From Brevibacterium picturae (lineage in GTDB: Bacteria > Actinomycetota > Actinomycetes > Actinomycetales > Brevibacteriaceae), in contig NZ_LT629739.1 of assembly GCF_900105045.1 (NCBI RefSeq), positions 4,340,001 through 4,404,000 of the forward strand: DNA of 64,000 nt, in the 5' to 3' direction. The position numbers were made by a program, and so were the translations under genes. Shown here piece after piece: positions 1 to 64,000 of the stretch. The notes beneath the pieces are model-generated. The model was not told where the DNA came from. It saw only the letters and a list, made by a program, of their open reading frames with translations, and did not search any database. The stretch's first letter is position 1. Each line of letters begins with the position of its first letter.

Positions 1-331
1 CACGACCGGTCGTGCAGGAGTCGTCCTCCTCAGCGAGGGCCCGAAGGGACGCAGTGCGAAGCTGCTGGCCAAGGAGAGGAAGCGCCACGAGCGCATTCTG
101 CCCAACGTCCCGGTCCACACCTTTCAGGGTGGCAATGAAGAGGGTCAGCTGAAGATGAAGCAGGTCGTCCCTGCAGTCCAGAAGCTTCCCCGTAAGCTCA
201 ACAAGGCAGAGGTGCTGGCCGTGCGCAATCGCCTCGCCGCTCTCGGCACTCAGGGCACCCGCCCTCCGATCCCGAAGGGAATCGATCCGAACAAGGCTCG
301 GCCGAACCACAAAGCGATGCGCGGACGCTGA
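1..331 (+). CDS. DUF4191 domain protein, C-terminal part (cut by window edge)
   Basis: The open frame enters at base 2 and stops with TGA at 329-331, giving about 109 C-terminal residues. The tail is rich in Lys and Arg and ends KAMRGR. It resembles the end of the DUF4191 family, predicted membrane proteins of unknown function found just upstream of glnA in many actinobacteria (the Rv2219-like position in Mycobacterium). The visible part holds no membrane segment, which suits a basic cytoplasmic tail. A strong terminator follows 30 bases after the stop. The family call rests on position and tail composition. Confidence 0.75.
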   Translation, partial: TTGRAGVVLLSEGPKGRSAKLLAKERKRHERILPNVPVHTFQGGNEEGQLKMKQVVPAVQKLPRKLNKAEVLAVRNRLAALGTQGTRPPIPKGIDPNKARPNHKAMRGR

Positions 332-360
332 TCCGCCCGGACAGGCTTCATCTGTCCACA

Positions 361-410
361 ACAGCAGAGGGCCACCAACTCGTTTGAGTCGGTGGCCCTC
401 TGCTGTTTTG
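361..410 (+). terminator. Rho-independent terminator after the DUF4191 gene
   Basis: A perfect 16-bp inverted repeat (361-376 pairs with 391-406) encloses a 14-base loop and is followed by TTTTG. It lies between the plus-strand DUF4191 gene and the convergent minus-strand RDD gene, so it may act in both directions. Confidence 0.85.
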
Positions 411-461
411 AGTAGCTGGCTCCCTGCTGTGCAGGCCCGGTTCTCAGCCTTCGTCACGGCC

Positions 462-902
462 TCAGCGTTTGAGAATGAGTGTGCCGGCAGCCAGATCGTG
501 GAGACCGCGATTGTCGCGGTTGAAGATCAGCGCGGGAATGACGAGGACGACCAGAGCAGTGCGGATGAGTGCTTTGGCAAACCCCGGCACATGACCGTCC
601 AGGCGACGGACCTCGATGCCGAAGATCCTATGACCGATCGTGTATCCGAGAGTGGACACGAGCAGGAAGTGCTCCAGGGCGAAGAGACCCGGAGCCAGGA
701 ACGGATTGGACGAGCCGATCAGGTTTGCGATGGCCAGGCACAAGAACCAATCCACCAGGAGCCCCAGCAGTCTGCGCCAGGCGGGAGCGAGTGAATGTGA
801 GCCGGTCTCCGGCAATCCCAGGCGCCTGCCCGGCCAATCGCCGTCTTCTCGCTCAATCTTGGGCCCTTCAAGCCAGGATCCGAGGTCATCACGATTAATC
901 AC
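462..902 (-). CDS. RDD family membrane protein
   Basis: A 146-residue protein with the RDD-family layout: after a polar N-terminus of about 40 residues, a membrane segment starts at AWRRLLGLLVDWFLC, where the Arg and Asp of the family sit. A second hydrophobic stretch follows (FALEHFLLVSTLGYTIGHRIFG), then a third (LIRTALVVLVIPALIF), ending in the typical DLAAGT motif. RDD proteins are small transporters or accessory membrane proteins of mostly unknown substrate. The gene lies between the DUF4191 gene and glnA1 and is transcribed away from glnA1, as in other actinobacteria. The ATG at 902 leaves 143 bases to glnA1, room for two promoters. Confidence 0.85.
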   Translation of the reverse strand: MINRDDLGSWLEGPKIEREDGDWPGRRLGLPETGSHSLAPAWRRLLGLLVDWFLCLAIANLIGSSNPFLAPGLFALEHFLLVSTLGYTIGHRIFGIEVRRLDGHVPGFAKALIRTALVVLVIPALIFNRDNRGLHDLAAGTLILKR

Positions 903-931
903 GGACCCAGTTTACCCAAATCCAACCTGGA

Positions 932-969
932 CGAACCCTCAGGAAACATGCCCGAAACATGGACGTCAT
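932..969 (+). promoter_or_regulatory. GlnR-like box upstream of glnA1
   Basis: Two GAAAC pentamers at 943-947 and 954-958 are separated by six bases. They are flanked at the same six-base spacing by CGAAC (932-936) and GTCAT (965-969). This matches the layout of the actinobacterial GlnR operator, alternating GTnAC and GAAAC with n6 spacers. The box lies about 80 bases before the glnA1 start, a usual place for control of glnA. That a GlnR protein binds here is inference. Confidence 0.5.
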
Positions 970-1045
970 CAGCACTTCACCTGCTTGCAACTAAGATTGG
1001 GAATGGTCAAGACAAACGACCACCATAATCTAACTAGGAGACTAA

Positions 1046-2470
1046 GTGTTCTCGTCTGCTGAAGAACTCGTCAACTACATCTCGGAGAACGACGTCAAAT
1101 TCGTTGACGTCCGTTTCTGCGACCTCCCCGGTGTCGTCCAGCATTTCAACCTTCCTGCAGCCTCGTACGGCACGGAAGAGATCACCGAAGGTCTGCTCTT
1201 CGACGGTTCCTCAATCACGGGCTTCCAGGGCATCCACGAGTCGGACATGAAGCTGCTCGCCGATGTCTCATCGGCCTACATCGACCCTTTCCGTGAGGCC
1301 AAGACCTTGGTCATCACGCACTCGATCGTCGATCCCTTCACCGATGAGCCCTACTCTCGGGACCCTCGCCAGGTTGCGGCCAAGGCCGAGGCCTACCTCG
1401 AGAGCACCGGCATCGCCGACACCGTCTTCTTCGGCGCCGAGGCGGAGTTCTACCTCTTCGACTCCATCCGCTACCAGAACACCCCGGGCAGCAGCTTCTA
1501 TACGATCGACTCCGAGGAAGCTGCCTGGAACACGGGCGAAGACGAGCCCGGCGGCAACCTCGGCTACAAGACCCCGTTCAAGGGCGGATACTTCCCCGTC
1601 TCCCCCCAGGATAAGTTCGCCGACATCCGCGATCAGATGTCGCTGACGCTGGAGCAGATCGGCTTCGAGATGGAGCGGGCCCACCATGAGGTCGGCACCG
1701 CAGGACAGCAGGAGATCAACTACAAGTTCAAGACCCTGCAGCATGCCGGCGATCAGCTCCTGGACTTCAAGTACGTGATCAAGAACACGGCCTACGAACT
1801 CGGCAAGTCGGCCACCTTCATGCCCAAGCCGCTCTTCGATGACAACGGTTCGGGCATGCACTGCCACCAGTCGCTGTGGAAGAACGGTGAGCCGCTGTTC
1901 TACGACGAGAACGGCTACGGCGGTCTCTCAGATCTGGCTCGCTGGTACATCGGCGGCCTCATCGAACACGCCGGCGCAGTGCTGGCCTTCACCAACCCGA
2001 CGATCAACTCGTACCGTCGCCTCGTGCCCGGATACGAAGCTCCCGTCAACCTGGTCTACTCGGCTCGCAACCGCTCCGCCGCGATCCGCATCCCGGTCAC
2101 CGGCAGCTCGCCGAAGGCCAAGCGCCTCGAGTTCCGCGTTCCGGACCCGTCGACCAACCCCTATCTGGCCTTCTCAGCCCAGCTGATGGCCGGCCTCGAC
2201 GGAATCCGCAATCGCATCGAGCCCCCGGAGCCCATCGACAAGGACCTCTACGAGCTCCCACCAGAGGAAGCCAAGGACATCAAGCTGGTCCCCGGCTCCC
2301 TCGATGAGGCGCTCATCGAGCTCGAGAAGGACCACGACTTCCTCACCGCGGGCGACGTCTTCACCTCCGACCTGATCGAGACGTGGATTCGGATCAAGCG
2401 TGAGAATGAGATCGACGTTGCACGTCTGCGTCCGACTCCGACAGAATTCGAGCTCTACTACGCACTCTGA
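1046..2470 (+). CDS. glnA1: Glutamine synthetase, type I-beta (adenylylated form)
   Basis: A 474-residue enzyme that makes glutamine from glutamate, ammonia and ATP. Family landmarks include DGSS (53-56), the metal-binding AEAEFYLFD (131-139), [12 protein letters not shown] (213-224) and GSGMHCHQS (268-276). Tyr402 in DLYELPPEE is the adenylylation site of the I-beta class, which the GlnE encoded downstream should modify. The start is GTG at 1046, supported by AGGAG at 1036-1040; no better start lies upstream. A GlnR-like box precedes the gene and a hairpin follows it, so it is probably transcribed alone. Confidence 0.97.
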
Positions 2471-2537
2471 GCCACAGTCCTAGGGCTCGCGGACTGCTCC
2501 AAGGCGTATGTGCCAGCAGCTGCAGGGAATACAGTGG

Positions 2538-2567
2538 GGGCGTCACGGGTTGCCACCCGTGGCGCCC
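2538..2567 (+). terminator. Hairpin terminator after glnA1
   Basis: A 13-bp stem with one G-U pair (2538-2550 with 2555-2567) and a four-base loop sits 67 bases after the glnA1 stop. Only TTC follows, so the U-tract is weak and the terminator function is likely but not certain. Confidence 0.6.
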
Positions 2568-2627
2568 TTCAGCGCTTCTGACCAGGGCGGCCTTCTATGG
2601 TGACCACAACTGACACAGGGATGGACA

Positions 2628-4091
2628 ATGACGCATTTCGATCTCCTTCTGATCGGCACAGGCTCGGGGAACATGTTCCTCGACGACAGATTCTCCGGCC
2701 TCAACGTGGCGATTGCTGAGGAGTGGCACTTCGGCGGAACCTGCCTCAACGTCGGGTGCATTCCGACGAAGATGTTCGTCTATCCCGCCACGATCGCCGA
2801 ACAGGCTGCCGACGCGAAGCACTACAACCTCTCTACAGAGTTCAACAGCGTCGACTGGCCGGCGCTGCAGAAGCGCATCTTCGACCGTGTCGACGCCATC
2901 GAAGCCGGAGGCCGGGAGTACCGCAGCGGCGATCGCCAACCCAATGTCACTGTTCTGGCAGAACACGTTCACTTCACTGGTACCAAGACGGTGCGCACCG
3001 CCTCGGGCCAGGAGATCACTGCCGATCGCATCGTCATCGCGGCCGGCGCCTCCCCTGTCATCCCCGCAGCCGAAGGCCTGGATCCGCAGCGTGTGGACAC
3101 CGACGGCTATCCCGTGTTCACGTCGAACTCGATCATGCGCATTCCTGAGAAGCCCGAACGGCTGGTCATCATCGGATCCGGCATCATCGCAATGGAGTTC
3201 GCCCACGTCTTCGCCGGGTTCGGCACCGAGGTGACGGTGATCGCACGTGGCCCCCGCCTGCTCGGCAACATCGACGAGGAGGTCTCACAGGAGTTCACGG
3301 ACCTCTTCGAACGCACCCATACGGTTCACCGCGGAGCCGAGGTCGCCTCATACAGTTTCGACGACGATCAGGTGAGACTGACTCTGAAAGCCAGCGGCCG
3401 CCTCGGCGAGGTTGAACTTCCGTCTCAGATCGAGACTGATGCTGTCCTCATCGCCACCGGTCGGACCCCGAACACCGCCGGCCTGGATGCTGCGGATGCC
3501 GGCTTCGACGTCCTTGATGACGCTCGTCTGCGCGTCGATTCAGCTCAGCGCGTGCTGGCACACGGCCAACCGGTCCCCGGCGTGTTCGCACTCGGCGACA
3601 TCAGCTCCCCACACCAGCTCAAGCACGTCGCCAATCATGAAGCCGATGTCGTCGGCGACAACCTCGCCGTCGACGTGGCGGCGGGCGAACCCGGCGCTGC
3701 CGCCGAGGCGGAGCTGCGGTCGGTCAATCATCGTGCGGTCCCGGGGGCTGTGTTCACCTCGCCCCAGGTGGCCTACGTCGGCATCACCGAAGACGAGGCA
3801 CGGCGTGCCGGGTACGACGTGAGTGTCAAGGTTCAGAAGTACTCCGACGTGGCGTACGGCTGGGCGATGGCCGATGACCCCGGGATCGTGAAGATCATCG
3901 CGGACAAGGCGTCTCGACAGATCCTGGGCGCGCATATCGTCGGTCATGAAGCATCGATGATCGTCCAGCCCCTCATCCAGGCGATGGCATTCGGACAGCC
4001 CGCGGACCAGATGGCCAAGGGCCAGTACTGGATCCATCCCGCGCTGCCCGAGGTCGTCGAGAACGCGCTCCTGGGCCTCGAATTCGACTGA
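2628..4091 (+). CDS. mtr: Mycothione reductase
   Basis: A 487-residue flavoprotein of the pyridine nucleotide-disulfide oxidoreductase family that reduces mycothiol disulfide with NADPH. The FAD-binding GTGSGN is at 10-15, the redox-active cysteines Cys39 and Cys44 are in GGTCLNVGC, and the pyridine nucleotide motif GSGIIAMEF starts near 183. The active-site HPALPEVVE lies near 471-479 at the dimer interface. The short GTGSGN opening and the CIPTKMFVYPA stretch fit the mycothione branch better than dihydrolipoamide dehydrogenase. The ATG at 2628 has only a weak purine stretch upstream. The gene converges on glnE with 7 bases between the stops. Confidence 0.92.
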   Translation: MTHFDLLLIGTGSGNMFLDDRFSGLNVAIAEEWHFGGTCLNVGCIPTKMFVYPATIAEQAADAKHYNLSTEFNSVDWPALQKRIFDRVDAIEAGGREYRSGDRQPNVTVLAEHVHFTGTKTVRTASGQEITADRIVIAAGASPVIPAAEGLDPQRVDTDGYPVFTSNSIMRIPEKPERLVIIGSGIIAMEFAHVFAGFGTEVTVIARGPRLLGNIDEEVSQEFTDLFERTHTVHRGAEVASYSFDDDQVRLTLKASGRLGEVELPSQIETDAVLIATGRTPNTAGLDAADAGFDVLDDARLRVDSAQRVLAHGQPVPGVFALGDISSPHQLKHVANHEADVVGDNLAVDVAAGEPGAAAEAELRSVNHRAVPGAVFTSPQVAYVGITEDEARRAGYDVSVKVQKYSDVAYGWAMADDPGIVKIIADKASRQILGAHIVGHEASMIVQPLIQAMAFGQPADQMAKGQYWIHPALPEVVENALLGLEFD

Positions 4092-4098
4092 GGGCGCT

Positions 4099-7000
4099 TC
4101 AGAACCCGTAGAAGTGGTGCTCCATGATGTTCCTCGCATGCCGCGTGGCGCGCAGGTAGTCGTCTTCGAGTTCGTGGCCGCCTCCCGCAGCGTATCCGAG
4201 GAGCCGGGCCGTGGCCTCGAGCTCGAAGTGCTCCTCCGGCAGCGACTGCGCTGTGCGCCCCCGATACAGCATCACGGCTGATCGGACATCGGTCGCCAGC
4301 TGCCACGCGGCAGCGAGCTCCTCGGCGTCGTCTGTCGGCATCAGGCCTTCCTCGGCAGCGGCACCGAGTGCCGACAGCGTCGACGTGGTCCGGAGTCCGG
4401 CGATCCGGTGGGCGTGTTGCAGCTGCAGTAGCTGGACCGTCCACTCGACGTCGGAGAGACTGCCCCGGCCGAGTTTGAGATGTCGCCTCTTGTCCGCGTT
4501 GCGGGGCAAGCGCTCATCCTCCATCCTGGCCTTGAGCGTGCGAACCTGGGTCAGTGACTTCGTCGGCATGTCGACGGGGTACCGCAGACCGTCTATGAGT
4601 TCCGTGAAGTCCTCGATGAGACCGGAATCACCGGCGACGGGGCGGGCTCTCAGCAGCGCCTGTGCCTCCCATGGTTGGGACCACTTCGCGTAATAGGCCC
4701 GGTAGGAGGACAGAGTGCGGACCAGTGGCCCGTTCTTCCCTTCCGGCCGCAGGTCGGCGTCGAGATCGACGCCCTGGGCCGCCTCGCTGGCCTTGAGCCG
4801 GCTCCCCATGCCGAGTGCGACCTTGTTGACGTGTTTGCTCAGCTTCGCCTTCTCCTCGGCCCCAAGCTCCTCACCGACGCTGCGATAGACGAAGGTGACG
4901 TCGGCATCGGAGAAGTAGCCGATCTCGCTTCCGCCCCACCGGCCCATCGCGATGACCGCAAACTCGTAGGACGGGGTGTCGGGTTGGTCGAGGTCGATGC
5001 GAACGGCCTGCAGCGCGCTGCTGACCGTGAGATCCATCAGGGCCGCGAGGTCGCCGGGGATTTCCGCCCGATCTCCGACGCCGAGGACGTCACGCAGAGC
5101 GATCCGCAGAAGCTCACGGCTGTAGGTCTCACGAATCGGAGTGATCGCCGAAGCCCCATGCCGTTTGAGCAGACCGCCGACTTCGGCCTCCAGAGCCTTC
5201 GGATCGCGCGATGTGAGGTTGTCGAAGTTGTCCAACCAGGCCACTGCGGCGGGTTGGCGCAGGAGCAGTTCACTGGCATAGCCGGACAGTGAGAGAACCT
5301 CCGCGACCGACTTCGCGGCCAGACCGGAGTCGCGCAGCATCTTGAGGAACCAGCCGGAGGACGACAGCGAGTCCGTGAGCCGACGAAACGCCAGAAGCGC
5401 GGCATCGGGGCTGACTCCGTCGGAGAACCAGTCCAGCAGTGCCGGCAGGACCTGTTTGATGACCAGCGCTGTCCGCGACATGCCCGACGTCAGCGCCTTG
5501 ATATGGGCCAGAGCGCCCTGCGGGTCGCGGTAGCCGAAGGCCCGGAGCCGATCGGCAGCTGCCTGCATGCTGCTGCCCCGGTTGTGGGCGTCGACGACAG
5601 CACCATGCACGCCGACGGCGGCATCGAGGATGGGGCGGTAAAAGATCTGGTCGTGCAGGCGGGTAACCTGCTTCGCATAGTCCTTGCGTGTGTCCTCGAG
5701 CCGGGCTCCGGTCCGAGAACCTGAGGTGAAGACCGATCGGGCGAGGATGCGCAGCTTCTCATCGTCGTCGGGGATGAGCGCGTTGCGCAGCATCCGCGGA
5801 ATCTGGACCCGGTGCTCGACCACCCGCATGAAACGGTAGGCCGAGGAGAAGACGAAGGCGTCCTCCTTCCCGATGTACCCGTGTTCGCCCAGCTCTTCCA
5901 AGGCCATCAGCGTGTTCGGGGTGCGGATGTCCTCGTCCGTACTGCCGTGGACGAGCTGCAGCAGCTGGGCGGAGAACTCCACATCACGCAGTCCCCCGCG
6001 TCCCAGCTTGATCTGCCGGGGCGCTTCGGCGGCGGGGATGAGGTCGACGACGCGACGTCGCATCGAGCGGATGCCATCGATGAAGCCCTGCCTGCTGGCG
6101 GCCTCCCACACCAGCGGCAGGAGCGTCTCGACGAACTCCTCACCCACTCCGACGTCGCCAGCGACGGGCCGTGCTTTGAGGAGGGCCTGGAACTCCCAGT
6201 TCTTCGCGATGTCGGCATAGTAGCGGGTGAACTCCGACATCGTCCGCACCAGGGCACCCGCCTTGCCCTCTGGCCGCAGCGCCGTGTCGACCTCCCATAG
6301 GGCCGGCTCAGCACCCGCGTCGGAGAGGATGCTGCGCATGCGTTGGGCGAGCTCCGTGGCCAGGTCGCGCTGCTCATCACTCGTCGCCGAGTCGAGAACG
6401 AAGACCACATCGACATCGGAGACGTAGTTGAGCTCGCGTGCCCCGGTCTTGCCCAGAGCGATCACAGCGATGCGGACGCTGCCTTCGGGGTCGAGCTCTG
6501 CCCTGGCGATGGCCAGTGCAGCGTCCATGGCGGCAGCGGCCAGGTCCGAGAGCACGGCCATGACGTGATCGACGATCTCCTCGGGAGCCTCGGCGACAAG
6601 GTCATCGGCGACGAGTCGCAGCTGTGAATCGCGATAGGTGCGGCGCAGATCCTTGATCGCCTCCTCGCCGAGGTGGTTCGCCGTGGGTGCCGGATCTTCA
6701 GGATCGGCTCCCACGCTTGCCAGCAGATCGTTGCGCAGCGATACCGCCGAGGCGGCAGGGGTGGAGATCATCAGGAACGGCGACTTCTCCACCAGCTGCG
6801 GCAGAGACTCCGGATGTCGCACGAGGTGGTCGACCATCGCTTCCGAGGTGCCCATGACTGCGAGCACACGACGAAGCAGAGCGCGGTCGAGTTCGTCTTC
6901 TGCCAGATCGGGTCCGGTCGACGAACGGACGGCCTCGAGGAACGCCGGTGCGGACTCCCCCGCGGCCTCCAGGACCCGCAGCAGGCCGAGCGCAGCCTGG

Positions 7001-7140
7001 TGCGGATCCGGAGTCGCCTCGAGGAGGTCGATGAAGCGCGAGTCCGTGGCCAAGGGCTGGCCCAGGAGTTCGTTGATCTCGTCGAGGAAGCGGGCGGCTG
7101 ACTCGGAGACGACCGAGGTGCGCGAAGTGATCCGGGACAT
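4099..7140 (-). CDS. glnE: Glutamine synthetase adenylyltransferase/adenylyl-removing enzyme
   Basis: A 1013-residue bifunctional enzyme that attaches AMP to, and removes it from, the regulatory tyrosine of glutamine synthetase. The two homologous nucleotidyltransferase halves are plain: the first has ELNYVSDVDVVFV, then DTALRPEGKAGALVRT and GRGGLRDVEFSAQLLQL; the second has EIGYFSDADVTFVY, then DADLRPEGKNGPLVRT and GRGSLSDVEWTVQLLQL. I place the start at ATG 7140 (MSRITS), four bases after the glnA2 stop; an in-frame start 18 codons earlier would lie inside glnA2. No good ribosome site is visible, which suggests translational coupling to glnA2. Confidence 0.95.
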   Translation of the reverse strand: MSRITSRTSVVSESAARFLDEINELLGQPLATDSRFIDLLEATPDPHQAALGLLRVLEAAGESAPAFLEAVRSSTGPDLAEDELDRALLRRVLAVMGTSEAMVDHLVRHPESLPQLVEKSPFLMISTPAASAVSLRNDLLASVGADPEDPAPTANHLGEEAIKDLRRTYRDSQLRLVADDLVAEAPEEIVDHVMAVLSDLAAAAMDAALAIARAELDPEGSVRIAVIALGKTGARELNYVSDVDVVFVLDSATSDEQRDLATELAQRMRSILSDAGAEPALWEVDTALRPEGKAGALVRTMSEFTRYYADIAKNWEFQALLKARPVAGDVGVGEEFVETLLPLVWEAASRQGFIDGIRSMRRRVVDLIPAAEAPRQIKLGRGGLRDVEFSAQLLQLVHGSTDEDIRTPNTLMALEELGEHGYIGKEDAFVFSSAYRFMRVVEHRVQIPRMLRNALIPDDDEKLRILARSVFTSGSRTGARLEDTRKDYAKQVTRLHDQIFYRPILDAAVGVHGAVVDAHNRGSSMQAAADRLRAFGYRDPQGALAHIKALTSGMSRTALVIKQVLPALLDWFSDGVSPDAALLAFRRLTDSLSSSGWFLKMLRDSGLAAKSVAEVLSLSGYASELLLRQPAAVAWLDNFDNLTSRDPKALEAEVGGLLKRHGASAITPIRETYSRELLRIALRDVLGVGDRAEIPGDLAALMDLTVSSALQAVRIDLDQPDTPSYEFAVIAMGRWGGSEIGYFSDADVTFVYRSVGEELGAEEKAKLSKHVNKVALGMGSRLKASEAAQGVDLDADLRPEGKNGPLVRTLSSYRAYYAKWSQPWEAQALLRARPVAGDSGLIEDFTELIDGLRYPVDMPTKSLTQVRTLKARMEDERLPRNADKRRHLKLGRGSLSDVEWTVQLLQLQHAHRIAGLRTTSTLSALGAAAEEGLMPTDDAEELAAAWQLATDVRSAVMLYRGRTAQSLPEEHFELEATARLLGYAAGGGHELEDDYLRATRHARNIMEHHFYGF

Positions 7141-7144
7141 GGGA

Positions 7145-8503
7145 CTACATCGAGGTGAAGTGTTTGCTGAGTTCGAACGGGGTGACCTGAGCACGGTAGT
7201 CGTTCCATTCCTGGCGCTTGTTGCGCAGGAAGAAGTCGAAGACCTCCTCGCCCAGGGTCTCAGCCACCAGATCCGACTGCTCCATGATCTCGAGGGCGTG
7301 GGACAGGCTGGACGGCAGTGCCTGGATTCCCATGGCGCGACGCTCCGTGTCCGAAAGCTGCCAGACGTTGTCCTCGGCCTCCTCGGGCAGCTCGTAGCCC
7401 TCTTCGATTCCCTTCAGCCCGGCAGCGAGCATGAGCGCATAGGACAGGTACGGGTTGGCAGAGGAGTCGAGGGCCCGGTATTCGATGCGAGCCGACGACG
7501 ACTTCCCCGAATTGTATTGGGGCACGCGCACCAGGGCCGAACGGTTCCGGTGCCCCCAGGAGATGTAGGACGGTGCCTCGTGACCGGTCCACAGTCGCTT
7601 GTAGGAGTTCACATGCTGATTCGTCACTGCGGTGATCTCCGCGGCATGGGTGAGGAGGCCGGCGATGAATTGCCTGCCCGTCCTCGACAACTGGTACATG
7701 GCACCGGGTTCGAAGAACGCGTTGTTCTCTCCCTCGAAGAGCGAGACATGAGTGTGCATGCCGCTGCCCGGGTGATCGTTGAGCGGTTTGGGCATGAAGG
7801 ATGCGTATACGCCCTGAGAGATCGCGACTTCTTTGATCACCGACCGGAAGGTCATGATGTTGTCGGCCATGGTCAGAGCATCGGCATAGCGCAGGTCGAT
7901 CTCGTTCTGACCCGGGCCGGCTTCGTGGTGGGAGAACTCGACGGACAGGCCCATGGCCTCAAGCATGGTGACAGCGGAGCGGCGGAAGTCGTTGGCCGTG
8001 CCGCCGTTGACATGGTCGAAGTAGCCGGCCGTGTCAACGGGTATCGGCCTGGTCCCCTCGATGATGCCGGTGCTGGGGTCGAGGTTGTCCGATTTGAACA
8101 GGTAGAACTCGATCTCCGGGTGAACATAGAACGAGAACCCCTTCTCCGCTGCCTTTGCCAGCGTCCGTTTGAGGACATTGCGGGGATCGGCCTGGGCTGG
8201 TTCTCCCCCGGGAACGTGGATGTCGCAGAACATCCGTCCGGTGGGTTCCGTCTCACCGCGCCACGGCAGCAGCGAGAAGGTCGAAGGGTCGGGCTTGAGA
8301 ACCATATCGGCCTCGTAGACCCGGGAGAGCCCTTCGACGGCGGAACCGTCGAAGCCGATGCCTTCAGAGAAGGCACCCTCGAGCTCTGCCGGGACCACTG
8401 CGACCGACTTCAGCCCGCCGAGGACGTCGGTGAACCACAGGCGGATGAAGCGGACCTCACGATCTTCGACGGTGCGAAGAACGAACTCTTCCTGACGCGA
8501 CAT
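7145..8503 (-). CDS. glnA2: Glutamine synthetase, second copy without adenylylation site
   Basis: A 452-residue glutamine synthetase-family enzyme. It keeps FDGSAVEG, HPEIEFYLF, HHEAGPGQNEIDLR, GSGMHTHVS and the C-terminal region ARIEYRALDSSANPYL. Where GlnA1 has DLYELPPEE it has NVWQLSDTE, so the adenylylated tyrosine is missing; this is typical of the actinobacterial GlnA2 (I-alpha-like) group. Its in vivo substrate may be ammonia/glutamate, although some paralogues of this family act on polyamines, so the name is safer than the exact role. It follows a small ORF by three bases and precedes glnE by four, forming an operon. Confidence 0.93.
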   Translation of the reverse strand: MSRQEEFVLRTVEDREVRFIRLWFTDVLGGLKSVAVVPAELEGAFSEGIGFDGSAVEGLSRVYEADMVLKPDPSTFSLLPWRGETEPTGRMFCDIHVPGGEPAQADPRNVLKRTLAKAAEKGFSFYVHPEIEFYLFKSDNLDPSTGIIEGTRPIPVDTAGYFDHVNGGTANDFRRSAVTMLEAMGLSVEFSHHEAGPGQNEIDLRYADALTMADNIMTFRSVIKEVAISQGVYASFMPKPLNDHPGSGMHTHVSLFEGENNAFFEPGAMYQLSRTGRQFIAGLLTHAAEITAVTNQHVNSYKRLWTGHEAPSYISWGHRNRSALVRVPQYNSGKSSSARIEYRALDSSANPYLSYALMLAAGLKGIEEGYELPEEAEDNVWQLSDTERRAMGIQALPSSLSHALEIMEQSDLVAETLGEEVFDFFLRNKRQEWNDYRAQVTPFELSKHFTSM

Positions 8504-8506
8504 TCC

Positions 8507-8710
8507 TCAGCCGTTCCACTTCTTGTCGTCCTCTTCCCACTCCTCATTGCGGGCCTTGGCCCGTTCGAGGGCGGCTCGAGCCACTTCCTCGGTCTCATAC
8601 GGACCCATGCGATGATCCGCGTCGCTGACCAGGCCGCGCTCGACCTCGTTGGTCTGCAGATTGAAGTAGTACTTCGAATCGGCATCGTCGATATCTTTGA
8701 ACAGTCCCAT
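8507..8710 (-). CDS. Small SPOR-like protein upstream of glnA2
   Basis: A 67-residue acidic protein (MGLFKDIDDADSKYYFN...). The pattern of YYFNLQTNEVERG followed by MGPYETEEVARAALERAKARNEEWEEDDKKWNG resembles the short SPOR-domain-like proteins often annotated before glnA2 in actinobacteria. The ATG at 8710 is preceded by a good GGAGGG site. The stop lies three bases before glnA2, so it is the first gene of the glnA2-glnE operon. Its function is unknown; it lacks a signal peptide or membrane segment. Confidence 0.8.
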   Translation of the reverse strand: MGLFKDIDDADSKYYFNLQTNEVERGLVSDADHRMGPYETEEVARAALERAKARNEEWEEDDKKWNG

Positions 8711-9106
8711 GTCGAGCCCTCCATCGCGGGTGTGGTGAATCCCTGACAGATTTCAGCTTACCGGTTCTGTCTCGTGCCGCCAGGACCTCACCGCACTCCA
8801 TCGCCACGGGAGAAATGGCGACCTTGCCGGAGGCCGGAAGCTGACGCTCATCGGTCTCCGGCCCCTGCGCCTCTTTCAGTGTGCGCTGGGCATCAAAAAA
8901 TGACACGTTTTGTGTCTGAGGGCCACAGAAAATGATGTTTCCGTATCAGTCGGAGCAATATCCCACCGATTCCGCAGAGATTGTCACGAATCCTGGTAAT
9001 AAAGGTTTGCCCTCCAGACCTTCAACGGAATACAGTGAGATGCATCCTCAGCCATGCGTGAAACTGGCTGGAACTGCCCACGGGGCAACATAAGAGAAGG
9101 AAAGCT
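8711..9106. other. 396-bp divergent intergenic region
   Basis: No coding frame I trust lies here; the minus-strand frame of about 100 codons that reads into it shows no family signature. It separates the minus-strand glnA2 operon from the plus-strand ald gene and must hold both promoters. The stretch 8890-9010 is visibly richer in A and T than its surroundings. I could not assign a convincing -35/-10 pair. AGAAGGA at 9093-9099 is the ribosome site of ald. Confidence 0.6.
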
Positions 9107-10225
9107 ATGCGCATTTCAGTGCCCACAGAGGTCAAGAACAACGAGTTCCGCGTCGCCATCACCGCTGCCGGTGTCCACGAGCTCGTTGCCCACGGACATG
9201 ACGTCACGGTCCAGGCCGGTGCCGGCGTTGGGTCATTCATCACCGATGATGAGTACACCTCCGCCGGCGCCACCATCGCCCCCGACGCGGAATCGACCTG
9301 GACCGCCGGTGACATGGTCCTCAAGGTCAAGGAACCCATCGCCGAGGAATACGGTTTCCTGCGCAAGGACCTGATCCTGTTCACCTACCTGCACCTGGCC
9401 GCGGATGAAGCGCTGACACAGGCGCTGATGAACGCCGGGACCACTGCCATCGCCTACGAGACGGTCCAGCCCAACGGCGGAGGACTTCCGCTGCTGGCGC
9501 CGATGAGTGAGATCGCCGGTCGGCTCTCGACGCAGGTCGGTGCCCACAGCCTGCTCAAGGCCTCGGGCGGGCGCGGGATCCTGCTCTCGGGTGTCCCCGG
9601 TGTCGAGCGTGCCAACGTCGTCGTCATCGGTGCCGGTGTCGCCGGCACCAATGCCGCTCGGATGGCGCTGGGTCTGGGCGCCAACGTCGAAGTCATCGAC
9701 ATCAACATTCCCCGCCTGCGCCAGATCGATGAGACCTTCGCCGGTGCGATCGCGACGAAGGTGTCGAACAAGTACGAGATCACGAAGTCCCTGGCCTCTG
9801 CCGACCTAGTCATCGGCTCGGTGCTCATTCCCGGCAAGAAGGCACCGAAGCTCGTCACCGACGAGATGGTTGCGGGCATGAAGCCGGGCTCGGTCCTCGT
9901 CGACATCGCCATCGATCAGGGTGGCTGCTTCGAGAACTCGCGTGCGACCACGCATGATGATCCCACGTTCGAGGTGCACAACTCGATCTACTACTGTGTG
10001 GCGAACATGCCCGGCGCTGTTCCGAACACGGCCACGGCAGCGTTGACGAACGCGACTCTGCCCTTCGCCGTCAAGATCGCCAACCAGGGATGGCATTCAG
10101 CGCTGTCGAAGGATTCGGCCCTGGCGCGTGGACTCAACATCCACAATGGTCACGTCACCAACGACAATGTCGCCGAGGCCTTCGGTCTTGAGGCTGTCAC
10201 CGTCGAACACGCCCTGGCGAACTGA
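9107..10225 (+). CDS. ald: Alanine dehydrogenase
   Basis: A 372-residue NAD-dependent enzyme that interconverts L-alanine with pyruvate and ammonia. Substrate residues match the characterised Bacillus and Mycobacterium enzymes: Arg15 (EFRVAIT), Lys75 (VLKVKEP) and His96 (TYLHLA). The Rossmann motif VVVIGAGVAGTNAARMA binds NAD, and DIAIDQGGCFE holds the conserved aspartate. The ATG at 9107 has AGAAGGA seven bases upstream. It is a single gene, closed by a strong hairpin. Placement beside glnA2/glnE suggests a link to nitrogen supply, which is inference. Confidence 0.96.
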   Translation: MRISVPTEVKNNEFRVAITAAGVHELVAHGHDVTVQAGAGVGSFITDDEYTSAGATIAPDAESTWTAGDMVLKVKEPIAEEYGFLRKDLILFTYLHLAADEALTQALMNAGTTAIAYETVQPNGGGLPLLAPMSEIAGRLSTQVGAHSLLKASGGRGILLSGVPGVERANVVVIGAGVAGTNAARMALGLGANVEVIDINIPRLRQIDETFAGAIATKVSNKYEITKSLASADLVIGSVLIPGKKAPKLVTDEMVAGMKPGSVLVDIAIDQGGCFENSRATTHDDPTFEVHNSIYYCVANMPGAVPNTATAALTNATLPFAVKIANQGWHSALSKDSALARGLNIHNGHVTNDNVAEAFGLEAVTVEHALAN

Positions 10226-10242
10226 CACCGGAGGTCACTGAC

Positions 10243-10279
10243 GCCTGAGATCGGGGGCTCCCAGCGCTTGATCTCAGGC
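10243..10279 (+). terminator. First hairpin after ald
   Basis: Ten-base arms (10243-10252 and 10270-10279) enclose a 17-base loop, 18 bases after the ald stop. No U-tract follows; it may act with the stronger hairpin downstream. Confidence 0.4.
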
Positions 10280-10306
10280 CGAGAGCTCGCACATGCACAG
10301 TTTGCA

Positions 10307-10351
10307 CACGAGGAGGGCCGACACCATGCGCTGGTGTCGGCCCTCCTCGTG
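10307..10351. terminator. Strong bidirectional terminator between ald and the GntR gene
   Basis: A perfect 20-bp stem (10307-10326 with 10332-10351) with a five-base loop stands between two convergent genes. Long GC-rich stems without a long U-run are common in actinobacteria. Confidence 0.8.
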
Positions 10352-10374
10352 TTGTGTGCCTCGGCGAGTGTGCC

Positions 10375-11100
10375 TCAGCCTTGGGGCGGCATCGTCGTCG
10401 ACCGGAAGTGCTCCTCGCACAATCGCCCGGCTGCCGGTGCGTCGTGGGTGGCGATCGCTTCGACGATGGCCGCATGATCGGCCACCGCGTGCTCGAACAG
10501 CTCGTGGGAGAACGGATCGTGCCGGAATCCCGCATTGATCCTGGTGTCGATGTCGACAGCCATGCGGACAAGCTCCGGGTTGTGGCCGGCCCGCGCAATG
10601 GCGAAATGGAACTGGGCATCGGCTGTTCTGGCCACGGTGGCCTCGGCGCGTTCGGAATATCTCTGCGCCAGTTCCCGAAGTCCGGTCAGCTCCTCGTCGG
10701 TCCGTCGCAGTGCCGCAGTCGCGGCCACGCTGTGCTGGAAGATCGCACGCGCATCGAGGAGGTTTCGGCGTTCGGCATGGAATTCTCCGATGCGATCGGC
10801 CATCGGCGCGAGTGCAGTCGGCTCCGCGTTGGACACGAATGTCCCTCCGCCGCGTCCACGACGCCGTTCGACGACGCCCAGACGCTCCAAGCGCAGCAGG
10901 GCCGCCCTCACGCTCGAGCGGGAGACCTGTAGGTCGGCGGCAAGTGCCCTCTCACCGGGGAGCAGCGTCCCTTCGGGCAATGCACCCACTGCGATGCCGG
11001 AGAGGATGTGGTCGGCGATCTGCTGTGGTGCGCTCGTCAGGCTCACCACGTCGCTGAGACCGGAGAACTCGTGACTCGCAGAGCCAGTCTGCTCGTTCAT
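10375..11100 (-). CDS. GntR-family regulator, FadR subfamily
   Basis: A 241-residue DNA-binding protein. The N-terminal winged helix (about 24-92) holds the family signature LLPGERALAADLQVSRSSVRAALLRLERLGVVERRRGRG. The all-helical C-terminal effector domain (about 100-235) carries DARAIFQHSVA, HFAIARAGHNP and DHAAIVEAIATHD, with His positions expected of the FCD ligand/metal site. The effector is not evident. It converges on ald across a strong terminator and diverges from map, so it could act on map, on itself or elsewhere. ATG at 11100 was chosen as the first in-frame start. Confidence 0.9.
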   Translation of the reverse strand: MNEQTGSASHEFSGLSDVVSLTSAPQQIADHILSGIAVGALPEGTLLPGERALAADLQVSRSSVRAALLRLERLGVVERRRGRGGGTFVSNAEPTALAPMADRIGEFHAERRNLLDARAIFQHSVAATAALRRTDEELTGLRELAQRYSERAEATVARTADAQFHFAIARAGHNPELVRMAVDIDTRINAGFRHDPFSHELFEHAVADHAAIVEAIATHDAPAAGRLCEEHFRSTTMPPQG

Positions 11101-11253
11101 CGCTGCCCCTTCCGCATCATCGTCTCTGTTGTCAGTGGTTCCCGCCCGTCGTGGACACGGGTGACACCCCTTGGCTTCACTCTATTATCCTCGCCGCAGG
11201 GCGGGTGACATCGACAGGCATCGCAACTGTGGAATATCTGGACGCAACGGCTC

Positions 11254-11259
11254 TAGAAT
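11254..11259 (+). promoter_or_regulatory. -10 element of map, probably leaderless
   Basis: TAGAAT ends ten bases before the map ATG at 11270, and no ribosome site lies between them. Transcription would begin at or next to the start codon. No good -35 is seen. Confidence 0.5.
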
Positions 11260-11269
11260 CGAAAGCACC

Positions 11270-12178
11270 ATGACTGATACTCCTCGCCTGCTCACGCCCG
11301 GAACCGTCTCCCCCGAACTGCCCGTCCCGCTGAACATCACCAGACCCGAATACGTCGGTCGGGCAGATGCCGACGAAGGCCGGGGCAGCAACTTCTACTC
11401 CGCCGAAGACATCGAAAAGGTCCGCACGGCCGGAAGGATCGCGGCGAATACGCTGGCGGCCGTCGGCGAGATGATCGAACCCGGAGCGACCACCGACGCG
11501 ATCGACCGTGTCGCCCACGAATACATGTGCGACCACGGTGCTTATCCCTCGACCCTGGGCTACCGGGGTTTCCCGAAATCGGTGTGCACCTCGCTCAATG
11601 AGGTCATCTGCCACGGCATACCCGACTCGACAGTCATCGCCGACGGAGACATCGTCAACGTCGACATCACCGCCTACATCGACGGCATGCACGGAGACAC
11701 GAACTACACCTTCTACGCCGGCGATGTCGACGAGGAGTCCCGCCTGCTCGTGGAACGGACATGGGAAGCCACCATGCGCGGCATCAAGGCCGTCAAGCCG
11801 GGCCGTGAGATCAACGTCATCGGACGGGTCATCGAGAAGTATGCGAAACGCTTCGGCTACGGTGTCGTCCGCGATTACAGCGGGCACGGAGTCGGCCGTG
11901 AGTTCCACTCGGGACTCATCGTCCCCCACTACGATGCCGCACCTGCCCACGCCGAGGTGATGGAACCGGGCATGATCTTCACGATCGAACCGATGCTCAA
12001 CCTCGGCACCGTCGACTGGGACGTCTGGGACGACGCCTGGACCGTGGTCACGAAGGACAGGAAGCGCTCAGCCCAGTTCGAACACACACTCGTCGTCACC
12101 GAGGCCGGTGCCGACATCCTCACCCTCCCCGACGCCGATGCAGCCATCGCTGCGGGACCGACGACCCGACAGGACTGA
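11270..12178 (+). CDS. map: Methionine aminopeptidase, type I
   Basis: A 302-residue cytoplasmic metalloprotease that removes the initiator methionine from new proteins. Metal ligands are in place: the first Asp in [16 protein letters not shown], the His in [11 protein letters not shown], and the two Glu in MIFTIEPML and FEHTLVVT. The conserved [26 protein letters not shown] precedes them. About 40 extra N-terminal residues before the catalytic fold fit the actinobacterial MapB form with an N-terminal extension. The ATG at 11270 (MTDTPRL) has a -10 box just upstream and no ribosome site. The stop is followed one base later by the ppgK start. Confidence 0.95.
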
Positions 12179-12179
12179 G

Positions 12180-13013
12180 ATGACCGACGATCAGCAGAGA
12201 CGCTTCGCCATCGGACTCGACGTGGGCGGAACCGGAATCAAGGCCGGGCTCGTGGACACCGCGACCGGGAACCTCGCGTTCAAGCGTGTTCGAATCCTCA
12301 CCCCCAAGCCGAGCACTCCGCCCGAAGTCGGATCGGCAATGGCAGACCTCCTCGAGAAACTCACTGTCACCGCGTTGGATCTCGGAGTCGTCGACGACCG
12401 CTCTACCCTGGACGCTCTGCCGATCGGATGCGGCTTTCCCGGAGTCATCCGTGATGACCACGTTGATTTTGCAGCAAACCTCGATCAGTCCTGGATCGGG
12501 TCGAACATCACCGCCATTCTCGCCGAGGCCACGGGTCGACGTTTCTACTTCATGAACGATGCCGATGCGGCTGGTCTGGCTGAGATGACTTTCGGAGCAG
12601 GTCGCAGGCATCGGAAGAAGACCGTGCTGCTGACAACTCTGGGCACCGGCATCGGCACCGCCCTGTTCACTCAGGGGCGCCTGGTCCCCTATACGGAGCT
12701 GGGGCACATCGAGATGAATGGCCGGGATGCCGAGACACAGGCGGCCGAATCGATCAAGGTGCGCGAGGACCTCAGCTACGAAGACTGGGCAGGCCGCCTG
12801 CAGCAGTACTATTCCCAGATCGAGCTGCTGGTCGCACCCGACGTCATCCTCATCGGCGGCGGAATCTCGAAATCACATGCACAGTTCCTGCCTCTGATCC
12901 GCACTCGCGCAGAGATGAAACCGGCAAAGCTGCTCAACAACGCGGGCATCGTCGGGGCAGCCATGCTGGCGGCCAACAACGGCAAAGCGAAGGTGAAGAA
13001 GGGGGCCGCATAG
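12180..13013 (+). CDS. ppgK: Polyphosphate glucokinase
   Basis: A 277-residue ROK-family sugar kinase that phosphorylates glucose with polyphosphate or ATP. The phosphate-binding GLDVGGTGIKAGLVD is at the N-terminus, the catalytic Asp is in FMNDADAAGLAEM, and the LLTTLGTGIGTALF and ELGHIEMNGRDAE motifs match actinobacterial PPGK rather than ordinary ROK glucokinases. The start at ATG 12180 comes directly after the map stop (12176-12178), so translation is probably coupled. An in-frame start 24 codons earlier would overlap map and adds no conserved sequence. Confidence 0.93.
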   Translation: MTDDQQRRFAIGLDVGGTGIKAGLVDTATGNLAFKRVRILTPKPSTPPEVGSAMADLLEKLTVTALDLGVVDDRSTLDALPIGCGFPGVIRDDHVDFAANLDQSWIGSNITAILAEATGRRFYFMNDADAAGLAEMTFGAGRRHRKKTVLLTTLGTGIGTALFTQGRLVPYTELGHIEMNGRDAETQAAESIKVREDLSYEDWAGRLQQYYSQIELLVAPDVILIGGGISKSHAQFLPLIRTRAEMKPAKLLNNAGIVGAAMLAANNGKAKVKKGAA

Positions 13014-13070
13014 GTGCGAATCGACAGCTGCCCTGACAGGCTGCCACCCGGCTGCGAATAGGAGGCACGA

Positions 13071-13700
13071 ATGAAGATACTCGCACGCGGCAGCCAGCTC
13101 GGACTCGTGCTCCTCTTGGCCATTCTGCTGATCGGCTTCACTGTGGCCCTGGCAATCACAGCCCTGTGGCCACAGGCCCTGCTTGCCGGCATCGTCATCG
13201 CCTGTTGCACAGCCATCTTCGTGATGATCGGCATGGTCAGGGTCGTCGGCCGACGCTGGGTGCTCTGGTTGGCAGTTCCGGCTGTGGCACTTGCTGGGCT
13301 CGCCGCGGTGATGTTGGCCGAGGACCTCGGTGTGAGTCGCACCGGTGAGCTGACCGAGGTCGTGATCGTCGATCACACGGTCGATGTGCACACCTCGCAC
13401 AATACGAGCTCGCGGGAAGAACGCGAGGCCTACACGCACGAGTACATCCTCGAGCATCCCGACGGCACTCCGATCGAGAAGCCGATGATCTACCGCGGCG
13501 AGGACGGATACGACGATTTCGACACCGGCGACACCATCACCGCGTTCATCGATCCAGAGGGCAACTCCCCGACCGAACCAGCCGAAAATGTGAACATCGG
13601 TGCCGACATCGCCATCCTGATCGTGGGGCTGGTTGCCGTCATCGGCGTGTTCGGCATGTGCTCGCTGCTGTTGCTGCTGCGAGACACGAGGAGAGCCTAA
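13071..13700 (+). CDS. Membrane protein of unknown function
   Basis: A 209-residue protein. Hydrophobic segments lie at about 9-30, 32-54 and 64-83, followed by a polar, acidic domain of about 90 residues (RTGELTEVVIVDHTVDVH...) and a last hydrophobic segment at about 180-202 before a basic end. The soluble part, between membrane anchors and facing one side, recalls DUF3592-like proteins but I cannot name a family. AGGAGGC lies six bases before the ATG at 13071. It follows ppgK by 57 bases and may be cotranscribed. Confidence 0.75.
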   Translation: MKILARGSQLGLVLLLAILLIGFTVALAITALWPQALLAGIVIACCTAIFVMIGMVRVVGRRWVLWLAVPAVALAGLAAVMLAEDLGVSRTGELTEVVIVDHTVDVHTSHNTSSREEREAYTHEYILEHPDGTPIEKPMIYRGEDGYDDFDTGDTITAFIDPEGNSPTEPAENVNIGADIAILIVGLVAVIGVFGMCSLLLLLRDTRRA

Positions 13701-13746
13701 GGCCCTCGACTCGCCTTTCGGCGGGGTGGGACCGGTCGGCTGAGGT

Positions 13747-14118
13747 GAGGACAGGCCACCGATACGCCGGGTTCTGTCATCGAGTCGGTTGCCCTTCTCG
13801 ACGGACGGTCATCTATCTGGGACCGATGTTGCCACCGGCCTCGAGCAATCCACCCGACGACTCGGCGAGCAGCCTCGAACGTCGTCTGTCTGATCTTGCT
13901 CCGGATGGGGTTTACCCAGCGGCGCCGGTCACCCGGCACCCTGGTGGTCTCTTACACCACCGTTTCACCCTTACCCAGTCGAAACTGGGCGGTCTGCTTT
14001 CTGTTGCACTGGCCCGCGGGTTGCCCCGGGTGGGTGTTACCCACCATCCCTGCTCTGCGGAGCCCGGACGTTCCTCAGCCCTCGTGAGAGAGCCGCGACC
14101 GTCTGGTGACCTGTCCTC
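13747..14118 (-). ncRNA. rnpB: RNase P RNA, bacterial class A
   Basis: Read on the minus strand, the 372-base segment begins GAGGACAGGTCACC and ends GGTGGCCTGTCCTC, which pair as helix P1. Near the 5' end is the universal core GAGGAACGTCCGGGCTCC, and near the 3' end is ACAGAACCCGGCGTATCGG, the conserved CR-I and CR-V regions. The central GGTAAGGGTGAAACGG and GGGTAAACCCCA elements are also standard. It is the catalytic RNA that trims the 5' leaders of tRNA precursors. Ends are set from P1 pairing and could shift by a few bases. Open frames on either strand here are chance. Confidence 0.95.
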
Positions 14119-14127
14119 GAGTACAGA

Positions 14128-14133
14128 AGTCTA
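14128..14133 (-). promoter_or_regulatory. -10 element of rnpB
   Basis: On the minus strand TAGACT lies nine bases before the predicted 5' end of the RNase P RNA, the right distance for its transcription start. The -35 is not clear. Confidence 0.5.
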
Positions 14134-14287
14134 CCCTCATTGCTCGGAATCAGCGGCCAGATCCGCGTACTCCCCCGGTCCAGTCCGTCTGCGCACCGGA
14201 CACCTCGCCGCAGGCGCGATGGAGGGGTGATGAAACTAACGTCGACAGCGAATCGAAGCCGACGCGTCGGCGACCTACGATGGTGAG

Positions 14288-15064
14288 GTGAAGATCCTAT
14301 TGCCACCTTCAGAAGGTAAGACCCCCGCCAGTTCGGGTCCCCCACTCGATCTCCCCGAGCTCTCGACTCCGGATCTCACCCCGCAGCGAAAGAAGGTTCT
14401 CACTGCCCTGCAGAAGGTCTCCAAACGCAAGGACGCGTTAGAGCAGCTAGGCGTGGGCGCCTCACTTTCAACCGAGGTCGAACGCAATATCAGCCTTGAC
14501 ACCATTCCCTGCGCCCCGGCCCTGCTGACATATTCCGGTGTTCTCTACGAAGCGATGGGTGCGCCCGATCTCGTCGCCGATGCCATGTCCGACGAGACCC
14601 TGGCACAGCGGATGCGGAATGTGCATGTGTTCTCGGCACTCTTCGGCCAGGTGAACGGACTTGATCCGATTCCGGCCTATCGGCTGGCGATGAAGACGGA
14701 CCTGGGCACCCTGGGGAAGCTCGCATCCTGGTGGAAGCCGGTTCTGAGCAAGTCCTTCACCGTCGACCCCGCCGAGGTGATCCTGGACTGCCGTTCCAGT
14801 GATTACCGGGCCGCGTGGCCAGGGCCCCACGAGCAGGTCATTGCACTGGGCGCAGTCAAAGTCACCGATTCCAAACGCAGCGTCGTCTCCCATTGGGCGA
14901 AGTATTATCGCGGCGAACTCGTCGGTCGACTGCTCTCAGATGATCGGAAGCTGCCCACCACCGCCGAGGAGCTGGTCTCGCGGGCAGAGGAGTCCTATGA
15001 GGTCGAGTTCACTCCCCATGCCAAGAGCAAACCGGCGGCGCTGACCATCGTCCTGCGTGACTGA
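14288..15064 (+). CDS. yaaA: YaaA family protein (DUF328), peroxide stress
   Basis: A 258-residue cytoplasmic protein. The signature MKILLPPSEGKT at the N-terminus and the internal FSALFGQVNGLDPIPAYRLAM and VILDCRSSDYRAAW segments define the YaaA/DUF328 family. E. coli YaaA limits free iron and oxidative DNA damage during peroxide stress; a helix-hairpin-helix DNA-binding fold has been described for the family. Length is normal. The start codon is at 14288; a weak GGTGAG run lies just upstream. It diverges from rnpB. Confidence 0.9.
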   Translation: MKILLPPSEGKTPASSGPPLDLPELSTPDLTPQRKKVLTALQKVSKRKDALEQLGVGASLSTEVERNISLDTIPCAPALLTYSGVLYEAMGAPDLVADAMSDETLAQRMRNVHVFSALFGQVNGLDPIPAYRLAMKTDLGTLGKLASWWKPVLSKSFTVDPAEVILDCRSSDYRAAWPGPHEQVIALGAVKVTDSKRSVVSHWAKYYRGELVGRLLSDDRKLPTTAEELVSRAEESYEVEFTPHAKSKPAALTIVLRD

Positions 15065-15111
15065 GCGTGCGACGCGACTGAGACGTTTCCGCGTCCGCAG
15101 CGGGTCGTGCC

Positions 15112-15840
15112 TCAACCCTTACGCAGCAGAACCGCCTCGCACTCTTCGCACTCATAGGTCTGGTTCGGGTCCTCGAGCAGCATTTCCTTCCACGCCATAC
15201 CGCTGATCTCCTGGCCGCAGGCCTGACAGTTCGGACCGTTCAGCACGGCGGCCCCGGGCCCGCCCTGTGCGACGTTGTGGTCGAACTGGCGAACCAGAGC
15301 GTCGGGCAGGTCGGACTTGAGCTTCTGCGCTGAGGCGCTGTTGGTCTCGAGCTCGGCGGCCAACTCCGATTTGCGGTCCTTGATGGCCGTCTGCGTGGCA
15401 CGGCCCGATGCGATCACCTCGGCGAGGGAGGACTCGACGTCCGAGAGGGCGGCCTCAGCGGCTTCGAGTTCCTCCATGGAGGAGAGCTCAGCCTCCTCGA
15501 GTTCAGCGACCCGTTCCTCGTGACCCGAGATCTCATTTTGCAGATTCACGAGGTCTCGGCTGGTCAGGCCGGTGCCGTCGTTGAGCTCGACGGTCTTCTT
15601 CCTGATCTGCCCATTCTGAGCCTCGATGGCCGCGGCATGCTCGGCGACTTCGGTCTGGAACTTCTCCACCACCTCCGCAGCCTCAGCTTTCTTGGCCTCG
15701 AGATCTTTGTGGGAAGACACGAGATCCTTCAGCGCCGAGGCCTGATTGGGATTGTCGTGTTCGTGCCGCAGCGCGCGCCCGTGGGCGGCGAGCTCGATGA
15801 GAGATTCGAGTTCTGTGCGTTGTTCGGCCGTGATCAGCAT
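15112..15840 (-). CDS. Coiled-coil protein with C4 zinc ribbon
   Basis: A 242-residue protein. Residues about 20-175 are a long heptad-rich coiled-coil hairpin (many Glu, Ala, Lys and Leu). The C-terminus has a four-cysteine zinc ribbon, with CQACG and CEECE pairs about 24 residues apart. This matches the CT398/Rv2229c-like family, conserved beside Nif3 in actinobacteria. The family has been linked to flagellar or secretion partners in chlamydiae; its role here is unknown. It lies 45 bases after the Nif3 gene on the same strand and is probably cotranscribed. Confidence 0.88.
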   Translation of the reverse strand: MLITAEQRTELESLIELAAHGRALRHEHDNPNQASALKDLVSSHKDLEAKKAEAAEVVEKFQTEVAEHAAAIEAQNGQIRKKTVELNDGTGLTSRDLVNLQNEISGHEERVAELEEAELSSMEELEAAEAALSDVESSLAEVIASGRATQTAIKDRKSELAAELETNSASAQKLKSDLPDALVRQFDHNVAQGGPGAAVLNGPNCQACGQEISGMAWKEMLLEDPNQTYECEECEAVLLRKG

Positions 15841-15885
15841 GGGGAAATCCTTGTCATCGAAGCGTCTGGGGTCAAGTGCACGGGG

Positions 15886-16719
15886 TCAATAGCGTTCGAC
15901 CCAGGGGTCGGTGTTGACCGCCGAATGCTGCAGGGCGACAGTGAGCCCGCGATCGGCGAATTCGGTCTCCAACTGCTGTGCCGCGGCGGTCAGCCAGACG
16001 GTTTCCGAGGCCCAGTGGGAGACGTCGATGAGCTGTGGTCGACCTTCCTGCCTGTTGGCAGTGTCACGGGCCTCGGTGGCCGGATGGTGACGAAGATCAG
16101 CGGTGATGTAGACCTCTGCACCACTGGCGCGGACCTCGTTGAACAGGGAGTCTCCTGCTCCCCCGCAGACGGCGACCCGAGTCACCGTCGCCGCTGGATC
16201 GCCGGCGATGCGCACCCCGGTCGTCGTCCGCGGCAGGCTGTTCGAAAGGCTCCGGGCGATATCTCGCACGGGAGTCGGCGTGGCCAGGTCTCCGACCCGG
16301 CCGATCCCGGTGGTCAATCCTTCTCCATGGGGCACGAGTGGCTGCGCGTCGTCGATCCCCAGCAGGGAGATGAGCACGTCGGAGACTCCCCCGCGTGCGG
16401 AGTCGGCGTTCGTATGGGCGTTAAACAGAGCAATGTCATTGCTGATCAGCGTGTGGACGGCACCGCCCTTGAGGGTTGCGGCATTGACCGACTTCACGGG
16501 TTTAAGCATCAGCGGATGATGGTTGAACACCAGGTCCGAGCCCAGGACCACCGCCTCGGCGATGACCGCATCCATCGGATCGAGCGCGAGCAGGATCGAA
16601 CGCACCTCGGCATCGGGATCACCCACGGCCAGACCGACCGAATCCCAGCTCTCTGCCAGGGCCGTCGGCCACAGTGCTTCGAACACGTCGACACATTCGC
16701 TGACCTTCGGGTATCTCAT
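15886..16719 (-). CDS. Nif3-like dinuclear metal-centre protein
   Basis: A 277-residue protein of the NIF3/YbgI (DUF34) family, which forms hexamers with a two-metal site. The motif LVFNHHPLML supplies metal-binding histidines, and FNAHTNADSARGGVSD follows. Near the C-terminus, DLRHHPATEARDT and DVSHWASE give the other ligands. The WPTALAESWDSVGLAVGDP N-terminal motif is typical. The cellular role is unproven; GTP cyclohydrolase-like chemistry has been suggested for the family. ATG at 16719 is the first start; the gene heads a two-gene unit with the zinc-ribbon protein. Confidence 0.92.
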   Translation of the reverse strand: MRYPKVSECVDVFEALWPTALAESWDSVGLAVGDPDAEVRSILLALDPMDAVIAEAVVLGSDLVFNHHPLMLKPVKSVNAATLKGGAVHTLISNDIALFNAHTNADSARGGVSDVLISLLGIDDAQPLVPHGEGLTTGIGRVGDLATPTPVRDIARSLSNSLPRTTTGVRIAGDPAATVTRVAVCGGAGDSLFNEVRASGAEVYITADLRHHPATEARDTANRQEGRPQLIDVSHWASETVWLTAAAQQLETEFADRGLTVALQHSAVNTDPWVERY

Positions 16720-16838
16720 GCCACCACAGTATTACATCCGCGCAGCACCGGTCAGGCGATGGTCACCGCGTTGCCTCGGCACTGTCGACTTAGCAGCACA
16801 GAATTGTCCGGGTCACCTGGAAAATATGTGAGACGTGG

Positions 16839-16867
16839 TTCACCAGACGATCGTTCGGTTATAGATT
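16839..16867 (+). promoter_or_regulatory. Promoter with TetR-type operator before the acyl-CoA ligase
   Basis: TTCACC (16839-16844) and TAGATT (16862-16867) are 17 bases apart and place the start of transcription at or next to the ATG at 16874, so the mRNA is probably leaderless. The spacer holds an 18-base imperfect palindrome (16842-16859) with ACC and GGT ends and an ACGATCGT core. This form resembles operators of TetR-family acyl-CoA sensors such as PaaR. Regulator identity is inference. Confidence 0.5.
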
Positions 16868-16873
16868 TGGCCC

Positions 16874-18415
16874 ATGACTACGAATGCATCGACCACGCCA
16901 TCGCCTAGCCTGCGCTTCTCCTCGACCGTCGCCGATATCGTGCGCCGCAGCGCAGGACGCTTCGGTGACGATGTCGCCGTCGAGTTCGGCGACCGCACCT
17001 GGACCTATTCCAGCCTGGATACGGCAGTCACCGCTGTGGCGCGGGAGCTGGTCAGCCTCGGCGCGCAGAAGGGAGACCGGATCGCCGCCTACGGGAAGAA
17101 CTCCGACCTCTACCTCCTCCTCTACCTCGGATGTGCCCGCGCCGGCCTCATCCATGTGCCGGTGAACTATCAGCTCAAGAACGACGAGCTCGACTACATC
17201 CTCGACAATTCCGGAGCGAAGGTCGTCTTCGCCGATGCGGATCTCCTCGACGCGGTCAGCGCCACACCGACTGGATCCGGAGCTCAGGTCAAGGACTTCG
17301 CCACCCTTGTCGACCCGGCAACCGCCGCAGACATCGCCCCGGCCGCTGCTGAAGAGTTCGACGTCGTCGACACCGACGTCGCACAGCTGCTCTACACCTC
17401 AGGCACCACCTCGGCGCCCAAGGGAGCGATCATGACCCACCGTGCACTCGTGCACGAATACATGTCATCGTTGATGAGCCTCGACTTCGCTCCCACGGAC
17501 CGGGTCGTCCATGCTCTGCCCCTCTACCATTCGGCGCAGATGCATGTCTTCCTGATTCCGCTGTTGGCCATCGGAGCGCACAACATCGTCGTTCCGGCAC
17601 CGGTCCCCGAGCAGCTGCTGGCGATCTTCGAAGAACGCGAGATCAACTCCTTCTTCGCTGCGCCAACGGTGTGGGTCGCCCTGGCCAACAGTCCGGACCT
17701 CGATACCCGCAACCTCGAGAGCTTGCGCAAGGCCTACTACGGAGCCTCGATTATGCCCGGTCCGGTGCTGGAGAAGCTGCGGCAGCGTCTGCCCAAGCTC
17801 GGCTTCTACAACTGCTTCGGCCAATCCGAGATGGGGCCTCTGTGCACCGTGCTGCGCCCAGAAGAGCACGATGATCACGCGGCTTCGGCCGGACGAGCGG
17901 TCTTCTTCGTCGAGACGCGTGTCGTCGATGCCGAGGGCGATGATGTCGGAGTCGGTGAGCAGGGCGAAATCCTCTACCGGTCACCCCAATTGTGCGAGGG
18001 CTACTGGAACAAGCCAGAGGCGACAGCAGAAGCCTTCGACTACGGCTGGTTCCATTCCGGAGACCTCGTCACCATGGACGAATCCGGTTTCGTGGAGGTC
18101 ATCGACCGTGTCAAGGACGTCATCAACACCGGCGGTGTTCTGGTGGCCAGCCGACAGGTCGAGGACGCGATCTTCGAACTCCCTCAGGTCGCCGAAGTGG
18201 CGGTGGTCGGTGTTGCCGATGAGAAGTGGATCGAAGCGGTCTCGGCGTTCGTCGTCACCAAGTCTGACCAGGGTGAGCTCACCGAGGCTGATGTGCTCGC
18301 ACATGTCAAGGATCGTCTGGCCGGGTTCAAAGTGCCCAAGCGCGTCGAGTTCGTGGCCGAACTGCCCAAGAACTCAGCCGGCAAGATCCTCAAACGTCAG
18401 CTCCGCGAGGTCTGA
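16874..18415 (+). CDS. Acyl-CoA synthetase (AMP-forming)
   Basis: A 513-residue member of the ANL superfamily that activates a carboxylic acid as acyl-AMP and transfers it to CoA. The P-loop LLYTSGTTSAPKGAIMTH lies near 175-192, YNCFGQSEMGP is motif II, WFHSGDLVTMDESGFVEVIDRVKD holds the adenylate-binding Asp and hinge, and NSAGKILKRQLREV carries the catalytic C-terminal Lys. The specificity cannot be read; medium- or long-chain fatty acids are likely. The ATG at 16874 directly follows a promoter and there is no ribosome site. It diverges from Nif3. Confidence 0.93.
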   Translation: MTTNASTTPSPSLRFSSTVADIVRRSAGRFGDDVAVEFGDRTWTYSSLDTAVTAVARELVSLGAQKGDRIAAYGKNSDLYLLLYLGCARAGLIHVPVNYQLKNDELDYILDNSGAKVVFADADLLDAVSATPTGSGAQVKDFATLVDPATAADIAPAAAEEFDVVDTDVAQLLYTSGTTSAPKGAIMTHRALVHEYMSSLMSLDFAPTDRVVHALPLYHSAQMHVFLIPLLAIGAHNIVVPAPVPEQLLAIFEEREINSFFAAPTVWVALANSPDLDTRNLESLRKAYYGASIMPGPVLEKLRQRLPKLGFYNCFGQSEMGPLCTVLRPEEHDDHAASAGRAVFFVETRVVDAEGDDVGVGEQGEILYRSPQLCEGYWNKPEATAEAFDYGWFHSGDLVTMDESGFVEVIDRVKDVINTGGVLVASRQVEDAIFELPQVAEVAVVGVADEKWIEAVSAFVVTKSDQGELTEADVLAHVKDRLAGFKVPKRVEFVAELPKNSAGKILKRQLREV

Positions 18416-18423
18416 GACTCACC

Positions 18424-18446
18424 TCGCCTGATCAGGCGAATAGACT
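18424..18446 (+). promoter_or_regulatory. Perfect 16-bp palindrome upstream of the permease, with -10
   Basis: TCGCCTGATCAGGCGA at 18424-18439 is perfectly symmetric, and TAGACT at 18441-18446 could be the -10 of the permease gene. The palindrome would cover the spacer, as an operator does. It also lies nine bases after the ligase stop and could work as a small terminator. Confidence 0.4.
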
Positions 18447-18511
18447 GCTCTGGGCATTGAACGCAAGACGAGCAGACGCCGCAGCCTGAGGGCAGGCGGA
18501 TGAGGAGACGA

Positions 18512-19918
18512 ATGGTGGCATCCCACGACGAGGCGACACCTGCTTCCAGCCCTTTCGACGGCTGGCGGGGCTGGAAGCAGCACGGAGACGGCAAAACGAT
18601 ACGACCCGGTGAGTCCGTCCTCCCGGAGGAACGGTTGAGCTGGCCGCGGACCGTGGGCATCGGGGCACAGCATGTCGTGGCCATGTTCGGTGCAACGTTC
18701 CTCGTGCCGCTGCTGACCGGCTTCCCGCCCTCGACGACGCTGTTCTTCACCGCCATCGGCACACTGCTCTTCCTGCTCATCACCAAGGGAATGATGCCCT
18801 CGTATCTGGGGGCGTCGTTCGGACTGCTGGCACCCATCGGTGCCGTCACCGGATTCTCGGCCACCTCCGGTGACGACCTTGAGCCGCATGCCATGGCGCT
18901 CGCTCAGGGCGGGATCATCTCCGTCGGCGTGACTCTCGCGCTGGTGGGCATCGTCGTTCATTTCGCGGGAGTGCGTTGGATCGAGGTCACGATGCCACCG
19001 GTCGTCACCGGCGCCATCGTGGCTCTCATCGGGCTCAACCTGGCACCGGCTGCCTGGGACTGGGTGAAGGAAGCTCCTCTGACCGCCGTGATCACGATCG
19101 TCACGATTCTGGTCACAAGCGTGCTGTTTCGGGGGATGCTCGGACGCCTCTCCATCCTCATCGGCGTCCTCGTCGGCTACGGTGCCGCATGGGTGCAGGG
19201 CCAGATCCATTTCACCACTGTCGGTCAAGCCGACTGGGTCGGGCTGCCTGAATTCCACGCACCGGCCTTCGACTTGGGCTACCTGGGACTCTTTCTGCCT
19301 GTCGTCTTCGTCCTCATCGCCGAGAACATCGGACATGTGAAGTCCGTGTCGGCCATGACCGGCCGCGATCTCGACAAGGTCACCGGCAGAACCCTGTTCG
19401 CCGACGGTTTCTCGACGATTCTCGCCGGTTCCGGAGGAGGTTCGGGAACGACGACCTATGCGGAGAACATCGGCGTCATGGCCGCGACTCGAATCTTCTC
19501 CACGGCCGCGTATCTGTGTGCGGGCATCATCGCTCTGGTCCTCAGTCTCCTGCCGAAGTTCGGGGAGATCATCGCGACCATCCCACCCGGGGTCCTCGGC
19601 GGGGCGGCAACCGTTCTCTACGGAATGATCGGTCTGCTGGGTGTGCGCATCTGGGTGGAGAACAGGGTCGACTTCTCCAACCCGATCAACCTCAACACCG
19701 CTGCCGTTGCGCTCATCGTCGCAATCGCCAACTTCACCTGGACTCCTGGAGATCTTCAGTTCGAAGGCATCGCACTCGGATCAGCCTCGGCGATCATCAT
19801 CTATCAGGTCATGCGCGCCATCGCGAAATGGCGCGGCACCGATCCGGACGATCCGACTGAAAGCGGTTCCGAGGGAGAAGCGCAGTCTCCGGCACAGTCT
19901 CCGCCCACGTCGACTTAG
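18512..19918 (+). CDS. uraA: Uracil/xanthine permease (NCS2 family)
   Basis: A membrane transporter of about 468 residues with the 14-segment NCS2 layout. The first segments (GIGAQHVVAMFGATFLVPLLTGF) contain the family QH motif, and LIAENIGHVKSVSAMTG with the following GFSTILAGSGGGSGTTTYAENIG match the segment 8-10 region of UraA with its substrate Glu. It most likely imports uracil with protons; xanthine cannot be excluded. I chose ATG 18512 because GAGGAG lies at 18502-18507; ATG 18500 is four codons upstream. A strong terminator follows. Confidence 0.9.
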   Translation: MVASHDEATPASSPFDGWRGWKQHGDGKTIRPGESVLPEERLSWPRTVGIGAQHVVAMFGATFLVPLLTGFPPSTTLFFTAIGTLLFLLITKGMMPSYLGASFGLLAPIGAVTGFSATSGDDLEPHAMALAQGGIISVGVTLALVGIVVHFAGVRWIEVTMPPVVTGAIVALIGLNLAPAAWDWVKEAPLTAVITIVTILVTSVLFRGMLGRLSILIGVLVGYGAAWVQGQIHFTTVGQADWVGLPEFHAPAFDLGYLGLFLPVVFVLIAENIGHVKSVSAMTGRDLDKVTGRTLFADGFSTILAGSGGGSGTTTYAENIGVMAATRIFSTAAYLCAGIIALVLSLLPKFGEIIATIPPGVLGGAATVLYGMIGLLGVRIWVENRVDFSNPINLNTAAVALIVAIANFTWTPGDLQFEGIALGSASAIIIYQVMRAIAKWRGTDPDDPTESGSEGEAQSPAQSPPTST

Positions 19919-19948
19919 GCTGCCTTCTGCCCGCACTCCGCAGACAGC

Positions 19949-19988
19949 AAACGGGCGGCAGGTGCAATCGCGCACCTGCCGCCCGTTT
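19949..19988. terminator. Terminator between uraA and the YceI gene
   Basis: A perfect 17-bp inverted repeat (19949-19965 with 19972-19988) with a six-base loop, A-rich at its left end and T-rich at its right end, so it can serve both convergent genes. Confidence 0.88.
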
Positions 19989-20016
19989 CCGTGGACATCT
20001 ATCTCTGTCCGAGCAA

Positions 20017-20562
20017 CTACTCCTGGATCAGTGCCAACTCGAATTCCAAGGTGATCTTGTCGCTGACGAGAACGCCTCCGGAGTCAAGCTTGGTGTTCCA
20101 GGTCACGCCCCAGTCCTTGCGATCGATGCGGCGCTTGCCTTCAAGCCCGACCCTGAGCACACCGTTCTGGTCACGATCGACGCCGAGGAGCTCAAGCGGA
20201 ATCGACACGGACCGGGTGACGTCCCGAATCGTCAGATCGCCATTGACGATGTAGCTGCCTTCCTCGACCTCATCGACTCCGGTGCTCGTGAACGTGATCT
20301 TCGGATACTTCTCGACGTCGAAGAAGTCCGCACTTCGCAGGTGAGCATCGCGGTCCGGGGTGCGCGTATCGACACTGTCGACATCGATGGAGATCGTTGC
20401 CTCGGTCTTGGACAGGTCGTCAGCATCGATGCTCACGACGCCTTCAACGACGTTGAACGCTCCGCGGATCCGCGAAACCATCGCGTGTCGGGTCGAGAAT
20501 CCGAGGCGAGTATGCATGGGATCGATGACCCATGTTCCTGTCAGCTGTTCTTCGGTAGACAT
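20017..20562 (-). CDS. YceI family lipid-binding protein
   Basis: A 181-residue protein of the YceI-like lipocalin-shaped family, which binds polyisoprenoid or other amphipathic lipids. The family pattern is clear: GTWVIDPMHTRLGFSTRHAMVSRIRGAF at the start, DAHLRSADFFDVEKYPKITF in the middle, and GDLTIRDVTRSVSIPLELLG then KRRIDRKDWGVTWN near the end. No signal peptide precedes the domain, so it is cytoplasmic. The ATG at 20562 has AAGGAG upstream; an in-frame start 28 codons earlier adds nothing conserved. Confidence 0.92.
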   Translation of the reverse strand: MSTEEQLTGTWVIDPMHTRLGFSTRHAMVSRIRGAFNVVEGVVSIDADDLSKTEATISIDVDSVDTRTPDRDAHLRSADFFDVEKYPKITFTSTGVDEVEEGSYIVNGDLTIRDVTRSVSIPLELLGVDRDQNGVLRVGLEGKRRIDRKDWGVTWNTKLDSGGVLVSDKITLEFELALIQE

Positions 20563-20801
20563 GATGGCGCTCCTTTGGCCGAATGAAGATCGTAGAAACC
20601 CGGTGGTGGGGGCCCAGATCAGTGCTGTGGGCGTACCGGTGGACACATAGATTCAGCCTATCGGCTTTGCGGCCGCGCTGTCATGTTGAAAGCGCAATTG
20701 TGTCTTAACTGATGCGGGTTGCAGCCGCGCAGATGAGCTGGGTCAGCGGCGAAGGTTGAGTGATCGGGTTCCATCGAGCGAGAGCCTGAGGAGCGGAAAG
20801 G

Positions 20802-20875
20802 TGGGCCCAGAGGGACTTGAACCCCCGACCCTCTCGGTGTAAACGAGATGCTCTAGCCAACTGAGCTATAGGCCC
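20802..20875 (-). tRNA. tRNA-Val (anticodon UAC)
   Basis: On the minus strand the acceptor GGGCCTA pairs with the 3' TGGGCCC and A73 is the discriminator. The D arm (AGCTCAGTTGGCTAGAGC), the anticodon loop with TAC, and the GGTTCAAGTCC T-loop are all present. CCA is not encoded. Confidence 0.95.
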
Positions 20876-21037
20876 CACTGCAGGTTCGCAACAATGCTCG
20901 CGAACGTGCTAGATCAGTATGCCATATGGCAGGCGAGCAGATGAAATGCGCTGAGAGTTGCAGACAGTCTCACCGTCGGAAGCGGGAGCCCTTCCCGAAT
21001 CGGCGGGGTCGTGAGTCCGTCTTCCATTCTGGGAAAC

Positions 21038-21529
21038 TCAACCATCGTCAGCACTGAGCAAACGGGCCGTGGCTATCGCGAATTCCTCACCGGAATCCGC
21101 CGACTCAATGCCGAAGAGTCGGCGATTCTGTTCGATCGCCACAACACCCAGCGCATGTGCCATCACACCGTGCGAAACCGCGTGACCCAGGGACTCGACG
21201 CTCAAAGCGTCGGGAGTCACTTCGCCGGGGGCGATCGAGTAGCCCAGCAGCATGATCTCAGCACCGTCACGGTATGAGAGAAGGATCTCCCTCAGCCCCA
21301 TCGCAGTCACCTGCGGATCAGAAGGCAGCGGACAGCGGGCGTTGATCTCGGCGTTCATCCGTGTCGCGATGAGGACGAAGAGCTCCTGCTTGTCCTTGAC
21401 ATGCCAATACAGGGCGGAGGGCTGAACGTCGAGCTCACGGGCCAGCCTGCGCATCGACAGATCACCCAAACCGTAGCGTGACAGGATGTCGAGGGCGGTT
21501 GTCGTGATGCTCCCGGCAGTCAGTGCCAA
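21038..21529 (-). CDS. TetR-family regulator
   Basis: A 163-residue repressor. The helix-turn-helix lies at about 20-45 (LGDLSMRRLARELDVQPSALYWHVKDKQEL), with LYWHV, the recognition-helix motif of TetR proteins. The rest looks like a short TetR_C-type ligand domain (ALYWHVKDKQELF...HAVSHGVMAHALGVVAIEQNRRLFGIE). It is shorter than the usual 190-210 residues, with the trim in the C-terminal domain. The effector is unknown. It diverges from tRNA-Pro and no drug pump is adjacent, so the target is not clear from position. Confidence 0.88.
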   Translation of the reverse strand: MALTAGSITTTALDILSRYGLGDLSMRRLARELDVQPSALYWHVKDKQELFVLIATRMNAEINARCPLPSDPQVTAMGLREILLSYRDGAEIMLLGYSIAPGEVTPDALSVESLGHAVSHGVMAHALGVVAIEQNRRLFGIESADSGEEFAIATARLLSADDG

Positions 21530-21611
21530 TGAGACGTTCCTTCCGTTCGCAGATGGTCGACCGTGCCGATTTTTCAGAACGCGTCACCATCGCTATAGTA
21601 GTTCCTGGTCA

Positions 21612-21688
21612 CGGGATATAGCGCAGCTTGGTAGCGCGCCTCGTTCGGGACGAGGAGGTCGTGGGTTCGAATCCCGCTATCCCGACCA
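21612..21688 (+). tRNA. tRNA-Pro (anticodon CGG)
   Basis: The acceptor CGGGATA pairs with TATCCCG, the anticodon loop is TTCGGGA with CGG, and the T-loop is GGTTCGAATCC. CCA is encoded at 21686-21688. A TATAGT at 21594-21599 is a likely -10. Confidence 0.96.
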
Positions 21689-21718
21689 TGAGGAGGTACC
21701 TCCCGTTTGCGGGGAATG

Positions 21719-21756
21719 TGTCGCGACATCGTTTCTACGATGTCGCGACATTTTTT
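21719..21756 (+). terminator. Intrinsic terminator after tRNA-Pro
   Basis: A perfect 14-bp stem (21719-21732 with 21737-21750) with a four-base loop is followed by six T. It is the clearest U-tract terminator in the window. Confidence 0.93.
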
Positions 21757-21831
21757 GTCCCCTGTGCGGCCGCAGTGAAGATTCCTCCTGGTCACAGCCA
21801 TCGGAATCCTCACTGACGCTCATCTGAACGA

Positions 21832-22176
21832 TCAGCTGACGTCGGTTCGAATGGTCAGCAGGAAGGCAACGTCCTCATGCGCGGTGACGGAGTGACGCTG
21901 CGGAGGGATCGTCATGAGGTCACCGCTGCGAAGTTCCCACGTCTCCTCCGCAGCTGACAGTGCCACGCTCCCCTTCAGCACCTGCAGGGTTGCCTCCGGC
22001 GGCGAGTCATGCTCGGCCATTGTGGTTCCTGCGGTCAGTGTCAACAGGGCCTGTTTGAGATATTGACCGCTGTAGACTCCGTGTGCGGCCCGTCCGCTGT
22101 TGGCACTTCGAGCCTTATTCAGAAGCTCGTCAGTGAGTTCGGCGAGGTTCTGCGTGTGTGAATTGTCGGTCATCAT
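21832..22176 (-). CDS. Small cupin protein
   Basis: A 114-residue single-domain cupin. The first cupin motif is imperfect (TLTAGTTMAEHDSPPEATLQVLKGSV) and the second is RSGDLMTIPPQRHSVTAHEDVAFLL, with one His retained in each. It probably binds a metal or small ligand in the cytoplasm. It is divergent from a DUF2249-cupin gene, with 158 bases between, so the two may share a promoter region and a process. The start is the first of two adjacent ATG codons, with AGGAC upstream. Confidence 0.8.
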   Translation of the reverse strand: MMTDNSHTQNLAELTDELLNKARSANSGRAAHGVYSGQYLKQALLTLTAGTTMAEHDSPPEATLQVLKGSVALSAAEETWELRSGDLMTIPPQRHSVTAHEDVAFLLTIRTDVS

Positions 22177-22334
22177 CAGTCCTGTTCTGCGCGTTCGACG
22201 GCTGCCTGTTCGTCACCCACCGTATCGAGCGACCGTTTCAGTCGATGCCTGGTCACATGAAATCATGTTTCCGCCTTGCAGTTCTGATGCTAGCTTGTAG
22301 TTGATCGACCCCAGACCGGCATTGGAGACTGCAT

Positions 22335-22934
22335 ATGGCCGAGAGCCCCAGGCCCGAAACCATCGATGTGCGGACGGTGCCGAAGCCCGAGCGGCATCCG
22401 CTCATCATGGAGGCCTATCAGAGGCTCGACGTCGGCTCCGGCCTCATCCTCATCAACGACCACGAACCCAAGAACCTCAAGATCGAGATGGAAGCAGAGT
22501 TCGCCGAGGCGCTTGGGTGGGAATCGAAGCCGTCGGAGGACGGGGACTTCCGGGTCCTCATCAGCAAACGAGCAGCGACACCTCTCCCCCGCGTTCTCGC
22601 AGATGTGGGCGAACTGGGTGGTGTTGCCGAGAACTCCGGATCCGTGTGGCAGCTCCAGCCTCTGCAGCGCGATCTCGATGCGAACATCATCGCCCTGTCT
22701 CCTGGTGGTGAGATCAAGGAACACAGGGGGCCGGAACTCGACGTTCTCATCCATGTCCTCGATGGCGGCGGAACCCTCGAGACAGAGCTGACCACGATCC
22801 CTCTCACACCCGGCCAGATCGTGTGGCTGCCGCGTCGCTCTCAGCGGCGCTTCCTGGCCGATGCAACGCTGGGCCTGCGATACTTCTCAGTCCATCAGCG
22901 CAAACAGGGACTGACGATCACCAGCCGCCACTGA
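22335..22934 (+). CDS. DUF2249-cupin fusion protein
   Basis: A 199-residue protein. Residues about 10-78 match the DUF2249 fold (PETIDVRTVPKPERHPLIMEAY...LGSGLILINDHEP-like, then WESKPSEDGDFRVLISKR). Residues about 95-195 are a cupin (LSPGGEIKEHRGPELDVLIHVLDG, then LTPGQIVWLPRRSQRRF). DUF2249 proteins are often tied to nitrogen-oxide or redox stress, and cupin fusions of this type occur in actinobacteria. The role here is not known. It is divergent from a second cupin gene. The start is ATG 22335. Confidence 0.8.
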   Translation: MAESPRPETIDVRTVPKPERHPLIMEAYQRLDVGSGLILINDHEPKNLKIEMEAEFAEALGWESKPSEDGDFRVLISKRAATPLPRVLADVGELGGVAENSGSVWQLQPLQRDLDANIIALSPGGEIKEHRGPELDVLIHVLDGGGTLETELTTIPLTPGQIVWLPRRSQRRFLADATLGLRYFSVHQRKQGLTITSRH

Positions 22935-23015
22935 GCCTCATGGCGGATACGGAGAACTCGACAGTCATGCGTGACCACGACTGTGCGACCATGACGCACA
23001 CGCGCAACGCTGCGC

Positions 23016-23444
23016 TCAGAGCGCGGACTCGGGATCGTCGCGCCGTTCGAAGGCGATACTGATGAGTCTGCGCAGCACCGCCTCGTCGATGTCGGCCAAC
23101 TTGCGCACATACACGCATCCGGCACCTTCGGTGTACGTGCCGAGGCTGGGCAGCAGCGCGGCCCCAGCCGATGAGTCTTTGAGCCCGTAGAGCGAGAGCT
23201 GAGCCTTGCGCGGTGAGAATCCTGTCTTGGGCCACACGCCACGATTGCGCGGATTCGACGGTGAGATGTACTCGTACTGTCCGTAGCCCACGATCGATGG
23301 CCCCCACATCACGGGCTTCACACCGGTGACCTCGGTGAAGATCGCCCCCAACACAATCCCGTCTTCGCGACGCTTGTTGGGGGTGGCCTGCGCGAGGAAC
23401 TCATCAACGTCGGCACCGGTGGGCTGAGTCTTCTGTGTCGTCAT
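23016..23444 (-). CDS. DUF1801 domain protein
   Basis: A 142-residue cytoplasmic protein. The pattern of KRREDGIVLGAIFTEVTGVKPVMWGPSIVGYG, then FSPRKAQLSLYG and GCVYVRKLADIDEAVLRRLI, is the DUF1801 (YdhG-like) family, whose function is unknown. Length is typical. The ATG at 23444 is the natural start. It lies between the DUF2249-cupin gene and an Lrp-type regulator on the same strand as the latter. Confidence 0.85.
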   Translation of the reverse strand: MTTQKTQPTGADVDEFLAQATPNKRREDGIVLGAIFTEVTGVKPVMWGPSIVGYGQYEYISPSNPRNRGVWPKTGFSPRKAQLSLYGLKDSSAGAALLPSLGTYTEGAGCVYVRKLADIDEAVLRRLISIAFERRDDPESAL

Positions 23445-23490
23445 GGCTCAATTATGGACTCTCTGCAGTGGTGAGGCACCGCAGCGATGC

Positions 23491-23967
23491 TCAGGCACCG
23501 TCGGGAATCCACGAGGTGCCGTCCTGAACCTTGTAGATGAGATTGGTCCGGGTATGGGCGACAGCAGGATACCGGGTGAGGTAGTCGAGGACGAAGGACT
23601 GGACCGCCTCGGTGTCGGTGGCGACGATGTGGAGCAGATAGTCATCGGCACCGGCCATGTGGTACATCCGCACGACTCCGGGAAACTGCGGAGCCGCCGC
23701 GGTGAAGGCATCGATCTCCGCCCGGTCGTGCTTGGCCAGACGAATCGAGATCAGCGCCTGCAGCGGAATGCCTACAGCCGCGGCATCGATGTCGACACGA
23801 AACCCTTTGATCACGCCCAGGGTCCGCAATCGTTTGAGACGAAGCGAGACCGTGGATTCCGAGATCCCCACAGCGGTGGCCAAGACGGTGCCGGAAGCTC
23901 TGGCGTCTTCGCCAAGCGCCGTGAGCAGCCGTCGATCGATATCATCGAGTTCCACTTTCTGCGACAT
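23491..23967 (-). CDS. Lrp/AsnC-family regulator
   Basis: A 158-residue DNA-binding protein. The N-terminal helix-turn-helix (about 7-60) has LDDIDRRLLTALGEDARASGTVLATAVGISESTVSLRLKRL, and the C-terminal RAM effector domain (about 70-150) has LAKHDRAEIDAF and VRMYHMAGADDYLLHIVATD. Such proteins sense amino acids. It is divergent from a methionine gamma-lyase gene across about 109 bases, so methionine or another amino acid is a natural effector, by inference. Confidence 0.93.
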   Translation of the reverse strand: MSQKVELDDIDRRLLTALGEDARASGTVLATAVGISESTVSLRLKRLRTLGVIKGFRVDIDAAAVGIPLQALISIRLAKHDRAEIDAFTAAAPQFPGVVRMYHMAGADDYLLHIVATDTEAVQSFVLDYLTRYPAVAHTRTNLIYKVQDGTSWIPDGA

Positions 23968-24076
23968 GCCTCACAGTCTGGCACATGACGATCAAGGATC
24001 TTCGAGCAGATCATGGAAAATCACAGATACTTGACGGTTGTTTGCAGTTCGTAGCAGGTATGGCTTGAATGCTCAC

Positions 24077-25258
24077 ATGAACTCAATGCACCCAGAAACA
24101 CTCATGGTCCACGGCGGGATGGATGGCCTCACAGAGGCGGGCGTCCACGTTCCGGCCATCGACCTCTCGACGACCAACCCCGTCAACGATGTCGCCACCG
24201 GTGGCGACTCCTACGAATGGCTCGCCACCGGCCATGCGCTCAAGGACGGCGACTCGGCCGTCTATCAGCGCCTGTGGCAGCCCGGCGTCGCGCGCTTCGA
24301 AACGGCCCTGGCCGAACTCGAACACGCAGACGAAGCAGTCGCCTTCGCAACCGGCATGGCCGCCATGACGGCGGCACTCCTCGCGGCAGTCAACGCCGGA
24401 ACGCCCCACATCGTCGCGGTGCGTCCGCTCTATGGCGGCAGCGATCACCTCCTCGAAACCGGCCTGCTGGGCACGACGGTCACCTGGGCGAAGGAAGCAG
24501 AGATCGCCTCGGCGATCCAAGACGACACTGGACTCGTCATCGTCGAGACCCCGGCCAACCCCAGCCTCGACCTTGTCGATCTCGACAGCGTCGTTGCCGC
24601 CGCCGGCACCGTTCCGGTGCTCGTGGACAACACCTTCTGCACTCCGGTCCTCCAACAGCCCATCAGACACGGTGCAGCATTGGTCCTCCACAGCGCGACG
24701 AAGTACCTCGGCGGACACGGAGACGCCATGGGCGGCATCATCGCCACCAACTCCGACTGGGCTATGCGCCTGCGTCAGGTCCGAGCGATCACGGGAGCCC
24801 TGCTGCACCCGATGGGCGCCTACCTCCTCCACCGAGGACTGCGCACCCTGGCCGTGCGCATGCGCGCGGCACAGACGACCGCGGGTGAACTGGCCGAGCG
24901 TCTGGCAGCGCACCCGGCGATCACAGCTGTCCACTACCCGGGTCTGAACGGGCAGGATCCGCGCGGGCTGCTCGGGCGCCAGATGTCCGGAGGCGGCGCA
25001 ATGATCGCACTGGAACTCGCCGGCGGATTCGACGCGGCACGCAGCTTCGTCGAACACTGCAGCCTCGTCGTCCACGCAGTGTCCCTCGGCGGTGCCGACA
25101 CGCTCATCCAGCACCCGGCATCGCTGACCCACAGGCCGGTCGCGGCCACGGCCAAACCCGGCGACGGTCTCATCCGGCTCTCTGTCGGTCTCGAACACGT
25201 CGATGACCTGGAAGATGATCTCATCGCCGCCCTCGACGCGAGCAGGGCAGCTGCCTGA
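24077..25258 (+). CDS. mgl: Methionine gamma-lyase (cystathionine gamma-lyase family)
   Basis: A 393-residue PLP enzyme of the Cys/Met metabolism family. The PLP lysine is in LVLHSATKYLGGHGD, with VIVETPANPSLDLVDL and VLVDNTFCTP before it. The family covers cystathionine lyases and synthases as well as methionine gamma-lyase. I favour the latter because of the divergent Lrp regulator, the absence of other methionine genes nearby, and the known Brevibacterium enzyme, which releases methanethiol, ammonia and 2-oxobutyrate. I place the start at ATG 24077; an ATG nine bases on is possible. Confidence 0.8.
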   Translation: MNSMHPETLMVHGGMDGLTEAGVHVPAIDLSTTNPVNDVATGGDSYEWLATGHALKDGDSAVYQRLWQPGVARFETALAELEHADEAVAFATGMAAMTAALLAAVNAGTPHIVAVRPLYGGSDHLLETGLLGTTVTWAKEAEIASAIQDDTGLVIVETPANPSLDLVDLDSVVAAAGTVPVLVDNTFCTPVLQQPIRHGAALVLHSATKYLGGHGDAMGGIIATNSDWAMRLRQVRAITGALLHPMGAYLLHRGLRTLAVRMRAAQTTAGELAERLAAHPAITAVHYPGLNGQDPRGLLGRQMSGGGAMIALELAGGFDAARSFVEHCSLVVHAVSLGGADTLIQHPASLTHRPVAATAKPGDGLIRLSVGLEHVDDLEDDLIAALDASRAAA

Positions 25259-25313
25259 ACCGACGGATTCGACCCGGCTGGACGTCCAGGCCGAGTCTTC
25301 TTCGCCCGCCTCG

Positions 25314-25344
25314 TTGACATTGACGCGACGTCAACTTCTAAGCT
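25314..25344 (+). promoter_or_regulatory. MerR-type promoter with 19-bp spacer
   Basis: TTGACA (25314-25319) and TAAGCT (25339-25344) are separated by 19 bases, the stretched spacing that MerR-family activators correct. An operator-like repeat, TTGACG-n3-CGTCAA (25320-25334), lies in the spacer. The gene it drives is itself a MerR protein, so autoregulation is the simplest reading. Confidence 0.75.
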
Positions 25345-25351
25345 GATCGTC

Positions 25352-26104
25352 ATGGACTGGTCCATAAAGGAAACAGCGCGGATGACGGGGACGACGAGCC
25401 GAACACTGCGTCACTATGACGCGATCGGACTGCTGCCGCCGACGTACATCGCCGACAACGGCTACCGATACTACGACGAGAGCGGGCTGGTGCGCCTCCA
25501 GCGCATCCTCCTGCTCAAGGAACTCGGGATGTCTTTGGCCCGGATCGCTGAGGTGCTCGAGAGCACCGAGGATCCGATTGCGGCATTGTCCGACCACGTG
25601 CACAGCCTCGGACGCGAGCGTGCCCGGATCGATCGGCAGATCGTCTCCGTCACCGCGACCATCGCACGATTGGAAGCAGGTGAACCTCTCATGGCAGAGG
25701 AGATGTTCGATGGATTCGACCATCGAGTGCACAAGGAAGAAGTCACACGACGCTGGGGCCGTGAGGCCTATGAGGCATCCGCCGGGTGGTGGGAGTCTCT
25801 CAGTCCCGACGATAGGCAGTCGTGGAAGGCCGATGTTGAACGGCTGAGTCAGGACTGGATGAAGGCCGCCGAGGCGGGGGCCGGCCCCGAATCGGATCGT
25901 TGCCAGGATCTAGCGCGCCGTCACGTGCAGTGGCTCAGTGCCACACCGGGGACACCGGCGCATGATCCCGGCGGTGACCTCGACGGCTACGTCCGCGGTC
26001 TCGCCGATATGTACGTCAGTGATCCGCGGTTCGGCGCCAACTACGGTGGCGTGGCGGGGGCGGAGTTGGTTCGAGACTCACTCAACCTCTACCTCGACGC
26101 CTGA
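25352..26104 (+). CDS. MerR-family regulator with TipAS-like domain
   Basis: A 250-residue activator. The N-terminal MerR helix-turn-helix (about 1-75: WSIKETARMTGTTSRTLRHYDAIGLLPP) is followed by a coiled-coil linker to about 110 (LGRERARIDRQIVSVTATIARLEAG). The C-terminal domain (about 115-250), with RWGREAYEASAGWWESLSPDDRQ, is the TipAS thiopeptide/multidrug-binding fold. Streptomyces TipA activates its own promoter on binding thiopeptides. The 19-bp promoter upstream supports such control. The stop touches the end of the convergent HIT gene. Confidence 0.9.
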   Translation: MDWSIKETARMTGTTSRTLRHYDAIGLLPPTYIADNGYRYYDESGLVRLQRILLLKELGMSLARIAEVLESTEDPIAALSDHVHSLGRERARIDRQIVSVTATIARLEAGEPLMAEEMFDGFDHRVHKEEVTRRWGREAYEASAGWWESLSPDDRQSWKADVERLSQDWMKAAEAGAGPESDRCQDLARRHVQWLSATPGTPAHDPGGDLDGYVRGLADMYVSDPRFGANYGGVAGAELVRDSLNLYLDA

Positions 26105-26509
26105 TCAGGACTGCTGTTCCAGGGCTCGCCGAATCTTCTCGGCGGGCCCTGCCAGCGCTTCGGGGCTCTGCATGGGGGCACGGTCCGAGATGTCGAAGTC
26201 GTCCATCGAGTTCGTCGCCAAGACGTGGATATGCAGATGCGGGACCTCGTATCCGACGACCAGCATGCCGATCCGCTCGCAGTCGAAAGCCTCCTGCTGG
26301 GCGCGACCGACCTGACGTGCCACCTTCATCAGGTGATTGAGCAGGTCCTGGTCCGCGTCGATCCAATGCGAGATCTCTTCCCTGGGCACGACCATAACGT
26401 GGCCCTCGGTCATCGGTGCGACATCGAGGAACGCGACGCACACATCATCCTGGTAGACGAAGGTGCCGGGAATCTCGCCGTTGATGATCTTGGTGAAGAT
26501 GGTAGCCAT
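26105..26509 (-). CDS. HIT family hydrolase
   Basis: A 134-residue protein of the histidine-triad family, cleaving nucleotide-linked phosphates. The triad HLHIHV lies in the middle of VPHLHIHVLATN; the N-terminal FTKIINGEIPGTFVYQDDVCVAFLDVAPMTEGHVMVVPRE is the Hint-type half. The exact substrate is not deducible. The ATG at 26509 is preceded by AAGGAGGAA. It is convergent with the TipA-like gene, its stop directly adjoining. Confidence 0.93.
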   Translation of the reverse strand: MATIFTKIINGEIPGTFVYQDDVCVAFLDVAPMTEGHVMVVPREEISHWIDADQDLLNHLMKVARQVGRAQQEAFDCERIGMLVVGYEVPHLHIHVLATNSMDDFDISDRAPMQSPEALAGPAEKIRRALEQQS

Positions 26510-26538
26510 GGTTCATTCCTCCTTGGACGATCTGAGAG

Positions 26539-27027
26539 TCACTGTGCCGTTGTATCACTGCCGCAGAGCGCTCGAGCATGAGCGACATCGACGGAGAAGT
26601 CACGGGTTTCGGTTCGAGCGACCTGACGACTGGTCACGATCGTACCTGTTGAAGAGATGACGAAGACTCCACGCTCAGCCACGCCGTGAAGGTCGTCGAA
26701 GACCCCGTAGGACTTCGCCACCTCTCCGTGTGGCCAGAAGTCCGCACCGAGGTCAAGACTGACCTCACGAGCTTCTGACCACGCGGCGAGTGTGTACTTC
26801 GAATCGACGGACATGCCGATGATCTCGACCGGTTCAGCCGCATTCGCCAGTGACTGCCCCAGGTCGTCAAGGGCTTTGATCTCGTCACCGCACACGGGCG
26901 AGAAAGCGAATGGAAAGAATACGAGGATGACAGCCGATCGGCCGCGAGCCTCGGCGAGGTGGAGCGTGGACCCGAACTGATCGGGAACGCAGAAATCAGG
27001 GGCCCGGTCGCCGGGCCGAAGGATCAT
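26539..27027 (-). CDS. ahpE: Peroxiredoxin, AhpE type
   Basis: A 162-residue thiol peroxidase. The peroxidatic Cys46 sits in VFFPFAFSPVCGDE; the usual Thr three residues before Cys in many peroxiredoxins is Ser here (SPVC), as in the AhpE subfamily. Other cysteines are Cys13 and Cys155, so a resolving role for Cys155 is possible. It would reduce peroxides using mycothiol or mycoredoxin, in keeping with the mycothione reductase in this window. The ATG at 27027 overlaps the stop of the DUF3052 gene (ATGA), implying coupled translation. Confidence 0.9.
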   Translation of the reverse strand: MILRPGDRAPDFCVPDQFGSTLHLAEARGRSAVILVFFPFAFSPVCGDEIKALDDLGQSLANAAEPVEIIGMSVDSKYTLAAWSEAREVSLDLGADFWPHGEVAKSYGVFDDLHGVAERGVFVISSTGTIVTSRQVARTETRDFSVDVAHARALCGSDTTAQ

Positions 27028-27467
27028 GAATGGTTCTTCTTGCCCACCAAACGGAAACCGGCCCAGTGATCGGCTGCGCTGACCGTTGAAGTCACGTGCA
27101 TGCCAGCCGTGGGGGCTGCCTCAGAAATGTCGGCCGGGCTTATGTGGCCGGGGCGACTTGCTTTGGGAGAGAGGAGCCAGACGACTCCGCCATCCTTCAA
27201 TGTGGCCTGTGCGTCGACGAGACCATCGATGAGGTCGTCATCGTCGGAACGCCACCACATCAGAATGATGTCGAAGACATCGTCGACATCACCGTCCGCG
27301 ATTTTCTCACCGATGATGTTTTCGATCGCCTGGCACAGGTCCAAGTCGACGTCATCGTCGTAGCCGATTTCTTGCACATAGTCTCCCGCAGCCAAACCAA
27401 GGTTCTGGCCCAGCTCGTTGGGGAGGGTCGACGTGGAAGATGTCCTTTCAGGAGAGGAGTTACTCAT
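27024..27467 (-). CDS. DUF3052 protein
   Basis: A 147-residue acidic cytoplasmic protein, with the family stretch LAAGDYVQEIGYDDDVDLDL, then DDVFDIILMWWRSDDDDLIDGLVDA. It ends in VSAADHWAGFRLVGKK. DUF3052 occurs next to ahpE and aceE in many actinobacteria, including Mycobacterium; its function is unknown. The ATG at 27467 has GGAGAGGAG upstream. The four-base overlap with ahpE (ATGA) and the conserved order suggest that the two act together. Confidence 0.88.
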   Translation of the reverse strand: MSNSSPERTSSTSTLPNELGQNLGLAAGDYVQEIGYDDDVDLDLCQAIENIIGEKIADGDVDDVFDIILMWWRSDDDDLIDGLVDAQATLKDGGVVWLLSPKASRPGHISPADISEAAPTAGMHVTSTVSAADHWAGFRLVGKKNHS

Positions 27468-27728
27468 GCCCTTATTGTTCCGTCAAGTGTGTCGCAGGCG
27501 CAAATGACGGCGCGTCAAGCTGATGCAATCGGCCTCAAAGGGCATCGAAGACTACGAACTCGTCATCGAGATCACAGAATTTCGGCCCAGCGAAGTTCTC
27601 GCGGGAGTACTAGGCTGATGGGAGTATCTGGTGGACCCTGGGCTCAATCATGATTTGAACTTCCATTCCACTTGAACAGCCGGATCTCGACACAACAAAG
27701 ATCGTGGAGCGGAAGAGAGGACCACACC

Positions 27729-30491
<2,763 letters not shown>

Positions 30492-30536
30492 ACCCACCGC
30501 ACTGATCCACCGCCCTGGGCGGTGAAATCGATACCG

Positions 30537-30579
30537 CACAAGTATGGCCGGAGTCTCCAAGGCTCCGGCCATACTTGTG
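30537..30579 (+). terminator. Terminator after aceE
   Basis: A perfect 17-bp stem (30537-30553 with 30563-30579) with a nine-base loop lies 45 bases after the stop. The U-tract is absent; the stem alone may stop transcription in this high-GC genome. Confidence 0.65.
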
Positions 30580-30621
30580 TCATTCGACAAAAACTTGTGT
30601 GTCGCATACAAGCAATTTGTG
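30573..30621 (+). repeat. Phased direct repeats upstream of the PucR-family gene
   Basis: ACTTGTGT occurs at 30573-30580 and again at 30593-30600, exactly 20 bases apart. A related ATTTGTGC follows at 30614-30621. The steps of about two helical turns put the copies on one face of the DNA, a layout used by cooperative regulators. They precede the gene start at 30645, and the right arm of the aceE terminator includes the first copy. Confidence 0.45.
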
Positions 30622-30644
30622 CTCAAGCCTTTAAAGTGGTGCCT

Positions 30645-31844
30645 ATGACAACTGATGCCGAGACGCTCCGGCGCCGCGCAGAGACGGCACGACGTCTGCG
30701 GGCCGGAGTGGGAGTCCTGTCCACTGTGACCCTGCAGCGACTCGAAGCTCGGCTCCCCTGGTACCGCGGCATGTCTCCCTCCGACCGATCCTGGGTCGGA
30801 CTGTTGGCCCAGTCGGGCATCTCGTCATTCATCGACTGGTACCGCAAGCCTGATACGGACCTGCGAGTCGTCAGCGAGATCTTCAAATCCGCCCCCCGCG
30901 ATCTCATCCGCGCCATCAGCCTGCAGCAGACGCTCCAGCTGCTCAAGGTCGTCGTCGAGGTCGTTGAGGAGAGGGTGCCCGACATTGCGCGCACGGTCGA
31001 ACAGCCGGCGTTGCGGGAAGCCGTCCTCGTCTATTCCCGTGAGATCGCCTTCGCCGCCGCCGATGTCTATGCCCGCGCCGCCGAGGCCAGAGGCAGCTGG
31101 GATGCTCGTCTGGAAGCTATGGTCGTCGATGCCCTGGTCCGCGGCGATTCCGTCGATGAGCTGGCCAGCCGCACCGCAGCCTTCGGTTGGCAGTCCGAGG
31201 GCCCCGTCAGCGTCCTCGTCGGGCGGGCACCCCAGAGATCGGCCAAGCGAGGCCTCGACGTCATCCGACGCAAGGCTCGGAAATGGGCCGATGACGCGCT
31301 CGTCGGCATTCACGACAACCGGCTGCTCATCGTCCTCGGCGGTGCCACCGATCTCGATACGGCCGTTGAGGATCTCTCCGACTGCTTCGGACCCTCGGAG
31401 GTCATCGTGGGACCCAGTGTTCCGAGTCTCGCGGAGGCCGCCACCTCGGCGAAGGCAGCGATCATGGCGCTCAAGGCCGCCACGGCCCGTCCCGACTCTC
31501 CGCGTCCGGTCAAGGCCGAAGAGCTCCTGCCCGAACGCGCACTGTCGGGAGACACCGTCGCCCTGGGGCAACTCATCAGCCGCTATTACGAACCACTGAC
31601 GTCGGGGACCGGACAGCTGCTGAAGACGGTCAGCGCCTACGTCGAGTTCGGGTCATCTCTGGAAGCCACGGCCAAGGCTCTCTCCGTCCATCCGAACACG
31701 GTGAGATACCGACTGCGGAAGATCACCTCGGCGATCTCACTCGATCCGACGATCTCCCGTGATGCCTTCGTCATCCACATCGCATTGGTCTACGGGCGAC
31801 TGTCAGATGCAGGGCTATTGTCGAACACCGACAAAACACACTGA
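30645..31844 (+). CDS. fasR: PucR/CdaR-type regulator before the fab operon (FasR-like)
   Basis: A 399-residue protein with the PucR C-terminal helix-turn-helix (FGSSLEATAKALSVHPNTVRYRLRKI, about 345-370) and a GGDEF-like middle region. It occupies the place of the Streptomyces FasR activator and of Mycobacterium Rv2242, directly before fabD. FasR activates fatty acid synthesis genes in Streptomyces; Mycobacterium and Corynebacterium use the same name for an unrelated TetR protein, so the symbol marks the Streptomyces type. The ATG at 30645 lies eight bases after TAAAGT, so the transcript is probably leaderless. Confidence 0.8.
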   Translation: MTTDAETLRRRAETARRLRAGVGVLSTVTLQRLEARLPWYRGMSPSDRSWVGLLAQSGISSFIDWYRKPDTDLRVVSEIFKSAPRDLIRAISLQQTLQLLKVVVEVVEERVPDIARTVEQPALREAVLVYSREIAFAAADVYARAAEARGSWDARLEAMVVDALVRGDSVDELASRTAAFGWQSEGPVSVLVGRAPQRSAKRGLDVIRRKARKWADDALVGIHDNRLLIVLGGATDLDTAVEDLSDCFGPSEVIVGPSVPSLAEAATSAKAAIMALKAATARPDSPRPVKAEELLPERALSGDTVALGQLISRYYEPLTSGTGQLLKTVSAYVEFGSSLEATAKALSVHPNTVRYRLRKITSAISLDPTISRDAFVIHIALVYGRLSDAGLLSNTDKTH

Positions 31845-31899
31845 GCCCAGCGCACTATCCACTAGATTGAACATTGAAGTCGAGCGAAAAGAGAACTGA

Positions 31900-32805
31900 G
31901 TGCTAGCAATCACGTGCCCGGGCCAGGGGGCCCAGAAGTCGGGCTTTCTGAGTTCCTTCCTGGAACTCGACGCCTTCGCCGCACAGATCGACGAACTTTC
32001 CGCCGCATCCGGGATCGACCTGCGACTGCACGGAACAGAATCGGACGACGAGACCATCAAGGACACAGCACTGGCACAGCCGCTGCTCGTCGCTTCAGCG
32101 ATCGCCTGCGCCGCTGAGCTCGGAGTCACAGCGGAGTATGTCGCCGGGCACTCGGTCGGTGAAATCGCTGCCGCGCAGATCGCCGGTGTCTTCTCTCCTG
32201 CCGATGCCATGCGCTTCGTCGCAGTCCGCGGAGCAGGTATGGCAGCTGCGGCGGCCCAGACTCCCACCGGCATGTCGGCCGTCGTCGGCGGCGACCCGGA
32301 CGACGTCCTGGCTGCCATCGAGGCCGCCGGTGTCAGCCCTGCCAACGTCAACGGCGGCGGACAGACTGTGGCAGCGGGATCGTTGGCGGATCTGGAGAAG
32401 CTGGCCGAGAACCCGCCGGAGAGGGCACGTGTCATCGCTTTGCCCGTGGCTGGTGCCTTCCACACCGAGTACATGGCGCCGGCGACAAAGGAATTGAACG
32501 CCACCGCCTCGGCGCTCGAAGTTGCCGATCCTGCCTCTTATATCCTGAGCAATTCCGACGGAACAGTCGTCGAGAGCGGTCAGGATTACGTGGAGCGCCT
32601 CGTCAAGCAGGTCACGAACCCGGTGCGCTGGGATCTGTGCCAGGAGACTCTGCTGAACGCGGGGATCACCGGAATGATCGAGCTCGTCCCCGGCGGCACG
32701 CTGACCGGAATCGCACGACGCGCCATGAAGGGCGTGGAGACATTCGCCATCAAGTCCGCCGCCGACCTCGACGGTGCGCGTGAGTTCGCCGCGGCCCACG
32801 CCTGA
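31900..32805 (+). CDS. fabD: Malonyl-CoA:ACP transacylase
   Basis: A 301-residue enzyme that loads malonyl groups onto ACP. The nucleophile Ser85 lies in AGHSVGE (82-88), and the His that completes the pair is in VAGAFHTEYM. The N-terminal CPGQGAQ supplies the oxyanion Gln. The start is GTG at 31900, with purines upstream (AAAAGAGAA). It is the first gene of fabD-fabH-acpP-fabF, and the 55 bases before it hold a TAGATT (31863-31868) that may be its -10. Confidence 0.95.
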   Translation: MLAITCPGQGAQKSGFLSSFLELDAFAAQIDELSAASGIDLRLHGTESDDETIKDTALAQPLLVASAIACAAELGVTAEYVAGHSVGEIAAAQIAGVFSPADAMRFVAVRGAGMAAAAAQTPTGMSAVVGGDPDDVLAAIEAAGVSPANVNGGGQTVAAGSLADLEKLAENPPERARVIALPVAGAFHTEYMAPATKELNATASALEVADPASYILSNSDGTVVESGQDYVERLVKQVTNPVRWDLCQETLLNAGITGMIELVPGGTLTGIARRAMKGVETFAIKSAADLDGAREFAAAHA

Positions 32806-32824
32806 CCATCAAAGGAAGACCACC

Positions 32825-33826
32825 ATGCCTACACTGAAGACCGCAGAACCCGGAAGCTTCTCCACGATCACGGGCATCGGCGCATACCGTGCCGAAAACC
32901 TCGTCACCAACGATGACATCGCAGGCCCGATCAACTCTTCGGACGAGTGGATCCGCCAGCGCACCGGCATCATCACACGGCGTCGGGCCAGCAAGGATGT
33001 CGGCGTCCTGGATATGTGCGAAGAAGCCGCTCTCGAGGCGATCGCCTCGTCGGGTCTCAAACCCGAAGACATCGGCGGCATCATCATCTCCACCGTCACA
33101 TTCGAATATTTCACCCCATCTGCGGCAGCGGCGCTGACCGCCCGCCTGGGCACCGGGCCCATCCCCGCCTGGGACATCAGCGCGGCCTGCGCCGGGTACT
33201 GCTATGGCATCGGTCAGGCCGACGCTCTCGTGCGTTCGGGTGCGATGGACAACATCCTGGTCATCGGTGCTGAGAAGCTTTCCGAGGTCATCGATCCCGA
33301 GGATCGTTCGATCTCGTTCATCCTCGGTGATGGAGCCGGCGCTGTCGTCGTCTCCTCATCCGATGAGCCCGGCATTTCGAAGACCGTCTGGGGTTCGAAG
33401 GGTGAGAACTGGTCGACGATCCGCATGACCGAGTCGCTCTACGACGTCCGCGATGATCGCGACACCCCGTTCCCGACTCTGCGCCAGGACGGGCCGACCG
33501 TCTTCCGCTGGGCTGTCTGGGACGGCGCCGAGGTGGCCAAGGAGGCACTTGCCGAATCCGGCATCGACGCCTCCGACCTCGCGGCCTTCGTCCCCCACCA
33601 GGCCAATATGCGCATCATCGACGAACTCGCCAAGCAGCTCAAGCTGCCCGAGCACGTCGTCATCGCGCGCGACATCGCAGACAACGGCAACACCTCGGCG
33701 GCTTCCATCCCGTTGGCCACCGAACGTCTGCTGCGCGAACAACCCGAGCTCAGTGGAGGATTGGCTCTCCAGATCGGCTTCGGAGCCGGTCTCGTCTTCG
33801 GCGCCCAGGTGATCCGCCTCCCTTAA
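32825..33826 (+). CDS. fabH: 3-oxoacyl-ACP synthase III
   Basis: A 333-residue condensing enzyme that starts fatty acid synthesis by joining acyl-CoA to malonyl-ACP. The catalytic triad is complete: Cys122 in DISAACAG, His in FVPHQANMRI and Asn in DNGNTSAAS. Actinobacterial FabH often takes branched primers, which sets branched-chain lipids. AAAGGAAG lies about seven bases before the ATG at 32825. It follows fabD by 19 bases. Confidence 0.95.
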   Translation: MPTLKTAEPGSFSTITGIGAYRAENLVTNDDIAGPINSSDEWIRQRTGIITRRRASKDVGVLDMCEEAALEAIASSGLKPEDIGGIIISTVTFEYFTPSAAAALTARLGTGPIPAWDISAACAGYCYGIGQADALVRSGAMDNILVIGAEKLSEVIDPEDRSISFILGDGAGAVVVSSSDEPGISKTVWGSKGENWSTIRMTESLYDVRDDRDTPFPTLRQDGPTVFRWAVWDGAEVAKEALAESGIDASDLAAFVPHQANMRIIDELAKQLKLPEHVVIARDIADNGNTSAASIPLATERLLREQPELSGGLALQIGFGAGLVFGAQVIRLP

Positions 33827-33834
33827 ACGGGCCC

Positions 33835-33858
33835 ATTCGCGGAAAACTCTCCGTGAAT
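33835..33858 (+). terminator. Weak hairpin between fabH and acpP
   Basis: A nine-base-pair stem with one G-U pair (33835-33843 with 33850-33858) and a six-base loop begins nine bases after the fabH stop. TAAGAT at 33861-33866 follows closely and could be a promoter of acpP. It may reset the transcript level between the genes. Confidence 0.35.
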
Positions 33859-33944
33859 GTTCTAAGATATTCGGCGGGACACTCGTCGAAAAGTTCCTCA
33901 ACCGGTCGAACAACCCTCGGCTGACACTAGAAAGTAGGAAAGAA

Positions 33945-34196
33945 ATGGCATTCACCGAAGCTGAAGTCCTCGCTGGACTGGCAGAGATCGTCAACGAAGA
34001 AACCGGTCTGGCTGTGGAAGCAGTCGAGGCCAACAAGTCCTTCACCGATGACCTCGACATCGACTCCATCTCGATGATGACCATCGTCGTCAACGCTGAG
34101 AAGAAGTTCGGCGTGAAGATTCCGGATGACGACGTCAAGGACCTCGTCACCGTCCAGGACGCTGTTGACTACATCAACAAGGCTCAAGAGGCCTGA
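33945..34196 (+). CDS. acpP: Acyl carrier protein
   Basis: An 83-residue acidic carrier. The phosphopantetheine serine is Ser41 in DLDIDSISMM, and the helices before and after are standard for type II ACP. It carries the growing acyl chain between the fab enzymes. AAAGTAGGAAAG lies before the ATG at 33945. It is separated from fabH by 118 bases that may hold its own promoter, in keeping with the high ACP demand. Confidence 0.96.
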   Translation: MAFTEAEVLAGLAEIVNEETGLAVEAVEANKSFTDDLDIDSISMMTIVVNAEKKFGVKIPDDDVKDLVTVQDAVDYINKAQEA

Positions 34197-34261
34197 GAAA
34201 CCACCCGAACACGGCCCGTCCACAGACGGGCCGTGTCCACTCTATCGACGAGGTTTGTACC

Positions 34262-35506
34262 ATGACACCTAAAGTTGTCGTCACCGGGATTGGTGCGGTA
34301 ACCCCATTGGGCGCGACGGCCGATGCCACGTGGCAAGCCACTCTGGCCGGCGAGTCCGGCGTCCACACAATGGACAATGATTGGTCCGAGAAGTACGGCC
34401 TCGCCGTCGACTTCGCAGCACAGGTAGACCCACAGGTCGTTCCCGAAAATCTCAAACGCGTCCAGGCCAAACGCCTCGACCCCTCCTCACAGTTCGCTCT
34501 GATCTCCGCTCGTGAAGCCATGGCCGACGCCGGGCTCGAGGAGACCGATCCTGACCGCACCGCAGTCTCTTGGGCGACCGGAATCGGCGGAGTCTGGACT
34601 CTGCTCGACGCCTGGGACACCCTGCAGGAAGAGGGCCCACGCCGGGTCATGCCTCTGACTGTGCCGATGCTCATGCCCAACGGCCCTGCCGCGGCAATCG
34701 GTATGGAGTTCAAGGCCCGCGCAGGCGTCCAGACCATGGTCTCCGCCTGTGCTTCGTCAACCGAGAGCCTGGGACACGCCTACGACGTCGTGGCCAACGG
34801 CCACGCCGATATCGTCATCGCCGGTGGCTCCGAGGCCGCGATCCACCCGATCACGATCGCTTCGTTCAACTCCATGCAGGCGCTGTCACGTCGCACCGAC
34901 TCCCCTGAGACCGCATCCCGTCCCTACGACGTCGATCGCGATGGATTCGTCATGGGCGAGGGAGCAGGGACCCTCATCCTGGAGACCGAGGAACACGCCA
35001 AGGCGCGTGGCGCGACAATCTACGCCGAGGTGTCCAGCTGGGGCATCTCGAACGACGCCTACCACATCACCGGTGGTGAACCCGGCGGCCAGTACGCGCT
35101 GCGAGCGATGCAGAGCGCGCTCGACAACGCGGAGCTCAGCCCTGCCGACATCAAGCACGTCAATGCGCATGCGACCTCGACTCCGGTCGGTGACATTCCT
35201 GAGTCGCTGGCCATCAGCGAACTGCTGGGCTCTCACGTCGGCGATGCGCTGGTCAGTGCGACCAAGTCGATGACCGGCCACCTGCTGGGTGGAACGGGGG
35301 CCGTCGAGTCGATACTGACGGTCAAGGCGCTGCAGACACGCACCGCTCCCCCGACGATCAACATCGACGAGGTCGACCCGGAGGTCGTGGGCATCAACAT
35401 CGTCCGCGACACTCCCGCAGAGCTGCCTGCCGGAGACATCGCCGCGATCTCGAACTCGTTCGGCTTCGGCGGGCACAACGCCGTTGTCGCCTTCAAGTCC
35501 GTGTGA
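34262..35506 (+). CDS. fabF: 3-oxoacyl-ACP synthase II
   Basis: A 414-residue elongating condensing enzyme. The active-site Cys163 is in MVSACASSTES, and the two His are in VNAHATSTPVGD and SMTGHLLGGTGAVE. GFGGHNAVVAFK ends the protein as in the family. It is the last gene of the fab operon. The gap to acpP is 65 bases. Start ATG 34262 has a modest ribosome site (GAGG). Confidence 0.96.
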   Translation: MTPKVVVTGIGAVTPLGATADATWQATLAGESGVHTMDNDWSEKYGLAVDFAAQVDPQVVPENLKRVQAKRLDPSSQFALISAREAMADAGLEETDPDRTAVSWATGIGGVWTLLDAWDTLQEEGPRRVMPLTVPMLMPNGPAAAIGMEFKARAGVQTMVSACASSTESLGHAYDVVANGHADIVIAGGSEAAIHPITIASFNSMQALSRRTDSPETASRPYDVDRDGFVMGEGAGTLILETEEHAKARGATIYAEVSSWGISNDAYHITGGEPGGQYALRAMQSALDNAELSPADIKHVNAHATSTPVGDIPESLAISELLGSHVGDALVSATKSMTGHLLGGTGAVESILTVKALQTRTAPPTINIDEVDPEVVGINIVRDTPAELPAGDIAAISNSFGFGGHNAVVAFKSV

Positions 35507-35581
35507 TGCTGTGCTGCAGCACTGATGACTCATTGATGCCTTACTGATGCCTGCGGAGGTTTTGTTCGTCTCCGTGTGATG

Positions 35582-35633
35582 CAACAGCAGCTCAGGCCCT
35601 CAGCTTCATTGCTGGGGGCCTGAACTGCTGTTG
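35582..35633 (+). terminator. Terminator of the fab operon
   Basis: Twenty-three-base arms (35582-35604 with 35611-35633) pair with two mismatches and a six-base loop. It lies 75 bases after the fabF stop. Confidence 0.75.
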
Positions 35634-35964
35634 CCTGAGTGCCTCGGGTTGACTGGCCCCAGGCAGAGCTGTCCCTGGCGGGACGGAGGCTGTTCTGCTG
35701 TGCTGCCATGAGCGTCGCGGCGCACCTTCGCCTTGCCGGCTCGTTTCGACACCAAGCTCGAATATGTCGTCGCCGGCGACGACATATTCCGAATTGGCGT
35801 TGATTGACTCGAGGTCATGGCAGTGCCAAATAAGGAGCGCATACGTCTCTGGGCACACCCGAGGTAGGCAGGTGTGCCCAGAGCGGTAACCAGTGACGAC
35901 CGGGCTTCGGTCAAACCGTCTCTCCGACGGCTCCGCTGCTGTGTCGCGTGTTTGGTTGAGAGTG
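35634..35964. other. Gene-free stretch between the fab operon and DUF3145
   Basis: I see no gene I would defend. The region holds the 30-bp palindrome described separately and a second 13-bp hairpin (35847-35859 with 35871-35883, 11-base loop) that may terminate the minus-strand DUF3145 gene. A short in-frame stretch through the palindrome (28 codons, no start) could be a gene remnant, but this is uncertain. Confidence 0.6.
35760..35789. repeat. Perfect 30-bp palindrome without loop
   Basis: Two 15-base arms (left arm GAATATGTCGTCGCC) meet with no spacer, and every base pairs. The pairing stops abruptly at 35759/35790. It lies in noncoding DNA. Because it is symmetric, both strands read the same peptide through it. 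Confidence 0.9.
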
Positions 35965-36462
35965 TCAGCCGACCTTCGTCAGCCAGCGAACCGGTGCGCC
36001 CTCGCCTGCGTGGCGGAAGGCGTCGAGCTCCTCGTCCCAGGCTTCGCCCAGGGCCAGAGCCATCTCAGTGGAGAGTTTGATCGGATCACCGGAGGCACGT
36101 TCCATGACGGAGCGGATGCGGTCTTCGGGGACCAGAATGTTGCCGGCAGAGTCGGTGACTGCGTGATAGATGCCGAGATCTGGAGTGTGGCTCCAGCGTC
36201 CTCCGTCGACTCCGACGGAGGGTTCCTCGGTCACTTCATAGCGCAACGACTCCCAGCCGCGGAGGGCTGAAGCGATGCGAGGACCCGAGCCCGCTGGCGC
36301 ACGCCAGCAGACTTCGGCGCGCACAAGGCCTGGTGCTGCCGGCTGGGGTGTCCAGTCGAAGCGTGCCTGTGCACCGATCGCCCCGCCCGCTGCCCATTCG
36401 ATGTGCGGGCATAGCGCGCGAGGTGCTGAGTGGACGAATAGTACGCCCTGTGTCATATCCAT
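35965..36462 (-). CDS. DUF3145 protein
   Basis: A 165-residue protein matching the DUF3145 family, conserved in actinobacteria and of unknown role. Recognisable are GVLFVHSAPRALCPHIEWAAG at the N-terminus, then LGIYHAVTDSAGNILVPEDRIR and DEELDAFRHAGEG near the end. No signal peptide or membrane segment. GGAGG lies six bases before the ATG at 36462. In other actinobacteria it often stands after fabF on the opposite strand, as here. Confidence 0.9.
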   Translation of the reverse strand: MDMTQGVLFVHSAPRALCPHIEWAAGGAIGAQARFDWTPQPAAPGLVRAEVCWRAPAGSGPRIASALRGWESLRYEVTEEPSVGVDGGRWSHTPDLGIYHAVTDSAGNILVPEDRIRSVMERASGDPIKLSTEMALALGEAWDEELDAFRHAGEGAPVRWLTKVG

Positions 36463-36605
36463 TTGTGCCTCCTACCTCGGATACGTCTTCCCCTACGATC
36501 CGAATGGAGGTGCTACAGCCCATGATAGACGAGATTTGCCCGTGCACCAAGCACTGAAATACCTGGTGGCGTGGCGTGTGGTCAAGTTCCTCAAAGGGAC
36601 ACGTG

Positions 36606-37202
36606 ATGAGAGCGCCTCTGCGAGCTGCCCGCTTCCCGGACGCAGGTGGTCAATACGGATTCATGGACCTCCTGCCTTACCATGGCGATATTGCGCAAGA
36701 GAACAGGGATTCGCACACTGTACGAATATTCCCGGACTATGCTGACACCGTGCTCTGGCTCGATGGCCCCGTGGACTATGTGGGCTCTGGGCTCTCGTCC
36801 GAACTGATTTGTGTGCTGCAAGAGTGGGAACAGTCGTACTACGACTCACTGGATTCGGATCTGGAGTGGAAATCGCCGAGCGCTGCTCGTGCTTTCACCG
36901 CCATGGGCATTGACATGGCAGGCCGGGTCGCGAATGAACTCGGCGCCGAGTTCGCAATCGAATTCGCCTCCTACGAAGCCGGCGCACCGACGCACACAGT
37001 TCGAAGCCGCAGATCGGCGAACAATATGCAGGCCTCGGCAACGTTTGCGAACATCGTCTCAGAGATGGAATCGGAGAAGGAACGCGTTGCACGAATGGTG
37101 GCTGATGGTCGTCCCGGTGCCGGCTGGACGGCCGTCGCACCACTCTCCGGAGCTGTATACGCCCCGGGCGACCGCGGGCTCGGAGTCAAGAACGGCGACT
37201 GA
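36606..37202 (+). CDS. Conserved hypothetical protein
   Basis: A 198-residue soluble protein of no family I can name. The centre, from FPDYADTVLWLDGPVDYVG through LICVLQEWEQSYYDSLDSDLEW and AFTAMGIDMAGRVANELG, is well composed and looks conserved. It lacks membrane segments. The ATG at 36606 is preceded by AAAGGGA; a start at 36663 would leave the centre intact. It stands alone between DUF3145 and tRNA-Met. Function not assigned. Confidence 0.7.
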   Translation: MRAPLRAARFPDAGGQYGFMDLLPYHGDIAQENRDSHTVRIFPDYADTVLWLDGPVDYVGSGLSSELICVLQEWEQSYYDSLDSDLEWKSPSAARAFTAMGIDMAGRVANELGAEFAIEFASYEAGAPTHTVRSRRSANNMQASATFANIVSEMESEKERVARMVADGRPGAGWTAVAPLSGAVYAPGDRGLGVKNGD

Positions 37203-37208
37203 CGCGGT

Positions 37209-37284
37209 GGTGCCCCCGGCCGGACTTGAACCGGCGGCCAAGGAATTATGAGTTCCCTGCTCTAACCAGCTGAGCTACGGGGGC
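37209..37284 (-). tRNA. tRNA-Met (anticodon CAU)
   Basis: On the minus strand the acceptor GCCCCCG pairs with CGGGGGC, the D arm is standard, the anticodon loop is CTCATAA with CAT, and the T-loop is GGTTCAAGTCC. CCA is encoded at 37211-37209. The CAT loop with this context suggests elongator Met; a lysidine-modified Ile tRNA is a weaker alternative. Confidence 0.9.
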
Positions 37285-37416
37285 GAGCCAGAAACAAGAT
37301 TAGCACCAACTGGCAGTCCGGCCCCATTCGTCCCACCTGTGGCACGCTGAGCATCAGGCTCTCGGCTCGCAGCCACCGCCGATTCCAGGCTCAATGAGGT
37401 GGGCCGGCTAGGCGAG

Positions 37417-38718
37417 TCAGCTCGCCGAGGTGACCGGTGAGATGCGTGTCAGTGCACTTCGGGCTGCATCGACGCAGGTGTAGCGTTCGGTCGTGATGTA
37501 GACGTCGAAGACGGTCTGACCGTCGCTGCCGGGGTCGTTGCGCTTGGACGCGGCCACGAGACCAGACCAGTCCGGACCGACCACGACGACGCCATGTTCA
37601 TTGCGCATGGGATCGGAGGCATCGACAACTCCTGTGCGCACACCCGGAATCGGGGGTTCAGTGAATCCGCCGGAGAACATCGCGGTCAGTCCGACCGTGT
37701 CGCGAATGCGTTCATAGCGATCGCGGGTGGCTTGGGAGAATGTCTCGTCTTCGCCGAAGACACCGAGGGTGACCGTCGCAGCACCTGAAGCCAGAGCCCG
37801 CTCTTCAAGAGCGGCGATCTGCGCGATCAGCAGCTCACGGTTCATCACCAGCGGTTCACGCCGCAGCCCCTGGGCAATCGAGTAGGGCGTTCCCAACGCC
37901 GGCAGGTTACGCGAATGGTGATCGACCAGCCCGTCTTCGATCGGCTCCGTGAAAGGTTCGGGCTCCTTGGTTGCGGGGCCGAAGAAGGGCCCCGACATGA
38001 AGCGAGCACCGAGCGCGCGGACGCGATCGAAATCGTCTTCGGTTGTGACACCTTCGGCAAGGATCACTGCGCCGCTGCGTTCGAGGTGAGCATGGAGAAG
38101 GCGGTTGAGTTCTGCCAGATGCGAATCGCTGTCGATACGCAGCACATCGGGGTGGAGGCCGACCACAGAGGGGTTGACCAGCGGGACGAAGGAAGTGCTG
38201 CGCAGATCCGCGCCGACCGATGACATTCCCACACCCCATCCCATTGACCTCGCCTGGCGGACCGCGCGGAGCACGGATGCCGGAGAGGAGGACACTCGGG
38301 AGGCGTCGAGCTGAAGAATGACGGACCGGTCCGGCTCTTCGGTGCGATCTTCGAGGGTGGCGAAGGATTCGCCTTCGGCGTGGAGGAAGAGTCGGTTCGA
38401 TTTGGGCAGCCCGGCCGCCTCGGCGGTTCTCAGAGCCGTTGCTCGAAGCGAGGCATCGATGTCGCCGATCATTGCCGATGCATGCATCTCCCGCCGGAGA
38501 TTTTCGGATTCGGCATGGCCGAGAGCCGGGTCATCGATGGGAGCCTGAAGGATCTGATAGCCGACCTTGTCGAATGTGTACGCGTCGACGACGGGGGCGA
38601 AATAGGTTTCGATCCCACCCGAGCGCACCAGCTCCTCCAGAGCCAGGTCCAGATCGTGTACCGCCTCAACCACCATATGTCCTTCCATGGGCAAACGTGC
38701 GTAAACAGTCTTCCACAT
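37417..38718 (-). CDS. Degenerate EAL domain protein with DICT-like sensor
   Basis: A 433-residue protein. The N-terminal half (about 15-265) has an EAL-domain layout, but the catalytic set is lost: ETYFAPVVD stands where EAL is expected, and MSSVGADLRS replaces the DDFGTG motif. The end, GVTTEDDFDRVRALGARFMSGPFFGPA, is clearly EAL-like. The C-terminal half (about 290-425, with VVVVGPDWSGLVAASKR) looks like a DICT sensor. It is therefore more likely a sensor or binding protein than a c-di-GMP phosphodiesterase. TAGACA (38736-38741) is a possible -10. Start ATG 38718 is not certain; 38688 is also possible. Confidence 0.7.
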   Translation of the reverse strand: MWKTVYARLPMEGHMVVEAVHDLDLALEELVRSGGIETYFAPVVDAYTFDKVGYQILQAPIDDPALGHAESENLRREMHASAMIGDIDASLRATALRTAEAAGLPKSNRLFLHAEGESFATLEDRTEEPDRSVILQLDASRVSSSPASVLRAVRQARSMGWGVGMSSVGADLRSTSFVPLVNPSVVGLHPDVLRIDSDSHLAELNRLLHAHLERSGAVILAEGVTTEDDFDRVRALGARFMSGPFFGPATKEPEPFTEPIEDGLVDHHSRNLPALGTPYSIAQGLRREPLVMNRELLIAQIAALEERALASGAATVTLGVFGEDETFSQATRDRYERIRDTVGLTAMFSGGFTEPPIPGVRTGVVDASDPMRNEHGVVVVGPDWSGLVAASKRNDPGSDGQTVFDVYITTERYTCVDAARSALTRISPVTSAS

Positions 38719-38760
38719 GGGGACACTTCGGATTGTCTAAAATCAGTAACATTATTGCGC

Positions 38761-40221
38761 TCAGAGCTGACGGCGGCGACCGCGCCTGACTTCAGTCAGA
38801 CCGACGATTCCGGCTACGACCACGATGACCGCAATCGCTGCGAATGAGCTGATCATGCCGATGTTCCAGTCGCTGACGGCGGTGACGGCGAAGGCCAATG
38901 CGGTCATGATGGCCAAACCCATCGACGTTCCGATGCGCTGGCCAGTCTGCAGAACTCCCCCGGCCGATCCCGCGTACTTCAGGGGCACCTCCTGCAGCGT
39001 CAGGGTCTGGTTGGGGCTGATGACCATGCCCTGTGCAGCACCGATGAAGCACAAAGTCAGCAGCATCCACCATTCGCTGCCGATGCCCTGCGTGAGCAGG
39101 AAGACGACTCCGATCGTGGAGACCAGGCCCACCAGGCAGGTGATGATTCCCCAGACGACGAGTCTGCGTCCGATCTGGAATACGAAACGTCCAGACACAT
39201 CCGCCGATACAGCCGAGAGCAGCGCTGCCGGCAGTCCGATCATTCCTGCAGCCAGCGCGGTGTGGTCAAGGCCCTGTTGCATGTACATGGCGATGAGCAC
39301 CCAGACGCTGGTCACGCCCATGAAATAGAGGGTGATGATGATCGAGCCGTTGCTGAAGCTCTTGATGCTGAACAGCTTGAGATCGACCATGGGTGCGTGC
39401 CCACGGGCGGAATATCCGTGTTCCCATCGCGTCCAGAGCCAGATCGTGAAGAGTCCCAGCGGCAGGCCGAGCCAGATGAACCACCCGACCGATGACTCGA
39501 CGAAGGGCAGCAGCACAAGGAGGACTCCGACTCCCAGAAGGATGACTCCGACCGGGTCGAGGTCGCGATCCCGCTTCGGGAAAGTGCGATCAGTCGCCGA
39601 GGCGGCCGCTGGGTCCGCATCTGTGTTGTCGTTGTCCTCGATGGGGTGCCAGGCCGATTTAGGCAGCCAGCTTCTGGCCAGGATGAGGGAGATGACGGCG
39701 AATGGCACGTTGACGAGGAATGCCGCACGCCAGCCCAGCTCAGGGCCGAAGAGCGCGATGAAGACACCACCGAGGACTGGACCGGTGGCGACGGAGAGCC
39801 CGACAGTCGTACCCATGAGCCCAAAAGCTCGCCCGCGTTGCGGCCCGTGGAAATACTGCTGCAGCAGGCCCACGACCTGAGGGTTGAGCAGTCCTGATCC
39901 GAGCCCCATGAACACGCGGGCGATGTTGAGGGTCAAGGTGCCGGGGGTGATGCCGGCGACAAGTGAGGCCAGGCCGAACAGGCCCACCCCGATCATGAAC
40001 AGTTGACCGCGGCCGAAGACGTCACCGGCCCGGCCGGAAGCGACCAGCACGACTCCGAATGAGAGTGCATAGCCTGTCAGGACCCATTGGAGCGCCGACG
40101 AGGACGCCTGGAGGTCGGTCTCAATGGCGGGAAGAACGACGTTGATGATCGAGACCGAGAGCAGCGACATGAAGAGCGGGACGAGACCGATCAGGACGAT
40201 TCGTCTCTGTACCTGATTCAT
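38761..40221 (-). CDS. MFS drug exporter, DHA2 (EmrB/QacA) family
   Basis: A 486-residue membrane protein with 14 predicted segments. Family motifs include the INVVLPAIETDLQAS opening, SGRAGDVFGRGQLF (motif A in loop 2-3), the GLGSGLLNPQVVGLLQQYF region and GLSVATGPVLGGVF (motif C). It probably expels hydrophobic compounds or drugs by proton antiport; the substrate is not deducible. ATG 40221 has GAAGG upstream; a GTG 18 bases earlier with AGAGG is an equal alternative. It converges on nothing and lies 43 bases after the EAL gene start, on the same strand. Confidence 0.9.
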   Translation of the reverse strand: MNQVQRRIVLIGLVPLFMSLLSVSIINVVLPAIETDLQASSSALQWVLTGYALSFGVVLVASGRAGDVFGRGQLFMIGVGLFGLASLVAGITPGTLTLNIARVFMGLGSGLLNPQVVGLLQQYFHGPQRGRAFGLMGTTVGLSVATGPVLGGVFIALFGPELGWRAAFLVNVPFAVISLILARSWLPKSAWHPIEDNDNTDADPAAASATDRTFPKRDRDLDPVGVILLGVGVLLVLLPFVESSVGWFIWLGLPLGLFTIWLWTRWEHGYSARGHAPMVDLKLFSIKSFSNGSIIITLYFMGVTSVWVLIAMYMQQGLDHTALAAGMIGLPAALLSAVSADVSGRFVFQIGRRLVVWGIITCLVGLVSTIGVVFLLTQGIGSEWWMLLTLCFIGAAQGMVISPNQTLTLQEVPLKYAGSAGGVLQTGQRIGTSMGLAIMTALAFAVTAVSDWNIGMISSFAAIAVIVVVAGIVGLTEVRRGRRRQL

Positions 40222-40362
40222 ACGCTGGCCTTCGCTCACCTGATCACCTCTGTTCAGACCGTGCCCCGCACAGAGATCACCGCACGAAACCACATCGATT
40301 CGACTACCCCCTATAAGGGGACTGTCTCATCATACGTGTCTGTGCTCAGACAACGGGCGGAA

Positions 40363-41421
40363 TCACCCTGCGTGCCCGGTCACCGGTCCAGCAGTACTGG
40401 GCTCCCACCCCAGAGCCGGTGCAACGTAGCTGGCGAAGGACTCCAGGATGTGGAGGTTGTAATCCACTCCCAGCTGACTGGGAATCGTCAGCAGCACTGT
40501 GTCCGCGGCTTCGACGGCAGGGTCGGCCTTCAACGATTCGATGAGGTCGTCAGGTTCGCCCACATAGGTCTTGCCGAAGGTCGAGCGAGCTCCGTCGATG
40601 ATGCCGATCTGATCACCTTGTCCGCCGGAGCGTCGACCGAAGTAGAGATCATCGAGGTTCGTGGTGATCGGGAAGATGCTGCGGCTAACAGACACTCGTG
40701 GGGTCCAGTTATGATCTGCGGCCTGCCACGCCGCGCGATAGCGGTCGATCTGATCACGCTGCAGTTCACCGAAGGAAGCGCCAGTGGCTTCGGTCAGGAG
40801 GGTTGAGCTCATCATATTCACGCCTTGAGCCGCTGCCCATTCGGCGGTCGCCGCGGTACCGGCACCCCACCAGACGCGCTGATCGAGGCCGGGCGAATAA
40901 GGTTCGACGCGCAGCTTCTTCCCGGGGCCGAACTGCATCGGGTCGGCCGGTGCCAGTTCCTCCCCTCTGACTGCAGACAGGAACCTCGCGAACTTCGCAC
41001 GGGCCATGTTCGCGGCCTTCGCATCGTCACTGTCGGTGTGGCTGTAGCCGAAGGCTTCCCAGCCATGATCGGCTGGTTCCGGTGATCCCCGGCTGATGCC
41101 CAACGCCACACGCTGATCCGAGAGCAGATCAAGGGCCGCGGCTTCCTCCGCCAGATAGAGAGGGTTCTCATAACGCATGTCGATGACGCCGGTCCCGACC
41201 TCGATGCGAGAGGTCTTGGCCGCGATCGCCGCCAACAGCGGCATCGGCGAAGCCGCCTGCTCGGCGAAATGATGAACTCGGAAATAGGCGCCGTTGACGC
41301 CGATCTCGTCGGCCCCGACACCGATCTCGACTGCTTGCTGCAATGCCTCCTTCGCCCCGTACTCCCCTGGAGCGCTTCCCGACCCGTAGTGACCGAAACT
41401 CAAGAACCCGAATGCCTTCAT
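40363..41421 (-). CDS. LLM-class flavin-dependent oxidoreductase
   Basis: A 352-residue luciferase-like monooxygenase. The fold markers are visible: FRVHHFAEQ near residue 50, MPLLAAIAAKTSRIEVGTGVIDMRYENPLYLAEEAAALDLLS and RVALGISRGSPEPADHGWEAFG. Such enzymes use reduced FMN or F420; the coenzyme and substrate cannot be told here. The gene stands alone, transcribed like the MFS exporter after it, with 141 bases between. The ATG at 41421 is the natural start. Confidence 0.88.
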   Translation of the reverse strand: MKAFGFLSFGHYGSGSAPGEYGAKEALQQAVEIGVGADEIGVNGAYFRVHHFAEQAASPMPLLAAIAAKTSRIEVGTGVIDMRYENPLYLAEEAAALDLLSDQRVALGISRGSPEPADHGWEAFGYSHTDSDDAKAANMARAKFARFLSAVRGEELAPADPMQFGPGKKLRVEPYSPGLDQRVWWGAGTAATAEWAAAQGVNMMSSTLLTEATGASFGELQRDQIDRYRAAWQAADHNWTPRVSVSRSIFPITTNLDDLYFGRRSGGQGDQIGIIDGARSTFGKTYVGEPDDLIESLKADPAVEAADTVLLTIPSQLGVDYNLHILESFASYVAPALGWEPSTAGPVTGHAG

Positions 41422-41527
41422 GCCCTCGACAACCTACTTGATCGATCAACTATTCCCGATCGCGGTCTCCGCGATGCGGCCGAGAACCCGATGCGGTCGA
41501 ATGCTCCAGTGGCGCAGACACGACAAC

Positions 41528-41551
41528 GGCCCCGTCCATCTGGACGGGGCC
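41528..41551 (-). terminator. Hairpin downstream of tRNA-Asn
   Basis: Eleven-base arms (41528-41538 with 41541-41551) flank a two-base centre; the real loop is probably four bases. It lies eight bases after the tRNA-Asn 3' end on the same strand. Confidence 0.65.
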
Positions 41552-41558
41552 TTGGCGG

Positions 41559-41631
41559 CTCCCCCGGCTGGGCTCGAACCAGCGACCCTTCGATTAACAG
41601 TCGAATGCTCTGCCAACTGAGCTACGGAGGA
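41559..41631 (-). tRNA. tRNA-Asn (anticodon GUU)
   Basis: On the minus strand the acceptor TCCTCCG pairs with CGGGGGA with a G-U at the fourth pair. The anticodon loop CTGTTAA contains GTT, and the T-loop is GGTTCGAGCC. CCA is not encoded. Confidence 0.95.
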
Positions 41632-41855
41632 AAGGCGCAGCTACCTGCGCATGTTGTGTCAGCTTAGCAAAGACCCAAGGTCCACGACAAAGCGAACCAC
41701 AGTGCTTTAGCTCACAGTTCCGGTTAACCCCACCACCGGACGCCGTGGAATCCGTACAGTCAGGACAAACCCAGTCAACAACCACCTCGGCGGGGTGACT
41801 GCACTGTAAAATCAAAGGGATTCCTCACCCCATCCATGCAGCGGAAGAAGTGCAC

Positions 41856-42767
41856 GTGACCATAGTGGCAATCGCCCTGGCCGTCCTTGCGGCGGTGGCA
41901 CTGGCCTATGGGGCTCTGTACCAACATGACGCAGTCGCAGGTCAGGGTGACTCCCACAACGGACTGAGTTGGGCGCATTTCAAAGAGCTGCTGAGCAACA
42001 GTAAATGGCTCATCGGGTTGGGCATCACCGGACTGGGCACCGTCGGCAACGTTGTCGCTCTTGCTCTGGCACCTGTCATGGTCGTTCAGCCCATCGGCGC
42101 CTTTTCGCTCATCGTGTCGGTACTGCTCGGTATTCGCCATCGCGGGCTCAAGGTCAATCGACGACTCGTCCAAGCCGTCGTGTGGTGCACTGTGGGTGTG
42201 ACGATCTTCGTCGCGCTGTCTGCCACCACCGCGCGGACGGAGGTGCATCTGGGATCTGACGCCATGCCACTGGTCTGGATCACCGCAGTCGTCGTCTTCA
42301 TCGGACTCAGCATCATGCTGTTCTTCCGTCATGCGCCACAACTCGTCCTCATCACCGCTGCGGGCCTGTTGTTCGCATGTGTGGCGACGAATACGCACCT
42401 GGTCAGCGTGCAGCTGCTCCGCGCGGGGCTCGATCAGGTGACATGGCTCAATGTCATCGGGCTCGTCGCTGCCACTGCCATCGGATCCTGGTTCGTCCAG
42501 AATGCCTATGCTGCCGGTCCCCCGGAGATGGTCATCGCCGGGCTCACCGTCGTCGATCCCATCGGTGCCGTGATCCTCGGCTCGATCGTCCTCGGAGAGG
42601 CGGCGACCGCACCGGCCTGGTTCCTCGTCATCATCACAGCCACTGGATTGGTCGCGTGTCTAGGCGTCGTTGTATTGTCGCGGTATCACCCCGATGTCAA
42701 AGATCGAGAACACCAGCGTCGAGTCGCTCGTCGCACAGACCAGTTGACCGACACCGAGGAGAGTTGA
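41856..42767 (+). CDS. DMT-family membrane transporter
   Basis: A 303-residue protein with eight to ten hydrophobic segments, among them AIALAVLAAVALAYGALY at the start and GSIVLGEAATAPAWFLVIITATGLVACLGVVVL near the end. The LGIGLTGLGTVGNVVALALAPVMVVQPIGAFSLIVSVLLG-type region resembles the DMT/NIPA-like proteins. The substrate is unknown; metal ions or metabolites are possible. GTG 41856 has GGAAG eight bases upstream; GTG 41850 is too near that site. The stop TGA (42765-42767) is in frame with the glycosyltransferase that follows at once. Confidence 0.82.
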   Translation: MTIVAIALAVLAAVALAYGALYQHDAVAGQGDSHNGLSWAHFKELLSNSKWLIGLGITGLGTVGNVVALALAPVMVVQPIGAFSLIVSVLLGIRHRGLKVNRRLVQAVVWCTVGVTIFVALSATTARTEVHLGSDAMPLVWITAVVVFIGLSIMLFFRHAPQLVLITAAGLLFACVATNTHLVSVQLLRAGLDQVTWLNVIGLVAATAIGSWFVQNAYAAGPPEMVIAGLTVVDPIGAVILGSIVLGEAATAPAWFLVIITATGLVACLGVVVLSRYHPDVKDREHQRRVARRTDQLTDTEES

Positions 42768-42770
42768 ATT

Positions 42771-44018
42771 CTGTCCGCGCACAGGCACACCCCAGTACGC
42801 CGCATCCTCATCCCGACCGAGACCTACGCACCCGAGGTCAATGGTGCTGCGAAATTCGCAGAACGCCTGGCCGAAGGCCTCGCTGCCCGCGGCAATGACG
42901 TACACGTCGCCTGCCCGTCGGCGACCGGCAAGGCCTCGGTCAGCGTCGAAGATGGTGTCACAGTTCATCGAATGACCTCTCATCGCTGGCCGCTGCATCC
43001 GACATGGACCATCTGCATGCCGTGGGAGACCAAGCCTGAGCTGTCCCGACTCCTGGACTCACTTCAGCCGGACGTCGTGCACACTCAGGCTCACTTCGTC
43101 ATCGGTCGCTACGCGTTCTCGGAAGCGAGCAGGCGCGGCATCCCCGTTGTCGCCACAAACCATTTCATGCCTGACAATGTTCGTCCGTATCTGCGGGCAC
43201 CCAAAACGCTCCTCGACGGCGGCACTGCTGTGGCGTGGTGGGATCTGCGCAGGAAGTTCCAGTCCGCGGACTTCATCACGGTGCCCACGCAGTTGGCGGC
43301 CGACCTCCTGACCCAGAATGGGTTCTCATCCCCTATTCGGGCAGTCTCCTGCGGCATCGACCTGGAACGGTTCGCCCATCTTCGCGACGATGGCTCCGCA
43401 CATCCTGAGCCGGCGTCCGACCGGACCGTATCGGGTTCGGACGACGAGGCTTCATCACCTCCACGTGTCCTCTTCGTCGGCCGACTCTCCTCGGAGAAGC
43501 ACGCCGCGGACATCGTCGAAGCCGTCGCGAAGACGGATCCCGCGCTCGGACTCGAGGCCGACATCGTCGGTGGCGGGGACCAAGAAGAGCCGCTCAAGGA
43601 ACTGGCCGCAGAACTCGGCATCGCCGACCGCATCCATGTCATGGGCAAGATCAGCGACAAAGAACTCATGGATGCCTACCAGCGGTGCACGTTCTTCTGC
43701 ATGCCCTCGACCGCTGAGCTGCAGTCAATCGCCACCTTGGAGGCACTGGCCTCACGCAAACCTGTTGTCCTCGCGGACGCGGTCGCACTTCCCCACCTCG
43801 TCAGGGACGGGGTCAACGGTTTCCTGTTCCCCCCACGGGATATCGAGGAACTGGCCGCACGGTTCACCCACATCTGTGAACTTCCCGATGGTGAACTCGA
43901 CACCATGGCCAGGGCATCGCTGGATGTGGTGGCCAAACATGACATCGAGTACACGCTCGACACGTTCGAATCCATCTACGCCGGAGTCATCGCCGACCGA
44001 CTCGACCCAGCTGCCTGA
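42771..44018 (+). CDS. GT4 glycosyltransferase, start non-canonical
   Basis: A glycosyltransferase of about 415 residues. The N-terminal acceptor domain RILIPTETYAPEVNGAAKFAERLAEGLAARG is typical of GT4 enzymes, and the donor domain has VLFVGRLSSEKHAADIVEAV, then FCMPSTAELQSIATLEALASRKPVVLAD with the Glu-rich nucleotide-sugar motif. The first ATG (42972) would delete the acceptor domain's first 67 residues. Upstream in frame there are no ATG, GTG or TTG codons, only ATT (42768) and CTG (42771), and AGGAG (42757-42761) lies at proper distance. I use CTG. It follows the DMT stop in the same frame. The sugar is unknown. Confidence 0.8.
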   Translation: MSAHRHTPVRRILIPTETYAPEVNGAAKFAERLAEGLAARGNDVHVACPSATGKASVSVEDGVTVHRMTSHRWPLHPTWTICMPWETKPELSRLLDSLQPDVVHTQAHFVIGRYAFSEASRRGIPVVATNHFMPDNVRPYLRAPKTLLDGGTAVAWWDLRRKFQSADFITVPTQLAADLLTQNGFSSPIRAVSCGIDLERFAHLRDDGSAHPEPASDRTVSGSDDEASSPPRVLFVGRLSSEKHAADIVEAVAKTDPALGLEADIVGGGDQEEPLKELAAELGIADRIHVMGKISDKELMDAYQRCTFFCMPSTAELQSIATLEALASRKPVVLADAVALPHLVRDGVNGFLFPPRDIEELAARFTHICELPDGELDTMARASLDVVAKHDIEYTLDTFESIYAGVIADRLDPAA

Positions 44019-44056
44019 GGCGCTCGCCCGACACCACTGTCAGTTGCCCGAACTCA

Positions 44057-45013
44057 TCAGTCCCCCGAACCGTCAGGCGGAACGAACACGGTCTCCCGAG
44101 TCAGGAGACCATCGAAGTCCACTCCTGACACCATGTCGTCGATGGATGACCATGCGTCCTTCGGCCCCGCGAGTCCGAGAGAGGCACCCATCCAGGCGAA
44201 GACGTCATCGCGTGTCCAGCCCAGTGCACGCAGCTGCTGATAGGTGACCGCACCATCGCGTTTGGCCAGCCGTCTGCCGTCGGTATTCACGACCAGTGGA
44301 ACGTGCAGCCATGAAGGCTGCGGCAGACCCAGCAGCTCGGCCAGATGTGCTTGACGAGGAGCCGAGGTGGCCAGGTCGTCCCCGCGCACCACCTCGTCGA
44401 TGCCGGTGGCCCCGTCATCGACGATGACGATGAGGTTGTAGGCGAAGACTCCGTCGCCGCGCCTGAGGACCAAGTCATCGACCGGGGCTGTGATCTCGCC
44501 CAATAGTCGGTCGTGAACCGTGACCTCGGCATTGTCGGTCCGCAGACGCAGGGCGGGCCTTCGACCCTGCTCGTCGAGTCGCTGTCTGTGTCGCTCCCGT
44601 TCGGACTCGAGCAGATCTCGACAGGTTCCGGGATACGCCCCCGGCGGAGAGTGCGGCGCTGACGGCGCCTGCTGGATGTCCTTGCGTGAGCAGTAGCACT
44701 CGTAGACAAGACCCTGACCCGCCAGGCGATTCAGTGCTTCGGCGTAGACCTCGAGGCGGTCGGATTGGACGAGCGGGGGTTCATCCGGTGTGATGCCCAG
44801 CTCTGCGAAGACTTCGAGCTGTGATTGAGCCGCGCCGGGCTGGACCCGGTCAAGGTCTTCGATGCGCCAGAGGAACCGTCGACCAGTCTGCCGTGCGCGA
44901 ACATAGGCCAGCAACCCCGACCGGATGTTGCCGATGTGCAGGTCCCCGCTGGGGCTCGGGGCGAATCGGCCCGCCCCGGCCGATGTGATCAGCCCTGGGG
45001 CCGGTGAGCTCAA
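44057..45013 (-). CDS. gluQ: Glutamyl-Q tRNA(Asp) synthetase
   Basis: A 318-residue truncated glutamyl-tRNA synthetase-like enzyme that puts glutamate on the queuosine base of tRNA(Asp). RFAPSPSGDLHIGN is the HIGH-type motif, YECYCSRKDI holds the zinc cysteines, and RRLAKRDGAVT takes the place of KMSKS. The absence of an anticodon-binding domain separates it from GltX. The start is TTG 45013, overlapping the stop of the preceding gene (TTGA), which suggests coupling. ATG lies 21 codons further up but inside that gene. Confidence 0.92.
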   Translation of the reverse strand: MSSPAPGLITSAGAGRFAPSPSGDLHIGNIRSGLLAYVRARQTGRRFLWRIEDLDRVQPGAAQSQLEVFAELGITPDEPPLVQSDRLEVYAEALNRLAGQGLVYECYCSRKDIQQAPSAPHSPPGAYPGTCRDLLESERERHRQRLDEQGRRPALRLRTDNAEVTVHDRLLGEITAPVDDLVLRRGDGVFAYNLIVIVDDGATGIDEVVRGDDLATSAPRQAHLAELLGLPQPSWLHVPLVVNTDGRRLAKRDGAVTYQQLRALGWTRDDVFAWMGASLGLAGPKDAWSSIDDMVSGVDFDGLLTRETVFVPPDGSGD

Positions 45014-45327
45014 GCCTGCGCCACGAGGTCGGCGTACTGCGGAAATCGTTCCAGATAGTCCTGGACGTAGCTGCATGTCGGCACGATGCGACCGCCTTCG
45101 TCCCGGATCCCGTCGAGGACGGTGGTGACCAATGTGCGCGCGAAGCCGCGGCGTGAGAAGCCCTCGGAAATGATGGTGTGCTGGAGTTCGACCGTGTGCT
45201 CATCGAGGACACGGTAGGCAAGGAATCCTGCGAACTCGGCCGGATCCTCGGCGGTGAAGATCTCGTACCGTTCACGGCCAGCATTCTTGACCACCGTGAC
45301 AGGGGTGGAACTGAGCTCAGGTTGCAT
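45010..45327 (-). CDS. GNAT N-acetyltransferase, short form
   Basis: A 105-residue acetyltransferase of the small COG2388-type GNAT group. The CoA-binding stretch is ISEGFSRRGFARTLVTTVLDGI; the end, TCSYVQDYLERFPQYADLV, is characteristic. The substrate is not known. The ATG at 45327 follows AAGGAG by eight bases; the long upstream in-frame extension is not conserved. It is the first gene of a pair with gluQ, overlapping it by four bases. Confidence 0.88.
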   Translation of the reverse strand: MQPELSSTPVTVVKNAGRERYEIFTAEDPAEFAGFLAYRVLDEHTVELQHTIISEGFSRRGFARTLVTTVLDGIRDEGGRIVPTCSYVQDYLERFPQYADLVAQA

Positions 45328-45370
45328 ATGCGACTCCTTGTCAGCGGCATCGTCCTTGTCACGAACATTA

Positions 45371-45410
45371 CAGGGTGGCGCCGCGTTCTTCACGCTCCGA
45401 CGCCACCCTG
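45371..45410 (-). terminator. Hairpin downstream of the second acyl-CoA ligase
   Basis: Ten-base arms (45371-45380 with 45401-45410) with a 20-base loop. On the minus strand it lies 125 bases after the ligase stop and before the GNAT gene. Weak U-tract. Confidence 0.45.
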
Positions 45411-45534
45411 TCCACTTCTGCGCAACCTGCTCAGCCGGTGATGTTCGCTGACAGCCCCGCTGCCCCAACCTGCGCAATCGTCGTGCGCTGCGATCCTCTC
45501 TCCAACTGGCGTGGGTTCCCTGTCGCCCGGTGTT

Positions 45535-47229
45535 TCATCCGGCGGTCGTCTTCTGGATGATCGCCTCGCCCTCTTCGCGGAGTTCGACCTTGCGGATCTT
45601 GCCAGACACCGTCATCGGGAAGGATTCGCGGACCTCGACATAGCGCGGAATCTTGAAATGAGCGAGTTTGCCGGAGCAGAATTCCTTGACCTCTGCGGCG
45701 GTGAGAGTCTCAAAGCCGCCTTTGAGGATGACCCAGGCCATGAGCTCCTCCCCGTACTTCTCGTCGGCAACACCGACGACTTGGACGTCCTTGATCGCCG
45801 GATGGTGGTAGAGGAACTCCTCGACCTCACGGGGATAGACGTTCTCTCCGCCGCGGATGACCATGTCCTTGATTCGACCAGAGATGTCGACATAGCCGTC
45901 CTCGTCCATGATGCCGAGGTCGCCGGTGTGGATCCAACGGGACGTATCGATCGTCTCGGCGGTCTTCTCCGGATCCTCCCAGTAGCCGAGCATGACCGCG
46001 TATCCGCGGGTGCACAGCTCGCCCTTCTGTCCGCGTGGGACGGCCCGGCCCGTGACCGGGTCGGCGATCTTGATCTCGAGGTGGGGCATGACGCGCCCGA
46101 CCGTCTGGGTGCGGGCCTCGAGGCTGTCGTCGACGCGCGTCATCATGGACACGGGCGAGGTCTCCGTCATGCCGTAGCAGATGGCGACCTCTTCCATGTT
46201 CATGTCGTTGATGACACGTTTCATGATCTCGACCGGACAGGGAGAGCCGGCCATGACGCCGGTGCGCAGCGAGCTGAGGTCGTAGCTCGAGAAGTCAGGA
46301 TGTTCGAGTTCGGCGATGAACATTGTGGGCACTCCGTAGAGCGAGGTCGCCTTCTCCTCGGCGACGGCAGCCAGACTCGCCACAGGGTCGAACCCGGGTG
46401 AGGGCAGGATGATGGCGGCGCCGTGACTGAGAGCCGCGAGGTTTCCGATGACCATGCCGAAGCAGTGGTAGTACGGCACGGGCAGCACAACGGAGTCCTT
46501 CGGAGAGTACGACAGCAGCTCTCCGATGAAGAATCCGTTGTTGAGGATGTTGTGATGGCTCAGCGTCACTCCCTTGGGGAAGCCTGTGGTCCCCGAGGTG
46601 TACTGGATGTTGATCGGATCGTCCATCGCCAGCTCGTCCATGAGCTTCTGCAGGCGCACTGCGTACTTCGCGCTCTCATCGTCGAGCAGGCCTCGACCGC
46701 TGCCGATCAGATGAGCGAAGGACTCACGTTCGCCGATGACCGCATCGCCGAGGAGGTCGGAGGGAAGCGTATCGAGGAAGACCAGCTCGAGACCCGGCAC
46801 CTTCGCTGCGACCTCGGTCGCGATGGCGTGGAAGTCCGAGTGCGGTGGTGCCGTGATCTGGGAGACGAGCATCGACATGCCCGATTGCTTGGCGACGTAT
46901 TCGAGCTCGTGGCTGCGGTAGGCGGGGTTGACGTTGACGAGGATCGCGCCGATCTTCGCGGTGGCGTATTGGATCAGCGCCCATTCGGCGACGTTCTGCG
47001 CCCAGATGCCGACGCGGTCGCCCTTCTTGATTCCGCGCTCGAGCAGGCCGATGGCCACGGCATCGGTGTCGCGGTCGAACTCGGCATAAGTCCACCGGCG
47101 TCCGGAGTGGCGGTCGACGAGTGCCGGTTCATCGGCATGAGCGGCTGCCGTGGCGTTGAGGTGAGCGGGGATGGTCTGGCCCAGCAGTGGTGTCTCGGAG
47201 GGTCCTGAGGAATAGGAAAGTTCTGCCAC
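45535..47229 (-). CDS. Fatty acyl-CoA ligase (AMP-forming)
   Basis: A 564-residue ANL enzyme. The P-loop [22 protein letters not shown] lies near 210-231, [11 protein letters not shown] is motif [44 protein letters not shown] holds the hinge and adenylate contacts, and [13 protein letters not shown] carries the catalytic Lys. It resembles FadD-type medium/long-chain ligases (AcsA2/FadD35-like). The start is GTG 47229 with GGAG nine bases upstream. It is 33 bases after the ModBC fusion gene on the same strand and could be read from it, though unrelated in function. Confidence 0.92.
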
Positions 47230-47262
47230 GTCGGTGTGCTCCTTAGTGCAAGTTCAATGTGA

Positions 47263-48990
47263 CTACTGTGACTTACTGCACAGTATTCCTTCTCTGTCGG
47301 CGGCGCAAAAGCTGGCCAGAAAATCATGGCCCGGAATGTCGGCACCACCCTCGGTGACTCGCTGCTCGATCTGGTCCACCGGTGCCACGCAGGCGGCGGT
47401 CCCGGAGTCGATGTGGACCAGGGTTGCTGCCAGTGCCGTGACATCCTCGACGTCATGGGTGATGATGATGGCGCTGCGGCCGGCGAGGACGCGGCCGAGC
47501 ACCCGTCTCGTCGCGATCTTGACGTCGATGTCGAGGGCTGCCAGCGGCTCGTCGAGCAGCAGAAGCTTCGGGTCGATGACCAGCGCCCGGGCCAGCGCGA
47601 TCCTGGCTGCCTGTCCCCCGGAGACGGCCTCGGGTCCCCGATCGGCGCAGTGGCCGACGCCCAGGCTGGTCAACATAGTGAGGGCGATTGTGCGTGCTTC
47701 CTGTCTCCGGTGCCCGTGGGCCCTGAGTCCGAAGGCCACATTGTCGATGACACTCAGATGAGGGAACAGGAGCGGGGTCTGAGCAAGATGAACGATGCCG
47801 CGGGCGTGGACCGGTGGCCACCTGTCGGCCGCGAGGTCGAAGATGGTGTCCTCGCCGATGTGCAGGGATCCCGATTCGGCTGGGATGGCGCCGGTCATGA
47901 TGTGGAACAGGCTCGATTTTCCGGCCCCATTGCGTCCGATCATCGCCGATGTCGACCCGGCCGGCATCGTCAGGTCGACGTCCAGGCCGCGCTCGGGCAC
48001 AGACGCGTGGAGACGGATCGTGGGTGCGCTCGCCTCACCATTGACTCGGTGCACGGGATTCGGGGCATCGGAGACGGCTGTGTCCGAAGCCGTGGTCATT
48101 GACGTCGGGTCGACGCCGCCCCTCGGGTCGAGGCGACCGGTCGGCTGAGGTGCCCCCTCCGGCTGTGGATTCGAGCGCCGGGCGTGAAGTCTGGGTGCAT
48201 GAGGGGAACGGTAGGCGAGGACGATGATGCCCAGTGCGATGACGATGAGCAGCAGCGACAATGCGATGGCCGACTGCGGATCGGACTCGCGAACCAGATA
48301 GATCTGGAGCGGCATCGTCCGGGTGACCCCCGTCAGAGATCCGGCGAACGTCAGAGTCGCGCCGAACTCCCCCAGAGCGCGGGCGAAGCAGAGGATGGCG
48401 CCGGTCATGATTCCCTGTCGCAGAAGCGGAAGCGTGATGTGGAAGAACACACGGTTGGGCTTCGCGCCGAGCTCCGCAGCAGCCAGCTCATAATCCTGTC
48501 CGCGGGCGGCGACGGCCGTTTCGACCGACATCACCATGAACGGCAGAGAGACGAAGATCTGCGCGAACACCACTGCCGCACTCGTGTAGGCCAGACCCAG
48601 TCCCATATCCGTGAGCAGGGACCCGAGGAAGGCGGTTCTCCCCCAGGTGTAGAGCAGCGCCAGGCCGCTGACGACCGGGGGCAGCACAAGAGGAAGCAGT
48701 ATGAGAGTGCGGACGATTCGCTGTCCCCGGAAGGTCCGAGTCGCGAGGAGGTAGCCCAGCGGGAAGCCAATGATCACGCAGGTCGCTGCCGCGATGACGG
48801 AGGTGAACAGCGAGAGTCCCATCGCCAGTCGTGATTCCGGTGCCAGGATGACCTCGCCGAGGTGGCCGGGGTCGATCCGTGCTACCAACCCGATGATCGG
48901 GACCAGGAGGAAGGCGATGCCGAGTACGGCGGGGAGCCAGAGCCACCTCGGTATCGCCGAGTGGCCGTGCCGCTTACGCGTCTTCGTCAT
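47263..48990 (-). CDS. modBC: Molybdate ABC transporter, fused permease and ATPase (ModB-ModC)
   Basis: A 575-residue fusion. Residues about 15-260 are a ModB-type permease with five or six segments and the EAA loop ELAAAELGAKPNRVFFHITLPLL. A linker rich in Pro and Ser (about 262-315) leads to a ModC-type ATPase (about 325-560) with Walker A GRNGAGKSS, signature VSGGQAARIALARAL and Walker B LLLLDEPLAALD. The usual C-terminal TOBE (molybdate-binding) domain is absent. It stands before modA and the Moco genes. ATG 48990. Confidence 0.9.
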   Translation of the reverse strand: MTKTRKRHGHSAIPRWLWLPAVLGIAFLLVPIIGLVARIDPGHLGEVILAPESRLAMGLSLFTSVIAAATCVIIGFPLGYLLATRTFRGQRIVRTLILLPLVLPPVVSGLALLYTWGRTAFLGSLLTDMGLGLAYTSAAVVFAQIFVSLPFMVMSVETAVAARGQDYELAAAELGAKPNRVFFHITLPLLRQGIMTGAILCFARALGEFGATLTFAGSLTGVTRTMPLQIYLVRESDPQSAIALSLLLIVIALGIIVLAYRSPHAPRLHARRSNPQPEGAPQPTGRLDPRGGVDPTSMTTASDTAVSDAPNPVHRVNGEASAPTIRLHASVPERGLDVDLTMPAGSTSAMIGRNGAGKSSLFHIMTGAIPAESGSLHIGEDTIFDLAADRWPPVHARGIVHLAQTPLLFPHLSVIDNVAFGLRAHGHRRQEARTIALTMLTSLGVGHCADRGPEAVSGGQAARIALARALVIDPKLLLLDEPLAALDIDVKIATRRVLGRVLAGRSAIIITHDVEDVTALAATLVHIDSGTAACVAPVDQIEQRVTEGGADIPGHDFLASFCAADREGILCSKSQ

Positions 48991-49044
48991 ATCTGTTCAT
49001 TCGTCTGTGGTCGGTGTCATCAAGGGGCGCTCACCGAGGAGTCG

Positions 49045-49806
49045 TCATTCAGCGGTTGTGAAACCGGCGCTCTCGAGCAGTCGCGCTGCTTCTTTCGACT
49101 GCAGGAAGTTCACGAATGCATCGGCGTCGTCCTTGTTCTCGCTGGCGTCAACGGTTGCTGCAGGGTACTTGTTGATGACTGCGTCGGCGCCATCGAGTTC
49201 GACCTGGTCGACGTCTCCTCCCGCACGAGCCATGTCGGTGACGTAGACGATGCCGGCGTCGGCCTGTCCGGCGCTGACCTTGCCGAGGACATCAGTCACG
49301 GAGTTCTCTTCGCTGACGGGGTCAAGACCCACGTCGTTGAGCTGGGCCCACTTCTGTGTGGCCGCCCCACACGGAACTTGCGGGGCGCAGACGACGAGGT
49401 CTGTGCCCGGAAGATCCTGCGACGATTCGATATTCTCGGGATTGCCGTTGGGCACGGCCAGCGTCAGCGTGTTCGACGCGAAGACTGACGGCTCGCCGGT
49501 CAGCAGGTCATCACCTGCGAGGGTGTCCATCGTCGACTCATCTGCGGTGGCGATGACATCTGCCGGAGCTCCTTCAGAGATCTGAGCCACCAGGTCAGAG
49601 GAGCCGGCGAAGGAGAATCTCACATCGACGTCGGGCTCGACTGCGGAGAATTCCTCGGCAACATCGGCGAAGACTTCGGTCAGTGAGGCTGCGGCGAAGA
49701 CGGTCAGGGTCGTCTTCTCCTCGGAATCCGAGTTGGATTCGGTGCCACCGGAACAGGCGGTGAGAGAGAGCAGAGCGACGATGCAGGCTGCAGACAAATA
49801 CTTCAT
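49045..49806 (-). CDS. modA: Molybdate-binding lipoprotein
   Basis: A 253-residue substrate-binding protein of the ModA family. A signal peptide with lipobox LTAC (Cys18) anchors it on the outer face of the membrane. The mature part shows TVFAAASLTEVFADV, the SFAGSSDLVAQISEGAPADVIATADESTM segment with Ser contacts for the oxyanion, and AGQADAGIVYVTD. It delivers molybdate (or tungstate) to the ModBC fusion. The ATG at 49806 has GGAG only two bases upstream, which is short; a GTG at 49821 would add five residues. Confidence 0.93.
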   Translation of the reverse strand: MKYLSAACIVALLSLTACSGGTESNSDSEEKTTLTVFAAASLTEVFADVAEEFSAVEPDVDVRFSFAGSSDLVAQISEGAPADVIATADESTMDTLAGDDLLTGEPSVFASNTLTLAVPNGNPENIESSQDLPGTDLVVCAPQVPCGAATQKWAQLNDVGLDPVSEENSVTDVLGKVSAGQADAGIVYVTDMARAGGDVDQVELDGADAVINKYPAATVDASENKDDADAFVNFLQSKEAARLLESAGFTTAE

Positions 49807-49821
49807 TGCTCCATTAAACAC

Positions 49822-49862
49822 GCATATGCGGTAAAAACGTCAATATTCTCCAGCATTTGCGG
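49822..49862. promoter_or_regulatory. Repeated operator-like sites between modA and the HTH-TOBE gene
   Basis: GCATATGCGG (49822-49831) and GCATTTGCGG (49853-49862) are 31 bases apart, three helical turns. The first has a CGCATATGCG palindrome (49821-49830). They lie upstream of modA on the minus strand. That a molybdate regulator binds them is inference. Confidence 0.35.
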
Positions 49863-49894
49863 AACAGATCAAGAGCGCCTACGGGTCTCTGATG

Positions 49895-50296
49895 TCAGCG
49901 AGCACCTGCTGTGTCGATGGAGACCATCGTCGCCTTCACCGAGGCCGTGGCGAGGCTGCCCGGTTCGAGCTCAAGCTGCCGGCATGCTTCTGCCGACATC
50001 AGAGACACGACTCTGAACGGACCGCATTGGAGGCTCACCTGGGCCATCACCCCGTCGATGACCACATCTGTGACGAGGCCGGCGAACCGATTGCGAGCGG
50101 AGCTGACGACTCCGGTCGGGTCCTCGAGTCCACCTGGGTTCGACTGTGCCAGGGCCACGAGTTCCCGGCCGTCGACGACAGCGCGGTTGGAGGCGTCCTT
50201 GTGCTGGGTGAGCTTGCCCTCGCTGACCCAGCGGCGGATGGTGTCATCGCTGACTCCGAGGAATCGGGCCGCATCGGTGATGCGCAGCTCGGTCAT
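49895..50296 (-). CDS. HTH-TOBE molybdate-responsive protein
   Basis: A 133-residue protein that joins a MerR/excisionase-like helix-turn-helix (about 1-55: LRITDAARFLGVSDDTIRRWVSEGKL) to a Mop/TOBE domain (about 65-130: SARNRFAGLVTDVVIDGVMAQVSLQCG), which binds molybdate. Such fusions regulate molybdenum genes in actinobacteria. It may supply in trans the sensor missing from the ModC part. The ATG at 50296 overlaps the moaE stop (ATGA). Some variants only store molybdate; the DNA-binding half argues for regulation. Confidence 0.85.
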   Translation of the reverse strand: MTELRITDAARFLGVSDDTIRRWVSEGKLTQHKDASNRAVVDGRELVALAQSNPGGLEDPTGVVSSARNRFAGLVTDVVIDGVMAQVSLQCGPFRVVSLMSAEACRQLELEPGSLATASVKATMVSIDTAGAR

Positions 50297-50715
50297 TCGA
50301 GGGCTCCCACCCATTCGTCGTCACCGTCGGCGAAGAACTGGTGTTTCCAGATCGCGACTCGGGCCTTGACCTCGTCGACGAGGTCCGAGCACGCGGAGAA
50401 CGAGTCTTGGCGATGTGGTGAGGCGACGACGGCGGCCAGGGCCACGTCGCCGATCTCGAGGGCACCGACGCGGTGGACGACGGACAGGCGCACGGCCGGG
50501 TGCTTTGCCGCGATCTCAGCTGCCACCTCGGCGATCTGGGTCGTCGCCAGTGGATGGGATTCGTAGGTCAGCGCTTGCACACCGCGCCCGTCATCGTGGT
50601 CTCGGATGACACCCGAGAAGCTCACCACCGCGCCGCAGGTGGCGTTGAGGACATCGGCTTCCAGCGCCGCGGTGCTGATCGGGGTTTCGACGATGTCGGT
50701 GTGGATGACGCTCAT
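50293..50715 (-). CDS. moaE: Molybdopterin synthase large subunit
   Basis: A 140-residue subunit that, with MoaD, converts precursor Z to molybdopterin. The family motifs are FSGVIRDHDDGRGVQALTYESHPLA, then RLSVVHRVGALEIGDVALAAVVASPHR, with the catalytic Lys in KARVAIWKHQFF. The last bases overlap the next gene, and its own ATG at 50715 overlaps the moaC stop (ATGA). It sits in the middle of a tightly packed minus-strand unit. Confidence 0.94.
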   Translation of the reverse strand: MSVIHTDIVETPISTAALEADVLNATCGAVVSFSGVIRDHDDGRGVQALTYESHPLATTQIAEVAAEIAAKHPAVRLSVVHRVGALEIGDVALAAVVASPHRQDSFSACSDLVDEVKARVAIWKHQFFADGDDEWVGALE

Positions 50716-51182
50716 GATCGACGACTCCAGTCGCCGCTGCGTCCACCCGATTTTTCGATGACCTTGATATCGCCGATGATCGCCTGGTTGTCCACGGCCT
50801 TGATCATGTCGAAGATGGTCAGGGCGGCCACGGACACGGCGGTCAGCGCCTCCATCTCGACTCCGGTCTTCGACACGGTCTTGACCGCACCGGTGATGCG
50901 CACGCCGTCATCGAGGAGTTCGAAGTCGACATCGACGCCGGTCAGCGGCAGCGGGTGGCACAGCGGGATGAGGTCACTGGTGCGCTTGGCACCCATGACG
51001 GCGGCGATACGGGCCACAGGAAGGGCATCGCCCTTGGGCAGGCCCGCCTCGGCGATCATGTCGATCACCTCGCTTCGGGTGGTGATGAGTGCGGTGGCGA
51101 CGGCGCGGCGTTTGGTCACGTCCTTGTCGCCGACGTCGACCATATGTGCGGCGCCGGTGTCATCGATGTGCGTGAGTCTCAT
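50712..51182 (-). CDS. moaC: Cyclic pyranopterin monophosphate synthase
   Basis: A 156-residue enzyme that finishes precursor Z (cPMP) after MoaA. It has THIDDTGAAHMVDVGDKDVTKRRAVA at the N-terminus, the LIPLCHPLPLTGVDVDFEL motif, and VKTVSKTGVEMEALTAVSVAALTIFDMIKAVD with the catalytic Lys. The start ATG 51182 overlaps the moeA stop (ATGA), four codons inside an alternative ATG at 51194. Confidence 0.96.
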   Translation of the reverse strand: MRLTHIDDTGAAHMVDVGDKDVTKRRAVATALITTRSEVIDMIAEAGLPKGDALPVARIAAVMGAKRTSDLIPLCHPLPLTGVDVDFELLDDGVRITGAVKTVSKTGVEMEALTAVSVAALTIFDMIKAVDNQAIIGDIKVIEKSGGRSGDWSRRS

Positions 51183-52444
51183 GTGATCTTCCACGTCTTC
51201 AGCCTATCGTCTGCGTCGGGAGCGGGCTGATTCGCGTTCGAGTCGGAATCAACAGGTGGGATGAAGACCAGATGCGTGCTCTGCGCATAGTTGTGGAGCA
51301 GATGCGAACGGGATCCGCCGATGAGCGCCAGACCCTCGGGGGTCATCACAGCACGCCGCACCTGCAGCTTCCCGCTCGGCGGTGCCTCGTCGAGGCCGCC
51401 GAGGAGTCGGTGGTATTCGGTCTCGCGCGGCTCCTCGTCGACGGTGAGGCCCAGCAGTGCGGGACGGATGAACATCTCGAAGCTGATGAGCGCGCTGACA
51501 GGGTTGCCGGGCAGTGCCACCCACGCCGTTCCGGCCAGTGTCCCGCACCCCTGCGGGCCTCCCGGCTGCATGGCGATGGGTTCGAAGACCACGGCCGCTT
51601 CGGGGTCGAGTGCCGCGGCGAGCTTGACGACTTCGTGGGCGCCCTTGGAGATTCCGCCGGTGGAGACGACGAGGTCGCAGTCGGCGGCGCGGACCGCGTC
51701 GAGCAGCGCCTGCGGGTCATCGGGGACGGTGATGATTGTCGTGTCGACGCCGAGGCGGCGCAGGCTGGCACCCAGCGTGATCGAATTCGCGTCGTGGATG
51801 CCGGCCGCGGCATCGGCCGTAATCTCATCGCCTGTGCTCACGACGAGCACACGCGGCAGAGTCCGGACCTGAAGTGCAGTGATGCCGCAGGCGGCCGCGA
51901 CGCCGAGGTGGGCCGGGGTGAGCATCAGACCGGCAGTCAGCACCGTGGCTCCGGCAGCGACGTCGCTGCCGCGCGGGCGCACGAATGCGCCGGGCTGCGG
52001 GCCCGCATCCGTGGACGGCAGGGTGATCGTGATCTCCGGCGATTCGAACTGGGCTGGGTGGGTGGCTTCGATGGCGATGACGGTATCCGTGCCCGCAGGC
52101 AGAGGCGCTCCGGTCATGATCTCGACTGCGGTGCCGGCCGCCACCTCGGCGCCGATTGCACCGGCGGCGACTCGGCCGCGGACGGGTATCGGTCCATAGA
52201 CCGTCTGGTGGGCCACCTGCGGATCCTGGTCCTGCTTCTGCCCAGAGTTGCGCAACGTGGAAGCGGCCACGGCATATCCGTCCATGCTCGAATTGTCGAA
52301 ACCGGGGACGTCGATCGGTGAGGCGACACTGACCGCGAGCCGGCGCGGCGTGTCGAGGAGATCACCGATCGGCACGGTCTGTGTGTCAAGGAGTGGAGAT
52401 ATCGTCTCGAAGACACGGCGACGGTGCATCATGGCAGTAGTCAT
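51179..52444 (-). CDS. moeA: Molybdopterin molybdotransferase, first copy
   Basis: A 421-residue enzyme that inserts molybdate into adenylated molybdopterin. It shows the domain-3 stretch PGFDNSSMDGYAVAAS, then VEIMTGAPLPAGTDTVIAIE and the MoCF-like VLVVSTGDEI, STGGISKGAHEVV and PGNPVSALISFE. ATG 52444 lies six bases after a TATCAT, so its transcript is probably leaderless. It is divergent from moaA across 42 bases. A second copy (54984-56165) follows. Confidence 0.94.
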   Translation of the reverse strand: MTTAMMHRRRVFETISPLLDTQTVPIGDLLDTPRRLAVSVASPIDVPGFDNSSMDGYAVAASTLRNSGQKQDQDPQVAHQTVYGPIPVRGRVAAGAIGAEVAAGTAVEIMTGAPLPAGTDTVIAIEATHPAQFESPEITITLPSTDAGPQPGAFVRPRGSDVAAGATVLTAGLMLTPAHLGVAAACGITALQVRTLPRVLVVSTGDEITADAAAGIHDANSITLGASLRRLGVDTTIITVPDDPQALLDAVRAADCDLVVSTGGISKGAHEVVKLAAALDPEAAVVFEPIAMQPGGPQGCGTLAGTAWVALPGNPVSALISFEMFIRPALLGLTVDEEPRETEYHRLLGGLDEAPPSGKLQVRRAVMTPEGLALIGGSRSHLLHNYAQSTHLVFIPPVDSDSNANQPAPDADDRLKTWKIT

Positions 52445-52486
52445 GGGACGATGATATCGACAATGTTGATCAAGGAGGATGGCACA

Positions 52487-53575
52487 ATGCGGAAAATCAG
52501 CCTGCCCACACCCATGCTGAGGACTCCGACGGTGGACCCGGGTGAAGAGTTTACGGCGCACCAGGAGGACTCCCTGCTGGACACCTTCGACCGACGGGCA
52601 CGTGATCTGCGCATCTCGCTCACGGACTTCTGCAATCTGCGCTGCAGCTACTGCATGCCCGAAGAGGGCGTGGAGTTCATGTCACGGGATTCGGCGATGA
52701 CCGCCGAGGAGATCGTTCGCTTCGTGCGCATCAGCGTGGAGAAGTTCGGCGTCGATCAGGTCAGATTCACCGGTGGTGAACCATTGACCCGCAAGGACGT
52801 CACCGAGATCATTGCCGGAGTTGCCGCCCTGGAACCGCGCCCCAACATCGCTTTGACGACGAACGCGATCGGTCTCGACAAACGTGCCGCGAAGCTGCGG
52901 GACGCAGGTCTCGACCGCATCAATGTCTCACTCGATACGGTCGACCCCGAGACCTTTGCGACGATCACTCGTCGCCCGTTCCTGAACCGGGTGCTCGAGG
53001 GGATCCAGGGTGCCCAAGCCGCCGGTATGGACCCGGTCAAGGTCAATGCCGTCCTGCTGCCCGGCGTCAACGATCATCAGGCTCCCGACCTGCTGCGCTG
53101 GTGCCTCGAGAATGGTCTCAAGCTGCGCTTCATCGAACAGATGCCCCTCGATGCCGGGCATTCCTGGGAACGCGGCACCATGATCACGGCCGCGGACATC
53201 TTTGCTCTGCTTGAGCCCCATTTCGTCCTCACCCCCGACTCTGCGCCCCGTAACGGTGCGCCCGCGGAGAAGTTCCTGGTTGCTGCCAAAGACGATCCAG
53301 AGACCGTCATCGGCGATGTCGGCATCATCGCCTCGGTGACCAGGCCGTTCTGCGCCGACTGCACGCGCACCCGTCTGACTGCGGAAGGACGTGTGCGCAC
53401 CTGCCTGTTCTCCCACACCGAGGTGGATCTGCTCACCGCTATGCGTGACGGCGCCGACGACGAAGCGATCGCGAACCTGTGGAAGGGTGCGCATTGGAAG
53501 AAGCTGGCCGGACACGGGATGGACTCCGACAGCTTCGAACAGCCCCAACGTCCCATGAGCGCCATCGGAGGATAA
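52487..53575 (+). CDS. moaA: GTP 3',8-cyclase (radical SAM)
   Basis: A 362-residue enzyme that begins molybdopterin synthesis from GTP. The SAM cluster motif is CNLRCSYC (Cys49, Cys53, Cys56), the second cluster lies in FCADCTRTRLTAEGRVRTCLF, and the chain ends in the catalytic Gly-Gly. AAGGAGG lies eight bases before the ATG at 52487, so earlier in-frame starts are unlikely. It is divergent from moeA. TAA is followed directly by the moaD GTG. Confidence 0.96.
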   Translation: MRKISLPTPMLRTPTVDPGEEFTAHQEDSLLDTFDRRARDLRISLTDFCNLRCSYCMPEEGVEFMSRDSAMTAEEIVRFVRISVEKFGVDQVRFTGGEPLTRKDVTEIIAGVAALEPRPNIALTTNAIGLDKRAAKLRDAGLDRINVSLDTVDPETFATITRRPFLNRVLEGIQGAQAAGMDPVKVNAVLLPGVNDHQAPDLLRWCLENGLKLRFIEQMPLDAGHSWERGTMITAADIFALLEPHFVLTPDSAPRNGAPAEKFLVAAKDDPETVIGDVGIIASVTRPFCADCTRTRLTAEGRVRTCLFSHTEVDLLTAMRDGADDEAIANLWKGAHWKKLAGHGMDSDSFEQPQRPMSAIGG

Positions 53576-53821
53576 GTGCCCCAGATCAGAGTCCGCTTCT
53601 TCGCCGCTGCGCGGGAGGCCTTCGGAACCAAGGAATGCACCGCAGCCGCGGCCACCATCGACGGGTTGGTCGAGTCACTGACGAAGGACGTCGGTGCCGA
53701 GGCCAGAACAGTCATCTCCCGCTCGAGCTTCCTCGTCAATGCGATCGCAGCCACTGACCATCGGGCCCCGCTGCACGAGGGCGACACCGTCGACGTCCTC
53801 CCGCCCTTCGCCGGCGGCTGA
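53576..53821 (+). CDS. moaD: Molybdopterin synthase small subunit
   Basis: An 81-residue ubiquitin-fold sulfur carrier. The chain ends in PPFAGG, the C-terminal Gly-Gly that becomes a thiocarboxylate. Start GTG 53576 adjoins the moaA stop, with no own ribosome site, so translation is coupled. It converges on the MoeB gene (23 bases between stops), which would adenylate it. Confidence 0.94.
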   Translation: MPQIRVRFFAAAREAFGTKECTAAAATIDGLVESLTKDVGAEARTVISRSSFLVNAIAATDHRAPLHEGDTVDVLPPFAGG

Positions 53822-53844
53822 GACTCTCAGTGCGGCAGCGACTC

Positions 53845-54984
53845 TCAGCGAGGCTGTGACAGGTAAGCCAGGTAGCCGCCGGAGACCGAACTGACCTCGA
53901 TGCCCTGAGCCCGCAATCGGGCACATGTGCGTGCAGAGCGCACGCCCGAACGGCAGTAGAGCGCCACTTTGGCATGCCCGGCAATCTGTCCGGGATCGTC
54001 AAGAAGGGCGTCCATGGGCACGTGTTGGGCCCCTGGGACCATTCCACCCAAGACTTCGTCATCATCTCTGATGTCGACCAGATGGGTGCCGCGCACGATA
54101 TCCGGCCAGGTCACTGTGGGGTTCGATCCCCCTGCGGCGTCGGTCTCCGGGATTCCGCTATGACCGGCAGCCACCTCGTCACTGTAGTCGCCGAGGTGGC
54201 TGCCCAAGTCCGTGATCGTCTCCCGGTCCGGTAAACGTCGAACAGGGATGGTCTCCCAACTGGTGTCGAGGCTGCTGTGGATCGCGACCGAATTGTACAG
54301 GGGTGTGCCGATTCCGGTGAGGACCTTGATCGTCTCCATGGACATGGCCGCACCGATGCTTCCGCACAGGGCTCCGAGGACCCCAGCCGTTGCACAGTCC
54401 GGCACGGAACCCGGAGCGGGAACGGTTGGGTAGAGATCACGCAGCGTCGCTCCCTGCCTCGTGTCGAAGACCGCGACCTGCCCGTCGAAGCCGAGGATCG
54501 TGCCCCAGACCAGGGGCTTCTTCAGGATCTCGCAGGCGTCGTTGGCCAGGTACCGGGTTGCGAAGTTGTCACTTCCGTCGATGACGATGTCGGCCGGCCC
54601 GATGAGCTCGAGTGCGTTCGCCGATGTCAGCAGGACCGGGTGGGTGATGATGTCGAGGGTCGAGTTCAGCTCGCTCAGCCGCTCCTTCGCGGAGTCGACC
54701 TTCCGGTGGCCCACTCGTGTTTCGGAGTGGATGAATTGGCGATGCAGATTGCTCAGCTCCACCGTGTCTGGGTCGACGATGCTGATGCGCCCGACCCCGG
54801 CGGCTGCCAGATAGGTCAGGACCGGTGCCCCGAGCCCACCGGCTCCGATGACGAGCACATGGGCTCCGAGAAGTGCGGATTGGGCCTGCGGACCGAAACC
54901 GGTGAGACGGATCTGACGGGCATAGCGTGCCGTCTCCGCTGGGCCGAGAGCGTTTACTGACATGTGCCCCAGTCTAGTCGGCAT
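53845..54984 (-). CDS. moeB: MoeB/ThiF-family adenylyltransferase with rhodanese domain
   Basis: A 379-residue protein. The N-terminal E1-like domain (about 8-250) has VLVIGAGGLGAPVLTYLAAAGVG, the Arg finger region and DGSDNFATRYL; a Cys-rich CATAGVLGALCG follows. The rhodanese domain (about 290-375) has active-site Cys in VALYCRSGVRSARTC. It activates MoaD (and perhaps ThiS) and supplies sulfur. ATG 54984 overlaps the upstream moeA2 stop by one base (TGATG). The ATG at 54963, seven codons later, is possible. Confidence 0.92.
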   Translation of the reverse strand: MPTRLGHMSVNALGPAETARYARQIRLTGFGPQAQSALLGAHVLVIGAGGLGAPVLTYLAAAGVGRISIVDPDTVELSNLHRQFIHSETRVGHRKVDSAKERLSELNSTLDIITHPVLLTSANALELIGPADIVIDGSDNFATRYLANDACEILKKPLVWGTILGFDGQVAVFDTRQGATLRDLYPTVPAPGSVPDCATAGVLGALCGSIGAAMSMETIKVLTGIGTPLYNSVAIHSSLDTSWETIPVRRLPDRETITDLGSHLGDYSDEVAAGHSGIPETDAAGGSNPTVTWPDIVRGTHLVDIRDDDEVLGGMVPGAQHVPMDALLDDPGQIAGHAKVALYCRSGVRSARTCARLRAQGIEVSSVSGGYLAYLSQPR

Positions 54985-56165
54985 CAGCAGTCGAGGACCG
55001 CGATGACCTCTCCTGTCCGAATGGCCCCGGGCCCTCGAGGCACGCGGATGATGACATCGACGCCGGAGAAGTCTCGCAGTCGTGACTGGTCCGCGGCCTC
55101 GACCTCTCCGGCTGTGTTGAAACGGCCCGGCATGAGGCTGACGGCCTTCGTGTGGCCGATAATCTCCGGCCCGGTGTAGACGGCCTTCCTCCACCGCGAT
55201 CCGAGGGGGCGCGACTCGAGAAGGGAGCGGGCGAAGAGGTGGAAGGACACAAAGGCTCCGGTCGGTGTGCCCGGGAGATGAAGGAGAGGAGTCTCCTGGT
55301 AGTGGCCGTAGCCCTGTGGACCGCCCGGACGAATGGCGAGGCGTTGGAACGTCGAATGGTCGCCGCCGAGGGCCTGTCTGACGACTTCGAAAGCACCGGC
55401 GCTGATGCCGCCGGTGGTGATGATCAGGTCGACTGAGTCGTCGAGTTCGGCGAGGATCCGAACGAAGGCCGCCGGATCGTCGCCGCAGCTGCGTTCGACG
55501 GCGCGGGCCCCGGCCTCGGTGATCGCTGAGCTGAGCATGGGCAGATTCGAGTTGTGAATGAACGGCTGGTCCGGGTCGGCGGAATCGGTGACGAGCTCAT
55601 CCCCGGTGACGATGAGGCCGACGGTCAGAGGCCGATGGACGCAGACAGTCCGGCACCCCATCATGGCCAATGTTCCGACACCAGCAGCACCGATCGTCTC
55701 GCCTGATCGGATGACGGTGTCTCCGATGAGGGTGTCCTCCCCCACTGCCCTGATGTTCCAGGCTGATCGGAGCCCGCCGGGCAGCGAGGAGACGCGGATT
55801 CGCTGCGGTGCCGGCCCCGTACGCTTCGCGTCGGTGGACTCGACGGGCACGACCACCTCGGCGGTGGCGGGCACCTGCGCTCCGGTCATCACCCGCACGG
55901 CAGTGCCCGGTGCGATCTCCACCGGCGTGGCCCCGGCGGGGATATCACCGCTGACTCTCACCTTCGCGCCGGTCCGGACACTGCTCAGTGCCAGTGCATC
56001 GAGTGCGAAACCGTCCATCGCCGAGGTGGCGAAGGCGGGGATGGGGGCATCAGCGGTCACGTCTTCGGCCGCGGTTCTGCTGATCGCCGCCGCGGTGGGA
56101 ATCGACTCCGCGGAACCAGTCGGTGCCGATGAGATGATGAGCTCGCAGTAGTCCTCGGGGTTCAC
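54984..56165 (-). CDS. moeA2: Molybdopterin molybdotransferase, second copy
   Basis: A 393-residue MoeA paralogue. It has FATSAMDGFALDA, then GTAVRVMTGAQVPATAEVVVPVE, the VGLIVTGDELV and TTGGISAGAFEVVRQAL motifs and LPGTPTGAFVSFHLF. It resembles the copy at 51179-52444 in layout but differs in many residues, so it is not a recent duplicate. The start is GTG 56165 with AAGGA upstream. Its stop overlaps the moeB start. Two MoeA genes may serve different metals or enzymes (molybdenum versus tungsten), which is inference. Confidence 0.92.
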   Translation of the reverse strand: MNPEDYCELIISSAPTGSAESIPTAAAISRTAAEDVTADAPIPAFATSAMDGFALDALALSSVRTGAKVRVSGDIPAGATPVEIAPGTAVRVMTGAQVPATAEVVVPVESTDAKRTGPAPQRIRVSSLPGGLRSAWNIRAVGEDTLIGDTVIRSGETIGAAGVGTLAMMGCRTVCVHRPLTVGLIVTGDELVTDSADPDQPFIHNSNLPMLSSAITEAGARAVERSCGDDPAAFVRILAELDDSVDLIITTGGISAGAFEVVRQALGGDHSTFQRLAIRPGGPQGYGHYQETPLLHLPGTPTGAFVSFHLFARSLLESRPLGSRWRKAVYTGPEIIGHTKAVSLMPGRFNTAGEVEAADQSRLRDFSGVDVIIRVPRGPGAIRTGEVIAVLDC

Positions 56166-56233
56166 GTGTGTCCTTTCGCCTGCTTCAGATCCTACGAGGA
56201 GTTGCCGCTCGAGGCACTCGCACTGTGGTGCTT

Positions 56234-56239
56234 TAGGGT
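56234..56239 (+). promoter_or_regulatory. -10 element of the CPBP-like gene, leaderless
   Basis: TAGGGT lies seven bases before the GTG start at 56247; there is no ribosome site in between, so the mRNA is probably leaderless. Confidence 0.45.
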
Positions 56240-56246
56240 GTGACTT

Positions 56247-57095
56247 GTGGACACACCGACTCGGCTCGAACCAGAAACCCGACGATTCGCGCTCATCTCC
56301 TGGCCCGGATTGGCCGCGGTTCTGCTGGCGCTGTCGGCATTCGTCCTGTTCGGGGTCGGGACCTCGTTCCCCGAGCTGAGGGGCTTCGGCTATGTGCCGA
56401 TGGTGGCTTCCCTCATCGTCGCATGGATCGCCGACCGGAATTTCGCACGCGACTTCAGCGTCATCGCCGGGTGCTTGGGGCTGATCTCCTCGATCTCGGT
56501 GGAAGCTGATATCTCGTGGACCAACATCGCCCGGATGGGGGTCGTGCTGTCCGCCGTGGTGATCGGGCCATGGCTGATCACACGCTATTGGTTCAAGGAC
56601 AACACCATCGTCTTCCCGCTGCGTCGGGGGCAGAAGTGGACGCGCCTGGAATGGGCATGGCTGGCCTTCGTCATCGTCGTCGCCTGGCTCGTCCTCCCCC
56701 AGTACTTCATGCGCACCGGGGTCTATCTCAACTGGCCGCCGGTCACGGAGTGGGATGAGATCGTCCGCCTCTTCTTCGGAGTCAATGCTGTCGGCATCTG
56801 GGATGAGCTGTTCTTCATCTGCACGGTCTTCGCTCTGCTGCGCAAACACTTCGCGTTCTGGACCGCGAACGTGTTCACCACCGTCATCTTCGTCTCCTTC
56901 CTGTGGGAGCTGGGCTACCGGTCGATCGGCCCGGTCCTGACGATCCCGTTCGCGCTGGTCCAGGCCTATATCTTCACGAAGACGAAATCGCTGCCCTACA
57001 CGGTGACCGTCCACCTCCTCTTCGACGCGCTCGTCTTCCTCACGATCGTCTACGCCCACCATCCCGAGGCCCTGCCCATCTTCATCGGGGTCTGA
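56247..57095 (+). CDS. CPBP-like intramembrane protein
   Basis: A 282-residue membrane protein with seven or eight hydrophobic segments (for example FALISWPGLAAVLLALSAFVLFGVG and GLISSISVEADISW). The CPBP/Abi-like core is present as NAVGIWDELFFICTVFALLRKHF, then VFTTVIFVSFLWELGYR and VTVHLLFDALVFL. The expected EExxxR motif reads WDELFF, with one Glu replaced and no Arg at the usual place, so protease activity is uncertain. It stands alone between the molybdenum genes and the peptide transporter. Confidence 0.72.
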   Translation: MDTPTRLEPETRRFALISWPGLAAVLLALSAFVLFGVGTSFPELRGFGYVPMVASLIVAWIADRNFARDFSVIAGCLGLISSISVEADISWTNIARMGVVLSAVVIGPWLITRYWFKDNTIVFPLRRGQKWTRLEWAWLAFVIVVAWLVLPQYFMRTGVYLNWPPVTEWDEIVRLFFGVNAVGIWDELFFICTVFALLRKHFAFWTANVFTTVIFVSFLWELGYRSIGPVLTIPFALVQAYIFTKTKSLPYTVTVHLLFDALVFLTIVYAHHPEALPIFIGV

Positions 57096-57122
57096 GTCAC
57101 CGCATGTGCCTGCGACGACGAA

Positions 57123-57155
57123 ACGCCCTCGCTCCCTGTGCGTGAGCGAGGGCGT
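57123..57155. terminator. Bidirectional terminator
   Basis: Eleven-base arms (57123-57133 with 57145-57155) enclose an 11-base loop between the convergent CPBP-like and peptide-transporter genes. Confidence 0.75.
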
Positions 57156-57170
57156 CGGAGCATCAGGACG

Positions 57171-58640
57171 TCAGCGGATTCCGCGCAGCATCTTGAGCAT
57201 CGGCTTGGTCAGGGTCAGCGCCAGCAGACCGAGAATGATCGATGCCGCACCGACCGATGTCCAATACGGTGTCTGGTTGTCGGCCGAGTAGTATCCGCCC
57301 AGCACACCGGACAGTGCTGTTCCCACACCCGAGGCGAGGAAGAACACGGCGATCATCTGCGATTGGAACACCTTGGGCGCGACCTTCGATGAGAAGGACA
57401 GGCCGATCGGCGAGATGAGGAGTTCGGCGAAGACGAACAGTAGCAGGATGAATGCGACCCACAGCAGCGGAGTCTCGTGTTCGCCGGAATTCGCGAATGG
57501 GAGGAAGAGCAGGAAGGCGATGCCGATGAGGATGAGCGAGAGCCCGGCTTTGACGGGCGTCGAGATCTGTCGCGTGCCCAGTTTGAACCAGATGGCCGAG
57601 AAGACCGGGGCGAAGGCGATGACGAAGATCGGCGGAATGAGCTGGAGCCAGTTGATCGGCATCTGCCACCCGAAGATCACTCGGTTCATCTGGGTGTCCG
57701 AGTACGCGGTGAGCGTGCCGAAGATCTGCTGGTACAGGGACCAGAAGACGACGCAGGTGAGGAAGAACGGAATGAATGCGAGCACGCGTGAGCGTTCATC
57801 CGCGTTCGTCTGCGGGCTGACGTACATGACGATGAAGTAGCATGCCGCAGCTCCGGCCGAGATCCCTGCGATCCACCAGTCCAGGTTGTCCGGGTTGACG
57901 ACCCCTGTGAACCACAGGACGACGATGAGGACGACCGCAACGACGATGGCCAGCAGGAAGAGGGAGAGCTTGGACGCCGGCAGCGGGTTGACCGCACCGC
58001 GCGACTCGTTCGGCAGGTTCTTACGACCCGTGGCATAGATGATGAGGCCCAGAGCCATGCCGACTGCTGCCGCGCCGAATCCGAAGTGGAAGCCGATCTC
58101 CTTCTGCAGGAGGCCGGTGATGAGCGGTCCGAGGAATGCGCCGATGTTGACGCCCATGTAGAAGAGAGTGAATCCGGCGTCTCGGCGCGGGTCCTTCTCT
58201 GAATAGAGTTCACCGACGAGAGCGGAGGCGTTGGCCTTGAGGCCACCGGATCCGAGCGCGACGAGGATGAGGCCGGCGGCGACTCCGCCGAACCCGGGGA
58301 TGAGCGCGAGGCAGATGTGGCCGATCATGATGATGATGGCCGAGTAGAACAGGATCCTCTCTGCGCCCAGGATCCTGTCCGCGATCCACGCACCGAGGAT
58401 CGTGGCCAGGAAGACGGCACCGCCGTAGGCGCCGACGATTCCGATGGCTGTTGGCTGAGGCATGCCCAGGCCGCCCTCGCTGACCTGGAAGTACAGGTAG
58501 ATGGCGAGGATGCCGTTCATGCCGTAGTAGGAGAACCGCTCCCACAGTTCGAGGCTGAACAGCTGCATGAGCGGAAGTGGGTGCCCGAAGAAACGGGTGT
58601 CGTTCCGCGCGGCCTCAGTCGTTGAGGTGCTTGATGACAT
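57171..58640 (-). CDS. Proton-dependent oligopeptide transporter (POT)
   Basis: A 489-residue MFS transporter of the POT/PTR family. ELWERFSYYGMNGILAIYLYF is the PTR signature with the ExxER proton site, and the FxxxINxG motif appears as FYMGVNIGAFLGPLI. It imports di- and tripeptides with protons, useful for a protein-rich niche. The ATG at 58640 (MSSSTS) has GGAAAG upstream; a GTG-type start 20 codons earlier is not supported. The terminator before it separates it from the CPBP-like gene. Confidence 0.92.
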   Translation of the reverse strand: MSSSTSTTEAARNDTRFFGHPLPLMQLFSLELWERFSYYGMNGILAIYLYFQVSEGGLGMPQPTAIGIVGAYGGAVFLATILGAWIADRILGAERILFYSAIIIMIGHICLALIPGFGGVAAGLILVALGSGGLKANASALVGELYSEKDPRRDAGFTLFYMGVNIGAFLGPLITGLLQKEIGFHFGFGAAAVGMALGLIIYATGRKNLPNESRGAVNPLPASKLSLFLLAIVVAVVLIVVLWFTGVVNPDNLDWWIAGISAGAAACYFIVMYVSPQTNADERSRVLAFIPFFLTCVVFWSLYQQIFGTLTAYSDTQMNRVIFGWQMPINWLQLIPPIFVIAFAPVFSAIWFKLGTRQISTPVKAGLSLILIGIAFLLFLPFANSGEHETPLLWVAFILLLFVFAELLISPIGLSFSSKVAPKVFQSQMIAVFFLASGVGTALSGVLGGYYSADNQTPYWTSVGAASIILGLLALTLTKPMLKMLRGIR

Positions 58641-58745
58641 ATCGTGCTTTCCGTTGTGACGTGCAAACGCGCACTGTGGTGCGCGATTCACTGTGAACAA
58701 CCGGCAATGCTACTCCCCGTTATTGCTCAGGTCACACGATCTCAA

Positions 58746-58768
58746 TGCTGGGACGCGACGTCCCAGCA
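58746..58768 (-). terminator. Terminator of the 58777-60042 MFS gene
   Basis: Ten-base arms (58746-58755 with 58759-58768) with a three-base loop, nine bases after the stop on the minus strand. Confidence 0.7.
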
Positions 58769-58776
58769 GACGGAAA

Positions 58777-60042
58777 TCATGAGTGAACCAGGTCTCTTTT
58801 TCGGGCATTCTCACCGACGATGAGGTTGAGCAGGCCGGCCACGAGAACGAGTGCGGAAGCCGCCATCGGGACTGCCATCGCCGCCGAAGTTCCGGCCTCC
58901 TCGGCGAGGATGCCGTTGACTGCCGATGCCACCGACTGGCCGACGATGATCGCCGATCCTGCCATCGACATGACGGTGGCCGAACGACCCAGCGGGCTGC
59001 GTTCGGCAGCGAGACTGAACAGAGTCACCAAGGTCGGTCCGACAGCACAGCCCATCAGCAGGAGCGCGATGACCACGGTGACCATCGAGGTCGACGACGC
59101 CATGATCACTGCACCGATGAGCATCAGCGGTGCGAAGGACAGCAGTCTGGCCCACAGGGCATAGCGCGGCGAGAACAGTGCGACGGTGATGGCCAGGATG
59201 GCGGAGCCGATGCCCATGATGCCGTAGATGATGCCGGCTTCCTCGGGTCGGCCGAGATCATTCGTCAGCGAGGTCAGTGCCGTCAGCGTCGACCCGAAGA
59301 CGAGCCCGATGCCGAAGACACCGAGGACGACGACGAAGACCCCGAATGTGAACAGCTCCTTGGCCGGTGCCTGGGAGCGTGGCTGTGTCGAGGTGTGCCC
59401 GTGTTGGGCCCTGCCTGTGGGGTGGAGGGCGAATGCGGTCACGAAGACCACGGTCATGATCACTGCGCCGATGATCGGAGCGACCGGGTGGAGGGTCGTG
59501 GCGAGGAGACCGACGATGAAGGGACCGAAGACGAACACGAATTCGTCGGCGGCGGATTCGTAGGCCATGGTGCCGTTGAGGGTCTTCTGCTGCCGGGGGC
59601 CGGCGAGTCGGGTCATGATGATCTCGACGAGGCGAGAACGGGACATCGGGGCCACCTGCGGAGCTGTGGCACCAATGGCGAAGGCCGCGATGAGCACTAC
59701 GGCGTCGGGCAGGGGGCTGAAGACGACCCAGGCCATGAAGATCAGGGCTATGCTGTTGAGCAGGCCCACGGTCAGCAGCACGGGTCGTTGGCCCCAGCGA
59801 TCGGCTGCGGCACCGATGAAGGAGCCGAAGATCGCCGTTCCCAGGCCCACCATGGCCGAGTTGATTCCGCCGAGGCTCAGCGAGTCTCGGCCGGCGACGA
59901 CGAGGGTGAGAACCCCGATGACCACCATGGCATAGGGCAGGCGGGCCACGAAGGCGATCGGGAAGTAGCTGCGGCCCACGACGGTCAACAGCTTCGGTGC
60001 TGCGATTTCGTCTGGCCGGGTGCGAGTTTCGTTGCTGGGCAT
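58777..60042 (-). CDS. MFS transporter
   Basis: A 421-residue protein with 12 predicted segments. Motif A is degenerate (GAAADRWGQRPVL after segment 2). LLTVGLLNSIALIFMAWVVF and the repeated GVFGIGLVFGSTLTAL stretch are typical of the sugar/drug MFS group that lacks clear substrate signals. A His-rich loop (about 215-235) joins the halves. ATG 60042 is the first start. A strong hairpin lies after the stop. Function: unknown export or import. Confidence 0.85.
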   Translation of the reverse strand: MPSNETRTRPDEIAAPKLLTVVGRSYFPIAFVARLPYAMVVIGVLTLVVAGRDSLSLGGINSAMVGLGTAIFGSFIGAAADRWGQRPVLLTVGLLNSIALIFMAWVVFSPLPDAVVLIAAFAIGATAPQVAPMSRSRLVEIIMTRLAGPRQQKTLNGTMAYESAADEFVFVFGPFIVGLLATTLHPVAPIIGAVIMTVVFVTAFALHPTGRAQHGHTSTQPRSQAPAKELFTFGVFVVVLGVFGIGLVFGSTLTALTSLTNDLGRPEEAGIIYGIMGIGSAILAITVALFSPRYALWARLLSFAPLMLIGAVIMASSTSMVTVVIALLLMGCAVGPTLVTLFSLAAERSPLGRSATVMSMAGSAIIVGQSVASAVNGILAEEAGTSAAMAVPMAASALVLVAGLLNLIVGENARKRDLVHS

Positions 60043-60346
60043 ACCAATCCAGTTTCTCCCCCATCAGGTCGATGGGGATCCGTGCCGCCGTGGTGACCTG
60101 GATCAAATCACTCGGTAGATGCACTCTGCTGTCACTGTCGGCGCCTCTTCGGCGCTTCTTCCAGGCTACCGGTGTTGGAGGCCGCGGACGAGGGTGAACC
60201 CTGACTTGGCCGTTTGAGCTTGCTCACCATTGTTGGCTCGCAGTCGGCAGCCCCACCCGCGAACACCAGGGAATCGGGGTCCTGTACGGACCTCATTCCC
60301 ATCCGTGACTCAGAAAGAATGCAGACGAGAATGGGACGATGTGTGC

Positions 60347-60760
60347 ATGAACTTCCTCTTTCGAGTAGTCGTGAACGCATGTGCGATCTGGGTTGCGGCC
60401 TGGATACTGCCTGGCGTCGCCATCGCAGGAAACAGCGTTGTCGAAGAGCAGACCGGACCGATCCCTGCCATGATCATCTCCTACTTGGTGATCGGGCTGA
60501 TCTTCGGATTGGCGAACGCGTTCATCAAACCGATCCTCAGCTTCGTGTCCGCACCGATCACGTGTCTGACACTGGGGCTGTTCTCAATCGTCATCAATGC
60601 GATCATCTTGACTCTGACCAGCTGGCTGTCCGGCTTCACCCCGTTCGAGTTCACCATCGACAGATTCTTCTTCTCGGCCATCTTCGCCGCCGTCATCGTC
60701 TCCATCGTCTCCGCGCTGCTGGGATGGCTGGTACCGGAGAAGAGCGCCGAACGCGATTGA
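60347..60760 (+). CDS. Phage-holin-type family 4 membrane protein
   Basis: A 137-residue protein with four hydrophobic segments (VVNACAIWVAAWILPGVAI, MIISYLVIGLIFGLANAFI, LGLFSIVINAIILTL and FFFSAIFAAVIVSIVSALLGWLV), as in the phage_holin_4 family of chromosomal genes. The family name is historical; there is no phage gene nearby. It probably works in the membrane as a small structural or transport element. ATG 60347 lies after a weak GGGA; GTG 60341 is possible. Confidence 0.8.
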   Translation: MNFLFRVVVNACAIWVAAWILPGVAIAGNSVVEEQTGPIPAMIISYLVIGLIFGLANAFIKPILSFVSAPITCLTLGLFSIVINAIILTLTSWLSGFTPFEFTIDRFFFSAIFAAVIVSIVSALLGWLVPEKSAERD

Positions 60761-60869
60761 CCGGCGCCCGTCTCGACTCGGGCATCGACCGGACCCGGAT
60801 TCTTCTCTACTGAGTGTAGACTTGAGCGCAGTGTGTCAGTCTGCACCCCAATGACCGTCGGAGGAGAAC

Positions 60870-61100
60870 ATGTCCAACATCGCCACCACGAAGAGAACTC
60901 GGAACTCAGCATCGTTTGCTGACGTCATCGTCTTCATCGTCTCGTTTGCCCTCTTCGTGTTCGGTCTCTACCTGTTCGGTGCCGGATTCTACGGCGCCGC
61001 GGGTACCGAGTTCTGGCTGTTCTGGGCCGGTCTGCTCGCCTCCTGCTTCGCGTTCCTCATTCCCATCGTCTATCACTGGGCCCTCGACCGTAAGGCCTGA
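60870..61100 (+). CDS. Small two-segment membrane protein
   Basis: A 76-residue protein with two hydrophobic segments (about 19-42: VIVFIVSFALFVFGLYLFGAG; 46-68: FWLFWAGLLASCFAFLIPIVY) and basic ends (TKRTR and DRKA). I recognise no family. GGAGGAGA immediately precedes the ATG at 60870. It is expressed separately from the holin-like gene, 109 bases upstream, and ends at a strong hairpin. Confidence 0.78.
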   Translation: MSNIATTKRTRNSASFADVIVFIVSFALFVFGLYLFGAGFYGAAGTEFWLFWAGLLASCFAFLIPIVYHWALDRKA

Positions 61101-61117
61101 CACCCCCTCGTCACCGA

Positions 61118-61155
61118 CAGAAGGGCCGATGCGTTGATTCGCATCGGCCCTTCTG
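61118..61155 (+). terminator. Terminator after the small membrane protein
   Basis: Fifteen-base arms (61118-61132 with 61141-61155) with an eight-base loop; convergent genes end on both sides. Confidence 0.85.
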
Positions 61156-61200
61156 CATTCTTCGGCGGCCGTCGTTGACGACGCGCCCGCCTCGTTTGAT

Positions 61201-62082
61201 TCAGTCCCGGTCCTGACAGAAGACCATGATCGCCGAGGCGGCTTCATCGGGCCGCTCATAGTGCACCAGGTGCCCCACACCGGGCAGTTCGATGAACTGC
61301 GCATCAGCCAGCCCCGCCGCGAACGCGCGAGTCGCGGCCATCGGTGCGATGGCATCCTTGTCTCCGGCGATGACGAGCGTCGGCATTCTCAACTGCCCGG
61401 CCACCTCGGTGACGGTGTGTGCCACCGAGACGTCGAAGGCCGCTGCCAGCGAGGTCCGGTCGCTGAAGGTGGAGAAGTGCCGGGCATGCTGGTCATGGAT
61501 ATAGCGGCGCAGTCCGCGGTCTCTGCTCGTGGCCATAACCTCGCTCATCAGTCGCACGATCACCGGGTTGGCCAGAAGCTGATGGCCGATCGTTTCCGGC
61601 AGACGCGCGCCGAGGCTGTAGTAGAAGCGAGTCAGCGCGGTCAGGACCTTGGCTGAGCCCTCGAGTGCCGGCGTGGTGATCGGGTTGATGAGGATGAGCT
61701 CAGCAGCCGTGGACGGTCGGCGGGCGGCCATATGCGCGACCAGAATCGATCCGAACGAATGGCCGAGGACGATCGGCGCAACCTGCCAGCGGCGAGTCAC
61801 CTCTGCGACGAGACCGGCGAGATGATCGCAGTAGCTATCGAGACTCAGACCTGACGGCAGCGGTGGTGTGAGACCGAATCCGGGCAGGTCACCGACGATG
61901 ACATCGCGGTCTCGGATTGCTCCAGCGATGAGGTCCATCCCGTGGTGGTCGCCGCGGAAGCCGTGGACCATGAGCACAGGGCGGGCGACAGTCGGTGCGT
62001 TCGCGCCGGACGAGTGCAGCCACGCCGCGGTCGGATGGCCGTCGACAGTGCAATCGATGCGCTGGGGAGCTGAGCCCCTCAC
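61201..62082 (-). CDS. Alpha/beta hydrolase
   Basis: A 293-residue serine hydrolase. The oxyanion HGFRGDHHG (about 40-48), nucleophile elbow GHSFGS, catalytic Asp in VIAGDKDAIAP and His in LPGVGHLVHYE are all seen. The length and order suit an esterase or lactonase-like enzyme; the substrate is not evident. The start is GTG 62082, overlapping the universal stress protein stop (GTGA), so the two are translationally coupled. That pairing suggests a stress-linked use. Confidence 0.88.
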   Translation of the reverse strand: MRGSAPQRIDCTVDGHPTAAWLHSSGANAPTVARPVLMVHGFRGDHHGMDLIAGAIRDRDVIVGDLPGFGLTPPLPSGLSLDSYCDHLAGLVAEVTRRWQVAPIVLGHSFGSILVAHMAARRPSTAAELILINPITTPALEGSAKVLTALTRFYYSLGARLPETIGHQLLANPVIVRLMSEVMATSRDRGLRRYIHDQHARHFSTFSDRTSLAAAFDVSVAHTVTEVAGQLRMPTLVIAGDKDAIAPMAATRAFAAGLADAQFIELPGVGHLVHYERPDEAASAIMVFCQDRD

Positions 62083-62978
62083 TGAGTCGAGACGGTGCTC
62101 AGCGCCCGACGGGGCACAACGACGACGGGGACCGGCAGCACGCGCAACAGTCGCCTGGCCCGGGCACCGATGAAGACCCGACCACCTCGGCCCAGTCGAC
62201 TGGAACCGATGAATGCGATCTCCCCCGGCTGGAAGTCGACGTTGGCGGCGGCCTCTTCGATGTCCGCACCGGCCTGTGATTTGACGACGGCTCGGCCCGA
62301 TTCGAACATCTCGGCTGCCCGGCCGGCCAGCACCGCTCCCCCGTACTCCTCTGCGAATTCCCGGATCTCGACGGTGTCGTCCTCGCCGAGACCATCGTTT
62401 TCGATCAGGGACAGCAGACGCAGGTCGACATCGAGGACGGCTGCTGATTGGATCGCCGCACCGATGAGTGCCGCAGCCCCGGGGCGGGCACCGAAGAGGG
62501 TTGTGATCCTCGAAACCGGGCCGATGTCCGAGTTGCCTGACGGTGCCAGGACGACAGGGACCTCGGAGGAATGAAGCAGTGCCGTCGCGACCGTTCCGAT
62601 CCGCAGCGAACGCATCAGCGTCGTGGCTCGAGCACCGATGACGATGCCCAGCGCGCCTTCGTTCTCCGCAACCTCTATCAGACCCTTGGACTCATTCGAC
62701 GAGGTGTGGATGACGCCGTGGGCGTGGACATCGTCAGGCACAAGGGCCAATGCTTCGTCGAGCCAATCCTCGAGCTGCTGTGAGACGATTCCGCTGCCGT
62801 CCTGCGGAATGGAATTGCCGGCGGTGAAGGTCGATGCCTCCGGACGCACAATCGTCACGACGAGTTCGATCCCGGCGGAGCGCGCAAGTGAGATGGCCAG
62901 AGCGATGGCGTCGCGTCCACGGTCGGTAGCGATGTATCCGACGACCAGTCGTCGAGTGGTGGCAGCTGCCTGTGACAT
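62079..62978 (-). CDS. Universal stress protein, tandem domains
   Basis: A 299-residue protein with two Usp domains (about 8-145 and 155-290). The first ends in a GARATTLMRSLRIGTVATALLHSSEVPVVLAP pattern, the nucleotide-binding G-x2-G-x9-G-(S/T) type; the second has IGSSRLGRGGRVFIGARARRLLRVLPVPVVVVP, a looser form. Such proteins bind ATP and act in dormancy or stress responses. ATG at 62978 is the natural start. The gene is translationally coupled to the following hydrolase. Confidence 0.9.
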   Translation of the reverse strand: MSQAAATTRRLVVGYIATDRGRDAIALAISLARSAGIELVVTIVRPEASTFTAGNSIPQDGSGIVSQQLEDWLDEALALVPDDVHAHGVIHTSSNESKGLIEVAENEGALGIVIGARATTLMRSLRIGTVATALLHSSEVPVVLAPSGNSDIGPVSRITTLFGARPGAAALIGAAIQSAAVLDVDLRLLSLIENDGLGEDDTVEIREFAEEYGGAVLAGRAAEMFESGRAVVKSQAGADIEEAAANVDFQPGEIAFIGSSRLGRGGRVFIGARARRLLRVLPVPVVVVPRRALSTVSTQ

Positions 62979-63802
62979 TATCTTCTCCCAGAGAGTCGCG
63001 AGTCTGAGAAGATTCTACGTCGGCACGTCGGCATTCTTCGACCTCGCCGCAGGGCCGCGCTGGAAATGTGATCGACGCAGTTCCTCGGAGCGATGGCTGG
63101 CCTGAAAAGGCATGGCAGTCATTAGTGACAATAAAGTTCAGAAAGAATGAACAGAAGTCACACAGAGTTCTTCACCTGTGATAAATTCAATAGTGCAATT
63201 ACGGATTCGCACAAACCTCACAATTGCAGCAAACCATCTTGAGCGCTGACGCCGCTCAAACGAGATCCACGACCAAGAAGGGAGCGCAGAACTATGCTGA
63301 AACCTATCGCATTTCCGAACCTCCAGCACCGCTGGACCGGGAACACTGCCTGCTTGATTGGCGGACAAGGGCTCGCCGGCTGACTCCAGCCGTATCTTTC
63401 GTCTTTCTCCACCGGTCAATTGAACACCGGTATGCCACCCCCGCAATATCGCCCAGGCGATGCCGCCCTGACGCCACCGTTGGCGCTCGCACGCAGCGTC
63501 GAGGCATGAGCTGTACTCGCGCGGGACACGGTCGTTCATCAGGTGCGTTCGTTCACGAACATCACCGACCCTTTGGGCATTGAAACCACTCATCCGATTG
63601 ATCCTGCTCTCCAGCAGCTGCCGTCGCTTCGACTGATCCTCATCGAGTCTCAATCGATTCTGCGGACGACGATCAGTGAATTCATTTCCCAGAAGTCGCT
63701 TTCATTCGACTCATTGAGTTCTTTCGCAGCTCACTGATTTCGAACATTTCGTCTAACCGCCATTTGGGCATTTCCCCTGCCCGAAACCATTAAGGAATCG
63801 TT
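62979..63802. other. 824-bp gene-poor, AT-rich stretch
   Basis: No convincing gene fills this region, which is visibly AT-richer than the rest of the window. A 29-codon ORF with a good ribosome site is listed separately. A 64-codon plus-strand frame (63543-63737) has no ribosome site, and a 171-codon minus-strand frame (63138-63653) shows no conserved motif. An inverted repeat GTTCA-n7-TGAAC lies at 63136-63152, and a hairpin (63239-63245 with 63253-63259) precedes the small ORF. Loss of a former gene is a possible explanation. Confidence 0.55.
63294..63383 (+). CDS. Micro-ORF of 29 codons
   Basis: MLKPIAFPNL... ending LIGGQGLAG is preceded by AGGGAG nine bases before the ATG. It might be a small peptide gene or leader, or chance. 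No homologue is known to me. The region around it is AT-rich and holds a hairpin just before it. Confidence 0.3.
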   Translation: MLKPIAFPNLQHRWTGNTACLIGGQGLAG

Positions 63803-64000
63803 TTGTCGACGGCATTTCCATTCACATATCCACGGCGTATGGCACTGAGCGCCGGGCTCAAGCTGATCCAGTGGGCCCGCCGTCCAGCTGTCCCCTCCAA
63901 GCACCGCAAGCAGGTCGCACAGGATCGTCGCGATGCACAGTTTCGCAGGCTCGCTCGGGATCAGTGGGTCACTGAGCAGCGCGAACGCGAAGTTGCGAGG
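63803..64000 (+). CDS. Hypothetical protein, 5' part (cut by window edge)
   Basis: An open frame of 66 codons reaches the window end. TTG 63803 follows AAGGA by six bases; ATG 63839 is the other choice. The start (MSTAFPFTYPRR) is followed by a very basic region with many Arg and Gln (WARRPAVPSKHRKQVAQDRRDAQ), which has no family signature I recognise. It may continue well past the edge. Confidence 0.6.
   Translation, partial: MSTAFPFTYPRRMALSAGLKLIQWARRPAVPSKHRKQVAQDRRDAQFRRLARDQWVTEQREREVAR

Follow-up and report, generated by a model that had tools for sequence, protein, structure and literature searches.

A perfect palindrome of 30 base pairs, lying between two convergent genes of Brevibacterium picturae, was found to form the core of a dispersed family of longer, imperfect palindromes, two copies of which bracket a gene encoding a protein with an AbiEi-like N-terminal part and a nuclease-like C-terminal domain. 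Clades of that gene family have palindromes of their own, which accompany a majority of the examined genes on one side or on both, and the two palindrome types for which similar sequences were counted across several genomes are dispersed as well. The association of nuclease-like genes with palindromes appears to be a so far undescribed counterpart to the REP/RAYT repeats.

Within the window (the entire 64-kb stretch of DNA that was analysed), the palindrome occupies positions 35760-35789, where the arms GAATATGTCGTCGCC and GGCGACGACATATTC meet without a loop between the stop codons of genes for a beta-ketoacyl synthase and a DUF3145 protein (Table 1); the original prediction, a perfect loopless 30-bp palindrome in noncoding DNA, can be read there directly. 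It is the longest perfect palindrome in the window, the runner-up measuring 20 bp, and in five length-matched sequences from a first-order Markov model the longest palindromes ranged from 14 to 20 bp. By calculation, a 64-kb sequence should contain 1.6e-4 perfect palindromes measuring at least 30 bp, which bears out the assertion that one of this length is not expected by chance in such a stretch. The symmetry had further been described as ending sharply, a description that is correct for perfect pairing and incorrect for the element overall: weaker symmetry resumes beyond the core and extends to 35746-35803 (29-nucleotide arms, 79% complementary), as would be expected of a degraded 68-bp element, of which the window copy, in the register of its family, displays 23 of 34 pairs, with a perfect core and a degraded left outer arm. 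The observation that both strands encode the same peptide is accurate and trivial, since it holds for every palindrome with a length divisible by three.

Table 1. Features surrounding the palindrome, in window coordinates
Feature	Position	Strand	Remarks
Inner palindrome, core of the element	35760..35789		30 bp, perfect
Full 68-bp element, family register	35741..35808		left outer arm degraded
Beta-ketoacyl synthase (fabF-type) gene, convergent left neighbour	34262..35506	+	PF00109, PF02801
DUF3145 gene, convergent right neighbour	35965..36462	-	PF11343
Hairpin 3' of the ketoacyl synthase gene, outside the element	35581..35634
Second separate hairpin, outside the element	35842..35888		kept in ten aligned relatives

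The second of the separate hairpins, with the structure GGGCACACC-CGAGGTAGG-(N)AGGTGTGCCC, adjoins the DUF3145 gene; it is conserved in those relatives together with most of its loop and is without an Rfam match. A known RNA family was rejected for the region as a whole, with no Rfam matches in 35300-36200.

The core was found at 10 places in the 4.44-Mb chromosome of the same genome when up to three mismatches were allowed, and a reversed-pattern control was found at none. Alignment of copies together with their flanks produced the family consensus CTCGATCAACG-N8-GAATATGTCGTCGCC followed by its mirror image, that is, an imperfect palindrome of 68 bp (among the 25 rows of that alignment, rL051, a near-copy of rL050, was exchanged for the copy at 1191343). 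A fixed 68-bp outer-arm pattern matched seven places in the genome (control 0), one of which has a different core; the window copy, being too degraded, is not among the seven. According to our reading of the open reading frames all 10 copies are intergenic, with four located between convergent genes, four between co-directional genes and one between divergent genes, and with one having an unclear neighbour on one side. Core matches are present in 13 of 57 genomes of the genus, that of B. picturae included, so that the originally proposed check of copy number and conservation reveals a multicopy sequence shared among relatives rather than a single copy lacking conservation. A degenerate core pattern matches contigs of Brevibacterium sp. 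239c, B. antiquum CNRZ 918 and Brevibacterium sp. UCMA 11754, and two further genera of the order each show one weak core match that may be due to chance. At four loci (L013, L016, L017 and L077) open reading frames cross the palindrome and encode EYVVAGDDIF or a close variant, and such spurious frames may become annotated by gene callers.

Covariation was assessed for 25 copies, with a mixed outcome that, the copies also being related to one another, was given no weight: paired cells (80.4% versus 78.0% in shuffled alignments) and the covariation score (0.163 versus 0.124) were reached by none of 500 shuffles, and cells changed on both sides numbered 36 versus 25.2 (5 of 500 shuffles), while neither pairs changed on both sides (13 versus 12.4; 236 of 500) nor pair types (39 versus 37.0; 152 of 500) rose above the shuffles.

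The two element copies that bracket the nuclease-like gene are 1.4 kb apart. The gene (351 amino acids; G000:C1:3242232-3243284) is the sole member of its clade in this genome, it lies next to a glmM-like gene of the phosphoglucomutase type on one side and an ABC transporter gene on the other, and no AbiEii toxin gene was seen between the palindromes at L009/L012. AbiEi models match its product within the first ~210 residues, and PADLOC AbiEi profiles match 10 of 10 family proteins (with per-protein best E values from 2.2e-15 to 0.0074); with the AbiEi models of Pfam, family proteins stay under the cut-offs, and the 351-residue member itself has no Pfam match. DUF559 matches 15 of 28 family proteins at E<=0.1, and relatives of the 351-residue protein display weak DUF559 and MTES_1575 (REase) matches in their last third. 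A Pfam cut-off is passed by two of 10 family members and an NCBIfam cut-off by none of the 10. Across the 28 proteins a total of 11 Pfam families was matched at E<=0.1, with PF01797 not among them and with no transposase family matched by any protein, and an H-hydrophobic-H motif occurs in one of the 28. Among solved structures the sole match was 3hrl (E 0.39), and structure prediction without an alignment for the protein of Brevibacterium sp. 239c reached a mean pLDDT of 32.

Nine residues (Cys36, Cys37, Cys52, Glu225, Glu229, Gln247, Arg260, Asp262 and Lys279) are invariant in all 28 diverse members, and Glu273 is present in 26 of 28. The acidic residues and the lysine predicted for a PD-(D/E)XK site are thereby conserved, the catalytic assignment being our own; the paralogs L147 and L148 of the same genome, in which Glu273 is missing, could lack nuclease activity. 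A palindrome is nonetheless located close to L147, and G027 (L219) has one that is similar to it in part. In the AbiEi-like part, the cysteines at residues 36, 37 and 52 (numbered as in L111) are accompanied at residue 57 by a histidine in 26 of 28 proteins, and together the three cysteines and the histidine possibly form a metal site. Judged by dN/dS values of 0.07-0.34 in 10 gene pairs, the gene family is under purifying selection. Family matches are present in 54 of 57 genomes of the genus; in that of B. picturae, 13 matches at E<=1 correspond to eight genes plus one match that was taken for chance. A weak match at window positions 12441-12587 (E 0.18) was dropped, as it lies in frame within an open reading frame that by eye resembles a sugar kinase. 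Near one element copy a short open reading frame (L017, 2539-2946, minus strand) appears by eye to encode an AbiEi-type winged-helix N-terminus.

The association between gene and palindrome extends across the genus. A palindrome of 56-84 bp lies within 450 bp of the family match in 53 of 71 loci, with both sides occupied in 34 and none found by the scorer in 18 (the loci, L111-L143 and L160-L197, include near-identical orthologs and are not independent, and near-threshold matches, for example at L136, L143 and L182, may be chance). Of 20 control loci taken from these genomes at a distance of 100 kb, none has a palindrome at those positions; two hold one in another part of their 3 kb, in each case similar to a gene-flanking type (scores 54 and 31). 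A further 18 loci of the B. picturae genome (54,252 bases) contained three palindromes of 56-84 bp, with scores of 11.4-11.6, indicating a small false-positive rate at the threshold. When positions were instead counted from the open reading frames of 72 genes (excluding the duplicate genes L146, L149, L150 and L151 and the overlong frames L169, L189 and L192), a 5' palindrome was present in 40, a 3' palindrome in 48, both in 32 and at least one in 56. The 16 genes without a palindrome by the scorer include L112 and L113, where degraded copies of the window's type were missed, and L137 and L139, where palindromes are present but escaped the scorer on account of an overlong frame call or of the excessive length of the palindrome itself.

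The palindromes on the two sides of one gene resemble each other, with a mean similarity score of 40.2 (n=32; minimum 9), and palindromes belonging to genes of 30-40% protein identity score 7.3 (n=292), versus 6.6 when shuffled. The score rises with protein identity, to 10.8 at 50-60%, 22 at 60-80% and 44 above 80% (Spearman 0.51). A second palindrome type displays 10-30 strand-wise matches in nine genomes where the gene carries this type or one closely related to it; in three genomes where the gene carries another type, the matches number 2, 0 and 0. The palindrome of another paralog in the B. picturae genome, a third type, has one further dispersed copy only, and copy number therefore varies between types.

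The same intergenic sites are occupied in different species. At the site between leuA and recO, the window's type is present in B. picturae, G056 and G027 and the second type in G022, G053 and G013; among the other 24 loci, 23 are without a palindrome by the scorer and one is at chance level. Palindrome-free sites thus exist, with flanks too diverged for reading a target duplication or a base-exact empty site. In four of five comparisons of orthologous sites, the palindrome fits the gene-flanking palindromes of its own genome (38-57) far better than it fits the copy at that site in the window genome (22-26), and the fifth comparison is a tie. At the window site itself, compared across 28 relatives after the loss of L099, four (L084-L087) carry in the equivalent position a palindrome that measures 66-68 bp and differs in sequence, and ten (L098, L101 and L103-L110) have one of 62-68 bp (for example ACGGCCCACTCTGAGTCGG...) nearer to the synthase gene. 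Sites that are shared and hold differing palindromes could reflect either re-invasion or the overwriting of standing palindromes. At the leuA-recO site of B. picturae, a partial half-element (GCTCGATCAACGCCGCGTTCGAGAATGTCG) adjoins the full copy (L013, to the left of 1481-1548).

The closest known parallel is provided by RAYT genes, which are described as flanked by inverted REPs, as single-copy, and as co-evolving with those REPs (PMC2817692, PMC3116915). The arrangement in Brevibacterium is similar in that intergenic palindromes are dispersed, a gene is flanked by its own repeat on either side and co-evolves with it, one genome can contain several distinct types, and each gene type is single-copy. 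It differs in its protein, which combines AbiEi-like and DUF559/PD-(D/E)XK-like parts and is not a Y1 (PF01797) transposase; in its palindrome, which is approximately 68 bp long with a consensus that lacks a GTAG (or GTGG) head; in its copy number, about 10 for the window family versus the 37-427 perfect copies reported for Stenotrophomonas REPs (PMC2817692, PMC3116915); and in its host phylum, Actinomycetota. The suggestion that the palindrome might be a REP-like family member was consequently right about the existence of a dispersed family (10 places) and wrong about REP/RAYT membership, in the absence of Y1 and of the GTAG head. A report on RAYTs describes flanking by repeats as occurring 'always', a standard of which the present family as a whole falls short (both sides in 34 of 71 loci); the relative orientation of two flanking copies cannot be told for a palindrome.

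Other systems share individual traits. AbiEi of Streptococcus agalactiae is described as binding an 11-bp inverted repeat with a 27-base spacing that extends to 23-bp arms (PMC3985639), and an AbiEi-like part with a long inverted repeat as its likely binding site recalls such proteins of type IV toxin-antitoxin systems; unlike the antitoxin, the Brevibacterium protein has a nuclease-like C-terminal domain, and its palindromes are also located 3' of the gene and dispersed. COG4636 PD-(D/E)XK proteins, mostly cyanobacterial, are presented in PMC551604 as an expanded predicted nuclease family proposed to be selfish, and are comparable in that respect; the main text of that paper contains the string 'palindrom' 0 times. 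CGTC-tagged REPs, for which no transposase is known (PMC3733652), are likewise dispersed palindromes without a Y1 partner, but are 20-40 bp long and tagged, versus 68 bp here; the text of that article contains 0 occurrences of Actinobact-, Brevibacter-, Arthrobacter or Streptomyces. Open-access literature yielded, among the matches listed, no description of such a system, nor any under Brevibacterium REPs, REP, RAYT or REPIN in actinobacteria or mycobacteria, AbiEi or Vsr combinations, or RAYT/REPIN evolution; DUF559 with palindromes returned irrelevant matches only, and DUF559 with inverted repeats returned none. The C-terminal D...E-x-D-G pattern also resembles that of DUF559 and MTES_1575 REase-like proteins such as 3hrl, to which the matches are weak. 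We know of no palindromes tied to those two families.

On balance we narrowly favour the explanation that these genes and repeats constitute an independent system of a nuclease and its cognate palindrome, resembling REP/RAYT in organisation and evolution but built around an unrelated enzyme, with the window palindrome as a dispersed noncoding partner of a nuclease-like gene located in another part of the chromosome. By analogy with AbiEi, the palindrome is probably bound, in a symmetrical manner, by the AbiEi-like part of that gene's product, in which sense the protein-binding site proposed originally remains likely; the DUF559/PD-(D/E)XK domain would then nick or cut the DNA at bound palindromes or next to them, repair that uses another copy as template would carry palindromes to new intergenic sites, and the same copying would keep the copies of one genome alike. 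Since the enzyme is unrelated to the tyrosine transposase, movement should depend on host repair. Speaking against this explanation are the modest copy numbers, with 10 places for the window family, the 18 of 71 loci and 16 of 72 genes without a palindrome by the scorer, the tie in one of the five orthologous-site comparisons, the weak DUF559 matches and the absence of Glu273 from L147 and L148; the palindromes may have an operator or hairpin role in addition to their partnership with the nuclease. More tentatively, and with doubt somewhat outweighing belief, Actinomycetota may harbour a large commensal or selfish class independent of REP/RAYT, in which an AbiEi-PD-(D/E)XK nuclease would maintain its own palindromes of 50-80 bp and spread them through cuts that are followed by copying during repair, with the palindromes at old sites being overwritten as nuclease specificity drifts. 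If so, dispersed palindromes with a dedicated, co-evolving nuclease would have arisen at least two times with unrelated enzymes, the upkeep of REP-like populations would become testable in a second system, a common gene family hardly recognised by current models would acquire its first role, and many natural protein-palindrome pairs would become available for studies of DNA recognition.

Among the alternatives, an unlikely one is that the palindromes are operators for repression, by the AbiEi-like protein, of the gene that encodes it and of a scattered regulon, the nuclease-like domain having some other role. AbiEi proteins are described in PMC3985639 as autoregulating via inverted repeats, and the palindromes 5' of 40 of the 72 genes would suit such a function; 3' palindromes are nonetheless at least as common (48 of 72), only one of the nine B. 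picturae copies with clear neighbours lies between divergent genes by our reading of the frames, and the copies adjoin genes of unlike function where these could be identified. We give still less credence to the notion of an ordinary insertion sequence of which the elements would be remnants or non-autonomous relatives, with the nuclease-like gene as a passenger between two of them. The palindrome-gene-palindrome unit does resemble an insertion sequence with terminal repeats, yet the palindromes differ completely between distant clades while matching across the gene that they flank, the 28 proteins are devoid of Pfam transposase matches at E<=0.1, the gene is under purifying selection, and the gene beside elements of the window's type is found at the same chromosomal locus (adjacent to a glmM-like and/or an ABC transporter gene) in G022, G023, G027 and G056. 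Equally improbable are transcription terminators or mRNA-stabilising hairpins made alike within a genome by selection on expression, because, despite the many copies at gene ends and the good folding of the window copy as single-stranded DNA (z -3.1), the region 35400-36100 has 0 sites with a G+C-rich stem and a T-run (on which an intrinsic terminator was rejected), the convergent neighbours of the window copy already have hairpins of their own, and the sequence of whole arms is clade-specific and matched across the gene.

The nuclease-palindrome system favoured here is not confined to the genus in its protein component, as the gene family is present at E<=1e-15 in 86 of 396 genomes of the phylum that were searched. 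The gene is absent from 50,697 phage records and rare in plasmid records, with a single match in 72,556 (30% identity over 54%); viral contigs contained no relative of the gene, and neither the idealised element nor the palindrome of L289 had a plasmid match. A phage or plasmid origin was rejected on these grounds, in collections not normalised for their few actinobacterial records, and with the same qualification the rarity fits vertical inheritance, as is reported for RAYTs in PMC3116915. At 29 loci outside the genus, a palindrome of 48-90 bp is located within 650 bp of the match in 21, on both sides in 10, and as matched pairs in eight; among 20 control loci 100 kb away, four have a palindrome, none has one on both sides, and none has a matched pair. 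One of those control palindromes (L308) is identical at 60 of 71 bases to a palindrome that flanks the gene of the same genome, and dispersal therefore takes place outside the genus as well.
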